Shown here one piece after another: positions 1-64,000 of a stretch of DNA of 64,000 nucleotides. The DNA is from Microbacterium sp. oral taxon 186 str. F0373 (GTDB lineage: Bacteria > Actinomycetota > Actinomycetes > Actinomycetales > Microbacteriaceae), in NCBI RefSeq assembly GCF_000411455.1, contig NZ_KE150457.1, forward strand, positions 872,474 through 936,473, written 5' to 3'. A program made the translations under genes and the position numbers. Within the stretch, counting starts at the first letter, position 1; each line of letters starts with the position of its first letter. Under the pieces are notes generated by a model. The model did not search any database and was not told the DNA's origin. It saw nothing but the letters and a program-made list of their open reading frames with translations.

Positions 1-84
1 AAGGACGACGACGTCTGCTCCCGTCCTCTCGCCGCCGAATCCCGATTCGGCATCGCACCTCCTGCACCCCGAAAGGACATCTCG

Positions 85-1332
85 ATGAAGAGAATGCGCT
101 GGATCGCTCTGGGCGTCACCGCCGTGACCGCAGCCACCCTCGCCGGATGCTCGTCATCCGCACCCGGCGACAGCGGCACCGCCCCGAAGGAACTGACCGT
201 CTGGGTCATGGGCGACAGCTCGGCCCACTTCGATGCGCTGGTCAAGCCGTTCGAAGACAAGACGGGGATCGACGTGAAGACCGTCGCCATCCCCTGGGAC
301 AGCGTCGACCAGAAGTTCACGACGGCCGTCGCCTCCGGCGGCGGCCCCGATGTGCTGCAGATCGGACTCTCCAAGCTGCGCACGTACGCCGACAGCGGCG
401 CGCTGCTCACGCTCGACGACGCCGCGCTCTCCGGTCATGAGAACCTCGCGGCATCCAACTTCGTCGACGGCGTCGCCGGCGATGCGACAGCCATCGGCGG
501 CAAGGTCGTCTCCGTGCCGTGGGTGTCGGACACACGCGTTCTCTTCTACCGCAGCGACATCCTCCAGGCAGCGGGTATCAGCTCTCCGCCCGCGACCTGG
601 GATCAGCTGCGCGCCGACGCGAAGACCCTCGCGGGGCGCGGCAACGGCTCGTACGGCTACTACATCCCCCAGTGGGACAGCGCGCTTCCTGTCATCATGA
701 CGTGGGACCAGGGCGGCGACATCGTCGACAGCCAGGGCAAGATCGACTTCGACACCCCCGCGTTCGGCAAGGCCGTCGACCTGTACACCGGGCTCTACGC
801 CGACAAGAGCGTGCCGACGAACAGCGACTTCGACCAGACGCAGGGCTTCATCACGGGAAGCACGCCCATGCTCGTCAGCGGCCCCTACCTCGCAGCCGCC
901 ATCTCGCAGTCGGCACCGGAGCTGGCCGGCAAGTGGAACGTGACCACCGTTCCGTCGGGAGCTAAGGACACCTCGCTGCTCGCGGGTTCGAACCTGGGCA
1001 TCTGGGGCTCGACCAAGAACAAGGAGGGCGCTCTCCAGCTACTGGATTACCTGTCGCAGCCCGATGTGCAGGTGAGCTGGTACCAGTCCGACGGTCAGCT
1101 TCCCACCGTGAAGAAGGCGCTCACCGACACCACGCTCACCGGTGACCCCATGGTGTCGGTCTACACGAAGCAGCTCGCGTCCTCCCGCCTGCTGCCGCTC
1201 GTACCGAACTGGGACGGCGAGACGGGGAAGGCGCTGCTCGACTCGCTGAACTCGATTGTGCTCACCGGTGCGAACCGCGAGGACGCACTGAAGACGCTGT
1301 TCACGACCACCGCCGGGACCCCCGCGAACTGA
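85..1332 (+). CDS. Sugar ABC transporter solute-binding lipoprotein
   Basis: Extracellular binding protein of a CUT1-type (carbohydrate) ABC importer, anchored to the membrane by a lipid. The N-terminus is a lipoprotein signal: KR residues, a hydrophobic stretch, then the lipobox LAGC with the modified cysteine near residue 22. The rest resembles family 1 extracellular solute-binding proteins (MalE-like), 415 aa, a usual length. A GAAAGGA ribosome binding site sits just before the ATG. Two permeases, a glycosidase and a ROK regulator follow on the same strand, so it is the first gene of a sugar-use operon. No ATPase is encoded in the operon; a shared MsiK-type ATPase is the usual solution and is inferred here. 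The substrate cannot be read from the sequence; the GH5 neighbour suggests a beta-glucoside or oligosaccharide. Confidence 0.93.
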   Translation: MKRMRWIALGVTAVTAATLAGCSSSAPGDSGTAPKELTVWVMGDSSAHFDALVKPFEDKTGIDVKTVAIPWDSVDQKFTTAVASGGGPDVLQIGLSKLRTYADSGALLTLDDAALSGHENLAASNFVDGVAGDATAIGGKVVSVPWVSDTRVLFYRSDILQAAGISSPPATWDQLRADAKTLAGRGNGSYGYYIPQWDSALPVIMTWDQGGDIVDSQGKIDFDTPAFGKAVDLYTGLYADKSVPTNSDFDQTQGFITGSTPMLVSGPYLAAAISQSAPELAGKWNVTTVPSGAKDTSLLAGSNLGIWGSTKNKEGALQLLDYLSQPDVQVSWYQSDGQLPTVKKALTDTTLTGDPMVSVYTKQLASSRLLPLVPNWDGETGKALLDSLNSIVLTGANREDALKTLFTTTAGTPAN

Positions 1333-1335
1333 GCT

Positions 1336-1374
1336 CCGGGGGTGCGTGGTGACCCGATCACCGCGCACCCCCGG
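1336..1374 (+). promoter_or_regulatory. Intercistronic hairpin between binding-protein and permease genes
   Basis: Arms CCGGGGGTGCG (1336-1346) and CGCACCCCCGG (1364-1374) pair perfectly. Inside them GGTGA (1348-1352) pairs with TCACC (1358-1362), joined by one T-G wobble, giving a stem of about 17 bp with a 5-nt loop and no T-run. It begins four bases after the stop codon of the binding-protein gene. Such structures usually protect the upstream message and reduce downstream expression, giving more binding protein than permease; that role is inferred. Confidence 0.7.
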
Positions 1375-1384
1375 CCCTGAGGCC

Positions 1385-2263
1385 ATGAAGAACCGCATCG
1401 TCCCCTATACGTTCATCGCTCCAGCGATGCTCCTGCTCATCGTCTTCGGCATCCTGCCGATCGCCGTGGCGCTCCTCGTGAGCTTCACCGACATGAACCT
1501 CGCGGGCCTGGGCAACTGGTCGCGCATTCACTTCATCGGCGCCGACAACTACACGGCGCTGTTCGCGGACCCTGACTTCTGGCAGGCACTCGGAAACACG
1601 GCGCTGTTCGCGGTCGTCGGCGTGCCCAGCGTGATCGTCCTCTCACTGGCGATCGCGCTCGCGCTCAACAGGTCGCAGGGCCGCTTCTTCCGCGCACTGC
1701 GCTCGTTCTATTTCGTCCCGGCCATCACCGCCATCGTCGCCGTGGCCCTCGTCTGGGGCTACCTCTACAACACGCAGTTCGGCCTGTTCAACTACCTGCT
1801 CTCGCTCGTCGGGCTGCCGCCGGTTCCCTGGCTCTCCGACCCCACGGTGGTGAAGTTCTCCGTCGGGCTCGTCGCCGTCTGGCGCGGCCTGGGGCTGAAC
1901 GTGATCATCTTCCTCGCCGCGTTGCAGGGCGTGCCGAAGGAGTACCTGGAGGCGGCGGCGATCGACGGCGCGTCCGGGCTGCGACGGATCTTCTCGATCA
2001 TCCTCCCGCTGCTGCGCTTCGCCATCTTCTTCGTCACGATCACCACCGTCATCGCGTGGCTGCAGTTCTTCGACGAGCCCTTCGTGCTCACCAAGGGCGG
2101 CCCGCTCGGGTCCTCGACATCCATCGCGCTCTTCCTCTATCAGAAGGGCTTCTCGTCGAGTCAGTTCGGCTATGCGAGCGCGGGCTCGATCGTCCTCGTC
2201 GCGATCATCGCGACCATCACGGTCGTCCAGCTGCGTCTGAGGAGGTCCGATGTCGACCACTGA
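1385..2263 (+). CDS. Sugar ABC transporter permease (MalF/UgpA type)
   Basis: First inner-membrane subunit of the CUT1 importer, 292 aa, with about six hydrophobic segments and the EAA loop (EYLEAAAIDGASGLRRIFSI) that docks on the ATPase. I start at the ATG giving MKNRIVPYTF, which is where family members usually begin. An in-frame GTG at 1346 would add 13 residues, but it lies inside the intercistronic hairpin. The gene overlaps the next permease by 14 bp, so the two are probably translationally coupled. Confidence 0.9.
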   Translation: MKNRIVPYTFIAPAMLLLIVFGILPIAVALLVSFTDMNLAGLGNWSRIHFIGADNYTALFADPDFWQALGNTALFAVVGVPSVIVLSLAIALALNRSQGRFFRALRSFYFVPAITAIVAVALVWGYLYNTQFGLFNYLLSLVGLPPVPWLSDPTVVKFSVGLVAVWRGLGLNVIIFLAALQGVPKEYLEAAAIDGASGLRRIFSIILPLLRFAIFFVTITTVIAWLQFFDEPFVLTKGGPLGSSTSIALFLYQKGFSSSQFGYASAGSIVLVAIIATITVVQLRLRRSDVDH

Positions 2264-3149
2264 GCTCGTCACCCGCGGCGGACGGCGCCTCGCCTCGCAT
2301 CCGTCCGCGTCGCGCGTCGTGCGCCCGGGACGGCGCCGCGGACGCACCGGCACCATCGTGATCGGCGCGCTCCTCACCGTCGGCGCGCTGATCACCGCGT
2401 TCCCGTTCCTGTGGATGATCTTCGCCTCGGTGAAGCCGCGCAGCGAGTCCGTCGCGTTCCCCCCGCAGCTAATGCCGCGCAATCCGACATTCGAGTACTT
2501 CGTCCAGCTGTTCACCGAGCTGGATTTCGGACGCTACCTCCTGAACACACTGCTCATCGTCATCATCTGCATGGTCGGTCTGCTGCTGATGGCGGCAGCC
2601 GGCTACGGCTTCGCGAAGTTCGACTTCCCCGGCAGGGATGCCCTGTTCTTCCTCGTGCTGGTCCCGATGATGATCCCGGGTCAGGTCACGATGATCCCGA
2701 GCTACCTCATCCTCAACGGGATGAAGCTCACCAACACGCTCATCGGCATCGCGCTGCCGATGCTGGTGTCGGGTTTCGCCGTGTTCCTCTTCCGCCAGTT
2801 CATGGCCACGATCCCGACCGAGATCCTCGAAGCGGCGCGGATGGACGGCGCCGGCGAATGGCGCATCTTCTTCCGGATCATCCTGCCCATGTCGGGACCG
2901 ATCCTCGCCGTCCAGGTGGTCCTCACCTTCATCGCCGGGTGGAACAGCTTCCTGTGGCCGCTGATCATCGCCAACGACCAGGGCCTGTACACGCTCTCGG
3001 TGGGCATCTCGCTGCTCAATCAGCAGATCTCCACCAACCCGTCGCTGCAGATGGCGGCCTCGACGCTGATGGTCGTGCCCATCCTCATCGTCTTCGTCGT
3101 CTTCCAGCGCTACGTCGTCCAAGGGTTCGCCCTGTCCGGCCTGAAGTGA
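2250..3149 (+). CDS. Sugar ABC transporter permease (MalG/UgpE type)
   Basis: Second membrane subunit of the CUT1 importer, 299 aa. It has a basic N-terminus of about 35 residues, then six predicted membrane segments and a C-terminal EAA motif (EILEAARMDGAGEWRIFFRI). A strong ribosome binding site, GAGGAGG, lies inside the end of the upstream permease gene, which fixes the ATG start. It works with the upstream permease and binding protein to import a sugar or oligosaccharide. Confidence 0.92.
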   Translation: MSTTELVTRGGRRLASHPSASRVVRPGRRRGRTGTIVIGALLTVGALITAFPFLWMIFASVKPRSESVAFPPQLMPRNPTFEYFVQLFTELDFGRYLLNTLLIVIICMVGLLLMAAAGYGFAKFDFPGRDALFFLVLVPMMIPGQVTMIPSYLILNGMKLTNTLIGIALPMLVSGFAVFLFRQFMATIPTEILEAARMDGAGEWRIFFRIILPMSGPILAVQVVLTFIAGWNSFLWPLIIANDQGLYTLSVGISLLNQQISTNPSLQMAASTLMVVPILIVFVVFQRYVVQGFALSGLK

Positions 3150-3171
3150 GGCCCCGCCCGTGAGGAACACT

Positions 3172-4608
3172 ATGACCCCGCCCCCTCGCCCCCGCGGCTT
3201 CGTCCGCGCCGTCGGCACCGAGCTCGTCGACGACGACGGGCCGCTGTTGCTTCGCGGCGTGGGCCTCGGCAACTGGCTGCTCGCCGAAGGGTACATGTGG
3301 CGCTTCGGCGACGAGCTTGCCTCTCCGCGTCAGATCGAAGCGCGGATCGCCGCGCTCGTCGGCCCCGTACGGGCGGCCGAGTTCTGGCGCCGGTTCCGCG
3401 ACGAGTTCATCACAGAGAAGGACTTCGCCCTCATCGCGGCGCAGGGCTTCGATCACGTGCGGCTGCCGATCAACGCGCGCGGCGTGATGGACGACGACGG
3501 CCGCTTCCTCGACGACGGCTTCGCTCTGATCACGCGCGCCGTCGTCAGGGCCGAACGCCACGGTCTGCGGGTACTGATCGATCTGCACGGCGCTCCGGGC
3601 GGGCAGACGGGGACCAACATCGACGACTCGCCCCACGGCATCCCCGAGCTATTCATGTCGGAGCGGCACCGCGCGCACACCGTCGCACTGTGGCGCGAGA
3701 TCGCCCGTCGCTTCCGCGACAGCGAGACGGTGCTCGGCTACGATCTGCTCAACGAGCCCCTTCCGAACGAGTGGCAGCACCGCTATCAAGACGAGCTGAT
3801 CACCCTCTACCGCGAGCTCACCGCGGCGATCCGCGAGATCGATCCGCACCATCTGCTCATGTACGAAGGTAGCCACTGGGCGACCAACCCCGAGCCCGTG
3901 CGGATGCGCTACGACGACAACCAGGCGGTGCAGTTCCACCGGTACTGGTGCGCGCCCGACGAGACGAGCATCGCCGACTTCCTGCAGCTGCGCCGCGAGT
4001 CGGCTCTGCCGATCTACATGGGCGAGGGCGGCGAGAACACTCCCGGCTGGGTCTACGCCGCGACGCGCCTGTACGAACGCCACGGCATCGGCTGGAACTT
4101 CTGGCCCTGGAAGAAGCTCGACACACTCACCTCCCCCCTTTCGGCTCGAGCACCGGAGGGCTGGGAGCTGATCGCCGACCCGACGGCTCAGATCGACGCC
4201 GACCTGGCCTGGCGCACCCTCCAGGACTACCTGGCGGCGGTGGCGGCCGACCGCTGCGAGGTGCGCACGCCGGTCCTGGATGCGCTCTTCGCGCGCCCCG
4301 ACCTGGACCTCCCCGCGTGGACAGGGGTCGACGACCTCGAAGAGGACTCGATCGCCCGTCGGGTCGCCGCACCCCTGCCGGAGGGGATCTGGCATCACAC
4401 CGCGGGAGCCGCCTACGCGCCCGACGAATACGCGCCCGTCGAGATCGCCGCTGGCAACCGGCTCTCGTTCGTCTTCTCGTCCCGACCGGCATCCTGGACC
4501 GTCGACGTCGACGTTCCCGAGGCCGTATCGGTGGAGTGGCGCGACGGCTGCCTGCAGCTGAACGCAGCGGCGCGCATGCGCGTGCGACGACTGGAGGTCA
4601 GCACGTGA
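3172..4608 (+). CDS. Glycoside hydrolase family 5 enzyme, cytoplasmic
   Basis: Retaining beta-glycosidase of the GH5 (cellulase / exo-1,3-beta-glucanase-like) fold, about 478 aa. From the ATG start, the acid/base glutamate is in LLNEP (about E195) and the nucleophile is in YMGEGGEN (about E285). The upstream RLPI and DLHGAPGGQ segments are typical of the barrel. A C-terminal region of about 120 aa looks like a small beta-sandwich. There is no signal peptide, so it should act on imported oligosaccharides in the cytoplasm. The start is either ATG 3172 (GAGGA just upstream) or GTG 3160. It is the catabolic gene of the operon; exact specificity is unknown. Confidence 0.85.
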   Translation: MTPPPRPRGFVRAVGTELVDDDGPLLLRGVGLGNWLLAEGYMWRFGDELASPRQIEARIAALVGPVRAAEFWRRFRDEFITEKDFALIAAQGFDHVRLPINARGVMDDDGRFLDDGFALITRAVVRAERHGLRVLIDLHGAPGGQTGTNIDDSPHGIPELFMSERHRAHTVALWREIARRFRDSETVLGYDLLNEPLPNEWQHRYQDELITLYRELTAAIREIDPHHLLMYEGSHWATNPEPVRMRYDDNQAVQFHRYWCAPDETSIADFLQLRRESALPIYMGEGGENTPGWVYAATRLYERHGIGWNFWPWKKLDTLTSPLSARAPEGWELIADPTAQIDADLAWRTLQDYLAAVAADRCEVRTPVLDALFARPDLDLPAWTGVDDLEEDSIARRVAAPLPEGIWHHTAGAAYAPDEYAPVEIAAGNRLSFVFSSRPASWTVDVDVPEAVSVEWRDGCLQLNAAARMRVRRLEVST

Positions 4609-4625
4609 CGGGCTATCGTCGAACC

Positions 4626-5855
4626 ATGAGTGCACAGGCCCGGGGGGGCGGCTCCCGGGCGCGAGCCTCGGCGACCGTCACGACATTGCGTCAGCAGAAT
4701 CGCGCGGCGGCCCTGCGCTTCGTGCTGCAACAGGGCGAGACGACGAGAGCCGATCTCGCCCGGCGATGCGGCTTCTCCGCGGCATCCGCCGCGAACATCA
4801 CGTCGGAACTCATCGACGACGGGCTGCTCGCCGAAGTCGGCTCGGTATCGTCCCGCGGAGGCCGACCGATCTCGCTCATCGCGCCGCGCGCGGAGGGCGC
4901 CTACGCGATCGGTGTCGATGTCGGCGAGCGGGGCGTCGCCGTCGAGCTCTTCGATCTGTCGTTGACAATGGTCGACCGCGAGTTCCGCGGCGGACGTCAC
5001 GATGAGACTCCGCAGGACATCCACCGCGATCTCGTCGAAGCGATCGCTGCGCTGCGCGCGCGCAATCAGGAGCGGTGGCCGCGCGTCCTCGGCATCGGGC
5101 TCGGTCTTCCAGGCGTCGTGGAGACCGGACCCGACGGCGCCCAGGTGCTCTACGCCCAGAGTCTCGGCTGGGAGCCGTGGCCGATCCCGCGCGATCTCGA
5201 CGCGGATCTGCCCGTGTTCGCGGAGAACGGGGCGAAGACGCAGGCGCGGGCCGAGCTCTGGTACGGCGCGGCACGCGGAATCGACCACGCCGTCGTCGCT
5301 CTGCTCGGACGCGGTGTCGGGCTCGGCGTCATCATCGACGGAGCGCTCGCCCACGGCGCTTTCAGCAGCGCAGGCGAATGGGGCCACACGAAGATCAACG
5401 TCGGCGGCGCCCGCTGTCGATGCGGGCAGAACGGCTGTGTCGAGGCCTACCTGGGTGCCGATGCGATCCTTGCCGGGTGGCAGACCCGCGGCGGCTCGTT
5501 CGAGGGCTCGGGATGGCAGGCGATCGGCGCCCTCCTCGCCGCCGCGGACAGCGACCCGAATGCTCGCGCCGTCGTCGACGAGACCGTCGACGCGCTCGGT
5601 GCGGCGCTGGGCAGTGTCGTCAACCTCACCAACCCGGAGCGCATCGTCGTCGGCGGGTGGGTCGGCATGCGCCTGATGGAGCACGGCGCAGAGCGAATCG
5701 CCGCTGCGGTGCGGCGGAACTGCCTGCAGCGCCTCGGGGCGCAGTTCGAACTCGTCGCGGCGACGTTCGGCGGAGACACCGTCGCACTAGGGTCCGCGCT
5801 GATGCCGATTACGGCGCTCATCGATACCCCCCGCAGCGAGCTGTTCGCCGTCTGA
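4626..5855 (+). CDS. ROK-family transcriptional regulator
   Basis: ROK (repressor, ORF, kinase) protein of about 409 aa. An N-terminal winged helix-turn-helix (TTRADLARRCGFSAASAANI) is followed by a sugar-kinase-like domain with the zinc-binding cysteine cluster CRCGQNGCVE. It probably represses the preceding sugar operon and responds to its sugar. It could start at ATG 4626 or at GTG 4605, which overlaps the stop codon of the GH5 gene. It is the last gene of the operon; the following gene converges on it. Confidence 0.88.
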   Translation: MSAQARGGGSRARASATVTTLRQQNRAAALRFVLQQGETTRADLARRCGFSAASAANITSELIDDGLLAEVGSVSSRGGRPISLIAPRAEGAYAIGVDVGERGVAVELFDLSLTMVDREFRGGRHDETPQDIHRDLVEAIAALRARNQERWPRVLGIGLGLPGVVETGPDGAQVLYAQSLGWEPWPIPRDLDADLPVFAENGAKTQARAELWYGAARGIDHAVVALLGRGVGLGVIIDGALAHGAFSSAGEWGHTKINVGGARCRCGQNGCVEAYLGADAILAGWQTRGGSFEGSGWQAIGALLAAADSDPNARAVVDETVDALGAALGSVVNLTNPERIVVGGWVGMRLMEHGAERIAAAVRRNCLQRLGAQFELVAATFGGDTVALGSALMPITALIDTPRSELFAV

Positions 5856-5937
5856 TCCCGCCTCGGCATCCTCTCTCGGCATCCGACGTGCGTGCCGGGC
5901 GCAGGCAATCTGCCGAGGGCAGGCCGATTCGCGCGCA

Positions 5938-5973
5938 GTTCGCCTGTTCTGGGCAGATCGCCTGCGCTGGGCA
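5938..5973. repeat. Two tandem 18-bp units
   Basis: GTTCGCCTGTTCTGGGCA (5938-5955) is followed directly by GATCGCCTGCGCTGGGCA (5956-5973), 14 of 18 positions identical. It lies between the convergent ROK and lactonase genes. No clear T-rich terminator is visible in this 162-bp gap. Confidence 0.5.
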
Positions 5974-6017
5974 GGGCGCCGCGGCGCGGCGGGCGGGCCG
6001 CGACGGCGGCAGGCGGG

Positions 6018-7058
6018 TCAGGATGCCGCGAGCAGGCAGGTGGGCGAGGGGGCGTCCACGCAGCGTCGGGCGCGCCCCGGCACCCCGGTGCGCTCATCCA
6101 GCGTGAGCGCGGCGATCTCGTCGGAGCGCTGACCCGCCACGAGGAGGGTGTCGCGCACGACGACGTGATGCCGCGGCCCGTCCACGCCGGAGTCGACGAG
6201 CGCGATCGGACGCAGCTGGGCCCCGTCACCGCGCACCTCCACGACGGCGATCGTGTTCGAACCGCGCAGCCCCGCGTAGACGAAGCGACCGTCGCGCGAG
6301 AAGGCGAGCTCTGCGGCGGCGTCTCCGGCGAGAGCGCCCGGTGACAGCGCGACCCCGGCGACGACGCGCCACTGCCCGCTCGCATCGGGGGCCAGTGCGT
6401 AGAGCTCGTTCGACAGCTCGGTCACCACGAACAGATGCTCGGACGGATGCCATCGACTGTGGCGCGGCCCGGTCTCCCGCGGAAGAGCGACGTCGTGCGA
6501 GCCCCGCGCCGGGTCACCCCGCCACAACCGCACCAGATCGAGCCCGAGATCGGTCGTCGCGATCGTGTCGCGCGGGAGGAAGCGCACGTGGTGCGCGCGC
6601 GACGGTCGCGTCTGCTGCGCTATGCCGGCGAGAGCATACGGATCGGACGCAGCGGCCAGAACGGTCGGCTTCGACGGGCGACCCTCGGCATCCAGCGACA
6701 TGCGCACGAGGCGCCCGTCGCCCCAGCAGGCCGCGATCAGTGCGTCGCCGGCCGGGGCGACATCGATGTGGCAGACGGCCTCGCCGGCCTCCACGGCAGC
6801 ACCGAGCCGGACGAAGCTCTCCTCGCCGGTGCGGCGATATGCCTGCACCACACCGCGCCGCTCGAGAGCCGCGTAGACGACGGGAAGGGTCGGATGCCAC
6901 GCGAGCCACGACGGCGAGTCGGCGCGCACCGCGACCTCCGTGCGCCGGGCGAGCTCTCCGCCGGCCGACACGTCATCGGCGTTGCCCGCCAGGAGCGTTC
7001 CGACGCCCTCCGCGCGGCCGCCCATATCGGCGGAGTATCCGCCGAGGAAGAAGCGCAC
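6018..7058 (-). CDS. Lactonase family protein, beta-propeller (6-phosphogluconolactonase-like)
   Basis: Seven-bladed beta-propeller of the YbhE/Pgl lactonase family, about 346 aa. It begins FFLGGYSADMGG and carries repeated blade motifs such as WHPTLPVVYA, DIAPAGDALIA, WHPSEHLFVV and FSRDGRFVYAG. Members hydrolyse 6-phosphogluconolactone or act in related sugar metabolism in the cytoplasm; the true substrate here is uncertain. I choose the GTG giving VRFFLGGYS, one base after the purA stop, because it matches the usual family N-terminus. A longer start would overlap purA by 38 bp. Being so close to purA, it is probably co-transcribed and translationally coupled with it. Confidence 0.82.
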   Translation of the reverse strand: MRFFLGGYSADMGGRAEGVGTLLAGNADDVSAGGELARRTEVAVRADSPSWLAWHPTLPVVYAALERRGVVQAYRRTGEESFVRLGAAVEAGEAVCHIDVAPAGDALIAACWGDGRLVRMSLDAEGRPSKPTVLAAASDPYALAGIAQQTRPSRAHHVRFLPRDTIATTDLGLDLVRLWRGDPARGSHDVALPRETGPRHSRWHPSEHLFVVTELSNELYALAPDASGQWRVVAGVALSPGALAGDAAAELAFSRDGRFVYAGLRGSNTIAVVEVRGDGAQLRPIALVDSGVDGPRHHVVVRDTLLVAGQRSDEIAALTLDERTGVPGRARRCVDAPSPTCLLAAS

Positions 7059-7059
7059 C

Positions 7060-8346
7060 TCAGTCGACGAGATCGTGACGCACGATGACCGCGTCACGGG
7101 CGGGCCCCACGCCGATCACCGAGATGCGCGTGCCGCTCATCGCCTCGAGAGCCAGCACGTACTCCTGCGCCGGGACGGGCAGGTCCTCGAAGCTCCGTGC
7201 GCCGGAGATGTCGTCCTGCCAGCCCGGGAAGTACTCGAAGATCGGGGTCGCGTGGTGGAAGTCGCTCTGATTGACCGGGACCTCATCGAACCGCTCGCCG
7301 TCCACGTCGTATGCGACGCACACGGGGATCTGCTCGAGTCCGGTGAGGATGTCGAGCTTGGTGAGGACGAGGTCGGTGATGCCGTTGATGCGGGTCGCGT
7401 AGCGCGTGATCGGCGCGTCGTACCAGCCCACCCGGCGGGGCCGACCCGTCGTCGTGCCGAACTCGAAGCCGCGCTTGCGCAGCCACTCGCCCTTGTCGTC
7501 GAACAGCTCCGTCGGGAACGGGCCGGAGCCCACGCGTGTCGTGTAGGCCTTGACGATGCCGACGATGCGGTCGAGGCGGTTGGGGCCGACGCCCGAACCG
7601 GTCGAGGCGCCGCCCGCGGTGGCGGAGGAGGAGGTCACGAACGGGTACGTGCCGTGGTCCACGTCGAGCATCGTGGCCTGGCCGCCCTCGAAGACGACGA
7701 CGTCACCGGCATCCAATGCCCGACTGAGCAGCAGCCCGGTGTCGCAGACCATGGGGCGCAGGCGCTCGACGTAGGAGAGCAGATCGTCGACGACCTCGTC
7801 GACGGTGATGGCACGGCGGTTGAAGACCTTGACCAGCAGGTGGTTCTTCTGATCGAGCGCGCCTTCGACCTTCTGGCGGAGGATGTTCTCGTCGAAGAGG
7901 TCCTGGATGCGGATGCCGACGCGGTTGATCTTGTCGGCGTACGTCGGGCCGATGCCGCGACCGGTCGTGCCGATCATGCGCTTGCCGAGGAAGCGCTCGG
8001 TGACCTTGTCGAGCGTGCGGTGGTACTGGGTGATGACGTGCGCGTTCGCGCTGATCTTCAAGCGCGACGTGTCGAGGCCGCGGGCGTTGAGCGCCTCGAG
8101 CTCGGCGAAGAGCACCTCGAGGTCGACGACGACGCCGTTGCCGATGACGGCGTTCACGCCGGGCGACAGGATGCCGGAGGGCAGCAGGTGCAGCGCGTAC
8201 TTCTCATCGCCGATGACGACGGTGTGACCGGCGTTGTTGCCGCCGTTGAACTTGACGACCCAGTCGGTGCGCTCACCGAGCAGATCGGTGGCCTTGCCCT
8301 TGCCTTCGTCTCCCCACTGGACGCCGACGATCACGATTCCTGGCAT
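7060..8346 (-). CDS. purA: Adenylosuccinate synthetase
   Basis: First committed step from IMP to AMP: GTP-dependent joining of IMP and aspartate. The protein is 428 aa, the normal length. The N-terminal P-loop GDEGKGK is at residues 12-18, followed by [10 protein letters not shown] and the later signature [14 protein letters not shown]. The ATG start is preceded by GGGAGA at a good distance. The lactonase gene follows one base after the stop. Confidence 0.98.
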
Positions 8347-8556
8347 GCGGATCTCCCTTTCTGTCGAGGAGGGATTACACCCCATCCTATCGGGGCGGCG
8401 GCGAAGGACCCGAGAATGCGTCGGCCTGCGGGCGACGGCGCCGAGGTGAAACGTTGCGTAACGCGCTTTCGCGGAAGCGATGCACAACCGATGTGATGGA
8501 GAGGCGTCGCGCAGGCCTGCGAACCCGCGCCAGCCCCGTCCGCGACAGCCCCCCAC

Positions 8557-9563
8557 ATGATTGCACTCGAACACGTCTCCCGGTCCTTCGGCGGCGTTGC
8601 GGCCGTCGACGACGTGTCGCTCACGATCCCGACGGGCGAGATTTACGGCATCGTCGGCCAGAGCGGTGCCGGAAAGAGCACACTCGCCCGCATCGTCAAC
8701 CTCATCGAGCGCCCGGATCGGGGCACGGTGAGCGTCGACGGCACCGAGCTGACAGCCCTCCGCGACGCCGAACTGAGGGTCGCGCGTCGACGCATCGGCA
8801 TGGTGTTCCAGCGCTTCAACCTGCTCGGCAGTCGCACCGTCCGCGGCAACGTCGAGCTCGCACTGGAGCTCGACGGTACACCGCGAGCGCAGCGCGCGGC
8901 GCGCGCGCAGGAGATGCTCGACCTCGTCGGTCTGGGCCATCGTGCCACGCCTCGGTGCATGAACTCTCCGGAGGTCAGCAGCAACGCGTCGGCATCGCGC
9001 GGGCCCTTGCGGCGCGCCCGAGCGTGCTGCTGTCGGACGAGGCGACGAGCGCCCTCGACCCCGAGACGACCGCGTCGATCCTGGACCTCTACCGGCGGAT
9101 CAACGCCGAGCTGGGCCTCACGGTGCTGCTCATCACGCACGAGATGGACGTCGTGAAGTCGGTCTGCGACTCCGCGGCCCTCCTCGAGGCGGGCCGCGTC
9201 GTCGAGAGCGGACGCCTCGTCGAGCTGATCCAGACCCCCGGCTCGCGCCTGACCGCGCAACTGTTCCCCATCGGCTCGATCCCGCAGAACGTGGCGTCGG
9301 ATGCCACCGTCGTGGACATCACCTTCGCCGGCGGCACCGCCGACCGTCCCGTGATCGCACAGCTCGCGCGTGATCACCAGGTGGACGTGTCGATCCTCGG
9401 AGCTCTCATCGAGCGCATCGGGGGCACCCAGGCCGGACGCACCCGCCTGGAGCTGCCCGCAGCGGCATCCGCCGCCATGATCGCGGACCTCCGCCGCCAA
9501 GGCCTGCTCGTCGAGGTGCTGCGCGGCGCCGACGCCGCCGCACAGAACGGAGGGATCGCGTGA
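8557..9563 (+). pseudogene. metN: Methionine ABC transporter ATPase, frameshifted
   Basis: ATPase of the MetNIQ D-/L-methionine importer. The N-terminal half, in the frame of the ATG, has Walker [10 protein letters not shown] and the Q-loop VFQRFNLL. The C-terminal half, one frame earlier, has the signature LSGGQQQRV, the Walker B region [12 protein letters not shown], the switch histidine and the C-terminal NIL/ACT domain. The frames part at about 8946. Restoring one G between 8946 and 8947 (GCC-GAC-GCC) gives the family-like [17 protein letters not shown] and an intact protein of about 335 aa. As sequenced, the first frame runs on to 9156 without the signature motif. This is either a recent null mutation or a sequencing error; metI and metQ downstream are intact. 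Confidence 0.85.
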
Positions 9564-10270
9564 ACGCCCAACTCTTCCCGGTGCTGCTCGTCGCCACGGG
9601 ACAGACGCTCTACATGGTGAGCATCTCGCTCGTCTTCACCGTCCTGATCGGACTACCGCTGGGAGTCGTGCTCGTCGGCACCGAGCCGGGGCGCTTCCTC
9701 CAGCGGCCGTTCGGCTCGCGGACGGCGGGGCTCGTGATCAACCGCGTCCTCGATCTCATCGTGAACTTCGGCCGATCGGTGCCCTTCATCATCCTGATGG
9801 TCGCGCTCATCCCCGTCACCCGCGCCCTCGTGGGCACCTTCATCGGGCCGACGGCGGCGATCGTGCCATTGTCGGCGGTGGCGATCCCGTTCTTCGCGCG
9901 GATGGTCGAGATCGCGATCAAGGAGGTCGACCCGGGCCTGCTCGAGGTCGCATCCTCGCTCGGCGCCAGCCGCTGGCAGCTCGTCACGAAGGTGCTGCTT
10001 CCCGAGGCCGCACCCCCGATGCTGCTCGGCCTGTCGACCACCGTCACGTCGATCATCAACTTCTCCGCGATGGTCGGCACGGTCGCCGGCGGCGGACTCG
10101 GCGATGTCGCCATCCGGTACGGCTACCAGCAGTACAGCTGGATCCACATCGTCTCGGTGATCGTGATCATCTTCGCGATCGTCATGATCTTGCAGTCGCT
10201 CGCCGCGTGGGGAGCGCGCAGGCTCGCTCGACGCACCTCCCGCCCCGCACCCGCCCTCATCACCACCTGA
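9560..10270 (+). CDS. metI: Methionine ABC transporter permease
   Basis: Membrane subunit of the methionine importer, 236 aa, with about five membrane segments and a MetI-type coupling loop (VDPGLLEVASSLGASRWQ). The GTG start overlaps the metN stop (GTGA), with GGAGGG upstream. It should form a homodimer with MetN below and MetQ outside. Gene order metN-metI-metQ supports the assignment. Confidence 0.94.
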   Translation: MNAQLFPVLLVATGQTLYMVSISLVFTVLIGLPLGVVLVGTEPGRFLQRPFGSRTAGLVINRVLDLIVNFGRSVPFIILMVALIPVTRALVGTFIGPTAAIVPLSAVAIPFFARMVEIAIKEVDPGLLEVASSLGASRWQLVTKVLLPEAAPPMLLGLSTTVTSIINFSAMVGTVAGGGLGDVAIRYGYQQYSWIHIVSVIVIIFAIVMILQSLAAWGARRLARRTSRPAPALITT

Positions 10271-10283
10271 CACAGGAGCCTCC

Positions 10284-11117
10284 ATGTCCCGCACCCCCCG
10301 CCTCACCCTGCTCGCGTTCGGCGCGGCTCTCGCGCTCACCCTCACCGGCTGCGCCGGCTCGTCGACGGCCGCCCCCGCGGCATCCGGCGGCACCGACGCA
10401 CTCGGCACGCTGAAGGTCGGTGCGCTGCAAACCCCCGCCGGCGACATCCTGGCGCACGTCGCCGAGAACGGTGCCGCCCAGCTCGGCCTCACGATCGAGT
10501 TCGTGCCGTTCACCGACTACAACACCCCCAACACGGCCCTGGCCGACGGCTCGATCGATGCGAACCTGTTCCAGAACGCGACGTTCCTCGCGAACTTCAA
10601 CCAGAAGACCGGATCGAACCTCGTCTCGGTCGGCGAGGCCTACCTGCCCTCCGCCGCCTTCTACTCGCAGAAGATCACGAAGCTCGACGAGCTGAAGGAC
10701 GGCGCGTCGATCGCGATCCCGAACGACCCGACCAACGAGGGACGCGCGCTCAAGATGCTGGCCGGTGCCGGGTTGATCTCGGTGGCCGACGGGGTCAGCG
10801 ACCTCAGCGGCATCACGGCCAACCCCCGCAACTTCCAGTTCAAGGAGATCGAGAACGCGACGTTGCCCCAGGCGCTGCCGGACGTCGACACCGCGTTCGT
10901 GACGATCACCTTCGCTCTTCCCGCCGGTCTCACCAGCGATCAGGCGATCTTGAAAGAGGGCTCGGACAGCAAGTACTACAACGTGCTCGCCACCCGTCCC
11001 GAGCTCCAGAGCGACCCCCGCGTGCAGGCTCTCTACACGCTCCTGACGTCCCCGGACACCGCCGACTTCGAGAAAGCCACCTGGGGCGGTCTGGTCGTCC
11101 CCGTCGTCACGCCGTAA
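10284..11117 (+). CDS. metQ: Methionine-binding lipoprotein
   Basis: Substrate-binding lipoprotein of the MetQ/NlpA family, 277 aa. It has a signal peptide with lipobox LTGC, then LKVGALQTPAGDILAHV near the mature N-terminus and characteristic family blocks (NTALADGSIDANLFQN; AIPNDPTNEGRALKML). AGGAG precedes the ATG. It is the last gene of metNIQ and is followed by a strong hairpin terminator. Confidence 0.95.
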   Translation: MSRTPRLTLLAFGAALALTLTGCAGSSTAAPAASGGTDALGTLKVGALQTPAGDILAHVAENGAAQLGLTIEFVPFTDYNTPNTALADGSIDANLFQNATFLANFNQKTGSNLVSVGEAYLPSAAFYSQKITKLDELKDGASIAIPNDPTNEGRALKMLAGAGLISVADGVSDLSGITANPRNFQFKEIENATLPQALPDVDTAFVTITFALPAGLTSDQAILKEGSDSKYYNVLATRPELQSDPRVQALYTLLTSPDTADFEKATWGGLVVPVVTP

Positions 11118-11125
11118 CCGGAGAC

Positions 11126-11169
11126 GCGAACGCCCCCGCCAGCCCGGTTCGGGCGGCGGGGGCGTTCGC
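11126..11169. terminator. Bidirectional terminator between metQ and the phosphatase gene
   Basis: Perfect 15-bp stem: GCGAACGCCCCCGCC (11126-11140) pairs with GGCGGGGGCGTTCGC (11155-11169) around a 14-nt loop. It sits between two convergent genes and can serve both strands. There is no long T-run on either side, as is common in high-GC actinobacteria. Confidence 0.85.
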
Positions 11170-11180
11170 GTTGCCGGCGA

Positions 11181-12041
11181 TCAGACGTGCGTTGCGGCCT
11201 CGGGGAACTGAGCGTGCGACGATGCCGCGGCCGACTCCGGGGCGGAGGCGGCGAGTGCGCGCGCGTGCGCCCACACGCTGAAGGCCTCATCGGCGACGCG
11301 CGGCGCCGCAACCAGCACCCCTCCGGTGCGGGGAAACAGCGATCGGCTGCCCTGCTCGTCGAGCACGACGGCGCCGGCCTCATGCGCGATCAGCACCGCA
11401 GCGAGGTGATCGATGGGGCTGAACCGATGCACGACGGCTGCGCTCCCCCGCCCCGCCGCCGGTCCCAGAAGCGTGAGCGTTCCCGAGCCCATCACGCGCA
11501 GCGTGCAGAAGCGCTCGGTCAGGGCGCGCGAGAACTCGTGCATCCCCAGCCAGGGCTCGTGGCCCGCCAATTCGGTGCTGACCACGCCTCCCTGCAGCAC
11601 CGCGGTGTCGCCGACGAGCAACGGTTCACCGTTGCGACGCGCACCCTCGCCGGCGAGAGCATCGAAGACGATCCCGCGCCACGGGTCGGCGACCACGCCC
11701 AGCAGCGGCCGATCCCCGATGGCCAGGGCGAGCGAGAAGGAGGTCCAGGGCACGCCGTTGGCGAGGTTGGTGGTGCCGTCGACGGGGTCGAGATACCACG
11801 TCGGGCGGTCCGGAGCGGCGGTGCCGCCGTACTCCTCGCCGACGAACGCGTGCTCGGGAAAGCGCGCACCGACCACGGCGCGAACGTGCCGTTCGATTCC
11901 GCGGTCCAGCTCTGTCACGAGGTCGGCGGGGTGCGCCTTGGTCGCGACGTCGGTCACTCGGTATGCACGCGTCTCGCCGCTGGCCCACGCGCCGAGTTCG
12001 AGTGCCATCGCATGCGCGTCGATGATGTCATCGCGGTTCAT
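11181..12041 (-). CDS. Inositol monophosphatase family protein
   Basis: Mg2+-dependent, lithium-sensitive-type phosphatase of about 286 aa. Metal-binding motifs are present: GEEYGG, DPVDGTTNLANG and a C-terminal SPIDHLAA in place of the usual WDxAAG, keeping the aspartate. Members remove phosphate from inositol phosphates, histidinol phosphate, PAP or similar compounds. The ATG overlaps the end of the GDPD gene by 4 bp, so it is the last gene of the six-gene importer operon. In that context it may dephosphorylate the product of GDPD, for example inositol phosphate to inositol; this is inference. Confidence 0.88.
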   Translation of the reverse strand: MNRDDIIDAHAMALELGAWASGETRAYRVTDVATKAHPADLVTELDRGIERHVRAVVGARFPEHAFVGEEYGGTAAPDRPTWYLDPVDGTTNLANGVPWTSFSLALAIGDRPLLGVVADPWRGIVFDALAGEGARRNGEPLLVGDTAVLQGGVVSTELAGHEPWLGMHEFSRALTERFCTLRVMGSGTLTLLGPAAGRGSAAVVHRFSPIDHLAAVLIAHEAGAVVLDEQGSRSLFPRTGGVLVAAPRVADEAFSVWAHARALAASAPESAAASSHAQFPEAATHV

Positions 12042-12766
12042 CGCGTCTCCTCTTTCCTGTCTGCCGCCGGGCCCTCGTCGGCCAGGAGGGCCTGCAGCCG
12101 GTCGAGGCGGTTCGTGGTGACGGTGTCGATTTCGAGCCGGATGGCGCGGGCGAGGTCGGCCTCGGCATCCACGGTCCACGCCGTCACCGTGTACCCGCTG
12201 TCGTGAACGGCGCTGACGAAGTCGTCATCGACGAGCACGAAAGGCACGTTGACCGTCACCGGTGCGAGTTCGGCGAGGTCCTCGGCGAGCGGGGGGCTCG
12301 GCGAGCGCCACGGCATCCAGAGTCTGGCCTCGCCGGAGAGGGAGCGCAGCACCCGCATCGCCTCGACGTCGCCGCACCAATCGACCTCCACGCCGGATGC
12401 CGCGACGACCTCATAGGCCGGGGCGGCGAAGCGGGCGGCATCCATGTCGATCACCAAGCGGGTGGGCGCGCCGACCAGCTCCGCGAGGACCTGGGCCAAC
12501 AGGGGAGGTCGGTGATCGCCGTCGCCGATGGCCGCCAGATCCGCCGTCGAGACGTCGTCGATGGCGCGTTCGTCGCCCCAGAGCCGTTCCAGCGTCGAGT
12601 CGTGCAGCACGACGACATCCCCGTCGGCGGTGAGCCGCACGTCGATCTCGACGAATGCGGCCCGCTTCGCGACGGCCGAGCGAATGGCGGGCAGCGTGTT
12701 CTCCCGCTCGACGGCGCTGTCGCCGCGGTGGGCGCACGCCCGCGTCCGAACCGGTGTGCTCACCAT
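12038..12766 (-). CDS. Glycerophosphodiester phosphodiesterase
   Basis: GDPD TIM-barrel enzyme, 242 aa, that hydrolyses glycerophosphodiesters to an alcohol and glycerol 3-phosphate. Motifs: HRGDSAVERENT (catalytic HRG), FVEIDVRLTADGDVVVLHD (metal-binding E/D and the second catalytic H), and YTVTAWTVD near the C-terminus. There is no signal peptide, so it acts on imported substrate. The start overlaps the ATPase gene by one base and the end overlaps the phosphatase gene by four. Confidence 0.93.
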   Translation of the reverse strand: MVSTPVRTRACAHRGDSAVERENTLPAIRSAVAKRAAFVEIDVRLTADGDVVVLHDSTLERLWGDERAIDDVSTADLAAIGDGDHRPPLLAQVLAELVGAPTRLVIDMDAARFAAPAYEVVAASGVEVDWCGDVEAMRVLRSLSGEARLWMPWRSPSPPLAEDLAELAPVTVNVPFVLVDDDFVSAVHDSGYTVTAWTVDAEADLARAIRLEIDTVTTNRLDRLQALLADEGPAADRKEETR

Positions 12767-13860
12767 CAGCGCACCGCCCGTTCCACGCGGCGAACGAGTC
12801 GCCCGTCCCGGTAGATGAGGGCGGCGTCGATCGTCGCGAAGCCCGCCTCACCGACGGCGGGAGCAGAACCCGACACGAAAGCGCTCAGGGTGACATCGTC
12901 GCGGCGCACCCGCACCTCGTGAAAGTGGCCGTGGGGCACGACACGCTCCACGACCGCGGGGACGGCGCCGGCGCGCGGCTGCGCGGAGTAGACGACGTCT
13001 TCGGGGCGCACGCCCACCACGCCGTCGCCGGCGACGACCCGCTCGCCATCGAAAGCGCCTTCGACGCGGTTGAGCGTGCCGATGAAGGTGCCGACGAACT
13101 CGGTCTCGGGATGCCGATACAGCTCGACCGGCGTGCTGAACTGCTCGATGCGCCCCGCGTTCATCACGGCCACGCGGTCGGAGATCGACATGGCTTCCTC
13201 TTGATCATGCGTCACGATGACCGTGGTGATGCCCAGACGCTGCTGCAGTTCACGGATCTCCTCGCGGACCTTGACGCGCAACTGCGCGTCGAGGTTGCTC
13301 AACGGCTCGTCCAGCAGCAACACCTCTGGCTCCTGGACCAGCGCGCGAGCGAGTGCGACGCGCTGCTGCTCTCCACCGGAGATGCGCGGCGGACGGGAGT
13401 CTTTGTGGTGGAGCAGGTTGACGAGCTCGAGGACCACCTCCACCCGCTGCGCGACCTCGGCTCGCGGCCGACGGCGCACGCGCAGCGGATAGGCGACGTT
13501 CTTCATGACCGTCATATGCGGCCAGAGGGCGTAGTTCTGGAAGACCATGGCACTCGGGCGTCGATCCGGTCCCAGCCGGGTCACGTCGCGGCCCGCCATC
13601 AGAATGTCGCCGTCATCGGGCGTGAGGAAGCCCGCGATCATCCGCAGCGTCGTCGTCTTGCCGCAGCCCGAGGGTCCGAGCAAGGAGACGAGTTCGCCGC
13701 GCTCGACCGTGAGATCGAGGCTGTCGATGATCCGCCGTCCGCCGAGCACCTTGGTGAGCGAGCGAAGCTGCAGACCGTCGGTGGCTTGCGCGGGAGCCGG
13801 GTCGACAGGCGGACTGCTGACGGCCGGATCGGAGAGGGTGATCACGGGGTACTCCTTCAT
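12766..13860 (-). CDS. ABC importer ATPase with TOBE-like C-terminal domain
   Basis: Cytoplasmic ATPase of 364 aa. Motifs: Walker A GPSGCGKTT, signature ISGGEQQRV, Walker B EVLLLDEPLSNLD and switch region VTHDQEEAM. A C-terminal domain of about 110 aa, with GVRPEDVVY, is typical of PotA/UgpC/FbpC-like ATPases and often regulatory. Overlaps with both neighbours indicate coupled translation. It energises the two permeases upstream. Confidence 0.93.
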   Translation of the reverse strand: MKEYPVITLSDPAVSSPPVDPAPAQATDGLQLRSLTKVLGGRRIIDSLDLTVERGELVSLLGPSGCGKTTTLRMIAGFLTPDDGDILMAGRDVTRLGPDRRPSAMVFQNYALWPHMTVMKNVAYPLRVRRRPRAEVAQRVEVVLELVNLLHHKDSRPPRISGGEQQRVALARALVQEPEVLLLDEPLSNLDAQLRVKVREEIRELQQRLGITTVIVTHDQEEAMSISDRVAVMNAGRIEQFSTPVELYRHPETEFVGTFIGTLNRVEGAFDGERVVAGDGVVGVRPEDVVYSAQPRAGAVPAVVERVVPHGHFHEVRVRRDDVTLSAFVSGSAPAVGEAGFATIDAALIYRDGRLVRRVERAVR

Positions 13861-14678
13861 TTGATCTGAAATCCCTCGGCAAGCTGGCCGCCCATCACGT
13901 GCTTGCGCACGGCGAGCAACAGAACGACGGAGGGAATGGCGAGCAGGATCGAGAACACGGCCGCGACCTGCTTCGGGTAGTTGAGGACGAGGCTGTACAT
14001 CTGCGTCGGCATGGTGAGAATGTCGGGTGCTCCGACCAGATAGGTGCCCTGCGCTTCATCGAACGCGGCCAGGAAGGCCATCACCGCGCCGACCAGGATG
14101 CCGGGAAGCGCCATCCGCAAGGTGACGGTGAAGAACACGCGCAGGCGGGAGGCCCCGGCATCGCGCGCGGCCTCTTCGAGCGAGCGGGGAACGCCGGCGA
14201 ACGCCGCCGACGGGATCCACGTCATGAACACGATCGTGCCGAGCAGCTGCACGATGACCACGCCGGCCACGGTGTTCATCAGCCCGAGCGCGTAGTACAC
14301 AGACGCGAGCGTGGCGAACAGCCCCATCTTGGGGAACGCGTTCGTGGCGAACAGACCGATGAGCAAGAGGCGCCGGCCGGGAAAGTCGAAACGGGCGAAC
14401 GCGTACGCCGCGGGAAGACACACCACCGCAGACACGAGGACCACGATCGGCGTGATCGTCAGCGAGTTCTGAATGGACGCGCCGAGGGCGGGATCGGCCA
14501 GCACCGCCGACCACCACCGCAGTGTCCACCCGTCGGGAAGAAGGCGAGGGTAGGTCCAACTCTCCGCGAACGCGTGCGCGCCCAGCCAGACGATGGGCCC
14601 GAGAACGAAGACGGTCAGAACGAGGGTGAACACGGCGATCACACCGCCGCGAATGAGGGGAGCACGCAGGAGCGGCAT
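13857..14678 (-). CDS. ABC importer permease 2 (PotC/FbpB-like)
   Basis: About 273 aa, six hydrophobic segments, with the coupling motif SLEEAARDAGASRLRVF. The ATG (MPLLRAPLIR) overlaps the stop codon of permease 1. Similar permeases import polyamines, iron, sulfate, phosphonates or glycerol phosphate; the substrate must be judged from the operon. Confidence 0.9.
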   Translation of the reverse strand: MPLLRAPLIRGGVIAVFTLVLTVFVLGPIVWLGAHAFAESWTYPRLLPDGWTLRWWSAVLADPALGASIQNSLTITPIVVLVSAVVCLPAAYAFARFDFPGRRLLLIGLFATNAFPKMGLFATLASVYYALGLMNTVAGVVIVQLLGTIVFMTWIPSAAFAGVPRSLEEAARDAGASRLRVFFTVTLRMALPGILVGAVMAFLAAFDEAQGTYLVGAPDILTMPTQMYSLVLNYPKQVAAVFSILLAIPSVVLLLAVRKHVMGGQLAEGFQIK

Positions 14679-15625
14679 CAGATCTTTCCCTCCCGCCGCG
14701 CGGTGCGGAAGTTGGCCCAGACGTAGAGGGCGCCCACCCCTGATGCGATCAGGAAGACGACGAAGGCCATCACAAGCGACTGCTGCGGCTGGTTGTAAGA
14801 GGTGAAGTAGTTGGCGATCGACACGCCGAGCATGGTCGGCGCGTTCGCGCCGGTGAAGTAGGGCACCGTGTATGAGCCGATCACCCCGATGGCCGTGAAC
14901 GTCACGGCGATCACGATCGGAATGACACTCATGGGCAGCAAGATGGTGCGCACGATGCGCCCGGTGCCCGCCCCGGCATCCCGTGCCGCATCGATGAGCG
15001 CATCGGGAATCGACTGCAGCCCCGAGGCGATCATCAGGACGGCGAAGGGCAGCGAGGTCCACGCCGAGCCCAGCACGACGGCGACGACGGAGTACGACCA
15101 GATCGGCCCGTCGATACCGAGCTGGGCGCAGAGCGTGCGGATGAAGCCGTCCGCCGAGGTGAAGGTCAAGATCGCCCACGAGGCGATGACCACCGGGATG
15201 AACAGCGGCACGATCGCCACCGTCGACAGCAGTCGAGACAGCCAACCGCCGTGAAGACGCAGGTACAGCCCCACGCCGCCGGCGAGCAGGAGAACGAGGA
15301 TGGTCGACAGCAGGGTCACGACGAGGGTCAGGCCGAGATCGTTCCAGAACTCGGCGGTGGCGAACACGTCGCCGTAGGCGGCGAAGGTCGGCACGGCACC
15401 GTCGGCGTGATGGACGTTCTGGCCCACCGCGGCGGCAACCTCGTTGAGCCCACCGGTGAACCCGACGCTGAAAGCGAGCGCCATCAGCACGGGCAGACCG
15501 ACGAAGGCCGCGATCACGAGAACCGGGGGGAGGGCGAGAAGGAAGCCCGCGACCGCGGACCGCGAAGCCGCACGGGCTCCGCGATCCGCGGCGCGAGTCG
15601 CCGTCGCATCGGCGATCACGGTCAC
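14678..15625 (-). CDS. ABC importer permease 1 (PotB-like)
   Basis: 315 aa, six membrane segments after a basic N-terminus, with coupling loop IPDALIDAARDAGAGTGRIV. It overlaps the upstream binding-protein gene by 4 bp. It forms a heterodimeric channel with permease 2. Confidence 0.9.
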   Translation of the reverse strand: MTVIADATATRAADRGARAASRSAVAGFLLALPPVLVIAAFVGLPVLMALAFSVGFTGGLNEVAAAVGQNVHHADGAVPTFAAYGDVFATAEFWNDLGLTLVVTLLSTILVLLLAGGVGLYLRLHGGWLSRLLSTVAIVPLFIPVVIASWAILTFTSADGFIRTLCAQLGIDGPIWSYSVVAVVLGSAWTSLPFAVLMIASGLQSIPDALIDAARDAGAGTGRIVRTILLPMSVIPIVIAVTFTAIGVIGSYTVPYFTGANAPTMLGVSIANYFTSYNQPQQSLVMAFVVFLIASGVGALYVWANFRTARREGKI

Positions 15626-16773
15626 TTGCCGGGGACCTTCTGCGCCCAGGCCTTGTTCATGTCAGCCGAGTTCGTTGCGAAGTACGTGGGCCGCAGATCT
15701 GCGATGTTGGCGTTCTGGAACGTGCTCTGCACCGACGAGGGGAGCTTGTCGAGAGCGATCACGGGGTAGCCCGAGATGCTGTCAGCCACGAGGCTCTGCG
15801 CCGTCGGGGTGAGCAGCCACGCGAGCAGCTTCTGGGCAGCGGCCTTGCGCGGCGTGGCCGACGGGATGCCGAGGTAGCTCGCCCCGCCGGTGAAGGACGG
15901 GTTCGAGATCTGCGTGTAGGAGATGTTCGAGGGGATCTGGCCGTTCTTGACACCCGTGACGAACTGGTCGCTCCACACCGGCGCCATGGAGATCTGACCG
16001 CTGGAGAGCAGGTCGAGCACCTGGCTGTTGCCATTCGGGTACACGCCCTTCTGGTACACGAAGGGGTTGAGCGAGGCGAGTGTGGCGAAGCCCTTGTCCC
16101 AGTCGCCCTCGACCTCGGGGGCGGCGCCGGTGACGAGCTTGGTGCGGTCGGCGTCGGGAACGTTCTGGTCGAGAACGGTGGTGACGAAGGCCGCGCCGCT
16201 GCCGCCGGTGCTGGGCGAGTTGTAGGTGAACTGCCCGGGATGTGCCTGGATCCACGCCAGAAGGTCCGAGAGCGTCTTCGGCGGCTGCGGCACCGTCGCC
16301 GTGTTGTAGGCGAGCACCACGCTCGATCCGCGGTACGGGATCGCTCCGTCACCACCGGCCTGGACGAGAGCGCTCGGAATGTCGGCGATTCCGGGAACCT
16401 CGGAGGCTCCCACCTTCTCCAGGAGACCGGAAGCGGCCGCCTGGACGACGAAGCCTGCATCGACCAGGTCGTATCCGGGGTCGCGGTTCTGCACGGTCGC
16501 CGCCGTCAGCTTGGCGACGGTCTGCTGGTCGTGGGTGCCGTGCAGGTCGAAGTCGATGGCGACGGTGTATCCCGGGTTGTCCTTCTCGAAGGCGGGGATC
16601 AGGGTCTTCTGCCAGAGGTCCTGAATGTTGGTGTCGGCGCTGACGAACACAGTGAGGGCCGTGTCGGCGGAGCCCGACGAGGACGCGCCGGCGGGACTCT
16701 GGCTGCAGCCCGCGAACATAAGGGCGGCGGCCGACAGGGCCGCAAGAGAGGCGATCAGACGTGGACGATTCAC
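15622..16773 (-). CDS. ABC importer solute-binding lipoprotein
   Basis: First gene of the minus-strand operon, 383 aa. The signal peptide ends in a lipobox (FAGC). The mature protein resembles family 1/8 extracellular binding proteins (spermidine/iron/YnjB-like), with WQKTLIPAFEKDNPGY near the N-terminus and repeated aromatic residues likely lining the pocket. The ligand is not recognisable from sequence alone; the GDPD and IMPase genes of the operon suggest a phosphodiester or polyol phosphate. GGAGTG precedes the start. A divergent DeoR gene lies about 210 bp away. Confidence 0.9.
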   Translation of the reverse strand: MNRPRLIASLAALSAAALMFAGCSQSPAGASSSGSADTALTVFVSADTNIQDLWQKTLIPAFEKDNPGYTVAIDFDLHGTHDQQTVAKLTAATVQNRDPGYDLVDAGFVVQAAASGLLEKVGASEVPGIADIPSALVQAGGDGAIPYRGSSVVLAYNTATVPQPPKTLSDLLAWIQAHPGQFTYNSPSTGGSGAAFVTTVLDQNVPDADRTKLVTGAAPEVEGDWDKGFATLASLNPFVYQKGVYPNGNSQVLDLLSSGQISMAPVWSDQFVTGVKNGQIPSNISYTQISNPSFTGGASYLGIPSATPRKAAAQKLLAWLLTPTAQSLVADSISGYPVIALDKLPSSVQSTFQNANIADLRPTYFATNSADMNKAWAQKVPGK

Positions 16774-16846
16774 AGAGCACTCCTGGGGGGGAAGAGGTTT
16801 GGGTCGACCGCCGCGTCGGGATCGCGGCGACCGATGTCACGCTAAC

Positions 16847-16900
16847 TCGGGCGCTCATTTCTGGCGATATGTCATAGTGAGGTTTCAAATGAGCGCCCGA
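16847..16900. promoter_or_regulatory. Probable DeoR operator: 14-bp inverted repeat
   Basis: TCGGGCGCTCATTT (16847-16860) and its exact reverse complement AAATGAGCGCCCGA (16887-16900) are separated by 26 bp containing AT-rich TATGTCATAG. The repeat lies between the divergent importer operon and the DeoR gene, where promoters for both must be. Centre-to-centre spacing of the arms is 40 bp, nearly four helical turns, so two dimers on one DNA face are possible. Confidence 0.75.
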
Positions 16901-16981
16901 TGCCGTTCATCGGCCGTTAACATGAGCGCAAATGCGCACCGACATCCTCGAATCATCCCGGCAGAGAAGGAGGAGGCGTTG

Positions 16982-19196
<2,215 letters not shown>

Positions 19197-19218
19197 CAGC
19201 GCGCTCACGGCGCCTCGA

Positions 19219-19250
19219 AACTTGCACAGCAGTGTGCAAGTTAATACACT
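19219..19250 (+). promoter_or_regulatory. TetR operator overlapping promoter of the YhgE operon
   Basis: AACTTGCACA (19219-19228) and TGTGCAAGTT (19233-19242) form a perfect 10-bp-arm palindrome around GCAG. TTGCAC inside the first arm (19223-19228) can serve as -35, with TACACT (19245-19250) as -10 at 16-bp spacing. The GTG start of the TetR gene is at 19257, the expected transcription start, so the message should be leaderless. A bound TetR dimer would block the promoter, giving autoregulation. Confidence 0.85.
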
Positions 19251-19256
19251 GACCGG

Positions 19257-19880
19257 GTGACCACCCCCGCACCCCTTCGACGCCCGAGAAAGGATGCCGC
19301 CGCCAACCGTGCCGGCATCCTGCAGGCGGCTGCGACCACCCTGGCGCTCGACCCGTCTGCCTCGATCGACCAGATCGCCCGCGCCGCCGGATTGTCACGG
19401 CGTGCACTGTATGGACACTTCGACGACCGCCAGGCGCTGCTCACGGAGCTCATCGCCGCGGGCGCCCAGCGCTTCAACGCGATCGCCTCGTCGCTCGACG
19501 AGCCGCACCCTCCGCTCGCCCTGGCCCGGTTGACGGCGGCGCTGTGGACCGAGGCCGCCCATGTGCAGGTCGCGGCCGCTCTCGCGCTCGACGAGGCGCA
19601 CCTCGAGCAGACCGCCACCGCGCTCGCCCCCCTGCGACGCGCGCTCGTCGGTGTCGTCCGCGCCGGTCAGGACGACGGCACCCTCCGCGTCGACATGGCC
19701 GCCCCGACCCTCGCGCGTCTCATCGAAGAGACGGCGCGCGCCGCGGTCAGCCGCATCGACGCGTCGTCACCGATCGCGACCTCGCTCGCCGTGCGCGCCG
19801 TCCTCAGCATCGCCGGACTGTCCTGGCGCGAGTCCGAAGCGCTGCTGAACGCCCACCCCGATGTGCTGGAGGCGAACTGA
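19257..19880 (+). CDS. TetR/AcrR-family regulator
   Basis: 207 aa. N-terminal TetR helix-turn-helix: ANRAGILQAAATTLALDP, then DQIARAAGLSRRALYGHF. The C-terminal all-helical domain is unlike known ligands by eye. There is no ribosome binding site before the GTG, consistent with a leaderless message. Its stop overlaps the start of the next gene, and a palindromic operator lies just upstream, so it probably represses its own three-gene operon. Confidence 0.92.
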   Translation: MTTPAPLRRPRKDAAANRAGILQAAATTLALDPSASIDQIARAAGLSRRALYGHFDDRQALLTELIAAGAQRFNAIASSLDEPHPPLALARLTAALWTEAAHVQVAAALALDEAHLEQTATALAPLRRALVGVVRAGQDDGTLRVDMAAPTLARLIEETARAAVSRIDASSPIATSLAVRAVLSIAGLSWRESEALLNAHPDVLEAN

Positions 19881-20575
19881 TGCGCGTGCGTCTGGATGGG
19901 GTGCAGAAGGGCCGCCGCGGAGAGGCCCTGGGCGCGACGAGCCTCAGCTACCGCAGCGGCCGCGCCACCCTCGCGGTCGCCGAGACCGAGCAGCGCCCCA
20001 CGGTGCTGGGGCTCATCTCCTCAGGGCGCATGCGCCCGGATGCCGGCACCGTCGCACTGGACGACGCCATCGACCGCCGCGCCCGCAACGCGCTGCGCCG
20101 CCGCGTCGCCCTCGTCGATGCCCCCGATGTGAGCGAGCCTGCGCCGAACATCGCGGTGGCCGGTGTCGTCGCCGAAGAGCTGATGTTCGCTGGCCTCGCA
20201 TCCGACCCGCTGTCGGCACGACGGTGGCTCGACGAGCACGACCTCCGATCGTCGGCGCGACTGCCGATCGCCGACCTCGCACCGGCGCACCGGCTGCGCA
20301 TTCTTCTCGAACTCGCGTCCGCGCGTCCCGGGGTCGACGGCCTCGTCCTCGTCTCCCCCGACCGCCACGGCGGCGACCCCGCCCAGTGGTGGGAGCTCGC
20401 CGAGGAGTTCGCCGACCGAGGGTTCGCCGTGCTCGTCATCGCCGGCGAAGCGGCCGCTGCTGCACTGGCCGACACCTCGGCATCCCTGGCGCCACATCCC
20501 TCCAGCGCCCGCGTCCTCAAGCCCAGTCGCGTGCGCCTGCGCACCACCGCTCCCCTCGCTGGAGGCCACCGATGA
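19880..20575 (+). CDS. ABC-ATPase-like protein lacking all ATPase motifs
   Basis: 231 aa. The overall layout follows an ABC ATPase: an N-terminal strand MRVRLDGVQKG, a RPDAGTVALD segment as after Walker A, RRRVALVDAP, a helical part, then a C-terminal LVLVSPDRHGGD where Walker B should be. The key motifs are gone: the P-loop position reads AETEQRPTVLGL instead of GxxGxGK(S/T), the signature position reads IADLAPAHRLRI instead of LSGGQ, and Walker B lacks the catalytic glutamate. It overlaps the TetR stop and the YhgE start, so it is made together with the membrane protein. Probably a non-hydrolysing scaffold or regulator of YhgE; that is inference. Confidence 0.7.
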   Translation: MRVRLDGVQKGRRGEALGATSLSYRSGRATLAVAETEQRPTVLGLISSGRMRPDAGTVALDDAIDRRARNALRRRVALVDAPDVSEPAPNIAVAGVVAEELMFAGLASDPLSARRWLDEHDLRSSARLPIADLAPAHRLRILLELASARPGVDGLVLVSPDRHGGDPAQWWELAEEFADRGFAVLVIAGEAAAAALADTSASLAPHPSSARVLKPSRVRLRTTAPLAGGHR

Positions 20576-22425
20576 AGATCCCCGCCATGATCGCTGCCGA
20601 GCTGCGGCGCCTCACGGCGACGCGGATGTCGGTCATCGCCCTCGTCGCCCTCATGCTCGTGCCCGTCCTCTACGGCGGGCTCTACCTGTGGGCCAACCAG
20701 GACCCGTACGGGCACTTCTCGGAGGTTCCCGTCGCACTGGTCGACCTCGATGAGGGGTCGGGGACCGGCGGCGATGCGGCACAGTACGGCAGCCAGGTCT
20801 CGCAGCAGCTCATCGACGGTCACGCCTTCGACTGGCGTGCGATGAGCGAGGCGGATGCCGCGACCGCGCTCCACGACGGCACGGTCGACTTCATCGTGAC
20901 GATCCCCTCGGACTTCTCCGCGGCCCTCGTCTCCTCCGGCGGTACCGCACCGCACCAGGCGACGATCGGGCTGCAGACCAACGACGCCAACAACTACCTG
21001 GCCTCGACCATCGGCACGCAGGCTGTCGAGAAGATCCGTCGCTCGGTCGCCGAGCTCGTCGGTCAGGAGGCGGCGTCGCGCCTGCTCGGAGGCCTCGCCG
21101 ACATCCGCGCCCAGCTCGTGCAGGCGGCCGACGGTGCCACCACCCTCGCCGACGGCGCCTCCCAGGTCGCCGCAGGCAGCACGACGCTGGCGCAGGGCAC
21201 CGCGGCGCTCGCGCAGGGCGCAGGAACGCTCACCGACGGTGCGAACCAGGTCGCCTCGGGCGCCGCGCAGGTCGCCGACGGAGCAAACCGCGTGTCGGCA
21301 GGCACGGCGACGCTCGACGGCTACGCCGATCGCGCGTCATCCGCAGGGCAGCAGGTGGTCGCCGCGATCCCGCAGGCCCGCACCGACATCGCGAAACTGC
21401 TGGCCGACCGCGGAGTCGACCAGCCGACGATCGACCGGGTGCTCGCTGCGCTCGATCCCATCGGCGATGCCGCGGTGACCGGCAACGACCGCCTTCAGGC
21501 CGCGGTGTCGCAGGTTGACGAGCTGGCCTCTGGGGCGGCGCAGGTCGCCTCCGGCGCCGCACAGGTCTCCTCCGGGGCGGCGCAGGTCGCCGGCGGCGCC
21601 GGCTCGCTCCGCGACGGCGCCGACCAAGCCGCGGCGGGGGCTGCGGCCCTCGCGGCCGGGACGGGTCAGGTCGCCGGCGGCGCCGGCTCGCTGCGCGACG
21701 GACTGGCGTCGGGGGTGCAGGCGATTCCCGACACGGATGCCGCAACCCGTGATGCGCAGGCCAAGACCATCTCCGATCCGGTCGCGGTGAGCTCGAGTGC
21801 GCAGACCTCGGCGGGAGACTACGGCGCCGGGCTCGCCCCGTTCTTCGCGGCTCTCGCCGGCTGGATCGGCATCTACGCGCTCTTCCTCATCGTCAAGCCC
21901 ATCTCGCGCCGCGCCGTCACGGCGCTGCGCTCGCCCCTCCGGGTGACCATCGCCGGCTGGCTGACCCCTGCCTTCCTGGGCAGCGTGGGCATGGTTGCGC
22001 TGTTCGGGGTGCTCTCCTTCGCCCTCGGCTTCCGGTTCGCCAACCCGCTCGGCACTCTCGGCATCCTGATGCTCGCCTCTTTCACCTACGCGGCGATCAT
22101 CCTCGCGCTGAACGTCTGGCTGGGCTCGGTCGGCCAGTTCGTCGGCCTCGTACTCATGGTGCTGCAGCTTGTGACGGCGGGAGGGACCTTCCCCTGGCAG
22201 ACGCTGCCGGCGCCGCTGGCGGCGCTGCACCACGTGCTGCCGATGGGATACGTCGTCGACGCCATGCGCCAGCTGATGTACGGCGGCGATCTCGCCCGCG
22301 TCGGCACGGACATCAGTGTGCTGCTGCTGTGGCTCGGCGGGGCGCTGGCCCTGGCGGCCGTGGGAGTGACACGGATGACACACCGCCGGACGCTCCGCGA
22401 CCTGCAGCCGAGCCTCATCGGGTAG
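20572..22425 (+). CDS. YhgE/Pip-family membrane protein
   Basis: 617 aa. One N-terminal membrane segment (about residues 17-38), an extracytoplasmic region of about 370 aa, then five or six C-terminal membrane segments like an ABC-2 permease. The outer region contains QVAxGAA / LxxGAxxL repeats (about residues 185-245 and 315-390), forming the long coiled or beta-helical stalk known in YhgE/Pip proteins. The family includes the Lactococcus phage-infection protein and proteins linked to export; biochemical function is poorly defined. Part of the repeat is also duplicated at nucleotide level (near 21588-21618 and 21669-21699). ATG overlaps the preceding gene by 4 bp. Confidence 0.9.
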   Translation: MKIPAMIAAELRRLTATRMSVIALVALMLVPVLYGGLYLWANQDPYGHFSEVPVALVDLDEGSGTGGDAAQYGSQVSQQLIDGHAFDWRAMSEADAATALHDGTVDFIVTIPSDFSAALVSSGGTAPHQATIGLQTNDANNYLASTIGTQAVEKIRRSVAELVGQEAASRLLGGLADIRAQLVQAADGATTLADGASQVAAGSTTLAQGTAALAQGAGTLTDGANQVASGAAQVADGANRVSAGTATLDGYADRASSAGQQVVAAIPQARTDIAKLLADRGVDQPTIDRVLAALDPIGDAAVTGNDRLQAAVSQVDELASGAAQVASGAAQVSSGAAQVAGGAGSLRDGADQAAAGAAALAAGTGQVAGGAGSLRDGLASGVQAIPDTDAATRDAQAKTISDPVAVSSSAQTSAGDYGAGLAPFFAALAGWIGIYALFLIVKPISRRAVTALRSPLRVTIAGWLTPAFLGSVGMVALFGVLSFALGFRFANPLGTLGILMLASFTYAAIILALNVWLGSVGQFVGLVLMVLQLVTAGGTFPWQTLPAPLAALHHVLPMGYVVDAMRQLMYGGDLARVGTDISVLLLWLGGALALAAVGVTRMTHRRTLRDLQPSLIG

Positions 22426-22461
22426 TGCGTGGCGCGGACTCCGCCCGCCCGCCCGCGCCAC

Positions 22462-22559
22462 GTTCCGTATTCAGTCCGCGAGAGCACGGCGACCAGCCCC
22501 ACCCGCGGGATTCCGGGTCGGCCGGCCGAGCGTGAGCCGGCGGAGACTGAAGACGGAAC
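22462..22559. repeat. 98-bp element with inverted ends, copy 1
   Basis: Starts GTTCCGTATTCAGTC and ends GACTGAAGACGGAAC; the ends are inverted repeats with 14 of 15 matches. A second element of exactly the same length and ends lies at 57282-57379, with a core that is only weakly similar. It sits in the 238-bp gap after the YhgE gene. It could be a miniature mobile element or an RNA hairpin; it is not a recognised insertion sequence. Confidence 0.65.
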
Positions 22560-22663
22560 ACGGAGAGGCGGAGAGGCGGGGGCAGGCAGGCGCATCCGCG
22601 CGTCACCCCCACCGGCGCCGACCCGCAGGCCTCTACGATCGGAAGGGACCCGGAGGAGACTCA

Positions 22664-22771
22664 ATGGCGACCAGCGCTCGGCAGTTCGACGACGAGCGAT
22701 CATCCGCCACTTTCGGCGACTCGCGGCGGAATCGCCATCCGCGACACAACGAGGGGGCGGGGCGGGCATGA
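22664..22771 (+). CDS. Possible 35-aa leader ORF
   Basis: A short frame beginning MATSARQFDDERSS is preceded by a strong ribosome binding site (CGGAGGAG) and a possible -10 TACGAT at 22634-22639. It ends with TGA overlapping the ATG of the next gene (ATGA), so it could couple translation of the oxidoreductase, whose own ribosome binding site is poor. The peptide is charged, hydrophilic and matches nothing I know. It may be a regulatory leader or chance. Confidence 0.35.
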   Translation: MATSARQFDDERSSATFGDSRRNRHPRHNEGAGRA

Positions 22772-24213
22772 CCGACGTCGAGGTGGTGGGATCGGGCCCC
22801 AACGCCCTGGCCGCCGCGGTCACGCTCGCGCGGGCGGGCCTGTCGGTGCGCGTCTTCGAACGGATGGCACAGCTCGGCGGCGGAGCCCGCACCGCCGAGA
22901 CGGTGGCACCCGGGTTCCGCCACGACACCTGCTCAGCCGTGCATCCGCTCGCGCTCGCCTCTCCCTTCTTCCGCGCGTTCGGGCTCGCGCGGCGCGTGGA
23001 GTTCGTCACCCCGGAGATCTCGTTCGCGCATCCTTTGAGCCCCATCGACGGCGGCTCCGGCATCGCGTACCGCGACCTGGAGCGCACCGTCGACGGCCTC
23101 GGCCGCGACGGTGCCGCCTACCGACGGTTGATCGCCCCTCTCGCCAGCCACGCGCGGGAGGTCGCCCGGTTCACGGGGTCCCCGCTGCTGCGCGTGCCGC
23201 CGCATCCGCTCGTCACCGCCCGTTTCGGTGTGCGCGCGCTCGTCCAGGGCAGCGCCGCGTGGAATGCGCCCTTCACCGGCGCCGTCGCACCGGCCATGAT
23301 CACCGGTGTCGCCGCCCATGCGATCGCACCGCAGCCGAGCGTGGTCGCCGCGGCCGCCGGGCTCGCCCTGCAGACGCACGCGCACGCGGCCGGATGGCCG
23401 ATCCCCATCGGCGGCTCGCAGGCGATCTCGGACGCTCTCGCCGACGACCTTCGCGCACACGGCGGCGAGATCGTTCTCGACCATGAGATCACCTCGCTCG
23501 ACGAGCTGAGCGCCCGAGCGGTGGTGCTCGATGTCACGCCCCGCGCACTCGTGCGACTCGCCGGCGAGCGGATGCCGGGGTCCTATCGACGACGCCTGGA
23601 GCGATTCCGCTACGGCAGCGGCTCCGCGAAAGTGCAGTTCGCGCTGTCGGGGCCGGTCCCCTGGGCCGACGAACGGATCGCCGGAGCCGGCACCGTGCAC
23701 ATCGGCGGCACGCGTGCCCGGATCGCCGCGGCCGAGCGCGACGTGCTCGCCGGGCGACACGCGGCATCCCCCTATGTGCTCGTCTCGCAGCCGTCGGTCT
23801 TCGACTCCACCCGCGCACCCGAAGGCCACCACGCCCTCTGGGCGTACACGCACGTGCCGGCCGGTTCGACGGTGGACCAGACCGAGGCCGTGATCCGAGC
23901 GATCGAGAACGTCGCACCCGGGTTTCGCGATGTGATCATCGCGTCGCACAGTACGACCGCCGCGCAGCTCGAAGCCGACAACCCGAACTACATCGGCGGC
24001 GACATCGCGGCCGGCGCCGCGACACTGCGTCAGCTGCTCGCGCGCCCCGTCCTCAGCACCGAGCCGTGGCGTACGCCTCTGCCGGGCGTCTACCTCTGTG
24101 GGGCCGCAACGAGTCCCGGTCCGGGGGTCCACGGGCAGTCGGGATGGTTCGCGGCACGCAGCGTGTTACGGCACGAGTTCGGAATGCCGCACACGCCCTC
24201 GCTCGCGCCCTGA
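22768..24213 (+). CDS. FAD-dependent oxidoreductase, CrtI/phytoene-desaturase-like
   Basis: 481 aa flavoprotein. The N-terminal dinucleotide-binding motif is VVGSGPNALAAAVTLARAG, followed by an acidic residue (VFER) and the GGG(A) motif. The C-terminal block LPGVYLCGAATSPGPGVHG is typical of the CrtI/amine-oxidase group, where the flavin is closed in. Members desaturate or isomerise polyenes, but many actinobacterial relatives have unknown substrates. No carotenoid genes are next to it, so a carotenoid role is not supported here. Confidence 0.85.
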   Translation: MTDVEVVGSGPNALAAAVTLARAGLSVRVFERMAQLGGGARTAETVAPGFRHDTCSAVHPLALASPFFRAFGLARRVEFVTPEISFAHPLSPIDGGSGIAYRDLERTVDGLGRDGAAYRRLIAPLASHAREVARFTGSPLLRVPPHPLVTARFGVRALVQGSAAWNAPFTGAVAPAMITGVAAHAIAPQPSVVAAAAGLALQTHAHAAGWPIPIGGSQAISDALADDLRAHGGEIVLDHEITSLDELSARAVVLDVTPRALVRLAGERMPGSYRRRLERFRYGSGSAKVQFALSGPVPWADERIAGAGTVHIGGTRARIAAAERDVLAGRHAASPYVLVSQPSVFDSTRAPEGHHALWAYTHVPAGSTVDQTEAVIRAIENVAPGFRDVIIASHSTTAAQLEADNPNYIGGDIAAGAATLRQLLARPVLSTEPWRTPLPGVYLCGAATSPGPGVHGQSGWFAARSVLRHEFGMPHTPSLAP

Positions 24214-24232
24214 GATCCCTGCTCCGGCCGCG

Positions 24233-24796
24233 TCACCGCGTCGGCATCACCTTCTCGAAACGGAAGCCCCGGTCCTCACCGTCGAAGCTCTCCGCCGACC
24301 CCTCCGGAGGGGTCGGACCGCCGGGCGGCTCCGGGTGAGGATGCCCCTCGTGGAAGAACTCCACCGCGTGAAAGCCGCAGACGTTGATGTAGAAGTGGAT
24401 GTTGCGCACTTCGAAGTGTGGAGTGAAGGTCTCCCAGACCCTCGTGTCGGGATAGTGCTCCTCGATCGCCCGCCACGCCAGCCGCCCGAGTCCTTGACCT
24501 TCTCGACCGAGGTCGATGAAGAACAGCTCCAGCGACCGGTGGCCGGGTTCGCGCCCAGGGACGACGACCGCGCCCCCGACGCGCTCGCCCCCCTGGATGA
24601 CGTGGAAGACCTCTGCGCCGGGCGCATCGAACGACGCTGCCAGCTCCTGATCGCTGGGTATGGGCTCGGGGCTGGGGTGTCCCGTCTCCCTCTCCACCGC
24701 TGGCGCAAACGACGCCTGGAGGCGCGTGCTGAAGTCGGAAAGGTCGTCGGGGAGCGCCGGCTCGAGCGTCAGGGGTGGTGGGGTCGTGGTCGTCAA
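24233..24796 (-). CDS. GNAT-family N-acetyltransferase
   Basis: About 187 aa. GNAT core: SLELFFIDLGREGQGLGRLAWRAI, whose GREGQGLG is the acetyl-CoA pyrophosphate loop, followed by WETFTPHFEVRNIHFYINVCGF, a GNAT C-terminal half. I choose a TTG start (LTTTTPPPLTL), with GAGAGG 9 bp upstream; no good ATG is available. A longer upstream frame is proline- and glycine-rich with no similarity. The substrate is unknown. It converges on the oxidoreductase gene. Upstream, 24797-25085 holds no gene I can support. Confidence 0.75.
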   Translation of the reverse strand: MTTTTPPPLTLEPALPDDLSDFSTRLQASFAPAVERETGHPSPEPIPSDQELAASFDAPGAEVFHVIQGGERVGGAVVVPGREPGHRSLELFFIDLGREGQGLGRLAWRAIEEHYPDTRVWETFTPHFEVRNIHFYINVCGFHAVEFFHEGHPHPEPPGGPTPPEGSAESFDGEDRGFRFEKVMPTR

Positions 24797-25085
24797 GGTG
24801 TGGTGCCTCTCTGGAGCGGTGCTTCCAGTACACACTCCGCACCCGCCGAGCACATCGGCCGACTGACCGGTGCTGATCCCCGGTTCGGGGGGGTCCTCAC
24901 CCCGAACACCCGAGTGCGCCCGGCCGCACCCGGCGAAGAGTGTCGGGGCCGGACCCGTGACCCCCCAGTTGACGGTCCGGCCCCCGACTCGTCCAGTGTG
25001 GACGGGAGGCGGAGTACGCGCACCGTTGTCCACAGCCCGTCTCGGCATCCAGCGCAGGAACATGCCTGTGGAGGAGTCGGCGCGC

Positions 25086-25442
25086 TCAGCCGCCCGCGGC
25101 GGGGGGCGTCCGACGGGCCTCGTCGAGCTCGTCGACGTACAGCGAGCGCTCGTCGATCGTGCCGTTGCGATAGGCCTGGCGCCCGACCATGTGCGCTGAC
25201 AGCGGCGCCGTGGCCAGTTGCATCATCACCACGGGGACGAGGAAGGCGACGACCGGCCAGCTGCGCAGCGAGAGCGCGATCGCGAGGCAGATGAGGATGA
25301 GCCCGAGCACCTGCGGCTTCGTCGCTGCGTGCAGACGCGTCGGCACATCGCGGAAGCGCAGCAGCCCGATCGCGGCCGTGATGCACAGCAGGCCGCCGAG
25401 GAGCACGAGGACGAGGGCCACGATATCGAGGATGTCGTTCAT
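25086..25442 (-). CDS. mnhG: Mrp Na+/H+ antiporter subunit G
   Basis: 118 aa, three membrane segments, the MnhG/PhaG family (LLGGLLCITAAIGLLRF then DVPTRLHAATKPQVLGL). Last gene of the antiporter operon. The ATG overlaps the mnhF stop by 4 bp. Mrp complexes exchange Na+ for H+ for pH and salt homeostasis and need all subunits. Confidence 0.93.
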   Translation of the reverse strand: MNDILDIVALVLVLLGGLLCITAAIGLLRFRDVPTRLHAATKPQVLGLILICLAIALSLRSWPVVAFLVPVVMMQLATAPLSAHMVGRQAYRNGTIDERSLYVDELDEARRTPPAAGG

Positions 25443-25708
25443 CGGTCGGTGTTGTCCCTCCGTGCGACGAAGCGCGCCACGGCGATGGAGCCGAAGACGC
25501 CGACGGCGGCGATGATCAGCAGCGCCGGAAGCGACCGGGTGTGATGGTTGATCACCATGTCCGCGCCCAGGGCGCACATGACGAGCGTCAGCAGCACGTC
25601 CGACGCCACCGCGCGGTCGAGGATCGACGGTCCGACGATGATGCGCCAGAGCGTGAGCACGCCCGCGATCGCGAACACGACGTAGACGGCGACGATGAGG
25701 ATGCTCAC
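25439..25708 (-). CDS. mnhF: Mrp antiporter subunit F
   Basis: 89 aa with three membrane segments and the MnhF signature GPSILDRAVASDVL. Overlaps mnhE and mnhG by 4 bp each. Confidence 0.93.
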   Translation of the reverse strand: MSILIVAVYVVFAIAGVLTLWRIIVGPSILDRAVASDVLLTLVMCALGADMVINHHTRSLPALLIIAAVGVFGSIAVARFVARRDNTDR

Positions 25709-26286
25709 AGCCCGGCACCTCCCTCGCGCGGCGTCTGGGCGCCCGCCGCGCGGATCGTCTCCAGCTGGGCGCGCGAGCCGACGGCCCGCACGATCCGCGA
25801 CTCCCAGCCCTGCACGGCGCGGCGCTGTCTGTCCACGTCATGGTCGGACGAGACGCCGAGGACATGCAGGAAGAGGATGCGGCGGTCACGGTCGACGTCG
25901 ACGATCAACGACCCCGGGATGAGCGAGGCGGTCACCCCGACGTGGGCCATGATCAGGTCGTCGTCGGTGCGCAGCGGCACCGCGATCACAGCCGTCCCCG
26001 GGTAGCGCCGCGGATGGAGGGTCTGCCAGGCGACGAGCAGCGAGCCGCGGATGAGAGCGAGGAAGAACATCACCACGAAGACGAGGCCATACCAGAGGTT
26101 CACTCGTCCCGACAGCTCGACCGCCGGCAGTCGGAACACCCGCGTCACCACGACCGCCACGATGACGCCCGTCACGGCGGCGAGCACCGAGAACTGACCC
26201 CACAGCAGCATCCACAGGGCGACCAGCCACACGAAGAAGGGAAGCTGGCGCCAGACGGCGGCGGCCACCGATGATGTCGGGCTCAC
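25705..26286 (-). CDS. mnhE: Mrp antiporter subunit E
   Basis: About 193 aa. Hydrophobic N-terminus (QLPFFVWLVALWMLLWGQFS), family block VGVTASLIPGSLIVDVD and a soluble C-terminal tail. I choose the GTG at 26286 (GTGA overlapping the mnhD stop) rather than a longer upstream start, giving the normal subunit length. Confidence 0.9.
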   Translation of the reverse strand: MSPTSSVAAAVWRQLPFFVWLVALWMLLWGQFSVLAAVTGVIVAVVVTRVFRLPAVELSGRVNLWYGLVFVVMFFLALIRGSLLVAWQTLHPRRYPGTAVIAVPLRTDDDLIMAHVGVTASLIPGSLIVDVDRDRRILFLHVLGVSSDHDVDRQRRAVQGWESRIVRAVGSRAQLETIRAAGAQTPREGGAGL

Positions 26287-27848
26287 GATCCGCCCCCGTC
26301 GTCGAGCTGCACGAGCGTCACGGGCGTGAGCAGCGCATCGCCGATGCTCGCGCACAGCGTGTAGAGAGGACCGGCGAAGACCGTGAGGGCGACGGTGACC
26401 GCGACCATCCCCGCCGTCGTGGCGGTCATGATGCGCGGGATGACGCGGCGGGCGCCTTCGTCATCGGCCGCGGGGGCGTCGCCGAGGTACGAGATGCGGT
26501 CGACGACGCCGGTCTCCTCCGTGTGGTCGTCGTCCTCGCGCCAGAAGGCGAGGTTCCACGCGCGCATGAGGGTGTACAGGGTCAGCAGCGAGGTGACGAT
26601 GCCGCCGATGATCAGGATGTACATGAGCGGCGTCCCGACCTCGGCCGCGGCGTCGAACAACGCGAGCTTTCCGATGAAGCCCGAGAACGGCGGCAGGCCG
26701 CCGAGGTTGATCGCCGGGATGAAGAACAGCACCGCCAGCAGGGGTGCGGCACGCATCAGACCCTTCACCTTCAGGATCGACGTCGAGCCGGCACGACGCT
26801 CGACGAGGCCGACCGCGAGGAAGAGCGTGGTCTGCACGATGATGTGGTGGACCATGTAGTAGATGGTCGCGCCGAGGGCGAGGGGCGTCGCGATCGCGAG
26901 CCCGAACACGAGGTAGCCGACGTGGCTGACGAGCGTGAACGACAGGATGCGCTTGAGCTCGGCCTGCGCCAGCGCGCCCAGGACGCCGACGATCATCGTC
27001 GCCAGCGCGACGATCAGCAGCAGGGTGTTGACGTCGTTGTCGCGGAAGATCTGCGTCTCGGTGCGGATCATCGCGTAGACGCCGACCTTCGTCAGCAGTC
27101 CCGCGAAGACCGCGGTGACGGGGGCCGGCGCGGTCGGGTACGAGTCGGGCAGCCAGAACGACAGGGGGAACACGGCAGCCTTGATGCTGAACGCGAGCAG
27201 CAGCATGAGGTGCAGGACAAGCTGCGTCGAATCCGGAAGCTCCGTCATCCGCTCGGCCAGCTGTGCGATGTTCACGGTGCCCAGGGCCCCGTAGATGGCG
27301 GCGATGGCGGCGAGGAAGAGGATCGAGGAGACGAGCGAGACGACGATGTAGACGACCCCGGCGCGGATGCGCGACTCGGTGGAGCCGAGGGTGATGAGCA
27401 CGTACGAGGCGACCAGCAGGATCTCGAAGCCGACGTACAGGTTGAAGAGGTCGCCCGCGATGAACGCGTTGAAGATACCCGCCGACAGGATGAGGTACGA
27501 GGGGTGGAAGATCGTCACGGGGGTGTCGTCGTCGCCGTCGGCCGCGCCCTGCCCGACGGAGAAGAGCAGAACCGCGAGCAGCACGATGCTCGAGATCACG
27601 ACGAGCAGCGCCGCGAGTCGATCGACGTACAGCACGATCCCGAACGGGATCGGCCAGCCGCCCACCGACACGGCGATCGCCTGCCCCGACGAGTCGACGG
27701 TGTACAGGAGCACGGCGGCGATCGCCGCCACGAGCGTCAGCGTGATGACCGAGACACCGACCTGGACGCGGCGCTGGCGACCGAAGACGAGCGCGATGCC
27801 CGCGCCGAGCAGCGGCAGGGCGACGAGAAGGGGAACCAGAGCGCTCAC
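26283..27848 (-). CDS. mnhD: Mrp antiporter subunit D
   Basis: 521 aa, about 14 membrane segments. Proton-conducting subunit of the NuoL/M/N-like family, with conserved block HLMLLLAFSIKAAVFPLSFW and later ELKRILSFTLVSHVGY, which holds the conserved lysine. Start is a GTG overlapping the mnhC stop (GTGA). Confidence 0.95.
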   Translation of the reverse strand: MSALVPLLVALPLLGAGIALVFGRQRRVQVGVSVITLTLVAAIAAVLLYTVDSSGQAIAVSVGGWPIPFGIVLYVDRLAALLVVISSIVLLAVLLFSVGQGAADGDDDTPVTIFHPSYLILSAGIFNAFIAGDLFNLYVGFEILLVASYVLITLGSTESRIRAGVVYIVVSLVSSILFLAAIAAIYGALGTVNIAQLAERMTELPDSTQLVLHLMLLLAFSIKAAVFPLSFWLPDSYPTAPAPVTAVFAGLLTKVGVYAMIRTETQIFRDNDVNTLLLIVALATMIVGVLGALAQAELKRILSFTLVSHVGYLVFGLAIATPLALGATIYYMVHHIIVQTTLFLAVGLVERRAGSTSILKVKGLMRAAPLLAVLFFIPAINLGGLPPFSGFIGKLALFDAAAEVGTPLMYILIIGGIVTSLLTLYTLMRAWNLAFWREDDDHTEETGVVDRISYLGDAPAADDEGARRVIPRIMTATTAGMVAVTVALTVFAGPLYTLCASIGDALLTPVTLVQLDDGGGS

Positions 27849-28390
27849 CGCGCATCACCCCCGTCTCGGCCGTCTCGACCCGGGCGATCGACGGGTGCGT
27901 CGTCGCGGATGCCGTCGAGGTCGCGGTGGTGCAGCACCGTGATCGGGGCCGTCTCGGTGCCGATGAAGTCGGTCGTCGCATCCTCGTCGTCGTCTTCGAT
28001 GGACGTCTCGTCGTCCATCTCGTCCTCTTCGACCGCACCGCGATCACGCACGGCGATGTCTTCCTCATCGTCGACCACCGTGTCGGCCTTGCCCAGCTGC
28101 CAGGAGCGGTAGATGAGCGCGAGCAGGAAGGCCGAGACGGCGAAAGTGATGACGATCGCCGTGAGCGTCAGCGCCTGCGGTAGTGGGTCGCTCATCTCAT
28201 CGACGCCACCCGCGCCGAAGAAGGGGGCGATGCCGGGGCGGCCCATGACGACGAGCAGGAACAGGTTGGTCGCGTTACCCAGCAGCAGGAAGCCGATCAG
28301 CACGCGGGTGAGGCTGCGCTCGAGCATCGCGTAGGCGCCGCACGCGAAGAGGGCGGCCATGATGACGATGAGAACGGCCGAGACGGTCAC
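27845..28390 (-). CDS. mnhC: Mrp antiporter subunit C with acidic tail
   Basis: About 181 aa. The first 115 residues are a normal MnhC/NuoK-like subunit with three membrane segments (LERSLTRVLIGFLLLGNATN). The rest is an unusual hydrophilic tail rich in D and E (VDDEEDIAVRD, DDETSIEDDDED) that normal MnhC proteins of about 115 aa lack. The GTG start overlaps the mnhA stop by 4 bp. Confidence 0.9.
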   Translation of the reverse strand: MTVSAVLIVIMAALFACGAYAMLERSLTRVLIGFLLLGNATNLFLLVVMGRPGIAPFFGAGGVDEMSDPLPQALTLTAIVITFAVSAFLLALIYRSWQLGKADTVVDDEEDIAVRDRGAVEEDEMDDETSIEDDDEDATTDFIGTETAPITVLHHRDLDGIRDDAPVDRPGRDGRDGGDAR

Positions 28391-31314
28391 GAGACCATCA
28401 CCCCCCGCTTTCGAAGTTCCTGCGTCTGCCGGTCGACCTCGCCACCGAGCGAACGCAGCACGTCGAGCACGAGGCCGACCACGACGAGGTAGACGCCGAC
28501 GTCGAACAGAGTCGACGTCACGAACTCGATGTGACCGATGATCGGGATCTCCGCCTCCCAGAACACGCTCTTCAGCGGCGGCAGACCGAACAGCAGCGGC
28601 AGCACCGCCGTGGCGACGGCGAGCGTCATCCCGGCGCCGAGCAGACGGCCGGCATCCGTGGGGGCCGCCGCGCCGAGCTCGTATCGACCGCCCGCCACGT
28701 AGCGCATGACCAGCGCCATGCCGGCGACGAGCCCTCCCGCGAAGCCGCCACCGGGGAGGTTGTGACCGGCGAAGAGCAGGTAGATCGACACGACGATGAT
28801 CGTGTGGAAGAGGATCCGCACGATGACCTCGAGCAGGATCGACCGGTTCTCCGGGCGCACCTTCTGGCCGCCCACGAGCCATGTCTGACGCGTGCTGTCG
28901 GGATCGCTTCCGCGGGGCCGCGGTCCCTCCGCCGTTTCGATGAGGGGCCGTCGCGTGCGGGTGACGCCCGTCGGCAGCGCCGAGATCGACCGGGAGATGA
29001 GATCGGAGCGGTGGGTGACGAACACCAGCGAGGCCACACCCGTGGCGGCGAGGATCAGGACCGACAGCTCTCCCATCGTGTCCCAGCCGCGCAGGTCGAC
29101 GAGGGCCACGTTCACGACGTTCTTGCCGTGTCCGAGCTCGTAGGCGAGGTCGGGGAAACGCTCGGAGATCGGCGTCGCCACGCGCGCTCCGGTCGCGACC
29201 ATCGCGACCATCGCCATCGTCGCGCCGACCGAGATGGCGAGGATCGCCCGGAGGATCGGCTTGACGGAGGCGTTGTGCTCCCCCAGGCGCGCGGGGATCC
29301 GCCGCAGCACCAGCGCGAACGCCACGAGGGTGACGGTCTCGACGAGGATCTGCGTCAGCGCGAGGTCGGGCGCACCGCTGGTTGCGAACAGGGCGACCAT
29401 GCCGAGTCCGGTCGCCGAGACCAGCACGACGCCGGTGTAGCGCTTTCGGGCCCGCACCGCGAAGATCCCCGCGATGATCATGATCGGCGCGACCACCAGC
29501 TGCATGGGCGTCTGCCAGGCGTCGAGCGAGATCTGCCAGTCGCCGCTGGCGAACAGTGCCGTGCCCTCGGCCGCCACGAACACGACGAAGATCGTGCCGA
29601 CGTAGACCGGCAGCGACCCGCGCTGAGTGAAGGTCGTGGTCCACACCGCGATGCGCGCGATCAGGCGGAGCACCAGGTTGTAGACATCGGCGGCGGTGAA
29701 GGGGAGCACGCGATGCGGCATCCGTCCCGTGCGCTGCGCGACGGCGAACACCACCGCGCCCAGCGCGATGCTGCCCAGCGAGAGGAACAGCGCCGGCTCC
29801 CACCCGTGCCAGAGCGCGAGATGGTACGGGTATCCGCCGACGGCGGGCAGTGTGTCGGCGTAGCCCGAGAACGCCGTGTCCAGCAGTGGGGCCGTGAAGC
29901 CCGCAGCGAGGGTCAACGCCGCCAGCAGGATCGGCGCCGCAAGGAAGCCCAGGGGAGGATCGGGCCACGGTGTGACGGGGCGGGCCGCACCCGCGGCATC
30001 CTTCTTCGTCCAGAACGCCCCCCATACGAAACGCAGGCCGTACGCGGTCGTGAGGATCGAGCCGAGAAGGATGCCGAGGAGCGGGATGAGCGCGTCGGGG
30101 CGGGTGCCACCCTCGAGCAGCGACGTGAGCACCGCCTCTTTCGCGACGAAGCCGACCGTGGGAGCGAATCCGACCATCGATGCGATGGCGATGATCGACA
30201 CGACGGCGAGCGTGGGCGCCTGGCGCCCGACGCCGGACAGTTCGCCGATGTCGCGTGTGGACAGCTGGCGGTCGATGATGCCGACGATGAGGAAGAGCGC
30301 CGACTTGAAGAGCGCGTGGCCGATCAGCAGCGCGAGACCCGCAAGCGCTGAGTTTCGCTCTCCGTAGCCCAGCACGACGGTCAGCATGCCGAGCTGGCTC
30401 ACCGTGCCGAAGGCGAGGATGCGCTTGAGATCGGATTCGCGCAGCGCCTGGAAGCCGCCCAGGAGCATGGTGAAGATGCCGAGTCCGATGACGATCGGCC
30501 GCCAGTGCTCGTTCTCGGCGAACGCGGGCGCGAACCGGGCGATCAGGTAGATGCCGGCCTTGACCATCGCCGCCGCGTGCAGGTATGCGCTGACCGGGGT
30601 GGGCGCGGCCATCGCGCCCGGAAGCCAGAAGTGGAAGGGGAAGATCGCGGACTTGCTGAGCGCGCCGACCAGCAGCAGGACGATCGCGGTGGAGAGCAGT
30701 CCCTCGCTGTCCGGTCTCAGCGCGGCCGTGCCGCTCACGATCGCGGTGATGCTGTTCGTGCCGTAGATCACCGACAGCATGACCGCTCCGACGAACATCA
30801 CCAGGCCGCCCAGCGTCGTGACGAGCAGGGCCTGCAGGGCGGCTCGACGGCTCGCACCGCGGGCGTGGTAGAAGCCGATGAGCAGGTACGACAGGATGCT
30901 GGTGATCTCCCAGAACATCACGAGCACGATGATGTCGTCCGTCAGGACGAGTCCGTACATCGCTCCGGCGAACCCGAGAAGCACGGCGGCGAAGAGTCCG
31001 ACGCCTTGCGTCTTTCCGTCGAAGTACCAGCGGCAGTAGAGCAGGACGAGCGCTCCCACCCCCGTGACGATGAGCGTCAGGACCCAACCGAGGGTGTCCA
31101 TACGCATCGAGAGGTCGACGCCGAGTTGAGGGATCCAGGGAAGGGACTCGGTCGGCACCCGTCCGTCGATGATCTCGGGAGTGGCCAGGGCCGCGTGCAC
31201 GAACGCCACGACCGGCAGCAGGGCCGCGACGAAGAATGCTCGCGGGCCGATGCGCCCGAGCAGCCACGGCAACGTCAGCGGAATCACCGCGAACGCAGCC
31301 AGGAGCACGAGCAA
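28387..31314 (-). CDS. mnhA: Mrp antiporter fused subunits A and B
   Basis: 975 aa. The N-terminal part of about 790 aa is MnhA (NuoL-like, around 20 membrane segments, with TSILSYLLIGFYHARG and HAAAMVKAGIYLIARF). The C-terminal part of about 140 aa is an MnhB domain (GGGFAGGLVAGMALVMRYVAGG), so there is no separate mnhB. This A-B fusion is usual in actinobacteria and some other groups. First gene of the operon; its upstream side faces the end of the LacI gene at a 56-bp gap, where I see no clear promoter. Confidence 0.95.
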   Translation of the reverse strand: MLVLLAAFAVIPLTLPWLLGRIGPRAFFVAALLPVVAFVHAALATPEIIDGRVPTESLPWIPQLGVDLSMRMDTLGWVLTLIVTGVGALVLLYCRWYFDGKTQGVGLFAAVLLGFAGAMYGLVLTDDIIVLVMFWEITSILSYLLIGFYHARGASRRAALQALLVTTLGGLVMFVGAVMLSVIYGTNSITAIVSGTAALRPDSEGLLSTAIVLLLVGALSKSAIFPFHFWLPGAMAAPTPVSAYLHAAAMVKAGIYLIARFAPAFAENEHWRPIVIGLGIFTMLLGGFQALRESDLKRILAFGTVSQLGMLTVVLGYGERNSALAGLALLIGHALFKSALFLIVGIIDRQLSTRDIGELSGVGRQAPTLAVVSIIAIASMVGFAPTVGFVAKEAVLTSLLEGGTRPDALIPLLGILLGSILTTAYGLRFVWGAFWTKKDAAGAARPVTPWPDPPLGFLAAPILLAALTLAAGFTAPLLDTAFSGYADTLPAVGGYPYHLALWHGWEPALFLSLGSIALGAVVFAVAQRTGRMPHRVLPFTAADVYNLVLRLIARIAVWTTTFTQRGSLPVYVGTIFVVFVAAEGTALFASGDWQISLDAWQTPMQLVVAPIMIIAGIFAVRARKRYTGVVLVSATGLGMVALFATSGAPDLALTQILVETVTLVAFALVLRRIPARLGEHNASVKPILRAILAISVGATMAMVAMVATGARVATPISERFPDLAYELGHGKNVVNVALVDLRGWDTMGELSVLILAATGVASLVFVTHRSDLISRSISALPTGVTRTRRPLIETAEGPRPRGSDPDSTRQTWLVGGQKVRPENRSILLEVIVRILFHTIIVVSIYLLFAGHNLPGGGFAGGLVAGMALVMRYVAGGRYELGAAAPTDAGRLLGAGMTLAVATAVLPLLFGLPPLKSVFWEAEIPIIGHIEFVTSTLFDVGVYLVVVGLVLDVLRSLGGEVDRQTQELRKRGVMVS

Positions 31315-31370
31315 TCTGGCCTCCTGACGGGTCGCGGGGGTCGGATGGCCAGTCTACCGGGCGACCGATG

Positions 31371-32420
31371 TCACCCGGCGCGCGAGGTCGTATTGCCGAT
31401 GCGGAATGTAGAGGTGAGGTCGACGGACTCCGGTTCGCGTCCGTCCAGCATCGCGGCGATCGCGGCGCCCGCCGCGCGGCCTTTGGCCGTCGCGGGCTGG
31501 ACGAGCGTGGTCAGCTCGTAGGGAGCGAGTCCGTCGACGGGAACGCCGTCGAACCCGGTGACGCTGACGTCCTGCGGGACGCGCAGGCCCGCATCCTCGG
31601 CGGCACGGATGACGCCGGCGGCCAGCAGGTCGCTCTGCGCGATGACGGCCGTGGGCCGCGTGCGCGGGTGGGCGAACAGCACACGGCCCGCGGCGAATCC
31701 GTCGTCGATGGAGCTGCCGGCGCACGCGAAGGCCGGGGCGTCGGGGAAGACGTCGCGAGCCCCCTGAAGACGGTCCCGCGTCACGTCCACGGTGATCTCG
31801 GCATCCGATGCGAGCCAGCCGACCGACCCGGCCGCGTCGGGCCAGAGGGTGACGATCGCCACACGCGTGTGACCGAGGTCGCGGATGTGCTCAGCCGCGC
31901 GCCGCTGCGCCTCGCGGTTGTCCAGCGCGATGCGCGGAATGCCCTCGCCGGCATCCCCCTCGACGACGACGACGGGGATGCCGCGGGCCTGCACGATCGG
32001 CAGGGATTCGCGCAGCGACCGGTCGCATCCGATGAGCACCGCGGCGTCGATGGAGGCGGTCGTGAGTGTTGGGGCGTTCTCGATGTCGAGCTCGGCGTCG
32101 CGGCGCAGGAGGAGGAGTCCGGCGCCGAGGGGCGCGACGGCCTCGGCCAGTCCGTCCATCAGGAGGCGCTGAACGGGATCGACGAACATGAAGTTCAGCG
32201 ACGAGCCGACGACGACGGCGACGATGCCGCTGCGGCCCAGGCGCAGCGAGGCGGCGCGGGGGTCGGGGCCGGTGTAGCCGAGGGAGTCGGCGGCCTCGAT
32301 GACGCGCAGTCGGGTGGTGTCGGAGACCGGGGTCTTGCCGCTGAAGACGACGGACGCCGTCGACGGCGAGACGCCCGCGACGCGGGCGACGTCGGCGATG
32401 GTGGCCCGGCGGTTCGTCAC
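31371..32420 (-). CDS. LacI-family transcriptional regulator
   Basis: 349 aa. N-terminal LacI helix-turn-helix ATIADVARVAGVSPSTAS, then hinge and periplasmic-binding-like sensor domain. The GTG start has no ribosome binding site; TAGCAT at 32432-32427 on this strand is a good -10, with the start codon at the expected first transcribed base, so the message may be leaderless. It is divergent from an MFS transporter gene, with two near-identical operator half-palindromes between them, so it probably controls both. Confidence 0.92.
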   Translation of the reverse strand: MTNRRATIADVARVAGVSPSTASVVFSGKTPVSDTTRLRVIEAADSLGYTGPDPRAASLRLGRSGIVAVVVGSSLNFMFVDPVQRLLMDGLAEAVAPLGAGLLLLRRDAELDIENAPTLTTASIDAAVLIGCDRSLRESLPIVQARGIPVVVVEGDAGEGIPRIALDNREAQRRAAEHIRDLGHTRVAIVTLWPDAAGSVGWLASDAEITVDVTRDRLQGARDVFPDAPAFACAGSSIDDGFAAGRVLFAHPRTRPTAVIAQSDLLAAGVIRAAEDAGLRVPQDVSVTGFDGVPVDGLAPYELTTLVQPATAKGRAAGAAIAAMLDGREPESVDLTSTFRIGNTTSRAG

Positions 32421-32440
32421 TCCCCGATGCTAACCCGCGT

Positions 32441-32505
32441 CGAATCGTTTCGGGCCGGTGATCCGCCTCTTGGCACCCTCAATGTCGCGGCATCGAATCG
32501 ATTCG
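32441..32505. promoter_or_regulatory. Two LacI-type operators between divergent lacI-family and MFS genes
   Basis: CGAATCGTTTCG (32441-32452) and the perfect palindrome CGAATCGATTCG (32494-32505) differ at one base. Their centres are 53 bp apart, five helical turns, which allows looping. The second lies just upstream of TACAGT (32518-32523), the probable -10 of the MFS gene; the first overlaps the upstream part of the regulator's own promoter. Confidence 0.8.
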
Positions 32506-32529
32506 GAGAAAAGTGGATACAGTGAGGTG

Positions 32530-33762
32530 GTGATCACCCGCTCCCGCCTCGACCGCCGCCAGCTCGTCCGTTGGCGGACCTCGATCTTCACGCTGTTCCT
32601 CCTGTGCGGCGTGACCTTCGCGTCGTGGGCGTCGCGGCTGCCGGCCGTCAAGCAGAACCTCGGAATCGACGACTTCGAGGTCGGCATCCTGCTGTTCGCG
32701 ATGGGTGCCGGCTCGCTCATCGGTGTGATGTCGGCCAATGTCGTCGTCGTGCGCTGGGGCGCCAAGCGCGGATTGTCCGTGACGATCGTGGGCATCGCGA
32801 TCGGCCTGTTCCTCGCGGCGCTCGGGGTGGACGCACTGTCGTCGTATCCTCTGACGGTGGTCGGACTCGCGATGCTCGGCCTGTGCTTCGGCGCCACGGA
32901 CGTGATGATGAACGTCGAGGCCGCCGAGGTCGAGCAGGCGTTCGAGCGCACGCTCATGCCGCTGTTCCACGCGTTCTTCAGCCTGGGCACCGTCGCGGGG
33001 GCCGGTGTCGGCGTCGCGATGACCGCGTGGGGGGTCGGCGCATCGTGGCACCTCGGCACCGTGGCCGTCGTCTGGCTCGTGATCACGGCCAACGCGCTGC
33101 GGTCCATCCCCCTGCTGGAGCGGATCGCGGTCGATCCCGACGCCGCATCTCCGGGGCGCCGGGAGCGCCTGCATGCCGCGCTCGAGGTCTGGCGCGACCC
33201 CCGCACCTATGCGATCGGCGCCATCATCCTCGGCATGGCCTTCGCCGAGGGCAGCGCGAACGACTGGCTGACGATCGCGGTCGTCGACGGTCACAACGAG
33301 TCGGAGGCCACCGGAGCGGTCTTCCTCACGGTCTTCTCCGTCGCGATGACGGTGCTCCGCGCGGTGGGCGGCCCGCTCGTCGACCGGATCGGTCGCGTGT
33401 GGACCCTCCGCGCTCTGTCGGTGGCTGCCGGGCTGGGCCTGGTCGTCTTCATCCTCGCGCCGAATCTTCCCGTCGCCTTCATCGGCGTGGCCCTGTGGGG
33501 AGCCGGTGCGTCGCTGGGCTTCCCCCTGGGCATGTCGGCGGCGGCCGACGATCCCCGCAAGGCGGCGGCCTCCGTGTCGGCGGCGGCGACCATCGGCTAT
33601 GTCGCCTTCCTCTGCGGTCCGCCGGTGCTCGGCTGGGTGAGCCACCAGATCGGCATCCTCAACACCCTCTGGATCATCGTCGGGCTCATCGCGATGAGCG
33701 GCCTGGCATCGGGAGCCGCCAAGCCGATCGCGGGCTCGAAGGTGGGCGCAGGCCACCACTGA
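32530..33762 (+). CDS. MFS transporter (YbjJ/FucP-like)
   Basis: About 410 aa, 12 membrane segments. Conserved motifs: TFASWASRLPAVKQNLGI at the N-terminus and FGATDVMMNVEAAEVEQ, shared with the YbjJ-type subfamily. Adjacent GTGs at 32527 and 32530 can start it, with no ribosome binding site but a -10 seven bases upstream, pointing to a leaderless message. The substrate, probably a sugar, is unknown; control by the divergent LacI protein is likely. Confidence 0.88.
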   Translation: MITRSRLDRRQLVRWRTSIFTLFLLCGVTFASWASRLPAVKQNLGIDDFEVGILLFAMGAGSLIGVMSANVVVVRWGAKRGLSVTIVGIAIGLFLAALGVDALSSYPLTVVGLAMLGLCFGATDVMMNVEAAEVEQAFERTLMPLFHAFFSLGTVAGAGVGVAMTAWGVGASWHLGTVAVVWLVITANALRSIPLLERIAVDPDAASPGRRERLHAALEVWRDPRTYAIGAIILGMAFAEGSANDWLTIAVVDGHNESEATGAVFLTVFSVAMTVLRAVGGPLVDRIGRVWTLRALSVAAGLGLVVFILAPNLPVAFIGVALWGAGASLGFPLGMSAAADDPRKAAASVSAAATIGYVAFLCGPPVLGWVSHQIGILNTLWIIVGLIAMSGLASGAAKPIAGSKVGAGHH

Positions 33763-33774
33763 GGCGGTGCGTCG

Positions 33775-34963
33775 CGACGGGATGCCGCGCTCTCGCACAC
33801 CTGGCGGGCCTCGTCGACGAGACCGCCGCCGTTGCCCGTGCCGTGACGGCAGCACAGGTCGCAGAGGTGCGGGTGCGGGCCCGCGCCGGGCAGCTCGCCG
33901 ACAGTGAGGGCGCCGGACAACGTCTGTCGGTGCGTCAGCATGACATGGTGCTGCGGTGACGCTCGACGCGTGGGAGTCGGGCCGGATCACCCGTGGGCAC
34001 GTTCGGATCGTCATGGATGCCGGCAGAGTCGTGCCGGTGCAGCGCCGGGCCGAGTTCGAGGCCGAAGCCGTGCGGCTTTGCGGGAGCGACACCCCGAACA
34101 GGGTGCGGGCGGCGGTGGAGATCCTCGCGGAACGCACGGCGGAGCGCTCGTTCACCGAGCGACACCGTGAGGCGGCCGCGTGCCGCCGCGTGCGCGTCGT
34201 TCCCGGGGCGGAGGGCATGTCTGATCTGGTGGCGACGCTGCCGACGGTCATCGCCGAAGGAGTCATGGATCGTCTCACGCAGCAAGCGACGGTCATCATC
34301 GATGCACGAAGCCCAGAAGACGACGATGCGCGAACGAGGGATCAGGTGCGTGCCGACGTGCTCAGCGACCTGCTGCTGAGCGGTGAGCTCACGGTGGATC
34401 CCACCGCCACCGGTGACGGACCGGGAACCCTCGGTGCGATCCGCGCGCAGGTGCAGGTGATCGTGCCCGTCCTCACGCTCCTCGGCACCGACGACGGGCC
34501 CTGCGACCTCGTCGGGCGCACGCCGGTGGATGCCGATACGGTTCGGCGTCTTGCCGCGAACGCGCCGACCCTCACCCGTGTGCTCACCGACCCGATCGAC
34601 GGCACGGTGATCTCGGTCGACCGGTACCGCACCGCCGGACCGCAACGCCGGTTCCTCCGAGCCCGCGACCAGCACTGCCGCTTTCCCGGATGCCGCCGCG
34701 CGGCCATCCGCTGCGAGATCGACCACACCATCGACCACGCCCAGGGCGGACCCACCGCCCTGGGGAACCTCGCCCACCTGTGCCAGCGACATCATTCGAT
34801 GAAGCAGTTCACCGCCTGGACGGTGCGACAGCACGCTCGGGGGATGCTCGAATGGACCTCGCCCACGGGCCGGATCTACCGAGAAGACGCCCCTGTCCCG
34901 CCGGTCGCCTTCATCATCGACCGGCCGTCACCTCCACCACCCGAATCCGCGCCGCCTTTCTGA
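33775..34963 (+). pseudogene. DUF222/HNH endonuclease gene with internal deletion
   Basis: Family members (13E12-repeat-like, about 400-450 aa) have an N-terminal DUF222 helical domain and a C-terminal HNH nuclease. The C-terminal part is intact in one frame from 33956: CRFPGCRRAAIRCEIDHTIDHA, then GNLAHLCQRHH. An N-terminal piece (AHLAGLVDETAAVARAV, ending VRQHDMVLR) lies in another frame at about 33785-33957. Family proteins have roughly 33 residues between DMVLR and the TLxAWESGRI block; here the two are adjacent, so about 100 bp were lost and the frame changed. No start codon with a ribosome binding site is seen for the N-terminal piece. Residual expression of a 335-aa HNH protein from the GTG at 33956 is possible. 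Confidence 0.7.
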
Positions 34964-35013
34964 GCATCGGCGCCCGGCGATGATCCGACCCCGGAGACTG
35001 CGAGACTGGACGG

Positions 35014-35706
35014 GTGCGTCTCATCATCGCCCGCTGCTCCGTCGATTACTCCGGACGGCTGAACACCCACCTTCCCCTCGCGACCCGTCTGATCATGATC
35101 AAGGCCGACGGGACCGTCGCGTTCCATCGAGACATCCAGCACGCCCCGCTCAACTGGATGAGCCCCCCGTGCACCCTCAGCGTCGAGGCGCCGGATGCCG
35201 AGTCGGCGTCGGCCGGCGTGATCGAACACTGGCGCGTGACCCACGCGAAGACCGGCGATGCCCTGCTCGTGCGGATCTACGAGGTGCTGCACGACTCGTC
35301 GCATGAGCTCGGCGTCGATCCCGGCCTGCAGAAGGACGGTGTCGAGGCCGACCTGCAGCGGCTGCTCGCCGAGCAGGTCGACGTGATCGGGGAGGGTCTC
35401 ACTCTCGTGCGCCGGGAGTTCCCGACGGCGATCGGCCCCGTCGATCTGCTGCTGCGCAACCCGGACGGCGGCACGATCGCGGTCGAGGTCAAGCGCCGCG
35501 GTGACATCGACGGTGTCGAGCAGCTCACCCGGTACCTCGAGCTGCTCAACCGCGACCCCCACCTCGCACCGGTGGCAGGAGTGTTCGCCGCCCAGGAGAT
35601 CAAACCGCAAGCCAAGACACTCGCCGGCGACCGCGGCATCCGCTGCGTGACACTCGACTACGAGGGTATGAAGGGCGTCGAATCGGGCGCGCCGCGACTG
35701 TTCTGA
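35014..35706 (+). CDS. nucS: Mismatch-specific endonuclease NucS/EndoMS
   Basis: 230 aa. NucS is the non-MutS/L mismatch-repair nuclease of actinobacteria and archaea; it cuts both strands at G-T, G-G and T-T mismatches. The C-terminal RecB-like nuclease core is present ([27 protein letters not shown]), as is the ending APRLF, which resembles the sliding-clamp-binding tail. The N-terminal DNA-binding domain begins [19 protein letters not shown] start. Confidence 0.95.
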
Positions 35707-35726
35707 CAGCACCCTAGGCTGGACCC

Positions 35727-36422
35727 ATGACGATGCGATCCCCTTTCACGTGCGTGCTCTGGGACGTCGACGGGACCCTCGTCGATGCTTCCGACGGCAT
35801 TCTCCGCCGTCTCACGACCGCCCTCGAGCACTTCGGCAAGCCCGCCCCGACGCGTGACGAGCTCGTGCATTGGATCGGTCCGCCGATGTTCAACTCGTTC
35901 CAGGACAACGTCGGCATGACGCCGGAACAGGCCACCGAGGCCGTCGCGTACTACCGCACCCTCGGCAAGGCCGACGGGTACACCACGGGAGCGCGGCTCT
36001 ACCCGGGAGTGGCCGAGATCATCGCCGACCTCGACACCGCACACATCGCCCAGGCGACCGCGAGCTCGAAGCCGGAGGTGCAGGTCGTCGCACTCATGGA
36101 GCACTTCGACCTGGCGCCGCACATGACGGCGATGGTGGGCTCCACCCCCGATGAGAAGACGCTCGCGTCGAAGTCGGACATCGTCGCCGAAGCCCTCCGC
36201 CGCCTGCACGCGGCCGGAGTCGACACGAGCCGTCCGGTGCTCATCGGCGACCGTCACCACGACGTCGAGGGCGGCTCCGCGCAGGGGGTGCCGGTGATCT
36301 TCGTGCGCTGGGGTTTCAGCTGGCCGCACGAGGCCGATGGCGCGTCCGCCGCCGTGGAAGATGCGGCGCAGCTGCGGGCACTGCTGCTCATCGACGAAGA
36401 GTCCGCGTCTCACGCCGGCTGA
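35727..36422 (+). CDS. HAD-superfamily hydrolase (phosphoglycolate-phosphatase-like)
   Basis: 231 aa. HAD motif I DVDGTLVD, motif II in QATASSKP, motif III lysine and motif IV GDRHHDVEGG. Cap type and length fit Gph/PgmB-type enzymes that dephosphorylate small organic phosphates; substrate unassigned. It lies 20 bp after nucS and may be co-transcribed. The 150 bp after it hold no gene I can support. Confidence 0.85.
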   Translation: MTMRSPFTCVLWDVDGTLVDASDGILRRLTTALEHFGKPAPTRDELVHWIGPPMFNSFQDNVGMTPEQATEAVAYYRTLGKADGYTTGARLYPGVAEIIADLDTAHIAQATASSKPEVQVVALMEHFDLAPHMTAMVGSTPDEKTLASKSDIVAEALRRLHAAGVDTSRPVLIGDRHHDVEGGSAQGVPVIFVRWGFSWPHEADGASAAVEDAAQLRALLLIDEESASHAG

Positions 36423-36575
36423 GTTCGGCCGAGAAAGAGGGGCGCTGCGCGGCGATCGCCGCTGCAGCCGTGAGCGCCGAGAAGATCGTGCGACTGGATC
36501 TGGAGTGATCCTCGCTCACGACGAACGAGCCGCCGTCGCACAGGGTGTGGACGGCGGCTCGCTCCGACGTGAAAA

Positions 36576-36596
36576 CGGCCCGCGTGAAGCGGGCCG
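36576..36596 (-). terminator. Rho-independent terminator of the cold-shock gene
   Basis: CGGCCCGC (36576-36583) pairs with GCGGGCCG (36589-36596) around a 5-nt loop. On the minus strand the hairpin is followed by TTTTC, and the cold-shock stop codon is 6 bp before it. Confidence 0.9.
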
Positions 36597-36602
36597 CCGA
36601 AA

Positions 36603-36809
36603 TCACAGGGGTCGGATGTTCTCCGCCTGCAGGCCCTTGGGGCCCTGGGCGATCTCGAACTCAACGCGCTGGTTCTCCTCGAGCGAGCGGTAGCCGCTCG
36701 ATTCGATGGCGGAGTAGTGGGCGAAGACGTCTGCGCCGCCCTCATCGGGAGCGATGAACCCGAAGCCCTTCTCCGAGTTGAACCACTTGACGGTACCGCT
36801 GGTGCTCAT
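36603..36809 (-). CDS. Cold-shock protein
   Basis: 68 aa OB-fold RNA/DNA chaperone. RNP1 is KGFGFI and RNP2 is VFAHYSAI; the protein starts [19 protein letters not shown]. Near-canonical length and sequence. A possible -10 GATAGT at 36892-36887 on this strand would leave an untranslated leader of about 70 nt, usual for cold-shock genes. Which CspA paralogue this is cannot be said. Confidence 0.97.
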
Positions 36810-37017
36810 GAACTGCCTTACTGACGTGCGACGTCGACGCGAGTGCGCCGACGGGGTCCACGCTAACGGTCGACATCCTTGCGCGCACTATCAGATGTGA
36901 CAAGGTGACACAAACGTTGCAAGAACACAGCCAAAGGTGGCAAGCCCGACATGCTCCCGCGGCACGCGGCTGCAGCCGTACACTCGTCTCTGAGATGACC
37001 CGAACCGTCTCAGCAAG

Positions 37018-37665
37018 ATGTCTGCTTATCTACACCCGATCGATCACAACGATCTGACCACTGGCGTGAGCCTGAGCGATGAGGTCTACGCGCGCATCGG
37101 CGCGGCCATCGTCGATGGCTCCCTCGCGCCCGGAGAACGCCTGCGCGATGTCGACATCGCGACGCAGCTGGGAATCTCGCGCACTCCCGTGCGGGAGGCA
37201 CTGCAGCGCCTCGAGCGGTTCGGCCTCGTCGAGATCGCCGTCGGCCGCTACACCCGCGTATCCGTGCCCGACGAGCGCGTGCGCCGGGAGACGGGCGTGT
37301 TCACCGCCTACCTCATGGGCAACGCGATCCGTCTCGCCCTGGCCAACGCCACCGACGAGGAACTCGACGGCATCCTCGCGGCGGCCGACGCCGTGGTCGA
37401 CAGCGCAGCCCACGACATCGCGGGACTGTTCACCCGCTGCACGCAGATGTTCGCGCTCATGACCCGCGCCACCCACAACACGGTCTTCATCGGTGTCGTT
37501 CGCGAGGTGGCGCTGACCTTCGAACGCAATCTGCGCGGATGGGAACCGTTCGTCACCGCAGCCGGGAGCCGCGTCGATCTCTTCCACGACCTGCGAGGTC
37601 AACTCGAGGCGCGCGACGGTCGCGGCGCCGAGGAGACGCTGAGGCGCCTGCACGATCTGCACTGA
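37018..37665 (+). CDS. GntR-family regulator (FCD subfamily)
   Basis: 215 aa. N-terminal winged helix (LRDVDIATQLGISRTPVREA, ending LQRLERFGLVEIAVGRYTRV), then an all-helical FCD effector domain. A close paralogue lies at 40938-41606. Upstream, CTGAGA and TCTCAG (36990-36995, 37008-37013) form a possible operator just before the ATG. Confidence 0.9.
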   Translation: MSAYLHPIDHNDLTTGVSLSDEVYARIGAAIVDGSLAPGERLRDVDIATQLGISRTPVREALQRLERFGLVEIAVGRYTRVSVPDERVRRETGVFTAYLMGNAIRLALANATDEELDGILAAADAVVDSAAHDIAGLFTRCTQMFALMTRATHNTVFIGVVREVALTFERNLRGWEPFVTAAGSRVDLFHDLRGQLEARDGRGAEETLRRLHDLH

Positions 37666-37711
37666 GGCTCCCGCCGACGCGGATCGGCGGATGCCGGGTT
37701 CCCGGCGCCGC

Positions 37712-38458
37712 TCAGCGTCCGAGCACCATCCCCCCGTTGGCAGAGATGATCTGCGCCGTCACCCATCCGGCATCCGGACCGAGCAGCCAGGCGATGATCC
37801 CGCCGATCTCCTCGGCCGTGCCCACCCGGCCGACGAGGGTCTGCGCGATGCGGTTCTGGACGACCTCGTCCGAGACCCCCGCCCAGAACTCGGTGCCGGG
37901 CACGAATCCCGGTGCGACGACGTTGGCGGTGCCGCCGAAGCGGCCCAGCTGTGCGGCGAGATCGAACATCCACGCGTGCAGGGCCGCTTTGGACGCACCG
38001 TACGAACCAGTGCGCGAGCCGCGCAGAGCCGCCACCGACGACAGCAGCACGACGCGTCCCCCGTCGGCTTCCAGCGCGGGTCGCAGTGCTTCGACCAGCA
38101 GAACCGCGGTCATCACGTTGAGGTCGAATCCCGCATGCCAGTGATCGCGGATGGCTTCGAGGCTGTCGTCGGATGCCGCGGGGGCGTTCCCCCCGGCGGA
38201 GGCGACGACGCCCGCGCAGCCGAGTCCCGCCTCTCGCACGGCACCGGCCACCCGGCGCGCGCCGTCGGGAGTGCTGACATCGGCATCCACGACGAGGAAC
38301 GACGCCGGGTCGTGGGCGGCGACCTCCTGGAGCGGACCGAGGCGGCGGCCGACGAGGGTGACGTGGCGGCCCGAGGCGGCGAGCCGGAGGGCCGCGGCAC
38401 GGCCGATGCCGGTGCCGGCACCGGAGACGACGACGGTGGAGCGAGGCGGGTCGTTCAT
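37712..38458 (-). CDS. Short-chain dehydrogenase/reductase
   Basis: 248 aa NAD(P)-dependent oxidoreductase. Cofactor motif SGAGTGIGRA, the NAG position as ASAGGN, catalytic serine in LLSSVAALRG, and YGASK as YxxxK. The C-terminal part GRVGTAEEIGGIIAWLL is typical. Just 9 bp separate it from the MFS gene upstream on the same strand, so the two may be an operon. Substrate unknown. Confidence 0.9.
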   Translation of the reverse strand: MNDPPRSTVVVSGAGTGIGRAAALRLAASGRHVTLVGRRLGPLQEVAAHDPASFLVVDADVSTPDGARRVAGAVREAGLGCAGVVASAGGNAPAASDDSLEAIRDHWHAGFDLNVMTAVLLVEALRPALEADGGRVVLLSSVAALRGSRTGSYGASKAALHAWMFDLAAQLGRFGGTANVVAPGFVPGTEFWAGVSDEVVQNRIAQTLVGRVGTAEEIGGIIAWLLGPDAGWVTAQIISANGGMVLGR

Positions 38459-38467
38459 GACACCACG

Positions 38468-39673
38468 CTAACGGTGCATACCGCGGTCTCGGCGCGGAGT
38501 GATCGCGAGTGCGGCGAGCGGCGTCGAGCCGACCAGCGCGAACGCCAGGGGGTAGCCCACCAGAGTGATGAGGCCCCCGACCAGCGGCCCGACCGCCGAC
38601 GCCGCGACGAACTGCCCGGTGTTCTGGATGCCGAGGGCTCGGCCCGACCAGAAGGGTCCGGCCGCCTCCGCGACCGAGGTGTAGGCGAGGCCGTTGTCGG
38701 CGACGGCGATCGTGGACGCGACGAGGTACAGCACGCCGACGAGCGCGTCCGCGTGCACGGCACCGGCCGCCGCGAGCGCCGCCATCGCCACCACGCCGGC
38801 ACCGGCGACCCAGCGCAGCACGCCGACGCGGGTGCCGACGCGATCACTGAGGTGGCCGACGACGATCCTGCCCACCGCGCCCACGAACTGCGATGCCGCC
38901 ACGAGCGCGCCGGCCGCCGACGCACTCCATCCCACCGCCGTCACCAACCACACCAGGCCGAAGATCGACAACGCGAACTGCGGGACGACGAGAAGAGCCG
39001 AGGCGAGGTGGATGCGCACCAGGAACGCGCTGGCGCGATAGGGGTTGGTCGCGGCATCCGCCGGGCCGATGCGGCGCGCGGGACGCGGAGGATTGCGGAT
39101 GCCCCAGGCGCAGAGCAGGGCGAGCGCGCCGGTCACCCCCGCGGCGACGACGAAGGGCACGGCGAGCCCGCCCTCGGCCAGCGGTGGAACCGTCAGTGCT
39201 GCGGTCGCGACGCCGAGCGGCTGTGACATCTGTCGGATGCCCATCGCGAGTCCCCGGCGCTGCACCGGGAACCAGCCGATCACGACGCGACCGCTCGCGG
39301 CGTTCGTGCTGGCCGACGCGGCGCCCCCGCACGCGAGGAGCACACCGAAGGCGACGTAGCCGTCACTGCTCGCCGCAGCGGCCGCGAGCGAGAACACGGC
39401 GGTGAGGACGAGCCCGCCGGCGATGATCTGCCGTTCGCCGTACCTGTCGGTGAGCACGCCCCACACGACGAGCGTGCACACCATGCCGAGAGTGGGCGCC
39501 GATGCGAGCAGACCCGCCTGAGCGAGGGGCATGGCGCGCTGAGTGTGCAGGAGAGGGATCAGGTAGGCCGGCGCCGAGACGAGGAGGGTTCCGGCGGCCT
39601 GCGCCAACACCCCCAGCGCCAGCATCACCCACGCCCGCGTGGGCGTCGCTGTCGTCGTGTTCGTGCTCGGCAT
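38468..39673 (-). CDS. MFS transporter (oxalate/formate or CynX-like)
   Basis: About 401 aa, 12 membrane segments, with the MFS loop motif GVLTDRYGERQI. I start at the ATG giving MPSTNTTTATP because GGAGG at 39686-39682 is 8 bp away; a GTG at 39697 overlaps the operator. It is divergent from a GntR gene, with two palindromic sites between them, which suggests GntR control of this transporter and the SDR gene behind it. Confidence 0.88.
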   Translation of the reverse strand: MPSTNTTTATPTRAWVMLALGVLAQAAGTLLVSAPAYLIPLLHTQRAMPLAQAGLLASAPTLGMVCTLVVWGVLTDRYGERQIIAGGLVLTAVFSLAAAAASSDGYVAFGVLLACGGAASASTNAASGRVVIGWFPVQRRGLAMGIRQMSQPLGVATAALTVPPLAEGGLAVPFVVAAGVTGALALLCAWGIRNPPRPARRIGPADAATNPYRASAFLVRIHLASALLVVPQFALSIFGLVWLVTAVGWSASAAGALVAASQFVGAVGRIVVGHLSDRVGTRVGVLRWVAGAGVVAMAALAAAGAVHADALVGVLYLVASTIAVADNGLAYTSVAEAAGPFWSGRALGIQNTGQFVAASAVGPLVGGLITLVGYPLAFALVGSTPLAALAITPRRDRGMHR

Positions 39674-39699
39674 CGTCTGATCCTCCGTCGGGTACACTC

Positions 39700-39722
39700 T
39701 GGTATACCACCCTGGTACACCA
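39700..39722. promoter_or_regulatory. Twin GntR operators
   Basis: TGGTATACCA (39700-39709), a perfect palindrome, and TGGTACACCA (39713-39722), one base different from palindromic symmetry, are 13 bp apart. They match the TGGTNNACCA-type sites of FadR-subfamily GntR proteins. TATACC at 39706-39701 on the minus strand is a probable -10 for the MFS gene, so binding should repress it. Confidence 0.8.
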
Positions 39723-39732
39723 GAGGAGCGAC

Positions 39733-40419
39733 GTGACCACTTCCCCCGAGACCGGCGGTCCGTACGAGCGCCTGCGCGCCGCCATCCTGTCCCTCGAGTT
39801 GTTGCCGGGTGAGCGGCTGAGCGAACGCGGACTCGAGTCGATGCTCGGTGGGTCGCGCACCCCCATCCGCGCCGCCCTCATGCGCCTCGAGAACGAGGGA
39901 CTGACACGGCGCGATGACCGCACCTGGCGCGTGACGCCGATCGACCTCAGCGAGATCCGCGCGCTCATGGAGTACCGCGAGGCGCTCGAGACCGCCGTCG
40001 TCGCACTCGCGGTGGACCGCGCCGACGATGCCGAACTGGACAGCCTCGGCGCGATCGCCCGTGCCGGCGGCGAGCACGACGACGCCGACGCCGTACTGCG
40101 CGACGGCAGCGACTTCCACGTCGCCCTGGCACGACTGTCGCGCAATGCATTCCTCGTCGACGCGATCGCCGGCACGCTCGTGCGCCTCAGCCGCACCCGC
40201 TGGCTCGAGGTGCGCAGCGCCGCCTCCCGCGCCCACGCCGCCGCCGAGCACCGGGAGATCGTGGCCGCGGTCGCTGCCCGGGATGCCGAGCGCGCGCGTG
40301 AGCTCGTCGTCGCACACGGCCGCGGCACGCGCGACCGCGTGCTCGCATCGCTGTCGGAGGAACGCCTGCGGCTGCGCGGGCGAGGTCTGTCGATCGTGGA
40401 GTCGGCAGCGGCGGGCTGA
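39733..40419 (+). CDS. GntR-family regulator (FCD subfamily)
   Basis: 228 aa. Helix-turn-helix LSERGLESMLGGSRTPIRAALMRLENEGL, of which GSRTPIRAAL is the recognition helix; the FCD domain follows (EIRALMEYREALETAVVALA). GTG start with AGAGGAG at 39723-39729. The twin operators immediately upstream make autoregulation and control of the divergent MFS-SDR pair likely. Confidence 0.9.
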   Translation: MTTSPETGGPYERLRAAILSLELLPGERLSERGLESMLGGSRTPIRAALMRLENEGLTRRDDRTWRVTPIDLSEIRALMEYREALETAVVALAVDRADDAELDSLGAIARAGGEHDDADAVLRDGSDFHVALARLSRNAFLVDAIAGTLVRLSRTRWLEVRSAASRAHAAAEHREIVAAVAARDAERARELVVAHGRGTRDRVLASLSEERLRLRGRGLSIVESAAAG

Positions 40420-40431
40420 GCTCGCGCCCCG

Positions 40432-40650
40432 TCACCTTCCGACGGTGGGCGGTGGCATGGTTCCGACGACGCCGACGCGCTCCACCCGCCCGCTCAGCGT
40501 CGGCGCGATGTCCACCTCGACGCCGACGACACGATGTATCCAGTCGGCGACCGCCCCGAGGGCGTCGTGGTTGAAGCTCGTCATCTCTCCGGGGTTGACG
40601 CTGCCGTCGGGGAGGAGGGAGTCCCAGCGCTCCCAGATCGTCGTCGCGCG
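40432..40650 (-). pseudogene. C-terminal remnant of a GH78 alpha-L-rhamnosidase
   Basis: On the minus strand this reads ATTIWERWDSLLPDG, then NPGEMTSFNHDALGAVADW, then IHRVVG, a block diagnostic of the catalytic (alpha/alpha)6 domain end of GH78 rhamnosidases (about 900-1000 aa). It then continues into an unrelated tail and stops. No start codon or upstream domain remains. It ends abruptly where an SGNH remnant on the other strand begins. Confidence 0.75.
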
Positions 40651-40875
40651 ATGAATCTCCGTGTCGTGCGCGACGCCGTCTCGAGGGTGCTCGCCGAGCG
40701 TAGGGATGATCCGCGCCTCTTCTTCCTCGACGGCCGGGATCTGCTCCCGGATGCCGAGGTGTCAGACCTCGACGATGGCCTGCACCCGAACGCCGCCGCC
40801 TACGAGCGGATGGGCATCAGCTTCGCGGAGCGCGCGTTCGCTGCCGGTACGCCGTTGGCCGCGCCGCGCGTCTGA
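40651..40875 (+). pseudogene. C-terminal remnant of an SGNH/GDSL hydrolase
   Basis: 74 codons encode VRDAVSRVLAERR, LFFLDGRDLLPDAE and DDGLHPNAAAYERMG. The DGLHPN motif holds the catalytic Asp/His pair (block V) of SGNH esterases. The N-terminal GDS block, the oxyanion-hole residues and about 150 further aa are missing. An ATG starts this frame exactly at the junction with the rhamnosidase remnant, but no ribosome binding site is visible. Confidence 0.7.
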
Positions 40876-40937
40876 GTGTCGGCCCGCAGCGACGTCCCCT
40901 GTCGCGACCGGGTGAGGCGACGTACCATTCGTTCCAA

Positions 40938-41606
40938 ATGAGTGCCACCCTCGCCCCGATCGAGCTCGTCAGCGGGATGATCCTGAGTGACGAGATCTAC
41001 GCGCGCATCGGCGCGGCGATCGCCGACGGCACTTTCCCTCCCGGACATCGCCTCCGCGATGTCGAGCTCGCCCAGCAGCTGGGAGTCTCGCGAACACCCG
41101 TCCGAGAAGCACTGCAACGACTGGAGCGCTTCGGGCTCGTCGAGATCGCGGTCGGCCGCTACACCCGTGTCACCGCGCCCAGCGACGCACTGCGCCGCGA
41201 CACAGGCGAGTTCGCCGCCTACTTCCTGGGCAATGCGCTCAGCCTTTCGCTGTCACGGTGCTCGGACGACGACCTGGCCGAGCTGGTCGCCACGGTGGAT
41301 GCCGCGCTCGCGGGCATCGACACCGGCAACGCGGCCGCGGTGTTCTCCGCGGCATCCCGCCTGGGCATCGTCGCTGCGCGGGCGACCGGCAACAGCGTGT
41401 TCGACACGATCATCCATGAGACCTCGATCGTCGTCGAACGCAATCTGCGCGGATGGTCGGGGGTCCGGGCCGAGGCCGCGCCGCGCCGCGAGAACTGGCA
41501 GCTGCTGCGTGACCGGATCGCGGCGCGCGACGCGGCCGGCGCCGAAGAGACCATCCGGCGGCTGTACGGCGTCACGCCCGGCGCCGCGCAGCCCGCGCAC
41601 CCGTGA
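40938..41606 (+). CDS. GntR-family regulator (FCD subfamily), paralogue
   Basis: 222 aa, closely similar throughout to the GntR protein at 37018-37665 (both have SRTPVREALQRLERFGLVEI and VERNLRGW). The -10-like TACCAT (40923-40928) lies nine bases before the ATG and no ribosome binding site is seen, so the message is leaderless or nearly so. Target genes are unknown; the remnants upstream may be the remains of its regulon. Confidence 0.9.
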   Translation: MSATLAPIELVSGMILSDEIYARIGAAIADGTFPPGHRLRDVELAQQLGVSRTPVREALQRLERFGLVEIAVGRYTRVTAPSDALRRDTGEFAAYFLGNALSLSLSRCSDDDLAELVATVDAALAGIDTGNAAAVFSAASRLGIVAARATGNSVFDTIIHETSIVVERNLRGWSGVRAEAAPRRENWQLLRDRIAARDAAGAEETIRRLYGVTPGAAQPAHP

Positions 41607-41631
41607 GGCCCGTTCGGCCGGGGGTACATCG

Positions 41632-41677
41632 ACGAAGAGGCCGGGCCCGGATCTGATGTCCGGCCCGGCCTCTTCGT
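41632..41677. terminator. Bidirectional terminator between GntR gene and tRNA-Leu
   Basis: ACGAAGAGGCCGGGCCCGG (41632-41650) pairs with CCGGCCCGGCCTCTTCGT (41660-41677), with one bulged base, around 9 nt. It separates a plus-strand regulator from a minus-strand tRNA and can end both transcripts. Confidence 0.9.
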
Positions 41678-41689
41678 TCGCACGTCCTG

Positions 41690-41773
41690 TGCGCGAGGGG
41701 GGAGTTGAACCCCCACGCCCTTTCGGGCACTGGCACCTGAAGCCAGCGCGTCTGCCTATTCCGCCACTCGCGC
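41690..41773 (-). tRNA. tRNA-Leu (anticodon CAG)
   Basis: 84-nt class II tRNA. Acceptor stem GCGCGAG pairs with CTCGCGC; the anticodon stem CTGGC/GCCAG encloses loop TTCAGGT (anticodon CAG); a long variable arm GTGCCCGAAAGGGCGT is present, as expected for leucine; the T loop is GTTCAACTC. CCA is not encoded. Confidence 0.96.
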
Positions 41774-41832
41774 GAGCCGCGACATCCGAAGATCTCACGG
41801 ACTCAACTTCCCGAGGATATCACGCCCCGAGA

Positions 41833-41918
41833 CCCGTTTCGACTCGGCGGTGCCTGCCTCGCTCCACGCACGGGCCGGCCACCTCCCGGTCGTTGAGCGC
41901 GCGCAGCGAGTCGAAACG
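41833..41918. repeat. Inverted copies of a GTCGTTGAG...GAGTCGAAACG intergenic repeat
   Basis: CCCGTTTCGACTCG (41833-41846) and GGTCGTTGAGCGCGCGCAGC plus GAGTCGAAACG (41888-41918) share the inverted sequence CGTTTCGACTCG / CGAGTCGAAACG. The longer part matches the tandem repeat at 56186-56292. It lies before the fhaA promoter (TAGCAT at 41963-41968). Confidence 0.75.
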
Positions 41919-42000
41919 CAGCGCCCGCCCCGCACGTTCCGCGTCTGCTCAGCCTGTGCAACTAGCATGTACGCACCGGTCGGCGATCCTGAGGAGCCCT

Positions 42001-42732
42001 GTGGGACTACTGGACAGCTTCGAGAAGGGACTCGAGCGCGCAGTCAACAGCGCGTTCGCGAAGTCCTTCCGTAGCGGCATTCAGCCCGTCGAGATCGCGG
42101 CCGCCCTGCGCAGCGAACTCGACGCGAAGGCTGCTGTCGTCAGCCGCGACCGCATTCTCGCCCCGAACACCTTCGAGGTGCGCATGTCGCCGGCCGATGC
42201 CGAGCGCATGCTGGGTCTGGGCAGCGCGCTCGACTCCGAACTGCACACCCTCGTCGACGCCCACGCGAAGGCGCAGGGGTTCAGCTTCGCCGGCCCCGTC
42301 ACCATCGCTTTGGCCGGTGACCCCACCCTCTCGACGGGCACGCTGCGCGTAGCCTCGCAGACCGCGGCCGGCCAGGTCGCCTGGCGCGGCGTCGTCGAGA
42401 TCGCCGGAGCCTCGCACACCCTCGCGAAGGGGCGCACCGTCATCGGGCGCGGCAGCGATGCCGACATCACGATCCTGGATGCCGGGACCAGCCGTCGTCA
42501 CGTCGAGATCCTCTGGGACGGCGAGCGCGCCATGGTGCGCGACATGGGCTCGACCAACGGCACGCAGCTGAACGGCACGAAGATCGCCGAAGCGCCGCTG
42601 CCCCCCGACTCGGTGGTCACGATCGGCCGCACCGACATCGTCTTCCGCGTCATCGCACAGGCCGCGCCCCCTCGCCCCACGACCTCTGCCGCCGACGCGA
42701 CCCGCGCCTTTGGAATCGGAGGACCCGCGTGA
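42001..42732 (+). CDS. fhaA: FhaA, DUF3662 and FHA domain protein
   Basis: 243 aa. An N-terminal DUF3662 domain (LLDSFEKGLERAVNSAFAKSF, shown in part) and, after a linker, a C-terminal FHA domain (TVIGRGSDADITI, SRRHVEI, STNGTQLNG) that binds phosphothreonine. In mycobacteria FhaA partners phosphorylated MviN and PknB to control peptidoglycan precursor supply. GTG start with GAGGAG upstream. First gene of the seven-gene division/kinase cluster. Confidence 0.93.
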   Translation: MGLLDSFEKGLERAVNSAFAKSFRSGIQPVEIAAALRSELDAKAAVVSRDRILAPNTFEVRMSPADAERMLGLGSALDSELHTLVDAHAKAQGFSFAGPVTIALAGDPTLSTGTLRVASQTAAGQVAWRGVVEIAGASHTLAKGRTVIGRGSDADITILDAGTSRRHVEILWDGERAMVRDMGSTNGTQLNGTKIAEAPLPPDSVVTIGRTDIVFRVIAQAAPPRPTTSAADATRAFGIGGPA

Positions 42733-43280
42733 GCGAGTTGACTCTCCTGCTGCTGCAGATCGGCTTCCTGATCCTGCTGTGGTTCTTCGTCTTCGCCGTC
42801 GTCTACTCCTTGCGCGCAGACCTCTTCGGCGTCAAAGTGCGAAAGCTCCCCGAACCCGCGGCCGCCGGCGTGGGCGTCGCAGCCGCGGCATCCGCACCGC
42901 CCGCCGCTCAGGCGGCGACGGCACCCATCGCCCCCGCGACTCCTGCCGCCGCGCCGAACGCAGGCGGCCCGCAGAAGGCGACCCGCGACGCCGTGTCGCG
43001 CATCGTGATCACGAGCGGCCCGAAGGCCGGCCTCGAGCTTCCGCTCGGCTCGGAGGCGCTCACGATCGGCCGCTCGAGCGAGTCGGGTCTCGTGATCCGC
43101 GACGACTACACTTCCAGCCACCACGCGCGCCTCCTGCTGTGGGGCGACCAGTGGATGATCCAGGACCTCGACTCCACCAACGGCACCTGGCACGACGGTG
43201 CCCGCGTGAGCACGCCGGTTCCCGTTCGCGTGGGAGCGCCGATCAAGGTCGGCGCGACGACGTTCGAGCTGAGGAAGTAG
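42729..43280 (+). CDS. fhaB: FhaB/FipA, membrane FHA protein
   Basis: 183 aa. One N-terminal membrane segment (LTLLLLQIGFLILLWFFVFA), an alanine/proline-rich linker and a C-terminal FHA domain (LTIGRSSESGLVI, SSHHARL, STNGTW). It acts in FtsZ/FtsQ-linked cell-division complexes in mycobacteria. GTG overlaps the fhaA stop by 4 bp. Confidence 0.93.
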   Translation: MSELTLLLLQIGFLILLWFFVFAVVYSLRADLFGVKVRKLPEPAAAGVGVAAAASAPPAAQAATAPIAPATPAAAPNAGGPQKATRDAVSRIVITSGPKAGLELPLGSEALTIGRSSESGLVIRDDYTSSHHARLLLWGDQWMIQDLDSTNGTWHDGARVSTPVPVRVGAPIKVGATTFELRK

Positions 43281-43290
43281 CCCGCCTCTC

Positions 43291-44529
43291 ATGGTCTTCG
43301 AGGGATCGAGCGTCGCCATCTCCCATACGGGGAAGGTGCGCTCCAACAATCAGGATTCGGGCTACGCCGGCTCGAACCTCTTCGTCGTCGCCGACGGCAT
43401 GGGGGGCCATGCCGGGGGTGACGTCGCCTCGAGCATCGCCGTCCACCGCCTCAAGAATCTCGATCACCCCTACGCCTCGACCGCGGACGCCGAGCAGGCG
43501 CTGCAGGAAGCCATTTCCTCGACCGCGGGGGTGCTGATCGACACCGTCGCGCGCCGACCCGAACTCGCCGGCATGGGCACCACCGTCAGCGGCCTCATCA
43601 TGGTGGACGACTACGCCGTGATCGCCCACATCGGCGACTCGCGCATCTATCTCTACCGCGACGATGCGCTCACCCAGATCACCACCGACCACACCTTCGT
43701 GCAGCGGCTCGTCGACTCCGGTCGCATCACTCCCGAAGAGGCGCGCTACCACCCGCGCCGCTCCGTGCTCATGCGCGTGCTCGGCGACATGGACCCCGAC
43801 CCCGAGGTCGACACGTTCATCATGCCGACCCAGCCCGGCGACCGCTGGCTGCTCTGCTCCGACGGCCTCTCCGGCGTCGTCGACGACGCGCACACCAGCA
43901 AGGTGCTCGGCCACCACTATCCGCCGGGCCGCACCGCCGACCTCCTGCTCAAGCAGGCGCTCGACGGCGGAGCCCCCGACAACGTCACCGTCGTCATCGT
44001 GGACGTCGGCGGCAGCCACCCGATGTTCAGCGGCACCGCGACGATCGTCGGCTCGGCATCCAACCCGCAGGGCGTCGACGTGCCGGCCGCCCGCCCCGGG
44101 CGCACCAGCTGGTTGCACACCGCCCGCCAGGCCGCCAACGAGCCGACGCACTTCGAGCCCGCCGCCGAGTTCCTCGAGGAACTCATCGAAGAAGACCGTC
44201 GCCGTGCGCGGCGTCGGCGCATCTGGTGGGTCGTCGGCCTGATCGCGATTCTCGCCGCCCTCTCGGCAGCGGCTCTCGGTGCCTACGGCTGGACCCAGAC
44301 GCGGTACTTCGTCGGCGCCGACGCCGACACCGTCGTCATCTACCGCGGCATCCAGCAGGACATCGGCCCGATCTCGCTGTCGTCCGTCTACGAGGACACG
44401 GGCATCGTGCTGAACGACCTGCCCTTCTACCAGCGTCTCGCGGTGACCTCGACGATCTCGGCGCGCTCGCTCTCGGACGCCGAGCAGATCGTCGACACCC
44501 TGCGCACCACTCTGGAGGGTGAACGATGA
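43291..44529 (+). CDS. pstP: PP2C-type Ser/Thr phosphatase
   Basis: 412 aa. An N-terminal PP2C/PPM catalytic domain with metal-binding DGMGGH, HIGDSRIYLYRD, LCSDGLSGV and DNVTVVI. One membrane segment at about residues 312-334 is followed by an extracytoplasmic part of about 75 aa. It removes phosphate from PknA/PknB and their substrates. Located 10 bp after fhaB. Confidence 0.96.
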   Translation: MVFEGSSVAISHTGKVRSNNQDSGYAGSNLFVVADGMGGHAGGDVASSIAVHRLKNLDHPYASTADAEQALQEAISSTAGVLIDTVARRPELAGMGTTVSGLIMVDDYAVIAHIGDSRIYLYRDDALTQITTDHTFVQRLVDSGRITPEEARYHPRRSVLMRVLGDMDPDPEVDTFIMPTQPGDRWLLCSDGLSGVVDDAHTSKVLGHHYPPGRTADLLLKQALDGGAPDNVTVVIVDVGGSHPMFSGTATIVGSASNPQGVDVPAARPGRTSWLHTARQAANEPTHFEPAAEFLEELIEEDRRRARRRRIWWVVGLIAILAALSAAALGAYGWTQTRYFVGADADTVVIYRGIQQDIGPISLSSVYEDTGIVLNDLPFYQRLAVTSTISARSLSDAEQIVDTLRTTLEGER

Positions 44530-45917
44530 GCTCGGCGACAGACACCGTCCAGGCAGACACGACGGTCGTGAAGGCGCTGCGAAAGCTCCGGATGCCGCAG
44601 ACGCAGCGCAACCGCGAACTCGGTCTGCTGCTGTTCGCCTTCGCGATCAACGGCGCCGCCGTCGCCCTTGTGCAGCTGGGCGCGCTCGGCCACATCGACT
44701 GGACGTTCCTCTACTACTGCGGCGCACTGACGGTGCTGGTGCTCGGACTGCACATCGTGCTGCGCTTCAAAGCGTCGCAAGCCGACCCGTTCGTCGTCCC
44801 CATCGCGACCGTGCTGTCGGGTCTCGGCCTTGCGATGATCTACCGCATCGACATCGAGGACCAGAGCACCGGGTGGGACGCCCTCTCGACCCGCCAGCTG
44901 GTGTGGCTGGCCATCGCGAGTGCCGCTGCGGTCGCGATCGTGATCTTCCTGAAGAACTACCGCGTGCTGTTCCGCTACACGTACGTCTTCGGGTTCGTCG
45001 GCATCCTGCTGCTCGTGCTCCCCTTCGTGCCGGGGCTGGGCACCGACGCCAACGCCGATGTGTGGATCTCCATCGGCGGCCTCTTCTCCTTCCAGCCCGG
45101 CGAGCTGGCGAAGATCGCGTTGGCCATCTTCTTCGCCGGCTACCTCGTGCGCACGCGCGAAGCGCTCACCTCCGTCGGTACGCGCTTCCTCGGCATGACG
45201 TGGCCCCGTGCCCGCGAGCTCGGACCGCTCCTGCTCATCTGGCTCGCCTCGATGGCGATCATCGTCTTCCAGCGCGACCTCGGCACGGGTCTGCTCATGT
45301 TCGGCATGTTCATCGCGATGATCTACGTCGCCACGGGCAAGACGAGCTGGGCGGTGCTCGGTCTGCTGCTGGCCGTCGGCGGCGCCCTGATCGCCTCGCA
45401 GGTGCTGAGCTACGTGGGCGGGCGCTTCCAGAACTGGCTCGACGCCTTCAACCCCGCCGTCATCGACAGCGCGGGCGGCAGCTACCAGCTCGTGAGCGGC
45501 ATCTTCGGTCTGTCCGAGGGCGGCCTGCTCGGCACGGGACTCGGCCGCGGCCGCCCGGGGCTGACCCCCCTGTCGCAGAGCGACTACATCTTCCCCAGCA
45601 TCGGCGAAGAACTGGGACTGATCGGCGTCTTCGCGATCCTCTGCCTCTACATGGTGTTCGCCAGTCGCGGCATCCGCATCGGCATCGCCGGCCAAGACGA
45701 CTTCGGCAAGCTGCTGGCCACGGGCCTGTCGTTCACCATCGCGCTGCAGGTGTTCATCATGGTCGGCGGCGTCACCCGTCTCATCCCGCTCACCGGGCTC
45801 ACGACCCCGTTCCTCGCGGCGGGCGGATCGTCTCTGGTGGCCAACTGGATCGTCGTCGCGTTGCTGCTGCGCATCTCGGATGCCGTGCGTTCGCGCCCCA
45901 GGGTGGTGATCGGATGA
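44526..45917 (+). CDS. rodA: RodA/FtsW-type SEDS glycosyltransferase
   Basis: 463 aa, about 12 membrane segments. SEDS polymerases join lipid II into glycan strands. Conserved regions: FQPGELAKIALAIFFAGYL, QRDLGTGLLMFG and FPSIGEELGLIG, with catalytic-site residues in the last. ATG overlaps the pstP stop by 4 bp. It is paired with the transpeptidase gene behind it, as expected. Confidence 0.96.
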   Translation: MSSATDTVQADTTVVKALRKLRMPQTQRNRELGLLLFAFAINGAAVALVQLGALGHIDWTFLYYCGALTVLVLGLHIVLRFKASQADPFVVPIATVLSGLGLAMIYRIDIEDQSTGWDALSTRQLVWLAIASAAAVAIVIFLKNYRVLFRYTYVFGFVGILLLVLPFVPGLGTDANADVWISIGGLFSFQPGELAKIALAIFFAGYLVRTREALTSVGTRFLGMTWPRARELGPLLLIWLASMAIIVFQRDLGTGLLMFGMFIAMIYVATGKTSWAVLGLLLAVGGALIASQVLSYVGGRFQNWLDAFNPAVIDSAGGSYQLVSGIFGLSEGGLLGTGLGRGRPGLTPLSQSDYIFPSIGEELGLIGVFAILCLYMVFASRGIRIGIAGQDDFGKLLATGLSFTIALQVFIMVGGVTRLIPLTGLTTPFLAAGGSSLVANWIVVALLLRISDAVRSRPRVVIG

Positions 45918-47374
45918 CCCGCGAACTGCGACGGCTGTCGCTGATCATGCTCGCCATGTTCGTGGCCCTGTTCGGCGCGACCAGCTGGATCCAGGTCGTC
46001 CAGGCCGGCGATCTCAGCGAGAACCCGCTCAACAAGCGCGCTCTCTACGACTCGTTCGAGGTGCAGCGCGGCTCGATCATCGCCGGCGACACCGTCATCG
46101 CCGACTCCGTGCCGAGCGACGACGTGTACGCCTGGCAGCGCCAGTACGCCGACCCGCAGATGTGGGCGCCGGTCACGGGGTACATGAACCCGTTGCTCAA
46201 CTCGCTCACCGGCCTCGAACAGTCGATGAACAAGGAGCTGTCGGGAACCGCCAACTCGCAGTTCCTCTCGCGTGTCGATCAGATCATCACGGGTCAGCCG
46301 GCCCGCGGCTCCAACGTTCTGCTCACCCTCGACCCGGCGATCCAGAAAGCTGCCTTCGACGCGCTCGGCACCTATCAGGGCGCGGTCGTCGCCCTCGAGC
46401 CCAAGACCGGCCGAGTGCTGGCGATGGTGACGAGCCCGAGCTACGACACCAACGCGATGGCCGTGCACAACGCGCAGCAGGTCAACGAGACCTACAACCA
46501 GCTGATGAACGCCGCCGTCAATCCGCTCGACAATCGCGCGATCGGCACCCTGAACCCGCCTGGATCGACCTTCAAGCTCGTCGTCGTCTCCGCGGCGCTG
46601 GCATCGGGCAAGTTCACGCCGGACTCGACCTTCCCCAACCCCGCGACCTACACGTTGCCGGGAACGTCGACCTCGATCCGCAACTTCGACGGCAACACGT
46701 GCGGCCCCGGCGATCAGGTCACCATCGCCACCGCCCTGCGCCTGAGCTGCAACATCCCGATGGCACAGCTCGCCGTCGCGCTCGGCCAGGACGCCCTTCG
46801 CGCCGAGGCCGAGAAGTACGGCTTCAACAACGCAAGCATCGACATCCCGCTCGGCGTCGTCACCTCCTCGTATCCGACCGGCGCCCTCTCGGCCGACAAG
46901 GTCGCCCTCACGGGCTTCGGTCAGGGCAGTGTCACCGCCACGCCGCTGCAGATGGCGATGGTCTCCGCCGGCATCGCCAACGGGGGCATGGTCATGAAGC
47001 CGCGCATGGTCGATCGCGTCGTGGCGCCCGATCTGACGGTGCAGGAGACGTTTGCCGACACCGAGCTGGGTCGCGCACTGAGCACGACGGATGCCGCGAC
47101 GATGACCTCGCTGATGATCTCCAATGTCCGTGACGGCGCGGCCAGCGGTGCAACAATAGACGGGGTCGACGTGGCCGGAAAGACCGGTACCGCCGAGCAC
47201 GGACCTTCGGATCCGTACACTCTCTGGTTCACGGGCTTCGCCCCGGCCAACGACCCGAAAGTGGTCGTCGCCGTGATGGTGGAAAACGGCGGAGGTCTCG
47301 GGCAGTCCGGCACGAGCAACGGGATCGCGGCTCCAATCGCGAAGAAAGTCATGGAGGCGGTGCTGAGCAGATGA
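45914..47374 (+). CDS. pbpA: Penicillin-binding protein 2 / PbpA transpeptidase
   Basis: 486 aa class B PBP. One N-terminal membrane anchor (residues 8-28), then the transpeptidase domain with SxxK as STFK (218-221), SxN as SCN (278-280) and KTGT (423-426). It crosslinks peptidoglycan with the adjacent RodA. Overlaps rodA and pknA by 4 bp, so it is made together with them. Confidence 0.97.
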   Translation: MTRELRRLSLIMLAMFVALFGATSWIQVVQAGDLSENPLNKRALYDSFEVQRGSIIAGDTVIADSVPSDDVYAWQRQYADPQMWAPVTGYMNPLLNSLTGLEQSMNKELSGTANSQFLSRVDQIITGQPARGSNVLLTLDPAIQKAAFDALGTYQGAVVALEPKTGRVLAMVTSPSYDTNAMAVHNAQQVNETYNQLMNAAVNPLDNRAIGTLNPPGSTFKLVVVSAALASGKFTPDSTFPNPATYTLPGTSTSIRNFDGNTCGPGDQVTIATALRLSCNIPMAQLAVALGQDALRAEAEKYGFNNASIDIPLGVVTSSYPTGALSADKVALTGFGQGSVTATPLQMAMVSAGIANGGMVMKPRMVDRVVAPDLTVQETFADTELGRALSTTDAATMTSLMISNVRDGAASGATIDGVDVAGKTGTAEHGPSDPYTLWFTGFAPANDPKVVVAVMVENGGGLGQSGTSNGIAAPIAKKVMEAVLSR

Positions 47375-49104
47375 GACCGACACAGGGTGTGAGCTTCGGT
47401 GGACGCTACGAGCTGGATTCGCGGATCGCGATCGGCGGCATGGGCGAGGTCTGGGAGGCCACCGACCATGTGATCGGACGCACCGTCGCGATCAAGATCC
47501 TCAAAGACGAGTACATGGGCGACCCGGGCTTCCTGGAGCGCTTCCGCGCCGAGGCCCGCCACGCGGCGCTCGTCAACCACGAGGGCATCGCGAGCGTCTT
47601 CGACTACGGCGAGGAGAACGGCTCCGCCTTCCTCGTGATGGAGCTCGTCCCCGGGGAAGCACTGTCGACCATCCTCGAGCGCGAGGGATCACTGTCCACC
47701 GACAAGACCCTCGACATCGTCGCGCAGACGGCCGCCGCCCTGCAGGCCGCGCACGCCGCCGGTCTCGTGCACCGCGACATCAAGCCGGGAAACCTGCTCA
47801 TCACCCCCGACGGACGGGTGAAGATCACCGACTTCGGCATCGCCCGCATCGCCGACCAGGTGCCGCTGACCGCCACCGGTCAGGTGATGGGAACCGTGCA
47901 GTACCTCTCGCCCGAGCAGGCGTCGGGGCACGCGGCATCCCCCGCGACCGACATCTACTCGCTGGGCATCGTCGCCTACGAGTGCCTCGCCGGCAAGCGC
48001 CCCTTCACCGGGGAGTCGCAGGTGGCGATCGCGATGGCGCAGATCAACGACACCCCGCCGCCGCTGGCGGCCACCATCGCCGAGCCGGTGCGCAACTTCG
48101 TGATGAGCATGATCGCGAAGAAGCCGGAGGACCGGCCCGCGACCGCATCCGCCGTCGCCCGAGCGGCGACCGCGCTTCGTCGCGGTGACGTCGCCGGAGC
48201 GGCGGCCATCGTCCCCGCCATCGCCGGTGGCCTGGCCATGGACGAGGCGACGAAGCTGCTGACCCCGGGACTCGCGACCCAGGAGGCCACGCGCCTGCTG
48301 CCGACCGCGGGAGCGGCCGGCGCCGTCGCGGCCGTCGATGCCGCAGACGAGCCACAGAAGAAGAAGCGCAGCCCGTGGACGTGGCCGCTGGTCGCGCTCA
48401 TCGCGCTGCTGCTCATCGTGCTCGGCGGCACCCTGTTCGCCCTCTTCGCGAATCAGGGCGCGCAGCCCGCGCCGACGACGAGTTCCTCGACATCCTCGAC
48501 GCCCAGCCGCTCCGCGACGCCCCCGTCACCCTCGGCGAGCCCCACGACAGTGGCCATCGACAGCCTCCAGCTCATCGGCAAGACGTGTGACGAGGCGCAG
48601 ACCGCCGCCAAGGCTGCCAAGGTAGACGTGACATGCGAGCGCGGCTCGGCCGCGCCGAGCCAGGACCAGGTCGGAAAGATCTACCAGACCAACCCCACGC
48701 GCGGCGATGTTCCACTCGGCACCATCATCACGGTCACCTTCTACGACGAGATGAGCCCGATCGGCACGCCGAACCCGCCGACGGTGACGAACGACCCGAA
48801 GGGGTCGCAGACCTTCACCGTGACCTGGGAGGCGTTCAGTGGATGCCCGGCCGGATCGTCGGTGACCGCGTACAACTTCACCGTCATCAACGGCACCTTC
48901 AACGCGAACAACAGCACGACGTATCAGTCGCCCACCGCGCCGCGGAGCCTTCAGGTGACGGCCGACAAGAACGTGCAGCCGGGATCGTTGATCCTCGTGA
49001 AGTACAGCGCGCAGTGCGGCGACCGCACGAGCCCGGATTCCCAGGAGGGTCAGGCGCCGATCCCGACGACGAGCACGCCCACGGGCACGCCGGTCGCTCC
49101 CTGA
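47371..49104 (+). CDS. pknA: Ser/Thr protein kinase PknA-like
   Basis: 577 aa. Kinase domain at residues 12-270: invariant lysine K42, HRDIKPGN at 134-141, DFG at 154-156. A juxtamembrane part holds two EATxLL repeats (DEATKLL, QEATRLL), then a membrane segment at about 337-360, a Ser/Thr/Pro linker, one PASTA-like domain (LIGKTCDEAQTAAKAA) and a C-terminal fibronectin-III-like domain. A long extracytoplasmic part is unusual for PknA and closer to a PknB layout, but gene order supports PknA. Confidence 0.9.
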   Translation: MRPTQGVSFGGRYELDSRIAIGGMGEVWEATDHVIGRTVAIKILKDEYMGDPGFLERFRAEARHAALVNHEGIASVFDYGEENGSAFLVMELVPGEALSTILEREGSLSTDKTLDIVAQTAAALQAAHAAGLVHRDIKPGNLLITPDGRVKITDFGIARIADQVPLTATGQVMGTVQYLSPEQASGHAASPATDIYSLGIVAYECLAGKRPFTGESQVAIAMAQINDTPPPLAATIAEPVRNFVMSMIAKKPEDRPATASAVARAATALRRGDVAGAAAIVPAIAGGLAMDEATKLLTPGLATQEATRLLPTAGAAGAVAAVDAADEPQKKKRSPWTWPLVALIALLLIVLGGTLFALFANQGAQPAPTTSSSTSSTPSRSATPPSPSASPTTVAIDSLQLIGKTCDEAQTAAKAAKVDVTCERGSAAPSQDQVGKIYQTNPTRGDVPLGTIITVTFYDEMSPIGTPNPPTVTNDPKGSQTFTVTWEAFSGCPAGSSVTAYNFTVINGTFNANNSTTYQSPTAPRSLQVTADKNVQPGSLILVKYSAQCGDRTSPDSQEGQAPIPTTSTPTGTPVAP

Positions 49105-49208
49105 GAGCGCGGCCCGCGTCCTCGGGGTGGGGGTCGCGGGCGTAAGGGTCCAGGGGTCGCACAGGAGGGTTCTATTAGGCTGGCTATGAGTCAGCCCAGG
49201 GGAGAGAA

Positions 49209-50912
49209 GTGTCTGCAGATCCGCGTGTGCTGTCCGAGCGGTACCGCGTCGATGAACTCATCGGCCGCGGAGGCATGGCCACCGTGTACCGCGGGCAGGA
49301 CCTGACCCTCGGGCGTCAGGTGGCCATCAAGATCCTCAAGCGGGAGCTCGCCGAAGACAGCGCGTTCCGCACCCGATTCCGGCTCGAGGCGCAGTCGGCC
49401 TCGCGAATGTCGCACCCCGCGATCGTCCGCGTCTACGACGCCGGTGAGGATGCCGAGACCGACCCCGACGGGTCGACGCACCCCGTTCCGTACATCGTGA
49501 TGGAACTCGTGGAGGGCACCCTCCTGAAGGATGTCGTCAGCGACGGCGGCGTTCCGGTCGGTGAGGCCATCCGCTACGTCGACGGCATCCTCGAAGCGCT
49601 CGAGTATTCGCATCGCGCCGGCGTCGTCCATCGCGACATCAAACCCGGCAACGTCATGATCACCGCCGGCGGCCAGGTGAAGGTGATGGACTTCGGCATC
49701 GCCCGCGCCGTGTCCGACTCCTCCTCGACCGTCGCCGAGACCACAGCCATCATCGGCACCGCGGCCTACCTGTCGCCGGAGCAGGCGAAGGGTGAGCCGG
49801 TCGATGCGCGCGCCGACCTCTACTCGGCCGGCATCGTGCTGTACGAGCTGCTCACCGGTCGCCAGCCTTTCCGCGGCGAGTCTCCGGTTGCGGTCGCCTA
49901 TCAGCACGTCAGCGAGACGCCTCTTCCCCCCTCCGAACTGGTCGACGCGATCCCCCGCTCGATCGACGCCGTCGCGCTGCGCGCTCTGGCCAAGGACCCG
50001 TTCCAGCGCTACCAGGACGCGGCATCGTTCCGCCAGGCGCTCGACGCCACGGTCGACGGTCACACCCCGACGAAGAAGCAGGTCGGCGCGCTGGCCAGCG
50101 AGCTCTACGGCGCGAACCCGCGGCAGGCCGCAGAGACGGCCCGGTCGCTGCGCCAGCTGACCGCCGACACGACCATGCGACGGACGCAGGCAGGACCCCC
50201 GGCCGCGTGGATCTGGGCCGGGGTGGCGCTGCTCGCCGTCGTGCTGATCTCGGTGCTGATCTGGGTCATCACGATTCGTCCCGGCGCCGCGGTACCGCAG
50301 AACTCGCGCGTCGTCGAGGACGTCGTCGACATGTCGTGGGACCGCGCGAGCGAGAAGTTGGTGGGTCAGGATCTGCAGGCGAAGCGCGTCGACCAGAGCG
50401 ACAACGCGATCGTCTCGGGCAACGTCATCCGCACCGATCCCGCCGCGGGCACCATCGTGGCTCCCGGCCAGACGATCACGGTCTACGTCTCGACGGGGCA
50501 GCAGACCAGCGCCATGCCCAACATCACCGGAAAGTCGTCGACAGACGCAGAAGCCGCTCTGAAGGCCGTCGGATTGCAGCTGGGCGCCGTGACGACACGC
50601 AGCGATCCCGACCTCGCCCAGGGCATCGTCATCTCGGCCGACCAGACCGTGGGCACGCAGATCCCGGTCGGAACGCGCGTCAACCTCACGGTCGCCAGCG
50701 GCAAGGTCGCTCTGGTGAACCTCGTCGGCTATACCGTCGATGCGGCGACCAGGGACCTCACGTCCGCCGACCTCAAACTCACCGCGAGCGTCGTCGAGGA
50801 CCCGTCGTGTCCCGCCGTGGGCTCGACGCCGATCGTCGCCGGACAGTCACTGCCCCCGGGCGATGTGCCGATCCACTCGACGGTCGAGCTCCGCGTCTGC
50901 ACCGGTAAGTGA
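49209..50912 (+). CDS. pknB: Ser/Thr protein kinase PknB with PASTA domains
   Basis: 567 aa. Kinase domain residues 11-280: lysine K41, catalytic D143 in HRDIKPGN, DFG at 161-163. One membrane segment at about 334-358, then about three PASTA repeats (DMSWDRASEKLVGQDL; NITGKSSTDAEAALKAVGL; LVGYTVDAATRDLTSADL) that sense muropeptides or lipid II. GTG start with GGGGAGAGAA upstream. It is set 104 bp behind pknA, so it may have its own promoter. Its last 66 bp overlap the 3' end of the opposite-strand glutamine amidotransferase gene. Confidence 0.95.
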   Translation: MSADPRVLSERYRVDELIGRGGMATVYRGQDLTLGRQVAIKILKRELAEDSAFRTRFRLEAQSASRMSHPAIVRVYDAGEDAETDPDGSTHPVPYIVMELVEGTLLKDVVSDGGVPVGEAIRYVDGILEALEYSHRAGVVHRDIKPGNVMITAGGQVKVMDFGIARAVSDSSSTVAETTAIIGTAAYLSPEQAKGEPVDARADLYSAGIVLYELLTGRQPFRGESPVAVAYQHVSETPLPPSELVDAIPRSIDAVALRALAKDPFQRYQDAASFRQALDATVDGHTPTKKQVGALASELYGANPRQAAETARSLRQLTADTTMRRTQAGPPAAWIWAGVALLAVVLISVLIWVITIRPGAAVPQNSRVVEDVVDMSWDRASEKLVGQDLQAKRVDQSDNAIVSGNVIRTDPAAGTIVAPGQTITVYVSTGQQTSAMPNITGKSSTDAEAALKAVGLQLGAVTTRSDPDLAQGIVISADQTVGTQIPVGTRVNLTVASGKVALVNLVGYTVDAATRDLTSADLKLTASVVEDPSCPAVGSTPIVAGQSLPPGDVPIHSTVELRVCTGK

Positions 50913-51557
50913 TCCCCGCAGCGGCTGCAGCCCGCGGCCGCGCGCTGCAGCGCCGGCGATCCCGACGCGCTCCAACCATGAGCCCAACAACTGGTGCCCG
51001 CCCTCGGTGAGCACCGACTCGGGATGGAACTGCACACCCCAGAGCGGCAGCTCACGGTGGGCGAGGCCCATGATGACTCCGGACGACGTATGCGCGGTCA
51101 CCTCGAGCTCGGCGGGCAGCGAGTGCGGAACGACCGCGAGAGAGTGGTAGCGCGTCGCCGAGAAGGGCGACGGCAGTCCGGCGAAGGGGAACGCGCCGTC
51201 ATGCCAGACCCGCGATGTCGTGCCGTGGCGCAGCTGCGGGGCCTCGGCGACCGTCGCGCCGAACGCCGCCCCGAGCACCTGGTGGCCCAGGCACACCCCG
51301 AGCAGGGGGATGCCCGCGGCCGCGACCGCATGCACGATCCCGATCGATGCCCCGGCCTCCTCCGGAGAGCCCGGTCCGGGCGAGATCAGCACTCCCGCAT
51401 ACGGGGCTACCAAGGCCACGGGGTCCTCGACGGCATCCGCTTCGGCCATGTCGGTCGTCGCGCCCAGCTCGTGCAGGTAGCCGACGAGCGTGTGGACGAA
51501 GCTGTCGCGGTTGTCGACGACGAGGATTCGTCCCCCGTCAGCCGCCGACCGTGGCAT
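50847..51557 (-). CDS. Anthranilate/aminodeoxychorismate synthase glutamine amidotransferase
   Basis: About 236 aa, class I glutamine amidotransferase (TrpG/PabA). Nucleophile cysteine in GVCLGHQ, His/Glu in FHPES, N-terminus ILVVDNRDSFVHTLVGYL. It supplies ammonia for anthranilate or p-aminobenzoate synthesis; this gene position beside pknB is conserved in actinobacteria. The C-terminal tail of about 40 aa is longer than usual and overlaps pknB. I start at the ATG giving MPRSAADGGRI, 20 bp inside the upstream gene. Confidence 0.9.
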   Translation of the reverse strand: MPRSAADGGRILVVDNRDSFVHTLVGYLHELGATTDMAEADAVEDPVALVAPYAGVLISPGPGSPEEAGASIGIVHAVAAAGIPLLGVCLGHQVLGAAFGATVAEAPQLRHGTTSRVWHDGAFPFAGLPSPFSATRYHSLAVVPHSLPAELEVTAHTSSGVIMGLAHRELPLWGVQFHPESVLTEGGHQLLGSWLERVGIAGAAARGRGLQPLRGSLTGADAELDRRVDRHIARGQ

Positions 51558-51696
51558 CCTGCGGATTGACGAACTGACCGACCCACGGGAACACGTACCA
51601 GAACAGCCCGTAGAGCACGGCGGCGAGCAGAACCAGCAGAATGAGGATGCGCACCCAGGCAGGGCCGGGAAGAACACGCCAGAGGGCGGCATACAT
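51538..51696 (-). CDS. Small single-pass membrane protein
   Basis: 52 aa: MYAALWRVLPGPAWVRI, one membrane segment (ILILLVLLAAVLYGLFWYVF), and a short polar tail. The ATG overlaps the sortase stop codon (TGATG) and its end overlaps the amidotransferase gene, so it is translated with both. A small membrane protein at this place is common in actinobacteria; function unknown. Confidence 0.8.
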   Translation of the reverse strand: MYAALWRVLPGPAWVRILILLVLLAAVLYGLFWYVFPWVGQFVNPQDATVGG

Positions 51697-52619
51697 CAGG
51701 CGGACACTCCCTGGGTGAGCGAGGCGGGCGGTCCCGCCGAGGTCGGAGTGAAGATCTCGAACACGGCGTACGCGATGATGCGCTCGAGCATGTTGAGCTT
51801 CGGGGCGCAGCTGGTCAGTGTGAGATAGCGGCCGTTGGCTGCCATGCCCACCTGCTGCGGAACGGGCAGCAGGACCTCCACCTGCGTCGCCTGCACGTAC
51901 TCGAGGGTGCGGAAGCGGTAGGTGTACCAGCCGTCCGGGGTCTGGATGACGATCGCGTCGCCGATCACGAGCTTGTCGATCGGGTCGAACGGTGCGCCGG
52001 AGGTCCACCGGTGTGCGGCGTACACGGTGTTGCCGACGGCTCCGGGCATGGCGGTGTCGGTGTAGTGACCGATCTCACCGGCGTCGAGGATGTCGTGGCG
52101 ACCCGTTCCCGCGGCCACCGTGAACTGCCAGTTCGGTCCGAAGCGGGGCACGAACATCACCCCGAACTGCTGACCGTAGGCCTTCTGCGCCATCACCGGG
52201 ACGACCGGTGCGGCAGCCGCGGGCGAGGAACTCGCACTCGGCGACGGCGTGGGGGTGTCGGATGCCGTCGGGCTCTGCGATGCCTGCTGCAGCCAGCTCT
52301 GCGAGAGGGCGCTGGCCTCCGTGTGCTTCTGCGAGCCGATGATCCAGTCACCGATCCACATCTGCCACGCGACGTAGAGCAGTGCGATGACGCCCGCCGT
52401 GATGAGCAGCTCGCCGAGGACGCCGAGGAACGAGGCCCGCCGTCGCGGCCTCGCCGCGCGCATTGGCGCAGACGCGCCCTCCGGCTCCTGGGTGCTCGGC
52501 TCTGCCGGAGTGGTCGGCCCCGATTCCTCCGACTGCGCGGCAAGACGGCGGGCACGCCGAGACGTGTGCTCGAGCGAGCCGATACCCTCAGCTGCGTTGT
52601 CGCCGGTGCGGTCCTTCAC
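51696..52619 (-). CDS. Class E sortase
   Basis: About 307 aa. A long polar N-terminus (about 85 aa), a membrane segment (LGELLITAGVIALLYVAWQMW), a proline/serine linker and the sortase domain. Catalytic histidine in VYAAHRWTSG, cysteine in LTLTSCAP, arginine in LERIIAYAVF. It attaches secreted proteins bearing a LAXTG-type signal to the wall; no such substrate is seen in this window. GTG start inferred from the end of similarity; it is divergent from crgA. Confidence 0.88.
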   Translation of the reverse strand: MKDRTGDNAAEGIGSLEHTSRRARRLAAQSEESGPTTPAEPSTQEPEGASAPMRAARPRRRASFLGVLGELLITAGVIALLYVAWQMWIGDWIIGSQKHTEASALSQSWLQQASQSPTASDTPTPSPSASSSPAAAAPVVPVMAQKAYGQQFGVMFVPRFGPNWQFTVAAGTGRHDILDAGEIGHYTDTAMPGAVGNTVYAAHRWTSGAPFDPIDKLVIGDAIVIQTPDGWYTYRFRTLEYVQATQVEVLLPVPQQVGMAANGRYLTLTSCAPKLNMLERIIAYAVFEIFTPTSAGPPASLTQGVSA

Positions 52620-52661
52620 GCTGTGATTGTCGCACAGCGTGGCTGAGGGAGACCTGCCAGG

Positions 52662-52667
52662 TAGAAT
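52662..52667 (+). promoter_or_regulatory. -10 element of crgA, probably leaderless
   Basis: TAGAAT ends seven bases before the crgA ATG at 52675, so the expected transcription start coincides with the start codon. No ribosome binding site and no clear -35 hexamer are present. Confidence 0.6.
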
Positions 52668-52674
52668 CGTGGCC

Positions 52675-52914
52675 ATGGCGCGTTCAGGAAAGCACGACGA
52701 GCAGGTCGCGGAATACGGCGAGGGGGAATCTGCACCCAACCCGGTGTGGTTCAAGCCCATCATGCTCGGGCTCATGATCCTGGGTCTGCTGTGGGTGATC
52801 GTGTTCTACCTGAGCAACCAGGCGCTGCCGATCCCCGGAATCGCCGGGTGGAACCTCGTCATCGGCTTCGGAATCGCCTTCATCGGGTTCCTCATGACCA
52901 CGCGCTGGCGCTGA
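52675..52914 (+). CDS. crgA: Cell division protein CrgA
   Basis: 79 aa with two membrane segments (PIMLGLMILGLLWVIVFYLS and VIGFGIAFIGFLMTT). CrgA recruits and stabilises FtsZ, FtsQ, FtsI and other divisome proteins in actinobacteria. The N-terminus MARSGKHDEQ is short and charged as expected. Divergent from the sortase gene. Confidence 0.94.
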   Translation: MARSGKHDEQVAEYGEGESAPNPVWFKPIMLGLMILGLLWVIVFYLSNQALPIPGIAGWNLVIGFGIAFIGFLMTTRWR

Positions 52915-52931
52915 TCGCCGGCATCCGCGGT

Positions 52932-53005
52932 CTTTCCACAGGTGTCATGGCCTGTGAATTACACGGGTGTGATTCATCCCCATCTGTGGATGAACCTGTG
53001 GATAA
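52932..53005. promoter_or_regulatory. Cluster of DnaA-box-like sequences
   Basis: Perfect DnaA box TTATCCACA is seen as TGTGGATAA at 52997-53005. TGTGGATGA (52985-52993) matches 8 of 9; CTTTCCACA (52932-52940) and TGTGAATTA (52953-52961) match 7 of 9. An inverted pair TTCATCC / GGATGAA (52973-52979, 52988-52994) overlaps them. An IS element begins 20 bp to the right. Confidence 0.65.
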
Positions 53006-53019
53006 CTCTCGGCTGACGG

Positions 53020-53025
53020 CCTAGG
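53020..53025. repeat. IS481-type target duplication, left copy
   Basis: CCTAGG directly precedes the left inverted end; the same six bases follow the right end at 54095-54100. IS481 inserts at NCTAGN and duplicates it, so this is the expected footprint. Confidence 0.85.
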
Positions 53026-54094
53026 TGTACCGGGTCAGGACGTTGGTGGCTGGTTGGGGCTTGTGGATGGGGAGAACCTCCGGCTGAGTGGAGATGTCTG
53101 ACGTCTTCACAAACCGGAGGTTCTCGTGCCCCACCGTAATGCTCGGCTGACTCCGCGGGGTCGGTTGCTGATCGTTGAGCGTGCTGCTGCAGGCTGGAAA
53201 CATGCGCATATCGCTGCCGCGATGGGTGTCTCCCGTCGCTGCGTGCAGCGTTGGATCGCTCGACATCGATCCGAGGGCGTCGCCGGATTGAACGACCGGT
53301 CGTCTCGACCGGTGTCGTCGCCGTCACGTACCCCGGAACGCGTCGAGATTGAACTGCTCCGGTTGCGGCGGGAGCAACGCTGGGGCCGTGACGAGCTCGC
53401 GGCAGCGGTCGGAGTATCGCCGCGGACCGCGTCACGGGTCCTGGCTCGTCGCGGTCAGCCGCACCTGTCCCGGCTCGACCCGATGACCGGCGAGGTGATC
53501 CGAGCATCGAAGACGACCGCGGTCCGATACGAACGCGACCGCCCAGGCGAACTGGTCCACATGGATGTGAAGAAGCTCGGCCGCATCCCCGACGGCGGCG
53601 GTTGGCGCTCCCTCGGCCGCGCCGTCGCCGACCGGCACCGGGACACGCCGGTCGGGTTCGACTACGTCCACTCCCTCGTCGATGACCATTCCCGGCTCGC
53701 CTACTCCGAGATCCTCCCGGACGAGAAGGGTCCGACCTGCGCGGGATTCCTGGAACGCGCGATCGAGTACTTCGCCGAGCACGGCATCGCCCGCATCGAG
53801 CAGCTGATCACCGACAACGCCTGGGCATACCGATTCTCACTGCGGCAGGTCTGTGCTGAACGAGGCATCCGGCAGAAGTTCATCCGTCCGCACTGCCCCT
53901 GGCAGAACGGCAAAGTCGAACGCTTCAACCGGACGCTGCAGACCGAGTGGGCCTACCGGCAACCCTTCGAAACCAACGCTGCCCGGGCCGCGGCACTTGC
54001 GCCGTTCATCGAGCGATACAACACTCGACGCATCCACTCAGCCATCGGAACCCCACCGATAAGCCGAACCGCACCAACGTCCTGACCGGGTACA
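53026..54094 (+). mobile_element. Complete IS481-family insertion sequence
   Basis: 1069 bp. The ends TGTACCGGGTCAGG / ACGTTGGTG (left, 53026-53048) and the reverse complement of the right end (54072-54094) match at 22 of 23 positions. One transposase gene fills it. Both ends abut CCTAGG. It lies between crgA and the rhomboid gene. The ends and transposase look intact, so it may be active or recently active. Confidence 0.93.
53126..54085 (+). CDS. IS481-family transposase
   Basis: 319 aa DDE transposase. N-terminal helix-turn-helix (HAHIAAAMGVSRRCVQRWI), a second DNA-binding helix region, then the integrase core: first D in LVHMDVKKLG, second D in LITDNAWAY, E in QNGKVERFNRTL. GTG start with CGGAGG upstream. 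No frameshift, so a single-frame enzyme as in IS481. Confidence 0.95.
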   Translation: MPHRNARLTPRGRLLIVERAAAGWKHAHIAAAMGVSRRCVQRWIARHRSEGVAGLNDRSSRPVSSPSRTPERVEIELLRLRREQRWGRDELAAAVGVSPRTASRVLARRGQPHLSRLDPMTGEVIRASKTTAVRYERDRPGELVHMDVKKLGRIPDGGGWRSLGRAVADRHRDTPVGFDYVHSLVDDHSRLAYSEILPDEKGPTCAGFLERAIEYFAEHGIARIEQLITDNAWAYRFSLRQVCAERGIRQKFIRPHCPWQNGKVERFNRTLQTEWAYRQPFETNAARAAALAPFIERYNTRRIHSAIGTPPISRTAPTS

Positions 54095-54100
54095 CCTAGG
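54095..54100. repeat. IS481-type target duplication, right copy
   Basis: CCTAGG repeats the left copy. On the minus strand it contains the TAG stop codon of the rhomboid gene (54098-54096), so the insertion left the protein intact. Confidence 0.85.
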
Positions 54101-54941
54101 CGTACAGGTAGAGCGGAACGGCCAGCGCACCCAGCAGGCCGACGCCCACGGCGACCAGCAGCCAGATCTGCAGCGCGCGCTGGCGGATCTTCCGCGTGCG
54201 CGCGAAGATGACGCCGATCAAGGCGCCGACCAGACCGCCGCCGATGTGCGCCTGCCAGGCGATGTTCGATCCCGGCAGGAACGTGATCACCAGGTTGATC
54301 CCGAGCAGCACGGCGATCGCCGTGACGTTGGCGCCGAGGTGACGGCCGATGACGAACATCGCGCCGAGCAATCCCCAGACCGCACCGGAAGCGCCGACGA
54401 CCCACGTGTTCGGGGCGAGCAGCGCCGTCAGGACCGAGCCCCCGAGAGCGCTCAGCAGGTAGAGCGCGAGGAAGCGCCACCTTCCGAGCAGCGGCTCGAG
54501 ACTGCGTCCGAGCGCCCACAACGCGAGCATGTTGAAGGCGATGTGGAAGATGCTCGCGTGAACGAGTGTCACCGTCAGCAGTCGCCACGGCTGCACGTAC
54601 GCCAGCTGCGCGTGGAAGGCGAGCAGGTTCTGCACATAGAGACCGATGCCGGGGATCAGTCCGATCAGGTAGAACACGCTGGTGACGATGACCAGCGTGT
54701 AGGTGACGACGGGCTTTCCGTCGAGTCCGGCCACGCGGCGCCGCGGCATCCGCGTGACGTTCGCCGACGCCGCCTTGCGCTGTTCGGCGAGGCACTCCGG
54801 GCAGATGACTCCCACCGGAAGCGGTGTCTGGCACTCTCCGCAGATCGTGCGCAGACACCGCTGACAGAGCACGAAGCTCTGCCGATCCGGATGCCGGTAG
54901 CAGAAGTTGTCCGGATTGGTGCGGATGTCGGAGTCGGTCAC
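54096..54941 (-). CDS. Rhomboid-family intramembrane serine protease
   Basis: About 281 aa. An N-terminal zinc-finger-like cysteine cluster (CYRHPDRQSFVLCQRC, then GECQTPLP and CPEC), a charged linker and six or seven membrane segments. Catalytic serine in VVGASGAVWG (GxSG) and histidine in WQAHIGGGLVGALIG; HASIFHIAFNMLALW is the rhomboid loop motif. It cleaves membrane proteins within the bilayer; substrates unknown. GTG start; 20 bp after the cyclophilin gene. The stop codon lies in the IS target duplication. Confidence 0.93.
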   Translation of the reverse strand: MTDSDIRTNPDNFCYRHPDRQSFVLCQRCLRTICGECQTPLPVGVICPECLAEQRKAASANVTRMPRRRVAGLDGKPVVTYTLVIVTSVFYLIGLIPGIGLYVQNLLAFHAQLAYVQPWRLLTVTLVHASIFHIAFNMLALWALGRSLEPLLGRWRFLALYLLSALGGSVLTALLAPNTWVVGASGAVWGLLGAMFVIGRHLGANVTAIAVLLGINLVITFLPGSNIAWQAHIGGGLVGALIGVIFARTRKIRQRALQIWLLVAVGVGLLGALAVPLYLYA

Positions 54942-54961
54942 GCGGGCCGGTTCCGCTCTGC

Positions 54962-55528
54962 TCAGGCGGGGACGACGTCGATCGAGCTGATCACCACGGG
55001 CTCGATCGGGCGGTCGCCCGCGGCGGTCGGAACGGCCGAGATCGCGTCGACGACGGCACGCGAAGCATCGTCGGCGACCTCGCCGAAGATCGTGTGCTTG
55101 CCGTTGAGCCACGGCGTCGGATCGGTCGTGATGAAGAACTGCGAGCCGTTGGTGCCCTCGGCCTTGCCCGTGATGGCGTTGCGGCGCAGGCCCGCGTTGG
55201 CCATCGCCAGCAGGTAGGGGGCACCGAACGTGAGCTCGGGGTGGATCTCGTCGTTGAAGTTGTAACCCGGGCCCCCGACACCCTGACCGAGCGGGTCGCC
55301 GCCCTGGATCATGAAGTTCGGGATGATGCGGTGGAAGATGACGTCCTTGTAGAGCGGGCCTTCGCCCGGCTTGCCGGTCGCCGGGTGCGTCCAGGCCTGC
55401 GAGCCGTCGGCGAGACCGGTGAAGTTCTGCACCGTGCGCGGTGCGTGGTCTCCGAAGAGGTTGACGACGATGTCGCCGTGGTTGGTGTGGATGGTCGCGA
55501 CGGCGGTGTGGATCGGCATGCCTAGCAT
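54962..55528 (-). CDS. Peptidyl-prolyl cis-trans isomerase (cyclophilin)
   Basis: About 188 aa, single cyclophilin domain: VIFHRIIPNFMIQGGD, GTNGSQFFIT and the tryptophan-bearing TPWLNGKHTIFG. It speeds prolyl bond rotation during folding; there is no signal peptide, so it is cytoplasmic. AGGTGA suits the ATG at 55528; the ATG at 55519 is also possible. Likely co-transcribed with the rhomboid gene. Confidence 0.93.
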   Translation of the reverse strand: MLGMPIHTAVATIHTNHGDIVVNLFGDHAPRTVQNFTGLADGSQAWTHPATGKPGEGPLYKDVIFHRIIPNFMIQGGDPLGQGVGGPGYNFNDEIHPELTFGAPYLLAMANAGLRRNAITGKAEGTNGSQFFITTDPTPWLNGKHTIFGEVADDASRAVVDAISAVPTAAGDRPIEPVVISSIDVVPA

Positions 55529-55610
55529 TCTCTCACCTGTCAACCCCTCGCGAGGCCCGGCAGGTCTGGCAAGATGGGATGAAACCCAGCCGGAACCCAG
55601 GGAGGGCACC

Positions 55611-56180
55611 GTGAGCCTCAGCCGCAAGCGCAAGAAGGAACTCCGCAAGCTCCAGCACCAGGCGAACACGCTGTGGGAGTCGCAGCAGGTCCTGATCGGA
55701 CAGGCGGGCGAGGTCGCCCGCGAGGCCGGTCGTCAGCTCGGCAACTACAACCGCGAGCAGGTCGTGCCGACCGTGCAGCACACGTACGAGAAGTACGCGG
55801 CGCCGTATGTCGAGCAGGGCGTCGCGACCTCCAAGAAGGTCTACAACGACAAGGTCGTGCCGACGGCGGGTGCGCTGATCGGTTCGGCGCTGTCGGTGTG
55901 GGATGCCGCGACCGAGAAGCGTCATGATCTGGCCGCGGGTCGTGGCTTCGGCTCGATCGACCTCGCCGCCATCCAGAAGAAGGCCGACAAGTACGGCAAG
56001 AAGGCGACGAAGCAGCTGAGCGTCCCCGCTCCGAAGAAGAGCCTGGGCGCCGGTGGCGTCATCGCGATCCTCCTCGGCATCGCCGCAGCGGCCGGAGTGG
56101 TCTACGCCGCCTGGCAGACGCTGCGCGCCGACGACGAGCTGTGGGTGGCGGACGACCCGCTGCGCGCACCGGATGCCTGA
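55611..56180 (+). CDS. Conserved hypothetical protein with one C-terminal membrane segment
   Basis: 189 aa. A basic N-terminus (MSLSRKRKKELRKLQHQ), long amphipathic helices (residues 20-110, likely coiled coil) and a single membrane segment near residues 148-168 (GVIAILLGIAAAAGVVYAAW), with a short acidic tail. Such proteins occur in Microbacteriaceae; I cannot assign a function. GTG with GGGAGGG upstream. Divergent from the cyclophilin gene. Confidence 0.8.
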   Translation: MSLSRKRKKELRKLQHQANTLWESQQVLIGQAGEVAREAGRQLGNYNREQVVPTVQHTYEKYAAPYVEQGVATSKKVYNDKVVPTAGALIGSALSVWDAATEKRHDLAAGRGFGSIDLAAIQKKADKYGKKATKQLSVPAPKKSLGAGGVIAILLGIAAAAGVVYAAWQTLRADDELWVADDPLRAPDA

Positions 56181-56185
56181 TCAGC

Positions 56186-56292
56186 CCCCGGTCGTCGAGC
56201 TCCCGCAGCCTCCGGTCGTTGAGCGAGCGCAGCCCCCGGTCGTTGAGCTCCCGCAGCCCCCGGTCGTTGAGCGAGCGCAGCGAGTCGAAACG
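56186..56292. repeat. Four tandem 24-bp units with conserved tail
   Basis: Units at 56186, 56210, 56234 and 56258, each close to CCCCGGTCGTTGAG plus CTCCCGCAGC or CGAGCGCAGC, alternate between the two variants. GAGTCGAAACG follows (56282-56292), as in the repeat at 41888-41918. The array fills the whole gap between two genes and runs to two bases before the ybaK-like ATG, leaving no place for a ribosome binding site. Confidence 0.9.
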
Positions 56293-56294
56293 CC

Positions 56295-56774
56295 ATGACC
56301 GATCCGCTCGAACGCGTGCGCACCGCCGCCGCGGCGCGCGGTCTCGACATCGAGTTGCGTGAGCGGCCCGCGGCATCCAGCCTTGCGGAGGCGGCGAGCC
56401 TGCTCGGCCTGCAGCCTGCCGACATCGTCAAGACCGTCGTGGTCAAGAAGTCGGACGACACGTACCTGTTCGCGCTGATCCCCGGCGATCTCGCGATCTC
56501 CTGGCCGAAGTTGCGGGCCCTCGTCGGGGTGAACAAGCTGAGGCTCCCCGAGCCGGAGCTCGCTCTGGCCGCGACCGGCTACGAGCGCGGGACGATCGTG
56601 CCGATCGGCAGTGCCAACGACTGGCCGGTGTACGCGGACGCGTCGATCGTGGGGCGGCGTATCGCGATGGGTGCCGGGGCACACGGCTACAGCCTGTTCG
56701 TCGACGCCGACGACCTCATCCGTGCGTACGACGCGACGGTCGCCGACATCTCCCAACCGGCGTCGGCTGGCTGA
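56295..56774 (+). CDS. YbaK/EbsC aminoacyl-tRNA editing protein
   Basis: 159 aa, YbaK/ProX fold: PADIVKTVVVKKSDDTYLFA with the catalytic lysine, and VGRRIAMGAGAHGYSL. It hydrolyses mischarged tRNA such as Cys-tRNA(Pro) or Ala-tRNA(Pro). No ribosome binding site is possible because the tandem repeat occupies the upstream region; translation may be coupled to the preceding gene or the message leaderless. Confidence 0.88.
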   Translation: MTDPLERVRTAAAARGLDIELRERPAASSLAEAASLLGLQPADIVKTVVVKKSDDTYLFALIPGDLAISWPKLRALVGVNKLRLPEPELALAATGYERGTIVPIGSANDWPVYADASIVGRRIAMGAGAHGYSLFVDADDLIRAYDATVADISQPASAG

Positions 56775-56792
56775 GCGCGGCGCTCAGCCGGG

Positions 56793-57230
56793 TCAGCTCG
56801 CCCTGGCGACGGGCAGGCCGGCCATCTCGAGTGCGATGTCGACGAGCTTCACCCGTTGCGCCGGGAGCGCGGTGAGGGCGAACCACTCCGCACGATCGGT
56901 CGATCCGTTCCGCTCGTAACGCAGCTGCCCGCCGGTCACCTCCGCCCGGTACACGATGCGCAGCGTGTGCAGCGGTTCGGGGTCGTCCGCGAAGATGCGG
57001 CGGTTCGCGGGGATCACACGAGAGTGGATGCCGAGAAGCGCCCCGATACGCACGCGGAACCCCGTCTCCTCCCAGACCTCGCGGCGCGCGGCATCCACCG
57101 GATCCTCGCCGTCTTCCAAGCCGCCTCCGGGCATCGTCCACGCTCCGCGGCGCCCCTGGTGCCAGTGAGCGAGCAGCACGCGGTCGGACTCGTCGACGAC
57201 GACGGCGTAGGCGGCGACCCGCAAGTCCAT
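56793..57230 (-). CDS. Nudix hydrolase
   Basis: 145 aa. The Nudix box GGLEDGEDPVDAARREVW plus EETGF fits GX5EX7REUXEEXGU exactly. Members cleave nucleoside diphosphates linked to other groups, often mutagenic nucleotides; substrate unknown. Its 3' end is 18 bp from the convergent ybaK-like gene. Confidence 0.92.
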   Translation of the reverse strand: MDLRVAAYAVVVDESDRVLLAHWHQGRRGAWTMPGGGLEDGEDPVDAARREVWEETGFRVRIGALLGIHSRVIPANRRIFADDPEPLHTLRIVYRAEVTGGQLRYERNGSTDRAEWFALTALPAQRVKLVDIALEMAGLPVARAS

Positions 57231-57281
57231 GCGGTGAGCCTAGCGGTCGCGGCTACGTCGCACGGGAGTCCTCTTCCCTCG

Positions 57282-57379
57282 GTTCCGTACTCAGTCCCGG
57301 TGCGATGAGCACCGGCCGGGCATACCGGAATGACGGGCGAGCTCTGCGGCGGCTGGATGGCGGAGACTGAATACTGAAC
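57282..57379. repeat. 98-bp element with inverted ends, copy 2
   Basis: Starts GTTCCGTACTCAGTC and ends GACTGAATACTGAAC (13 of 15 inverted matches). Same length and the same ends as copy 1 at 22462-22559, but the middle matches at only about half of positions. It fills most of the gap between the Nudix start and the ilvD stop. Confidence 0.65.
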
Positions 57380-57393
57380 GTCGCGTCCGAGGC

Positions 57394-59292
57394 TCAGACG
57401 GCGGCGGTGCGCAGCTCGCGTTCGCGCAGCGCGCGTTCGACGGATTCGACATCGCGGACCGCTCCACGATCGGCCGAGGTCGCCATCGCCGCGTAGGCCC
57501 GCAGCGCCAGCGACACGGGACGCTGCCGATCCTTCGGTGCGTAGCCGCCCGCGTCGAGCAGCCGGGCGCGGCGGTGCTCCAACTCGTCATCGTCGACCCG
57601 CAGGCTCATCGAGCGTGAGGGGATGTCGATGTCGACGATGTCGCCGTCCTCGACGAGGGCGATGATGCCGCCGCTCGCCGCCTCCGGCGACACGTGACCG
57701 ATCGACAGGCCCGACGTGCCGCCCGAGAAGCGGCCATCGGTGACCAGCGCGCAGACCTTGCCCAGGCCTCGCCCCTTGAGGAACGAGGTGGGGTGCAGCA
57801 TCTCCTGCATGCCGGGTCCGCCCTTCGGCCCCTCGTACCGGATGACGACGACATCGCCGGGCTGCACCTTCTTGCCGAGGATCTTCGCCACCGCCTCCTC
57901 CTGCGACTCGCACACGACGGCGGGGCCCGAGAAGACGAGGATCGACGGGTCGACGCCGGCGGTCTTGACGACGGCGCCGTCGACGGCGAGGTTGCCCCGC
58001 AGCACCGCGAGACCGCCGTCGGCGGAATAGGCGTGTGCGGCGGAGCGGATACAGCCGTTCTCGGCATCCTCATCCAGGCTCGCCCAGCGCTCGGACTGTG
58101 AGAACGCACTCGAGGAGCGCACCCCGCCGGGCGCCGCATGCCACAGGTCGTGGGCGGTCTCAGACGCCGTACCGCCGCGCACGTCCCACTCGGCAAGCCA
58201 CGCCTCGAGCGAGGGCGAGTGGATCGACGACACGTCGGAGTTGAGCAGTCCCGCGCGGTGCAGCTCGCCGAGGATCGTGGGGATGCCGCCGGCGCGGTGG
58301 ACGTCCTCCATGTAGTACATGCGGCCGTAGGCCGGGTTGGGCGCGATCTTCGCAAGGCAGGGCACGCGACGCGAGATGGCGTCGATCTCATCGAGGCCGA
58401 AGTCGATGCCGGCCTCGTGAGCCGCGGCCAGCAGGTGGAGGATCGTGTTGGTCGATCCGCCCATGGCGATGTCGAGGGCCATCGCGTTGGCGAAGGCGGC
58501 CGGGCTGGCGACGGCGCGCGGGAGCACCGAGGCGTCGTCCTCGTCGTAGAACGCGCGCGTGATCTGCACCGCGACCTCGCCGGCCTTCTCGTAGAGGGCG
58601 CGACGGGCCGTGTGCGTCGCGAGCACCGACCCGTTGCCGGGGAGGGCGAGGCCGAGCGCCTCGACGAGGCAGTTCATCGAGTTGGCCGTGAACATGCCCG
58701 AGCATGACCCGCAGGTGGGGCATGCGTTCTCCTCGATGCGCTGGATGTCGGCATCCGAGACCGTGTCGTTCGCCGCCTCTGAGATCGCGTCGACGAGATC
58801 GAGGGTGCGCACCGTGCCGTCGACGAGAGTCGCCCGACCCGACTCCATCGGGCCGCCCGAGACGAAGACGGTCGGGATGTTCAGGCGCAGGGCCGCCATG
58901 AGCATGCCGGGGGTGATCTTGTCGCAGTTGGAGATGCACACCAGCGCGTCGGCCTGGTGCGCGTTGACCATGTATTCGACGGAGTCGGCGATCAGGTCGC
59001 GTGAGGGCAGCGAGTACAGCATGCCGCCGTGGCCCATGGCGATGCCGTCGTCGACGGCGATCGTGTTGAACTCGCGCGGGATGCCGCCGGCGGCGGAGAT
59101 GGCGTCCGAGACGATGCGACCCACCGGCTGCAGGTGCGTGTGGCCGGGCACGAACTCGGTGAAGCTGTTGGCGACGGCGATCATCGGCTTGCCGAAGTCG
59201 GCCGCATTGACGCCGGCGGCGCGGAACAGGGCACGGGCACCGGCGGCGTTGCGGCCGTGCGTGACGGTGCGGGAACGCAGAGGGGTGGGCAT
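57394..59292 (-). CDS. ilvD: Dihydroxy-acid dehydratase
   Basis: 632 aa. Iron-sulfur enzyme of valine/isoleucine synthesis that dehydrates 2,3-dihydroxy acids to 2-keto acids. Motifs: [32 protein letters not shown] (cluster cysteines) and [23 protein letters not shown] giving [15 protein letters not shown] is the usual start. Divergent from an XRE regulator with a palindromic site between them. Confidence 0.97.
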
Positions 59293-59334
59293 GATTCCAC
59301 TCTGGATGCCGGGGCGCACCTCCGGAAGTCTGCG

Positions 59335-59362
59335 TTGCTCCTAGTAGTGGCAGTACTAGGTT
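59335..59362 (+). promoter_or_regulatory. Promoter and operator of the XRE gene
   Basis: TTGCTC (59335-59340) and TAGGTT (59357-59362) form -35/-10 with 16-bp spacing. CCTAGTA (59340-59346) and TACTAGG (59354-59360) are inverted arms lying over the spacer and -10. The GTG at 59369 falls seven bases after the -10, so the message should be leaderless. Confidence 0.75.
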
Positions 59363-59368
59363 TGTGGA

Positions 59369-60211
59369 GTGACTGACGACAACGCCCGCGACGACGGCCG
59401 TCAGCAGCGGCAGGAACTCGGATCGTTTCTGCGTAGACAGCGCGAGCGCCTCGACCGCACCGCCTACGGATTGCCGCCGGCCGGCCGCGGTCGTGCCCTG
59501 GGACTGCGGCGCGAGGAAGTCTCGTACCTGTCGGGTGTGAGCGTCACCTGGTACACGTGGCTCGAGCAGGGACGTGACATCCATCCCTCGCGGCAGGTCT
59601 TGGATGCCGTCGCGACGGCGCTTCGCCTCACCAACGCCGAGCACGACTACGTGCTCAGTCTCGTGGGATTGGCGCCGCGACCGGCCGCGCGGGCGGATGC
59701 CGTGGAGACCGCTCCCGAGCACGTGCAGCGCTTCCTGGACGCCCTCGACGAGCACCCCGCCTACGCTCTGGCCCCCGACTGGGGGATCGCCGGATGGAAC
59801 AACGCGTACGAGCGGCTGTACCCCGGGGTGGCCACGACCCCGTCGGAAGACCGCAACCTGCTGTGGCTCGTCTTCACCGACCCCTCGGTGCGATCGCTGC
59901 TCGACGACTGGGACGACACGAGCAGGAGATTCCTCGCCGAGTTCCGTGCCGAGGCCGGACCGCGCCTGGGCGACCGACGCTACCGCGATCTCGTCTCCCG
60001 GCTGAGCGCAGCGAGCACGGAGTTCCGAGCGCGGTGGAACGAGCACGGCGTCGGCGGCTTCGTCTCACGCGAACGCGTGTTCCGCCATCCCCAGCTCGGC
60101 CGGCTCGTGTTCGAGCACCACCAGCTGCGACCTTCCGACCACCTCGATCTGCAGCTCGTCGTCTACGTCGCGGATGCCGAGACGCGGCGCCGCTTCGGCG
60201 CGGCATCCTGA
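59369..60211 (+). CDS. XRE-family regulator with MmyB-like ligand domain
   Basis: 280 aa. N-terminal helix-turn-helix (LGLRREEVSYLSGVSVTWYT, then WLEQGRDIHPSRQVLDA) of the MmyB-like type, and a C-terminal PAS-like MmyB ligand domain (PDWGIAGWNNAYERLYPG). Such proteins often regulate an adjacent divergent gene; the neighbour here is ilvD, but these regulators are more often linked to oxidoreductases, so the target is uncertain. Confidence 0.9.
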   Translation: MTDDNARDDGRQQRQELGSFLRRQRERLDRTAYGLPPAGRGRALGLRREEVSYLSGVSVTWYTWLEQGRDIHPSRQVLDAVATALRLTNAEHDYVLSLVGLAPRPAARADAVETAPEHVQRFLDALDEHPAYALAPDWGIAGWNNAYERLYPGVATTPSEDRNLLWLVFTDPSVRSLLDDWDDTSRRFLAEFRAEAGPRLGDRRYRDLVSRLSAASTEFRARWNEHGVGGFVSRERVFRHPQLGRLVFEHHQLRPSDHLDLQLVVYVADAETRRRFGAAS

Positions 60212-60360
60212 ATCCTCGCGGACGAGACCTCGGTAACGCGCGCGGCGATGAGGGAGACTGTGGACACAATGGAGCGTTGCGGGAACAGGCGACCACGAGT
60301 CGAGAGGCTCGCCTTCGCATGGAATCACGGGGCCTGACGTCTGACTCGAAGGAGAATCCC

Positions 60361-60726
60361 ATGCAGACCTTCTACGCACGAACTCGCCGCATTGTCGCCG
60401 CACTCCTGATCCCGGCCCTCGTCGCGTACGCGGCGCTCGCCTTGACCGGAAGCCTCGAAGCGCCTGCGTTGGTGAGCGCCGCGGCCACGATCGTCGCAAT
60501 CGTCCCCCTCTGCGTCGTGGTCGCCACGTCGAAGCCACGACTCGGCCTCGACACCCTGGCGTTCCTCATCGGGGGCATCTCTGTCGCAGTGTGCTGGGGG
60601 GGCTCGGACTTCGGGGCGGGATACCTGACGTACCTCCCGGCTATCGTTGCCGCGATCGGCTTCGCCACCATGGCGCTGACGCTCCGGACCGAGGCGTCGG
60701 TCGCGAGGACCGAGGGCCGTCTGTGA
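60361..60726 (+). CDS. Small four-segment membrane protein, unknown function
   Basis: 121 aa with four hydrophobic segments (IVAALLIPALVAYAALAL; LVSAAATIVAIVPLCVVVA; LAFLIGGISVAVCWG; YLPAIVAAIGFATMALTL). AAGGAG is nine bases before the ATG. I do not recognise a family. It stands alone between the XRE gene and the tRNA terminator; 60212-60360 upstream shows no other feature. Confidence 0.7.
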   Translation: MQTFYARTRRIVAALLIPALVAYAALALTGSLEAPALVSAAATIVAIVPLCVVVATSKPRLGLDTLAFLIGGISVAVCWGGSDFGAGYLTYLPAIVAAIGFATMALTLRTEASVARTEGRL

Positions 60727-60841
60727 CTGTGGAGACGACCTCCGCCACGGCCAGGGCGCGTGCGGGCCAGGATCCCCGCCAGGCAGTCTCCGGCGCGTAG
60801 TGGCACGTGGATGGACCGCGAGCCCATGGTGCGAGAACGAA

Positions 60842-60887
60842 AGAACCCCCAGGTCTTCCGAGAGAATCTCGCTGATCTGGGGGTTCT
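60842..60887 (-). terminator. Terminator after tRNA-Ala
   Basis: AGAACCCCCAG (60842-60852) pairs with CTGGGGGTTCT (60877-60887). Read on the minus strand the stem ends in GGTTCTTTCG, a weak T-run, seven bases after the tRNA end. Confidence 0.85.
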
Positions 60888-60893
60888 GTCCTG

Positions 60894-60966
60894 TGGAGCC
60901 TAGGAGATTCGAACTCCTGACATCCTGCTTGCAAAGCAGGCGCTCTACCAACTGAGCTAAGGCCCC
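60894..60966 (-). tRNA. tRNA-Ala (anticodon TGC)
   Basis: 73 nt. Acceptor stem GGGGCCT/AGGCTCC, D loop AGCTCAGTTGGTAGAGC, anticodon stem CCTGC/GCAGG with loop TTTGCAA, T loop GTTCGAATC. CCA not encoded. Paired with tRNA-Ile, as beside gyrA in other actinobacteria. Confidence 0.97.
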
Positions 60967-60980
60967 GGACGGGTGTTTGG

Positions 60981-61054
60981 TGGGGCTACCAGGACTTGAA
61001 CCTGGGACCTCTTCATTATCAGTGAAGCGCTCTAACCGCCTGAGCTATAGCCCC
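60981..61054 (-). tRNA. tRNA-Ile (anticodon GAT)
   Basis: 74 nt. Acceptor stem GGGGCTA/TAGCCCC, anticodon stem CTTCA/TGAAG with loop CTGATAA, T arm CCAGGTTCAAGTCCTGG. Lies 14 bp before tRNA-Ala on the same strand. Confidence 0.97.
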
Positions 61055-61123
61055 GTCCGGAGGCGGCGTTGCCGCCGTCAACCTCCAAGACTTTACCCGA
61101 CGAGCGGGCAAACAAAAAATCGG

Positions 61124-61525
61124 TCAGTTGGACGTGAAGCCGACGAGCAGTCCGCCGGTCACCTTGACCATCAGGTTGTAGATCCCGGCGACGACGGCAC
61201 CCAGCACCGTGATCACGATCAGGTTCAAAATGGCGACCACCGAGGAGAACGCCATGACCTGCGGCAGGTTGATCACATCGCTCAACGTGAAGTTGTCATC
61301 GAACGCCTTGAACAGGTCATCGAGCTTGCCGATCAGTCCCGTCGTGCTGAGCACCGTGTAGATCAGGAAGCTGGCCACCACGGTGACGATCGCGATGGCG
61401 ACCGCGGCGAGGAAGGACAGCTTCACCGCAGACCAGAAGTCCACGTAGACGAGGCGCAGACGCACCTGCTTGGCGCTGGTCTTACTGGATGACTTCTTGG
61501 CGAGCTTGTCGGCTACCGTGCTCAT
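61124..61525 (-). CDS. DUF3566 transmembrane protein
   Basis: 133 aa. A basic N-terminus, then [20 protein letters not shown] with the first membrane segment, a middle region [22 protein letters not shown] (shown in part) and a second membrane segment ([19 protein letters not shown]). DUF3566 proteins follow gyrA in most actinobacteria; function is not established. ATG overlaps the gyrA stop by 4 bp. Confidence 0.92.
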
Positions 61526-64000
61526 GCGTCGGTGTCACTTCCTTCGGGGCGCGAAGCGGGGGAGTCTTCGGCTTCGGTGGTCTCGGCCGGGTCCTGCTCC
61601 GCTCGGAGCGCTCGCTCCGAGTTCCTTGCAATCGCGAGGATGCGATCGTCGTCGTCGGGACGGGCGAAGACCACTCCCATGGTGTCGCGACCCTTCGCAG
61701 GCACCTCGGCCACGGCAGAGCGTACCACCTTGCCGCTGGCAAGAACCACCAGGACCTCGTCGTCCTCACCGACGATCAGACCGCCCGCGAGATCGCCGCG
61801 ATCCTCGTTCAACTTCGCGACTTTGATGCCCAGTCCGCCACGCCCCTGGAGGCGGTACTGGTCGACGGCCGTGCGCTTGGCGTAACCGCCCTCGGTCACG
61901 ACGAAGACGTACGCGTCATCCTTCGCGACGGATGCCGACAGGAGCGTATCGCCCTCACGGAACGACATCCCCTTCACACCCTCGGTCGAGCGTCCCATGG
62001 GGCGCAGCGACTCGTCGGTCGCGGTGAACCGCAGCGACATGCCCTGGCGCGAGATGAGGAGGATGTCGTCGGTGTCGTCCACGAGCAGCGCGCTGACGAC
62101 CTCGTCGCCGTCCTCCTCGTCCTGCCCGCGCAGGCGGATCGCGATGATCCCGCCCTGACGGTTGGTGTCGTACTCGCTGAGGAAGGTCTTCTTGATCTTG
62201 CCGTCGCGGGTGGCCAGCACCAGGTACTGCGCGACCTTGTAGTCGCGGATGTCCAGGATCTGCGCGATCTCCTCACCCGGCTGCAGCGCCAGCAGGTTCG
62301 CGACGTGCTGACCCTTCGCATCGCGGCCGGCCTCGGGCACCTCGTACGCCTTGGACCGGTAGACGCGACCCTTCGTGGTGAAGAACAGCAGCCAGTGGTG
62401 CGTGGTCGTCACGAAGAAATGCTCGACCACATCGTCCGCCCGCAGCTGGGCGCCCTTGACACCCTTGCCGCCGCGGTGCTGCGAACGGTAGTTGTCACTG
62501 CGCGTGCGCTTGATGTACCCATCGCGGGTGACGGTGATGACCATCTCCTCTTCGGGGATGAGGTCTTCCATCGACATGTCGCCATCGAAGCCGTGCAGGA
62601 TCGTCGTGCGCCGCTCGTCGCCGAACTTGTCCACGATGCCCGTGAGCTCTGCGGCGATGATCGTGCGCTGACGACCCGGCGTGACGAGGATGTCGTTCAG
62701 ATCGGCGATCTGCGCCTCCAGCTCGGTGGCCTCGTCGATGATCTTCTGACGCTCGAGCGCCGCCAGGCGGCGCAGCTGCATCGCGAGGATCGCATCGGCC
62801 TGCACATCGTCGATCGCGAGCAGCGACTTCAGACCCTCGCGCGCCTCGTCGACCGTGGGCGAGTGGCGGATGAGTGCGATGACCTCGTCCAGCGCATCGA
62901 GCGCCTTGAGGTACGCGCGCAGGATGTGCATGCGCTCTTCGGCCTTGCGCAGACGGAAGCGCGTGCGCCGCACGATGACCTCGACCTGATGGTCGATCCA
63001 GTAGGAGATGAAGCCGTCGAGGGCCAGGGTGCGCGGCACACCGTCCACGATCGCCAGCATGTTGGCGCCGAAGTTCTCCTGCAGCTGCGTGTGCTTGTAC
63101 AGGTTGTTCAGGACGACCTTGGCGACGGCATCCCGCTTCAGGACGATGACGAGGCGCTGGCCCGTGCGGTCGCTCGTCTCGTCGCGGATGTCGGCGATGC
63201 CGGTGATGCGACCGTCGCGGGCGAGGTCGCGGATCTTCAGCGCGACGTTGTCGGGGTTCACCTGGTAGGGGAGCTCAGTGATCACCAGGCACGTGCGGCC
63301 CTGGATCTCCTCGACGTTCACGACGGCACGCATCGTGATCGAGCCGCGGCCGGTGCGCTGAGCCTCGCGGATGCCCTTCGTGCCCAGGATCTGGGCGCCC
63401 GTCGGGAAGTCGGGACCGTGGATGCGGCCCATGAGCGCTTCGAGCAGCTCCTCGCGGGTGGCATCCGGGTTCTCCAGCGCCCACAGCGCTCCGTCGGCGA
63501 CCTCCCGCAGGTTGTGAGGCGGGATGTTGGTAGCCATGCCGACCGCGATGCCGACCGAGCCGTTGACCAGCAGGTTCGGGAAGCGCGAGGGCAGGACGAC
63601 GGGCTCCTGGGTCTTGCCGTCGTAGTTGTCCTCGAAGTCGACGGTGTCCTCGTCGATGTCGCGGACCATCTCCATCGCCAGCGCGGCCATCTTCGTCTCG
63701 GTGTACCGAGGGGCGGCGGCGCCCTGGTTGCCGGGAGATCCGAAGTTGCCCTGTCCGTCGGCGAGCGGATAGCGCAGCGACCACGGCTGCACCAAGCGCA
63801 CGAGTGCGTCGTAGATCGCACTGTCACCGTGCGGGTGGTACTGGCCCATGACCTCGCCGACGACGCGGGCGCACTTGTTGAAGCTCTTGTCGGGACGGTA
63901 CCCGCCGTCGTACATCCCATAGATGACGCGGCGGTGCACCGGCTTCAGACCGTCTTCGACGCGCGGCAGCGCGCGGCCGACGATGACGCTCATCGCGTAG
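61522..64000 (-). CDS. gyrA: DNA gyrase subunit A, 5' end beyond the window
   Basis: About 825 codons are visible. The first visible residues [12 protein letters not shown] are internal to GyrA, so about 35 N-terminal residues lie outside the window. Motifs: [29 protein letters not shown], where quinolone-resistance positions lie; catalytic tyrosine in APRYTETKM; the C-terminal DNA-wrapping pinwheel with GyrA-box QHRGGKG. It introduces negative supercoils with GyrB, using ATP. The end is acidic and serine-rich ([15 protein letters not shown]). Confidence 0.98.

Follow-up and report, generated by a model that had tools for sequence, protein, structure and literature searches.

Proteins of the YhgE/Pip family, among them Lactococcus Pip, Enterococcus EF0858 (PIPEF), EsaA and YueB, combine the domains TIGR03061 and TIGR03062 with a large outer region that lies between the first helix and a C-terminal membrane block. 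The family is known mainly as phage infection protein, an association found in PMC4999554; that paper describes the YhgE/PIP domain as lacking a known function, and in it the terms "ATPase" and "ABC" occur 0 times. The YhgE protein described here has the same domains and architecture, and differs in having a dedicated neighbour that resembles the nucleotide-binding domain (NBD) of an ABC transporter.

This NBD-like neighbour, of 231 aa, corresponds to established ABC NBDs (LptB, EcfA2, MlaF, FtsE) over its entire predicted fold (residues 1-198), and its gene likewise adjoins one for an ABC-2-like membrane protein; unlike them, it is without Walker A, the Walker B Asp-Glu pair, the Q-loop Gln and LSGGQ, and as a single sequence it escapes the Pfam family ABC_tran. 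Natural loss of NBD catalytic residues is also a feature of the degenerate-site ABC exporters, TM287/288 and CFTR among them; PMC7756269 describes Pdr5, with Cys for Lys in Walker A, Asn for Glu in Walker B and Tyr for His in the H-loop, and ABCG5/G8, with Arg for Lys in Walker A. Those exporters, however, retain a canonical site in the complex, whereas the unit described here has no canonical NBD. Among the matches listed from open-licence PubMed Central, none described a pseudo-NBD, an ABC fold without ATP-binding motifs, paired with YhgE.

Here we characterize such a pair in a window of 64,000 nucleotides, the whole stretch analysed, from Microbacterium sp. oral taxon 186 str. F0373. The middle protein of a three-gene unit is predicted to have the ABC fold, its motif loss is fixed across the order together with new conserved residues, and it is strictly co-inherited with YhgE; the reading frames overlap, and a conserved candidate operator precedes the TetR gene. 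We propose, with a probability of roughly 0.6, that this protein is a pseudo-NBD that has lost ATP binding and hydrolysis and has been retained as YhgE's obligate subunit in the cytoplasm, for docking or gating.

Organization and co-inheritance of the three-gene locus

The unit lies on the forward strand and comprises genes for a TetR-family regulator of 207 aa (19257..19880; GTG start, TGA stop), the NBD-like protein (19880..20575), assigned from its AlphaFold model, fold match and motif loss, and a YhgE/Pip protein of 617 aa (20572..22425). The regulator contains the TetR_N DNA-binding domain (PF00440; E 3.8e-8, 33.4 bits against a cut-off of 24). As the preliminary description had observed, the middle frame is intact and overlaps both neighbours, by 1 nt with the TetR gene (TGATG) and by 4 nt with yhgE (ATGA). 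The 4-nt overlap with yhgE recurs in 73 of 79 loci, the remainder having spacings of -1 (three loci) or +70 (three loci), which supports the earlier proposal that production of the NBD-like protein is coupled to that of YhgE. Downstream of the NBD-like gene, yhgE occurs on the same strand in each of 77 in-family loci (70 distinct genes). Strong matches to the NBD-like gene and its YhgE were both present in 125 of 198 genomes of the same genus, both absent from 73, and found one without the other in 0. In these counts weak matches were scored as absent, 12 of them to the NBD (E 1.7e-7 or weaker) and 47 to YhgE; the match in genome G060 (E 3e-68, 31% identity) was taken for a paralogue, and that in G044, a fragment of 58% identity adjoining its NBD-like gene, for a true match.

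A TetR match is situated directly upstream of the NBD-like gene in 62/77 in-family loci. The palindrome noticed previously at 19219..19242 (unstranded) is a perfect 10-bp inverted repeat, AACTTGCACA-N4-TGTGCAAGTT, with the spacer GCAG, and represents a candidate TetR operator. In 67 of 76 loci its core, TGCACA-N4-TGTGCA, lies between -120 and +40 relative to the TetR start, often about 38 nt upstream of that start. The earlier view that TetR belongs to the same operon is supported.

Predicted fold and motif places of the NBD-like protein

AlphaFold predicts a full ABC NBD fold for the 231-aa protein (pLDDT 90), and over residues 1-198 the model matches LptB (6b8b; VIA Z 16.4, rmsd 3.5, 192 residues aligned). 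The outline of an ABC ATPase perceived earlier from sequence is therefore borne out by the predicted structure, which with the fold matches rules out a fold unrelated to ABC. When a profile of 52 homologues was compared with the PDB, ABC ATPases ranked first (TM_0222/EcfA2, E 3.4e-4), the best match spanning the N-terminal third only, and ten of the 38 homologues in one set gave ABC_tran matches with E values no higher than 0.1, the lowest being 4.3e-5. Searches with the 231-aa protein alone retrieved no Pfam family over cut-off, no ABC_tran match at E 1 and, using phmmer against the PDB, no match. A Pfam match to resolvase at E 0.014, which fell short of the cut-off, was set aside, the profile and fold both pointing to ABC.

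Alignment with six ordinary ABC ATPases located five motif places, all on the forward strand. The Walker A place (residues 33-45; 19976..20014) reads VAETEQRPTVLGL instead of GxxxxGK[ST], with AETEQRPT at the motif and Pro40 in the Lys column. At the Q-loop place (residues 76-87, VALVDAPDVSEP; 20105..20140) the Gln column is occupied by Ala81, and at the signature place (residues 131-140, ADLAPAHRLR; 20270..20299) LSGGQ is replaced by LAPAH. The Walker B/D-loop place (residues 153-171, DGLVLVSPDRHGGDPAQWW; 20336..20392) has Val158 and Ser159 in the Asp and Glu columns and bears a new motif, P[DE]RHG, present in 172 of 190 distinct members. Because the H-loop, or switch, place (residues 183-190, AVLVIAGE; 20426..20449) aligns loosely, and the outgroups themselves are not uniform there, loss of the switch His is graded as probable. 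The alignment confirms the combined loss of Walker A, signature and Walker B Glu reported in the preliminary description, and the sequence strongly implies a pseudo-NBD that would not bind ATP.

Mean conservation at the Walker A place is 0.72 versus 0.55 for the rest of the protein. Of the five motif places that of the Q-loop is conserved best (0.79), and that of LSGGQ (0.53 versus 0.55) is no more conserved than the remainder of the protein. When windows are ranked by conservation, those around the P-loop place come 34th among 182 and those around the Walker B place 21st among 176; both are well conserved, not exceptional.

Fixation of the motif loss and graded erosion in relatives

Walker A (residues 1-80) or LSGGQ (residues 101-190) occurred in 0 of 190 distinct members of the same order, corresponding to 216 locus entries and including the window's own protein. 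From one homologue alignment L071 was excluded, and L116, a remnant, lay below threshold. Compared with three close relatives, the NBD-like gene gave dN/dS values of 0.08, 0.09 and 0.11, which indicate purifying selection. Together with the strict co-occurrence with YhgE, these results argue against decay of a single copy, a possibility that the absence of any P-loop among the 190 and the low dN/dS rule out. The view that the intact frame reflects selection for a non-catalytic role, which close homologues retaining a P-loop would have undermined, is thus strengthened by the fixed motif loss and the dN/dS range, and no such homologue appeared in the order.

Beyond the family we found a graded series that the preliminary description did not contain. 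In YhgE-linked relatives the Walker A place reads GRNGSGKT, GPSGSGKT (in a domain fused to MmpL, described below), GPSGSGRT, GSGGRGRT, GEPGHGHT or AETEQRPT, the more distant relatives grading from GKT through GRT and GHT to loss. Outside the order, where the best 21 loci (L263-L283) were inspected, some YhgE-linked relatives from other orders and classes have an intact Walker A, and four of eight tested exceed the ABC_tran cut-off, so that an ATP-using version may exist in those groups. A tree built from a chosen subset of members, among them 23 own-family rows, with L232 and the duplicates L348 and L353 left out and the "phylum" set including two MmpL-fused domains (L320, L332), requires at least three changes between Lys and non-Lys; the outgroup consisted of six ordinary ABC ATPases, four of them near-identical, and the split has a support of 94, below the tool's starred level of 95. 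Across several orders and classes of actinobacteria YhgE has an NBD-like gene next to it, with fold and neighbour kept and the P-loop eroded stepwise, and this natural series, in which the P-loop has Lys, Arg or His or is missing, makes the question of how YhgE is energized testable.

The YhgE/Pip protein and a second YhgE locus

The YhgE protein scores well over cut-off for TIGR03061 (166.8 bits versus 96.15; E 3e-49) and TIGR03062 (195.8 versus 102.2; E 6e-58) and includes ten xxxLxxG heptad-repeat stretches (TIGR03057). On the forward strand, its features comprise a first predicted membrane helix (residues 18-41; 20623..20694), whose placement in the membrane is presumed from a low-confidence model (pLDDT 73, pTM 0.44); an outer stalk of two long predicted helices (172-279 and 284-384; 21085..21723), assigned from the model and the TIGR03057 heptad repeats; and a C-terminal membrane block of ABC-2 type (residues 417-604; 21820..22383; PF12698, E 9e-23, and model). 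A Foldseek search with this low-confidence model returned MmpL5 as the sole match at E <=0.001 (3e-4, TM-score 0.13), with 3cni, an ABC-2 transporter domain, and the transporter ABCH-9C next, each at 2e-3; these matches were set aside because of the model's weakness. YhgE is also found, in tandem or alone, where no NBD-like gene is detectable, and so need not be ATP-driven.

The genome contains a second yhgE, absent from the preliminary description, directly preceded by the gene for an MmpL/RND transporter (PF03176, E 4.8e-78) whose C-terminus is another eroded NBD. This MMPL protein, adjoining YhgE, resembles other MmpL/RND transporters in its PF03176 region and differs from them in bearing the C-terminal ABC-type domain, of which the matches listed from open-licence PubMed Central included no prior description on MmpL. 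The N-terminal half of the fused domain is ABC-derived: hhalign aligns the domain to the free families with probabilities of 98 (86 columns) and 99 (107 columns), and in PDB comparisons ABC ATPases are its top matches (E 1e-7). Of 100 family genomes, 25 have a match to the fused domain, and in 25 of 25 cases a YhgE match begins -1 to +56 nt past it. Whether all neighbours of YhgE in the Microbacteriaceae lack a P-loop, as had been asked earlier, depends on the locus type: among the free NBD-like proteins, all family members in the set of 190 do, and 3 of the 25 MmpL-fused domains keep Walker A.

Proposed role of the putative pseudo-NBD and alternative explanations

If the 231-aa protein is an obligate YhgE subunit as proposed, it would dock on the cytoplasmic side of YhgE as an NBD does on its permease, the retained Q-loop/helical region being the likely contact, and might stabilize or gate YhgE without ATP. 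YhgE would then be no ATP-driven pump in these bacteria, and the pair would be a clear example, arisen in nature, of an ABC subunit kept solely for docking. For the roles suggested earlier, as phage receptor or in envelope stress or antimicrobial resistance, the analysis yielded evidence neither in favour nor in opposition.

The MmpL fusion offers a direct lead on an energy source. This second locus type suggests that the NBD fold serves as a connector from YhgE to a partner, and the proton gradient used by MmpL is a possible energy source there. Extended to both loci, the idea would make YhgE proteins a hybrid class of transporters: a dead ABC domain, part of the MmpL chain in one locus and a free protein in the window's, would mechanically couple YhgE to a proton-driven RND transporter in place of ATP power; we advance this tentatively, as the less probable elaboration.

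We consider it rather unlikely that the protein forms a heterodimer, as the inactive half of an asymmetric ABC transporter, with an ordinary ATPase whose gene lies elsewhere, in the manner of exporters that have a single degenerate site. Degenerate sites with several changed motifs are known (Pdr5, ABCG5/G8; PMC7756269), and Arg in place of the Walker A Lys is seen again among YhgE-linked relatives, but the three-gene unit encodes no second ATPase, and in the DNA covered, up to 6 kb on each side, an ordinary ABC ATPase was found in only 4 of 80 loci, 3.6 to 5.8 kb away. Moreover, the 231-aa chain has lost both the Walker motifs and the signature, and any composite site that it formed with an ordinary partner would therefore be incomplete on both faces.

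Conversion of the former nucleotide site into a new ligand or enzymatic site, making the protein a sensor or enzyme that feeds YhgE, appears improbable. AETEQRP and P[DE]RHG do occupy the two former phosphate-binding places, the strong conservation of P[DE]RHG makes a new ligand site possible, and the Walker B place holds the most conserved 10-residue window (VSPDRHGGDP, 0.83). However, a Q-loop/helical stretch (VVAEELMFAG, 0.81) is similarly conserved, no known catalytic motif was recognised in the 231-aa protein, and P[DE]RHG is missing from aligned YhgE-linked relatives outside the order.

The overlapping or abutting arrangement of the three genes and the conserved operator core would fit a signalling adaptor linking YhgE to TetR, but we regard this as very unlikely: of 77 in-family loci with the pair, 15 had no TetR match directly upstream, and outside the family TetR was directly upstream in only 4 of 28 loci and elsewhere in the locus in 6 more, counts obtained with a single TetR query sequence, which may therefore miss diverged regulators. 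That the protein is a decaying relic, as loss of the ATPase motifs might suggest, is scarcely credible given the low dN/dS (0.08-0.11), mostly intact frames, newly fixed residues and strict co-inheritance.

A C-terminal tail common in NBD-linked YhgE proteins was considered as a docking tail and rejected: the three f56 loci with an NBD lack it, and L347 has the tail with no NBD detected.

Organization and linkage of the three-gene unit

The middle gene (19880-20575), encoding a 231-residue protein, lies between a TetR regulator gene (19257-19880) and a YhgE/Pip gene (20572-22425), all on the same strand, with overlaps of 1 nt and 4 nt, respectively. A perfect inverted repeat at 19219-19242, 5' of the TetR start, is very likely the TetR operator, because its core, TGCACA-N4-TGTGCA, recurs near the TetR start in 67 of 76 named related loci with TetR located on the plus strand. 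The closest named record for the middle gene, in a search that may omit the window's own genome, is from Microbacterium hominis NBRC 15708 (93% identity).

The middle gene was matched in 137 of 198 genomes of the genus, 125 of them strongly, and across the family in 138 of 299 genomes, spread over 45 of 85 genera. When weak matches (12 to the middle gene, at E 1.7e-7 or weaker, and 47 to YhgE) were scored as absent, the middle gene and its YhgE occurred together in 125 of the 198 congeneric genomes and were both missing from 73; in no genome did either occur singly. In all 77 in-family loci inspected (70 distinct genes), YhgE follows the middle gene on the same strand, and 62 of the 77 have a detected TetR immediately upstream; the 4-nt overlap with YhgE is retained in 73 of 79 named loci. 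One genome (G137, locus L116) retains TetR and approximately the first 45 recognizable codons of the middle gene, and a search there for YhgE gave no close match; the two genes were apparently lost together as a unit. A Microbacterium-type module (76% identity) on a contig labelled Stenotrophomonas maltophilia P13 (L127) is probably contamination.

An ABC fold without ABC motifs

Searched as a single sequence, the middle protein matched no ABC family in Pfam and nothing in the PDB, and a single NCBIfam ABC ATPase model responded at E 0.0097, far below the model cut-off. A profile of 52 homologues placed ABC ATPases at the top of the PDB matches, through the N-terminal part of the protein. The predicted structure (pLDDT 90, pTM 0.82) matched LptB in Foldseek (E 9e-11) and ABC nucleotide-binding domains (NBDs) in VIA over residues 1-198 (Z 16.4); the 50 VIA matches listed are ABC proteins by title except 2it1 and 5x5y, which we take to be ABC proteins as well. 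The middle protein is an ABC fold without ABC motifs, hereafter the pseudo-NBD.

Aligned with six ordinary ABC ATPases, the pseudo-NBD has Pro40 in the column of the Walker A lysine, Ala81 in that of the Q-loop glutamine, Val158-Ser159 in place of the Walker B Asp-Glu pair, and LAPAH in place of LSGGQ; the stretch of the H-loop (switch histidine) aligns loosely. Neither Walker A nor LSGGQ occurs in any of 190 distinct members of the protein family from the window's order (216 locus entries, the window's copy included), and 172 of the 190 contain P[DE]RHG. Mean conservation is 0.79 at the Q-loop place, 0.72 at both the P-loop and Walker B places and 0.66 at the H-loop, against 0.55 elsewhere; the signature place (0.53) does not exceed that background. 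The P-loop and Walker B places are well conserved and not exceptional, since they rank 34th of 182 and 21st of 176 windows of equal length. Comparison of the middle gene with three close relatives gave dN/dS of 0.08 to 0.11. As read from these sequences, motif loss is fixed across the order and under selection. Protein sizes range from about 190 to 396 residues, with C-terminal extensions of variable length at L015, L016, L020 and L148.

Graded Walker A motifs in YhgE-linked relatives

A 396-genome sample of the phylum supplied 21 loci outside the order for inspection; in 16 of them the NBD-like gene is adjacent to a YhgE match (E 6e-19 to 1e-13). The remaining five, with both Walker A and LSGGQ present and no YhgE match within the flanking DNA examined, are ordinary ABC ATPases and serve as a contrast set. 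Across the YhgE-linked set Walker A is graded: GRNGSGKT in family f42, GPSGSGKT in f24 (in a domain fused to an MMPL, or RND-type, transporter), GPSG[ST]GRT in f21, GSGGRGRT and others in f22, unrecognizable in f56, GEPGHGHT and others across the window's order, and AETEQRPT in its family. LSGGQ is absent from all YhgE-linked proteins examined in this series, and outside the order a surviving Walker B Asp is often paired with Asp in place of Glu (VDD). Scores of eight chosen relatives against Pfam ABC_tran (cut-off 25 bits) were 61, 53, 50 and 33 bits, with two at 18 and two without a match.

Profile comparison of the outside-order set with the own-order family aligned 190 columns (probability 99.8, E 5e-28). 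In a quick tree built with the P-loop columns removed, 81 YhgE-linked rows separated from six ordinary ABC rows with support of 94, with at least three changes between Lys and non-Lys. A single origin of the YhgE-linked NBD-like proteins is likely rather than proven, because the outgroup comprises just those six rows.

An MMPL transporter fused to an ABC-type domain

The window genome's second YhgE lies directly downstream of an MMPL protein (PF03176, E 4.8e-78; L108:5605-8655, C1 about 1543604-1546654, minus strand) bearing an extra, eroded ABC-type C-terminal domain of about 200 residues. Used as a query, this domain found matches in 25 of 100 family genomes, and in all 25 loci a YhgE match starts -1 to +56 nt after it. 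Its top PDB match was EcfA (E 1e-7), and hhalign against the two sets of free proteins gave E 1e-13 (86 columns) and 3e-18 (107 columns); the domain is thus ABC-derived, as is visible in its N-terminal half. Walker A is retained in three of the 25 (L361, L366, L374). In f24, another family, an MMPL protein with an ABC_tran domain (57.7 bits, over cut-off) and intact GPSGSGKT precedes YhgE (L320:4081-6201, minus strand). MMPL was tested by Pfam in four proteins: that of L108, which is among the 25, and those of L331, L332 and L320, outside them.

Predicted role of the pseudo-NBD

Retention of the entire NBD fold, the Q-loop/helical region (VVAEELMFAG, conservation 0.81), gene order and overlapping frames, with the ATP site discarded, would be expected of docking without ATP use. 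By analogy with an NBD on its permease, we infer that the pseudo-NBD probably still docks on YhgE and no longer burns ATP; stoichiometry and energy source are likewise what we infer for the pair. The MmpL fusion points to a connector role for the NBD fold and to the proton gradient as a possible source of energy, at least at the MmpL-fusion loci. An ordinary ABC ATPase seldom lies nearby (four of 80 named loci), though one might act in trans.

Degeneration of one of the two ATP sites is well documented in ABC transporters (PMC7756269), but these keep a canonical site, and the three-gene unit encodes no canonical NBD. The YhgE/PIP domain is reported without known function in PMC4999554. Among the open-licence PubMed Central articles listed, judged by title and abstract opening, no description was found of the pseudo-NBD/YhgE pair or of an MMPL-ABC fusion beside YhgE.

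Features of YhgE proteins

The window's YhgE has ABC-2-type membrane sequence (PF12698) and, in a weak model, long predicted stalk helices. YhgE was found also alone and as tandem YhgE-YhgE pairs, and therefore an NBD is not always beside it. Two tandem YhgE matches, with no NBD-like gene detected, occur at L317, L319, L321-L329, L335 and L346 (f35, f42, f56); such pairs are possible heterodimers. The window's YhgE ends in the tail RTLRDLQPSLIG (22384-22422), WTLxxLxPEL-like in related loci, which is conserved in many NBD-linked YhgE proteins and absent from most of the tandem or solo ones compared; L347 and the f56 loci do not follow this pattern.
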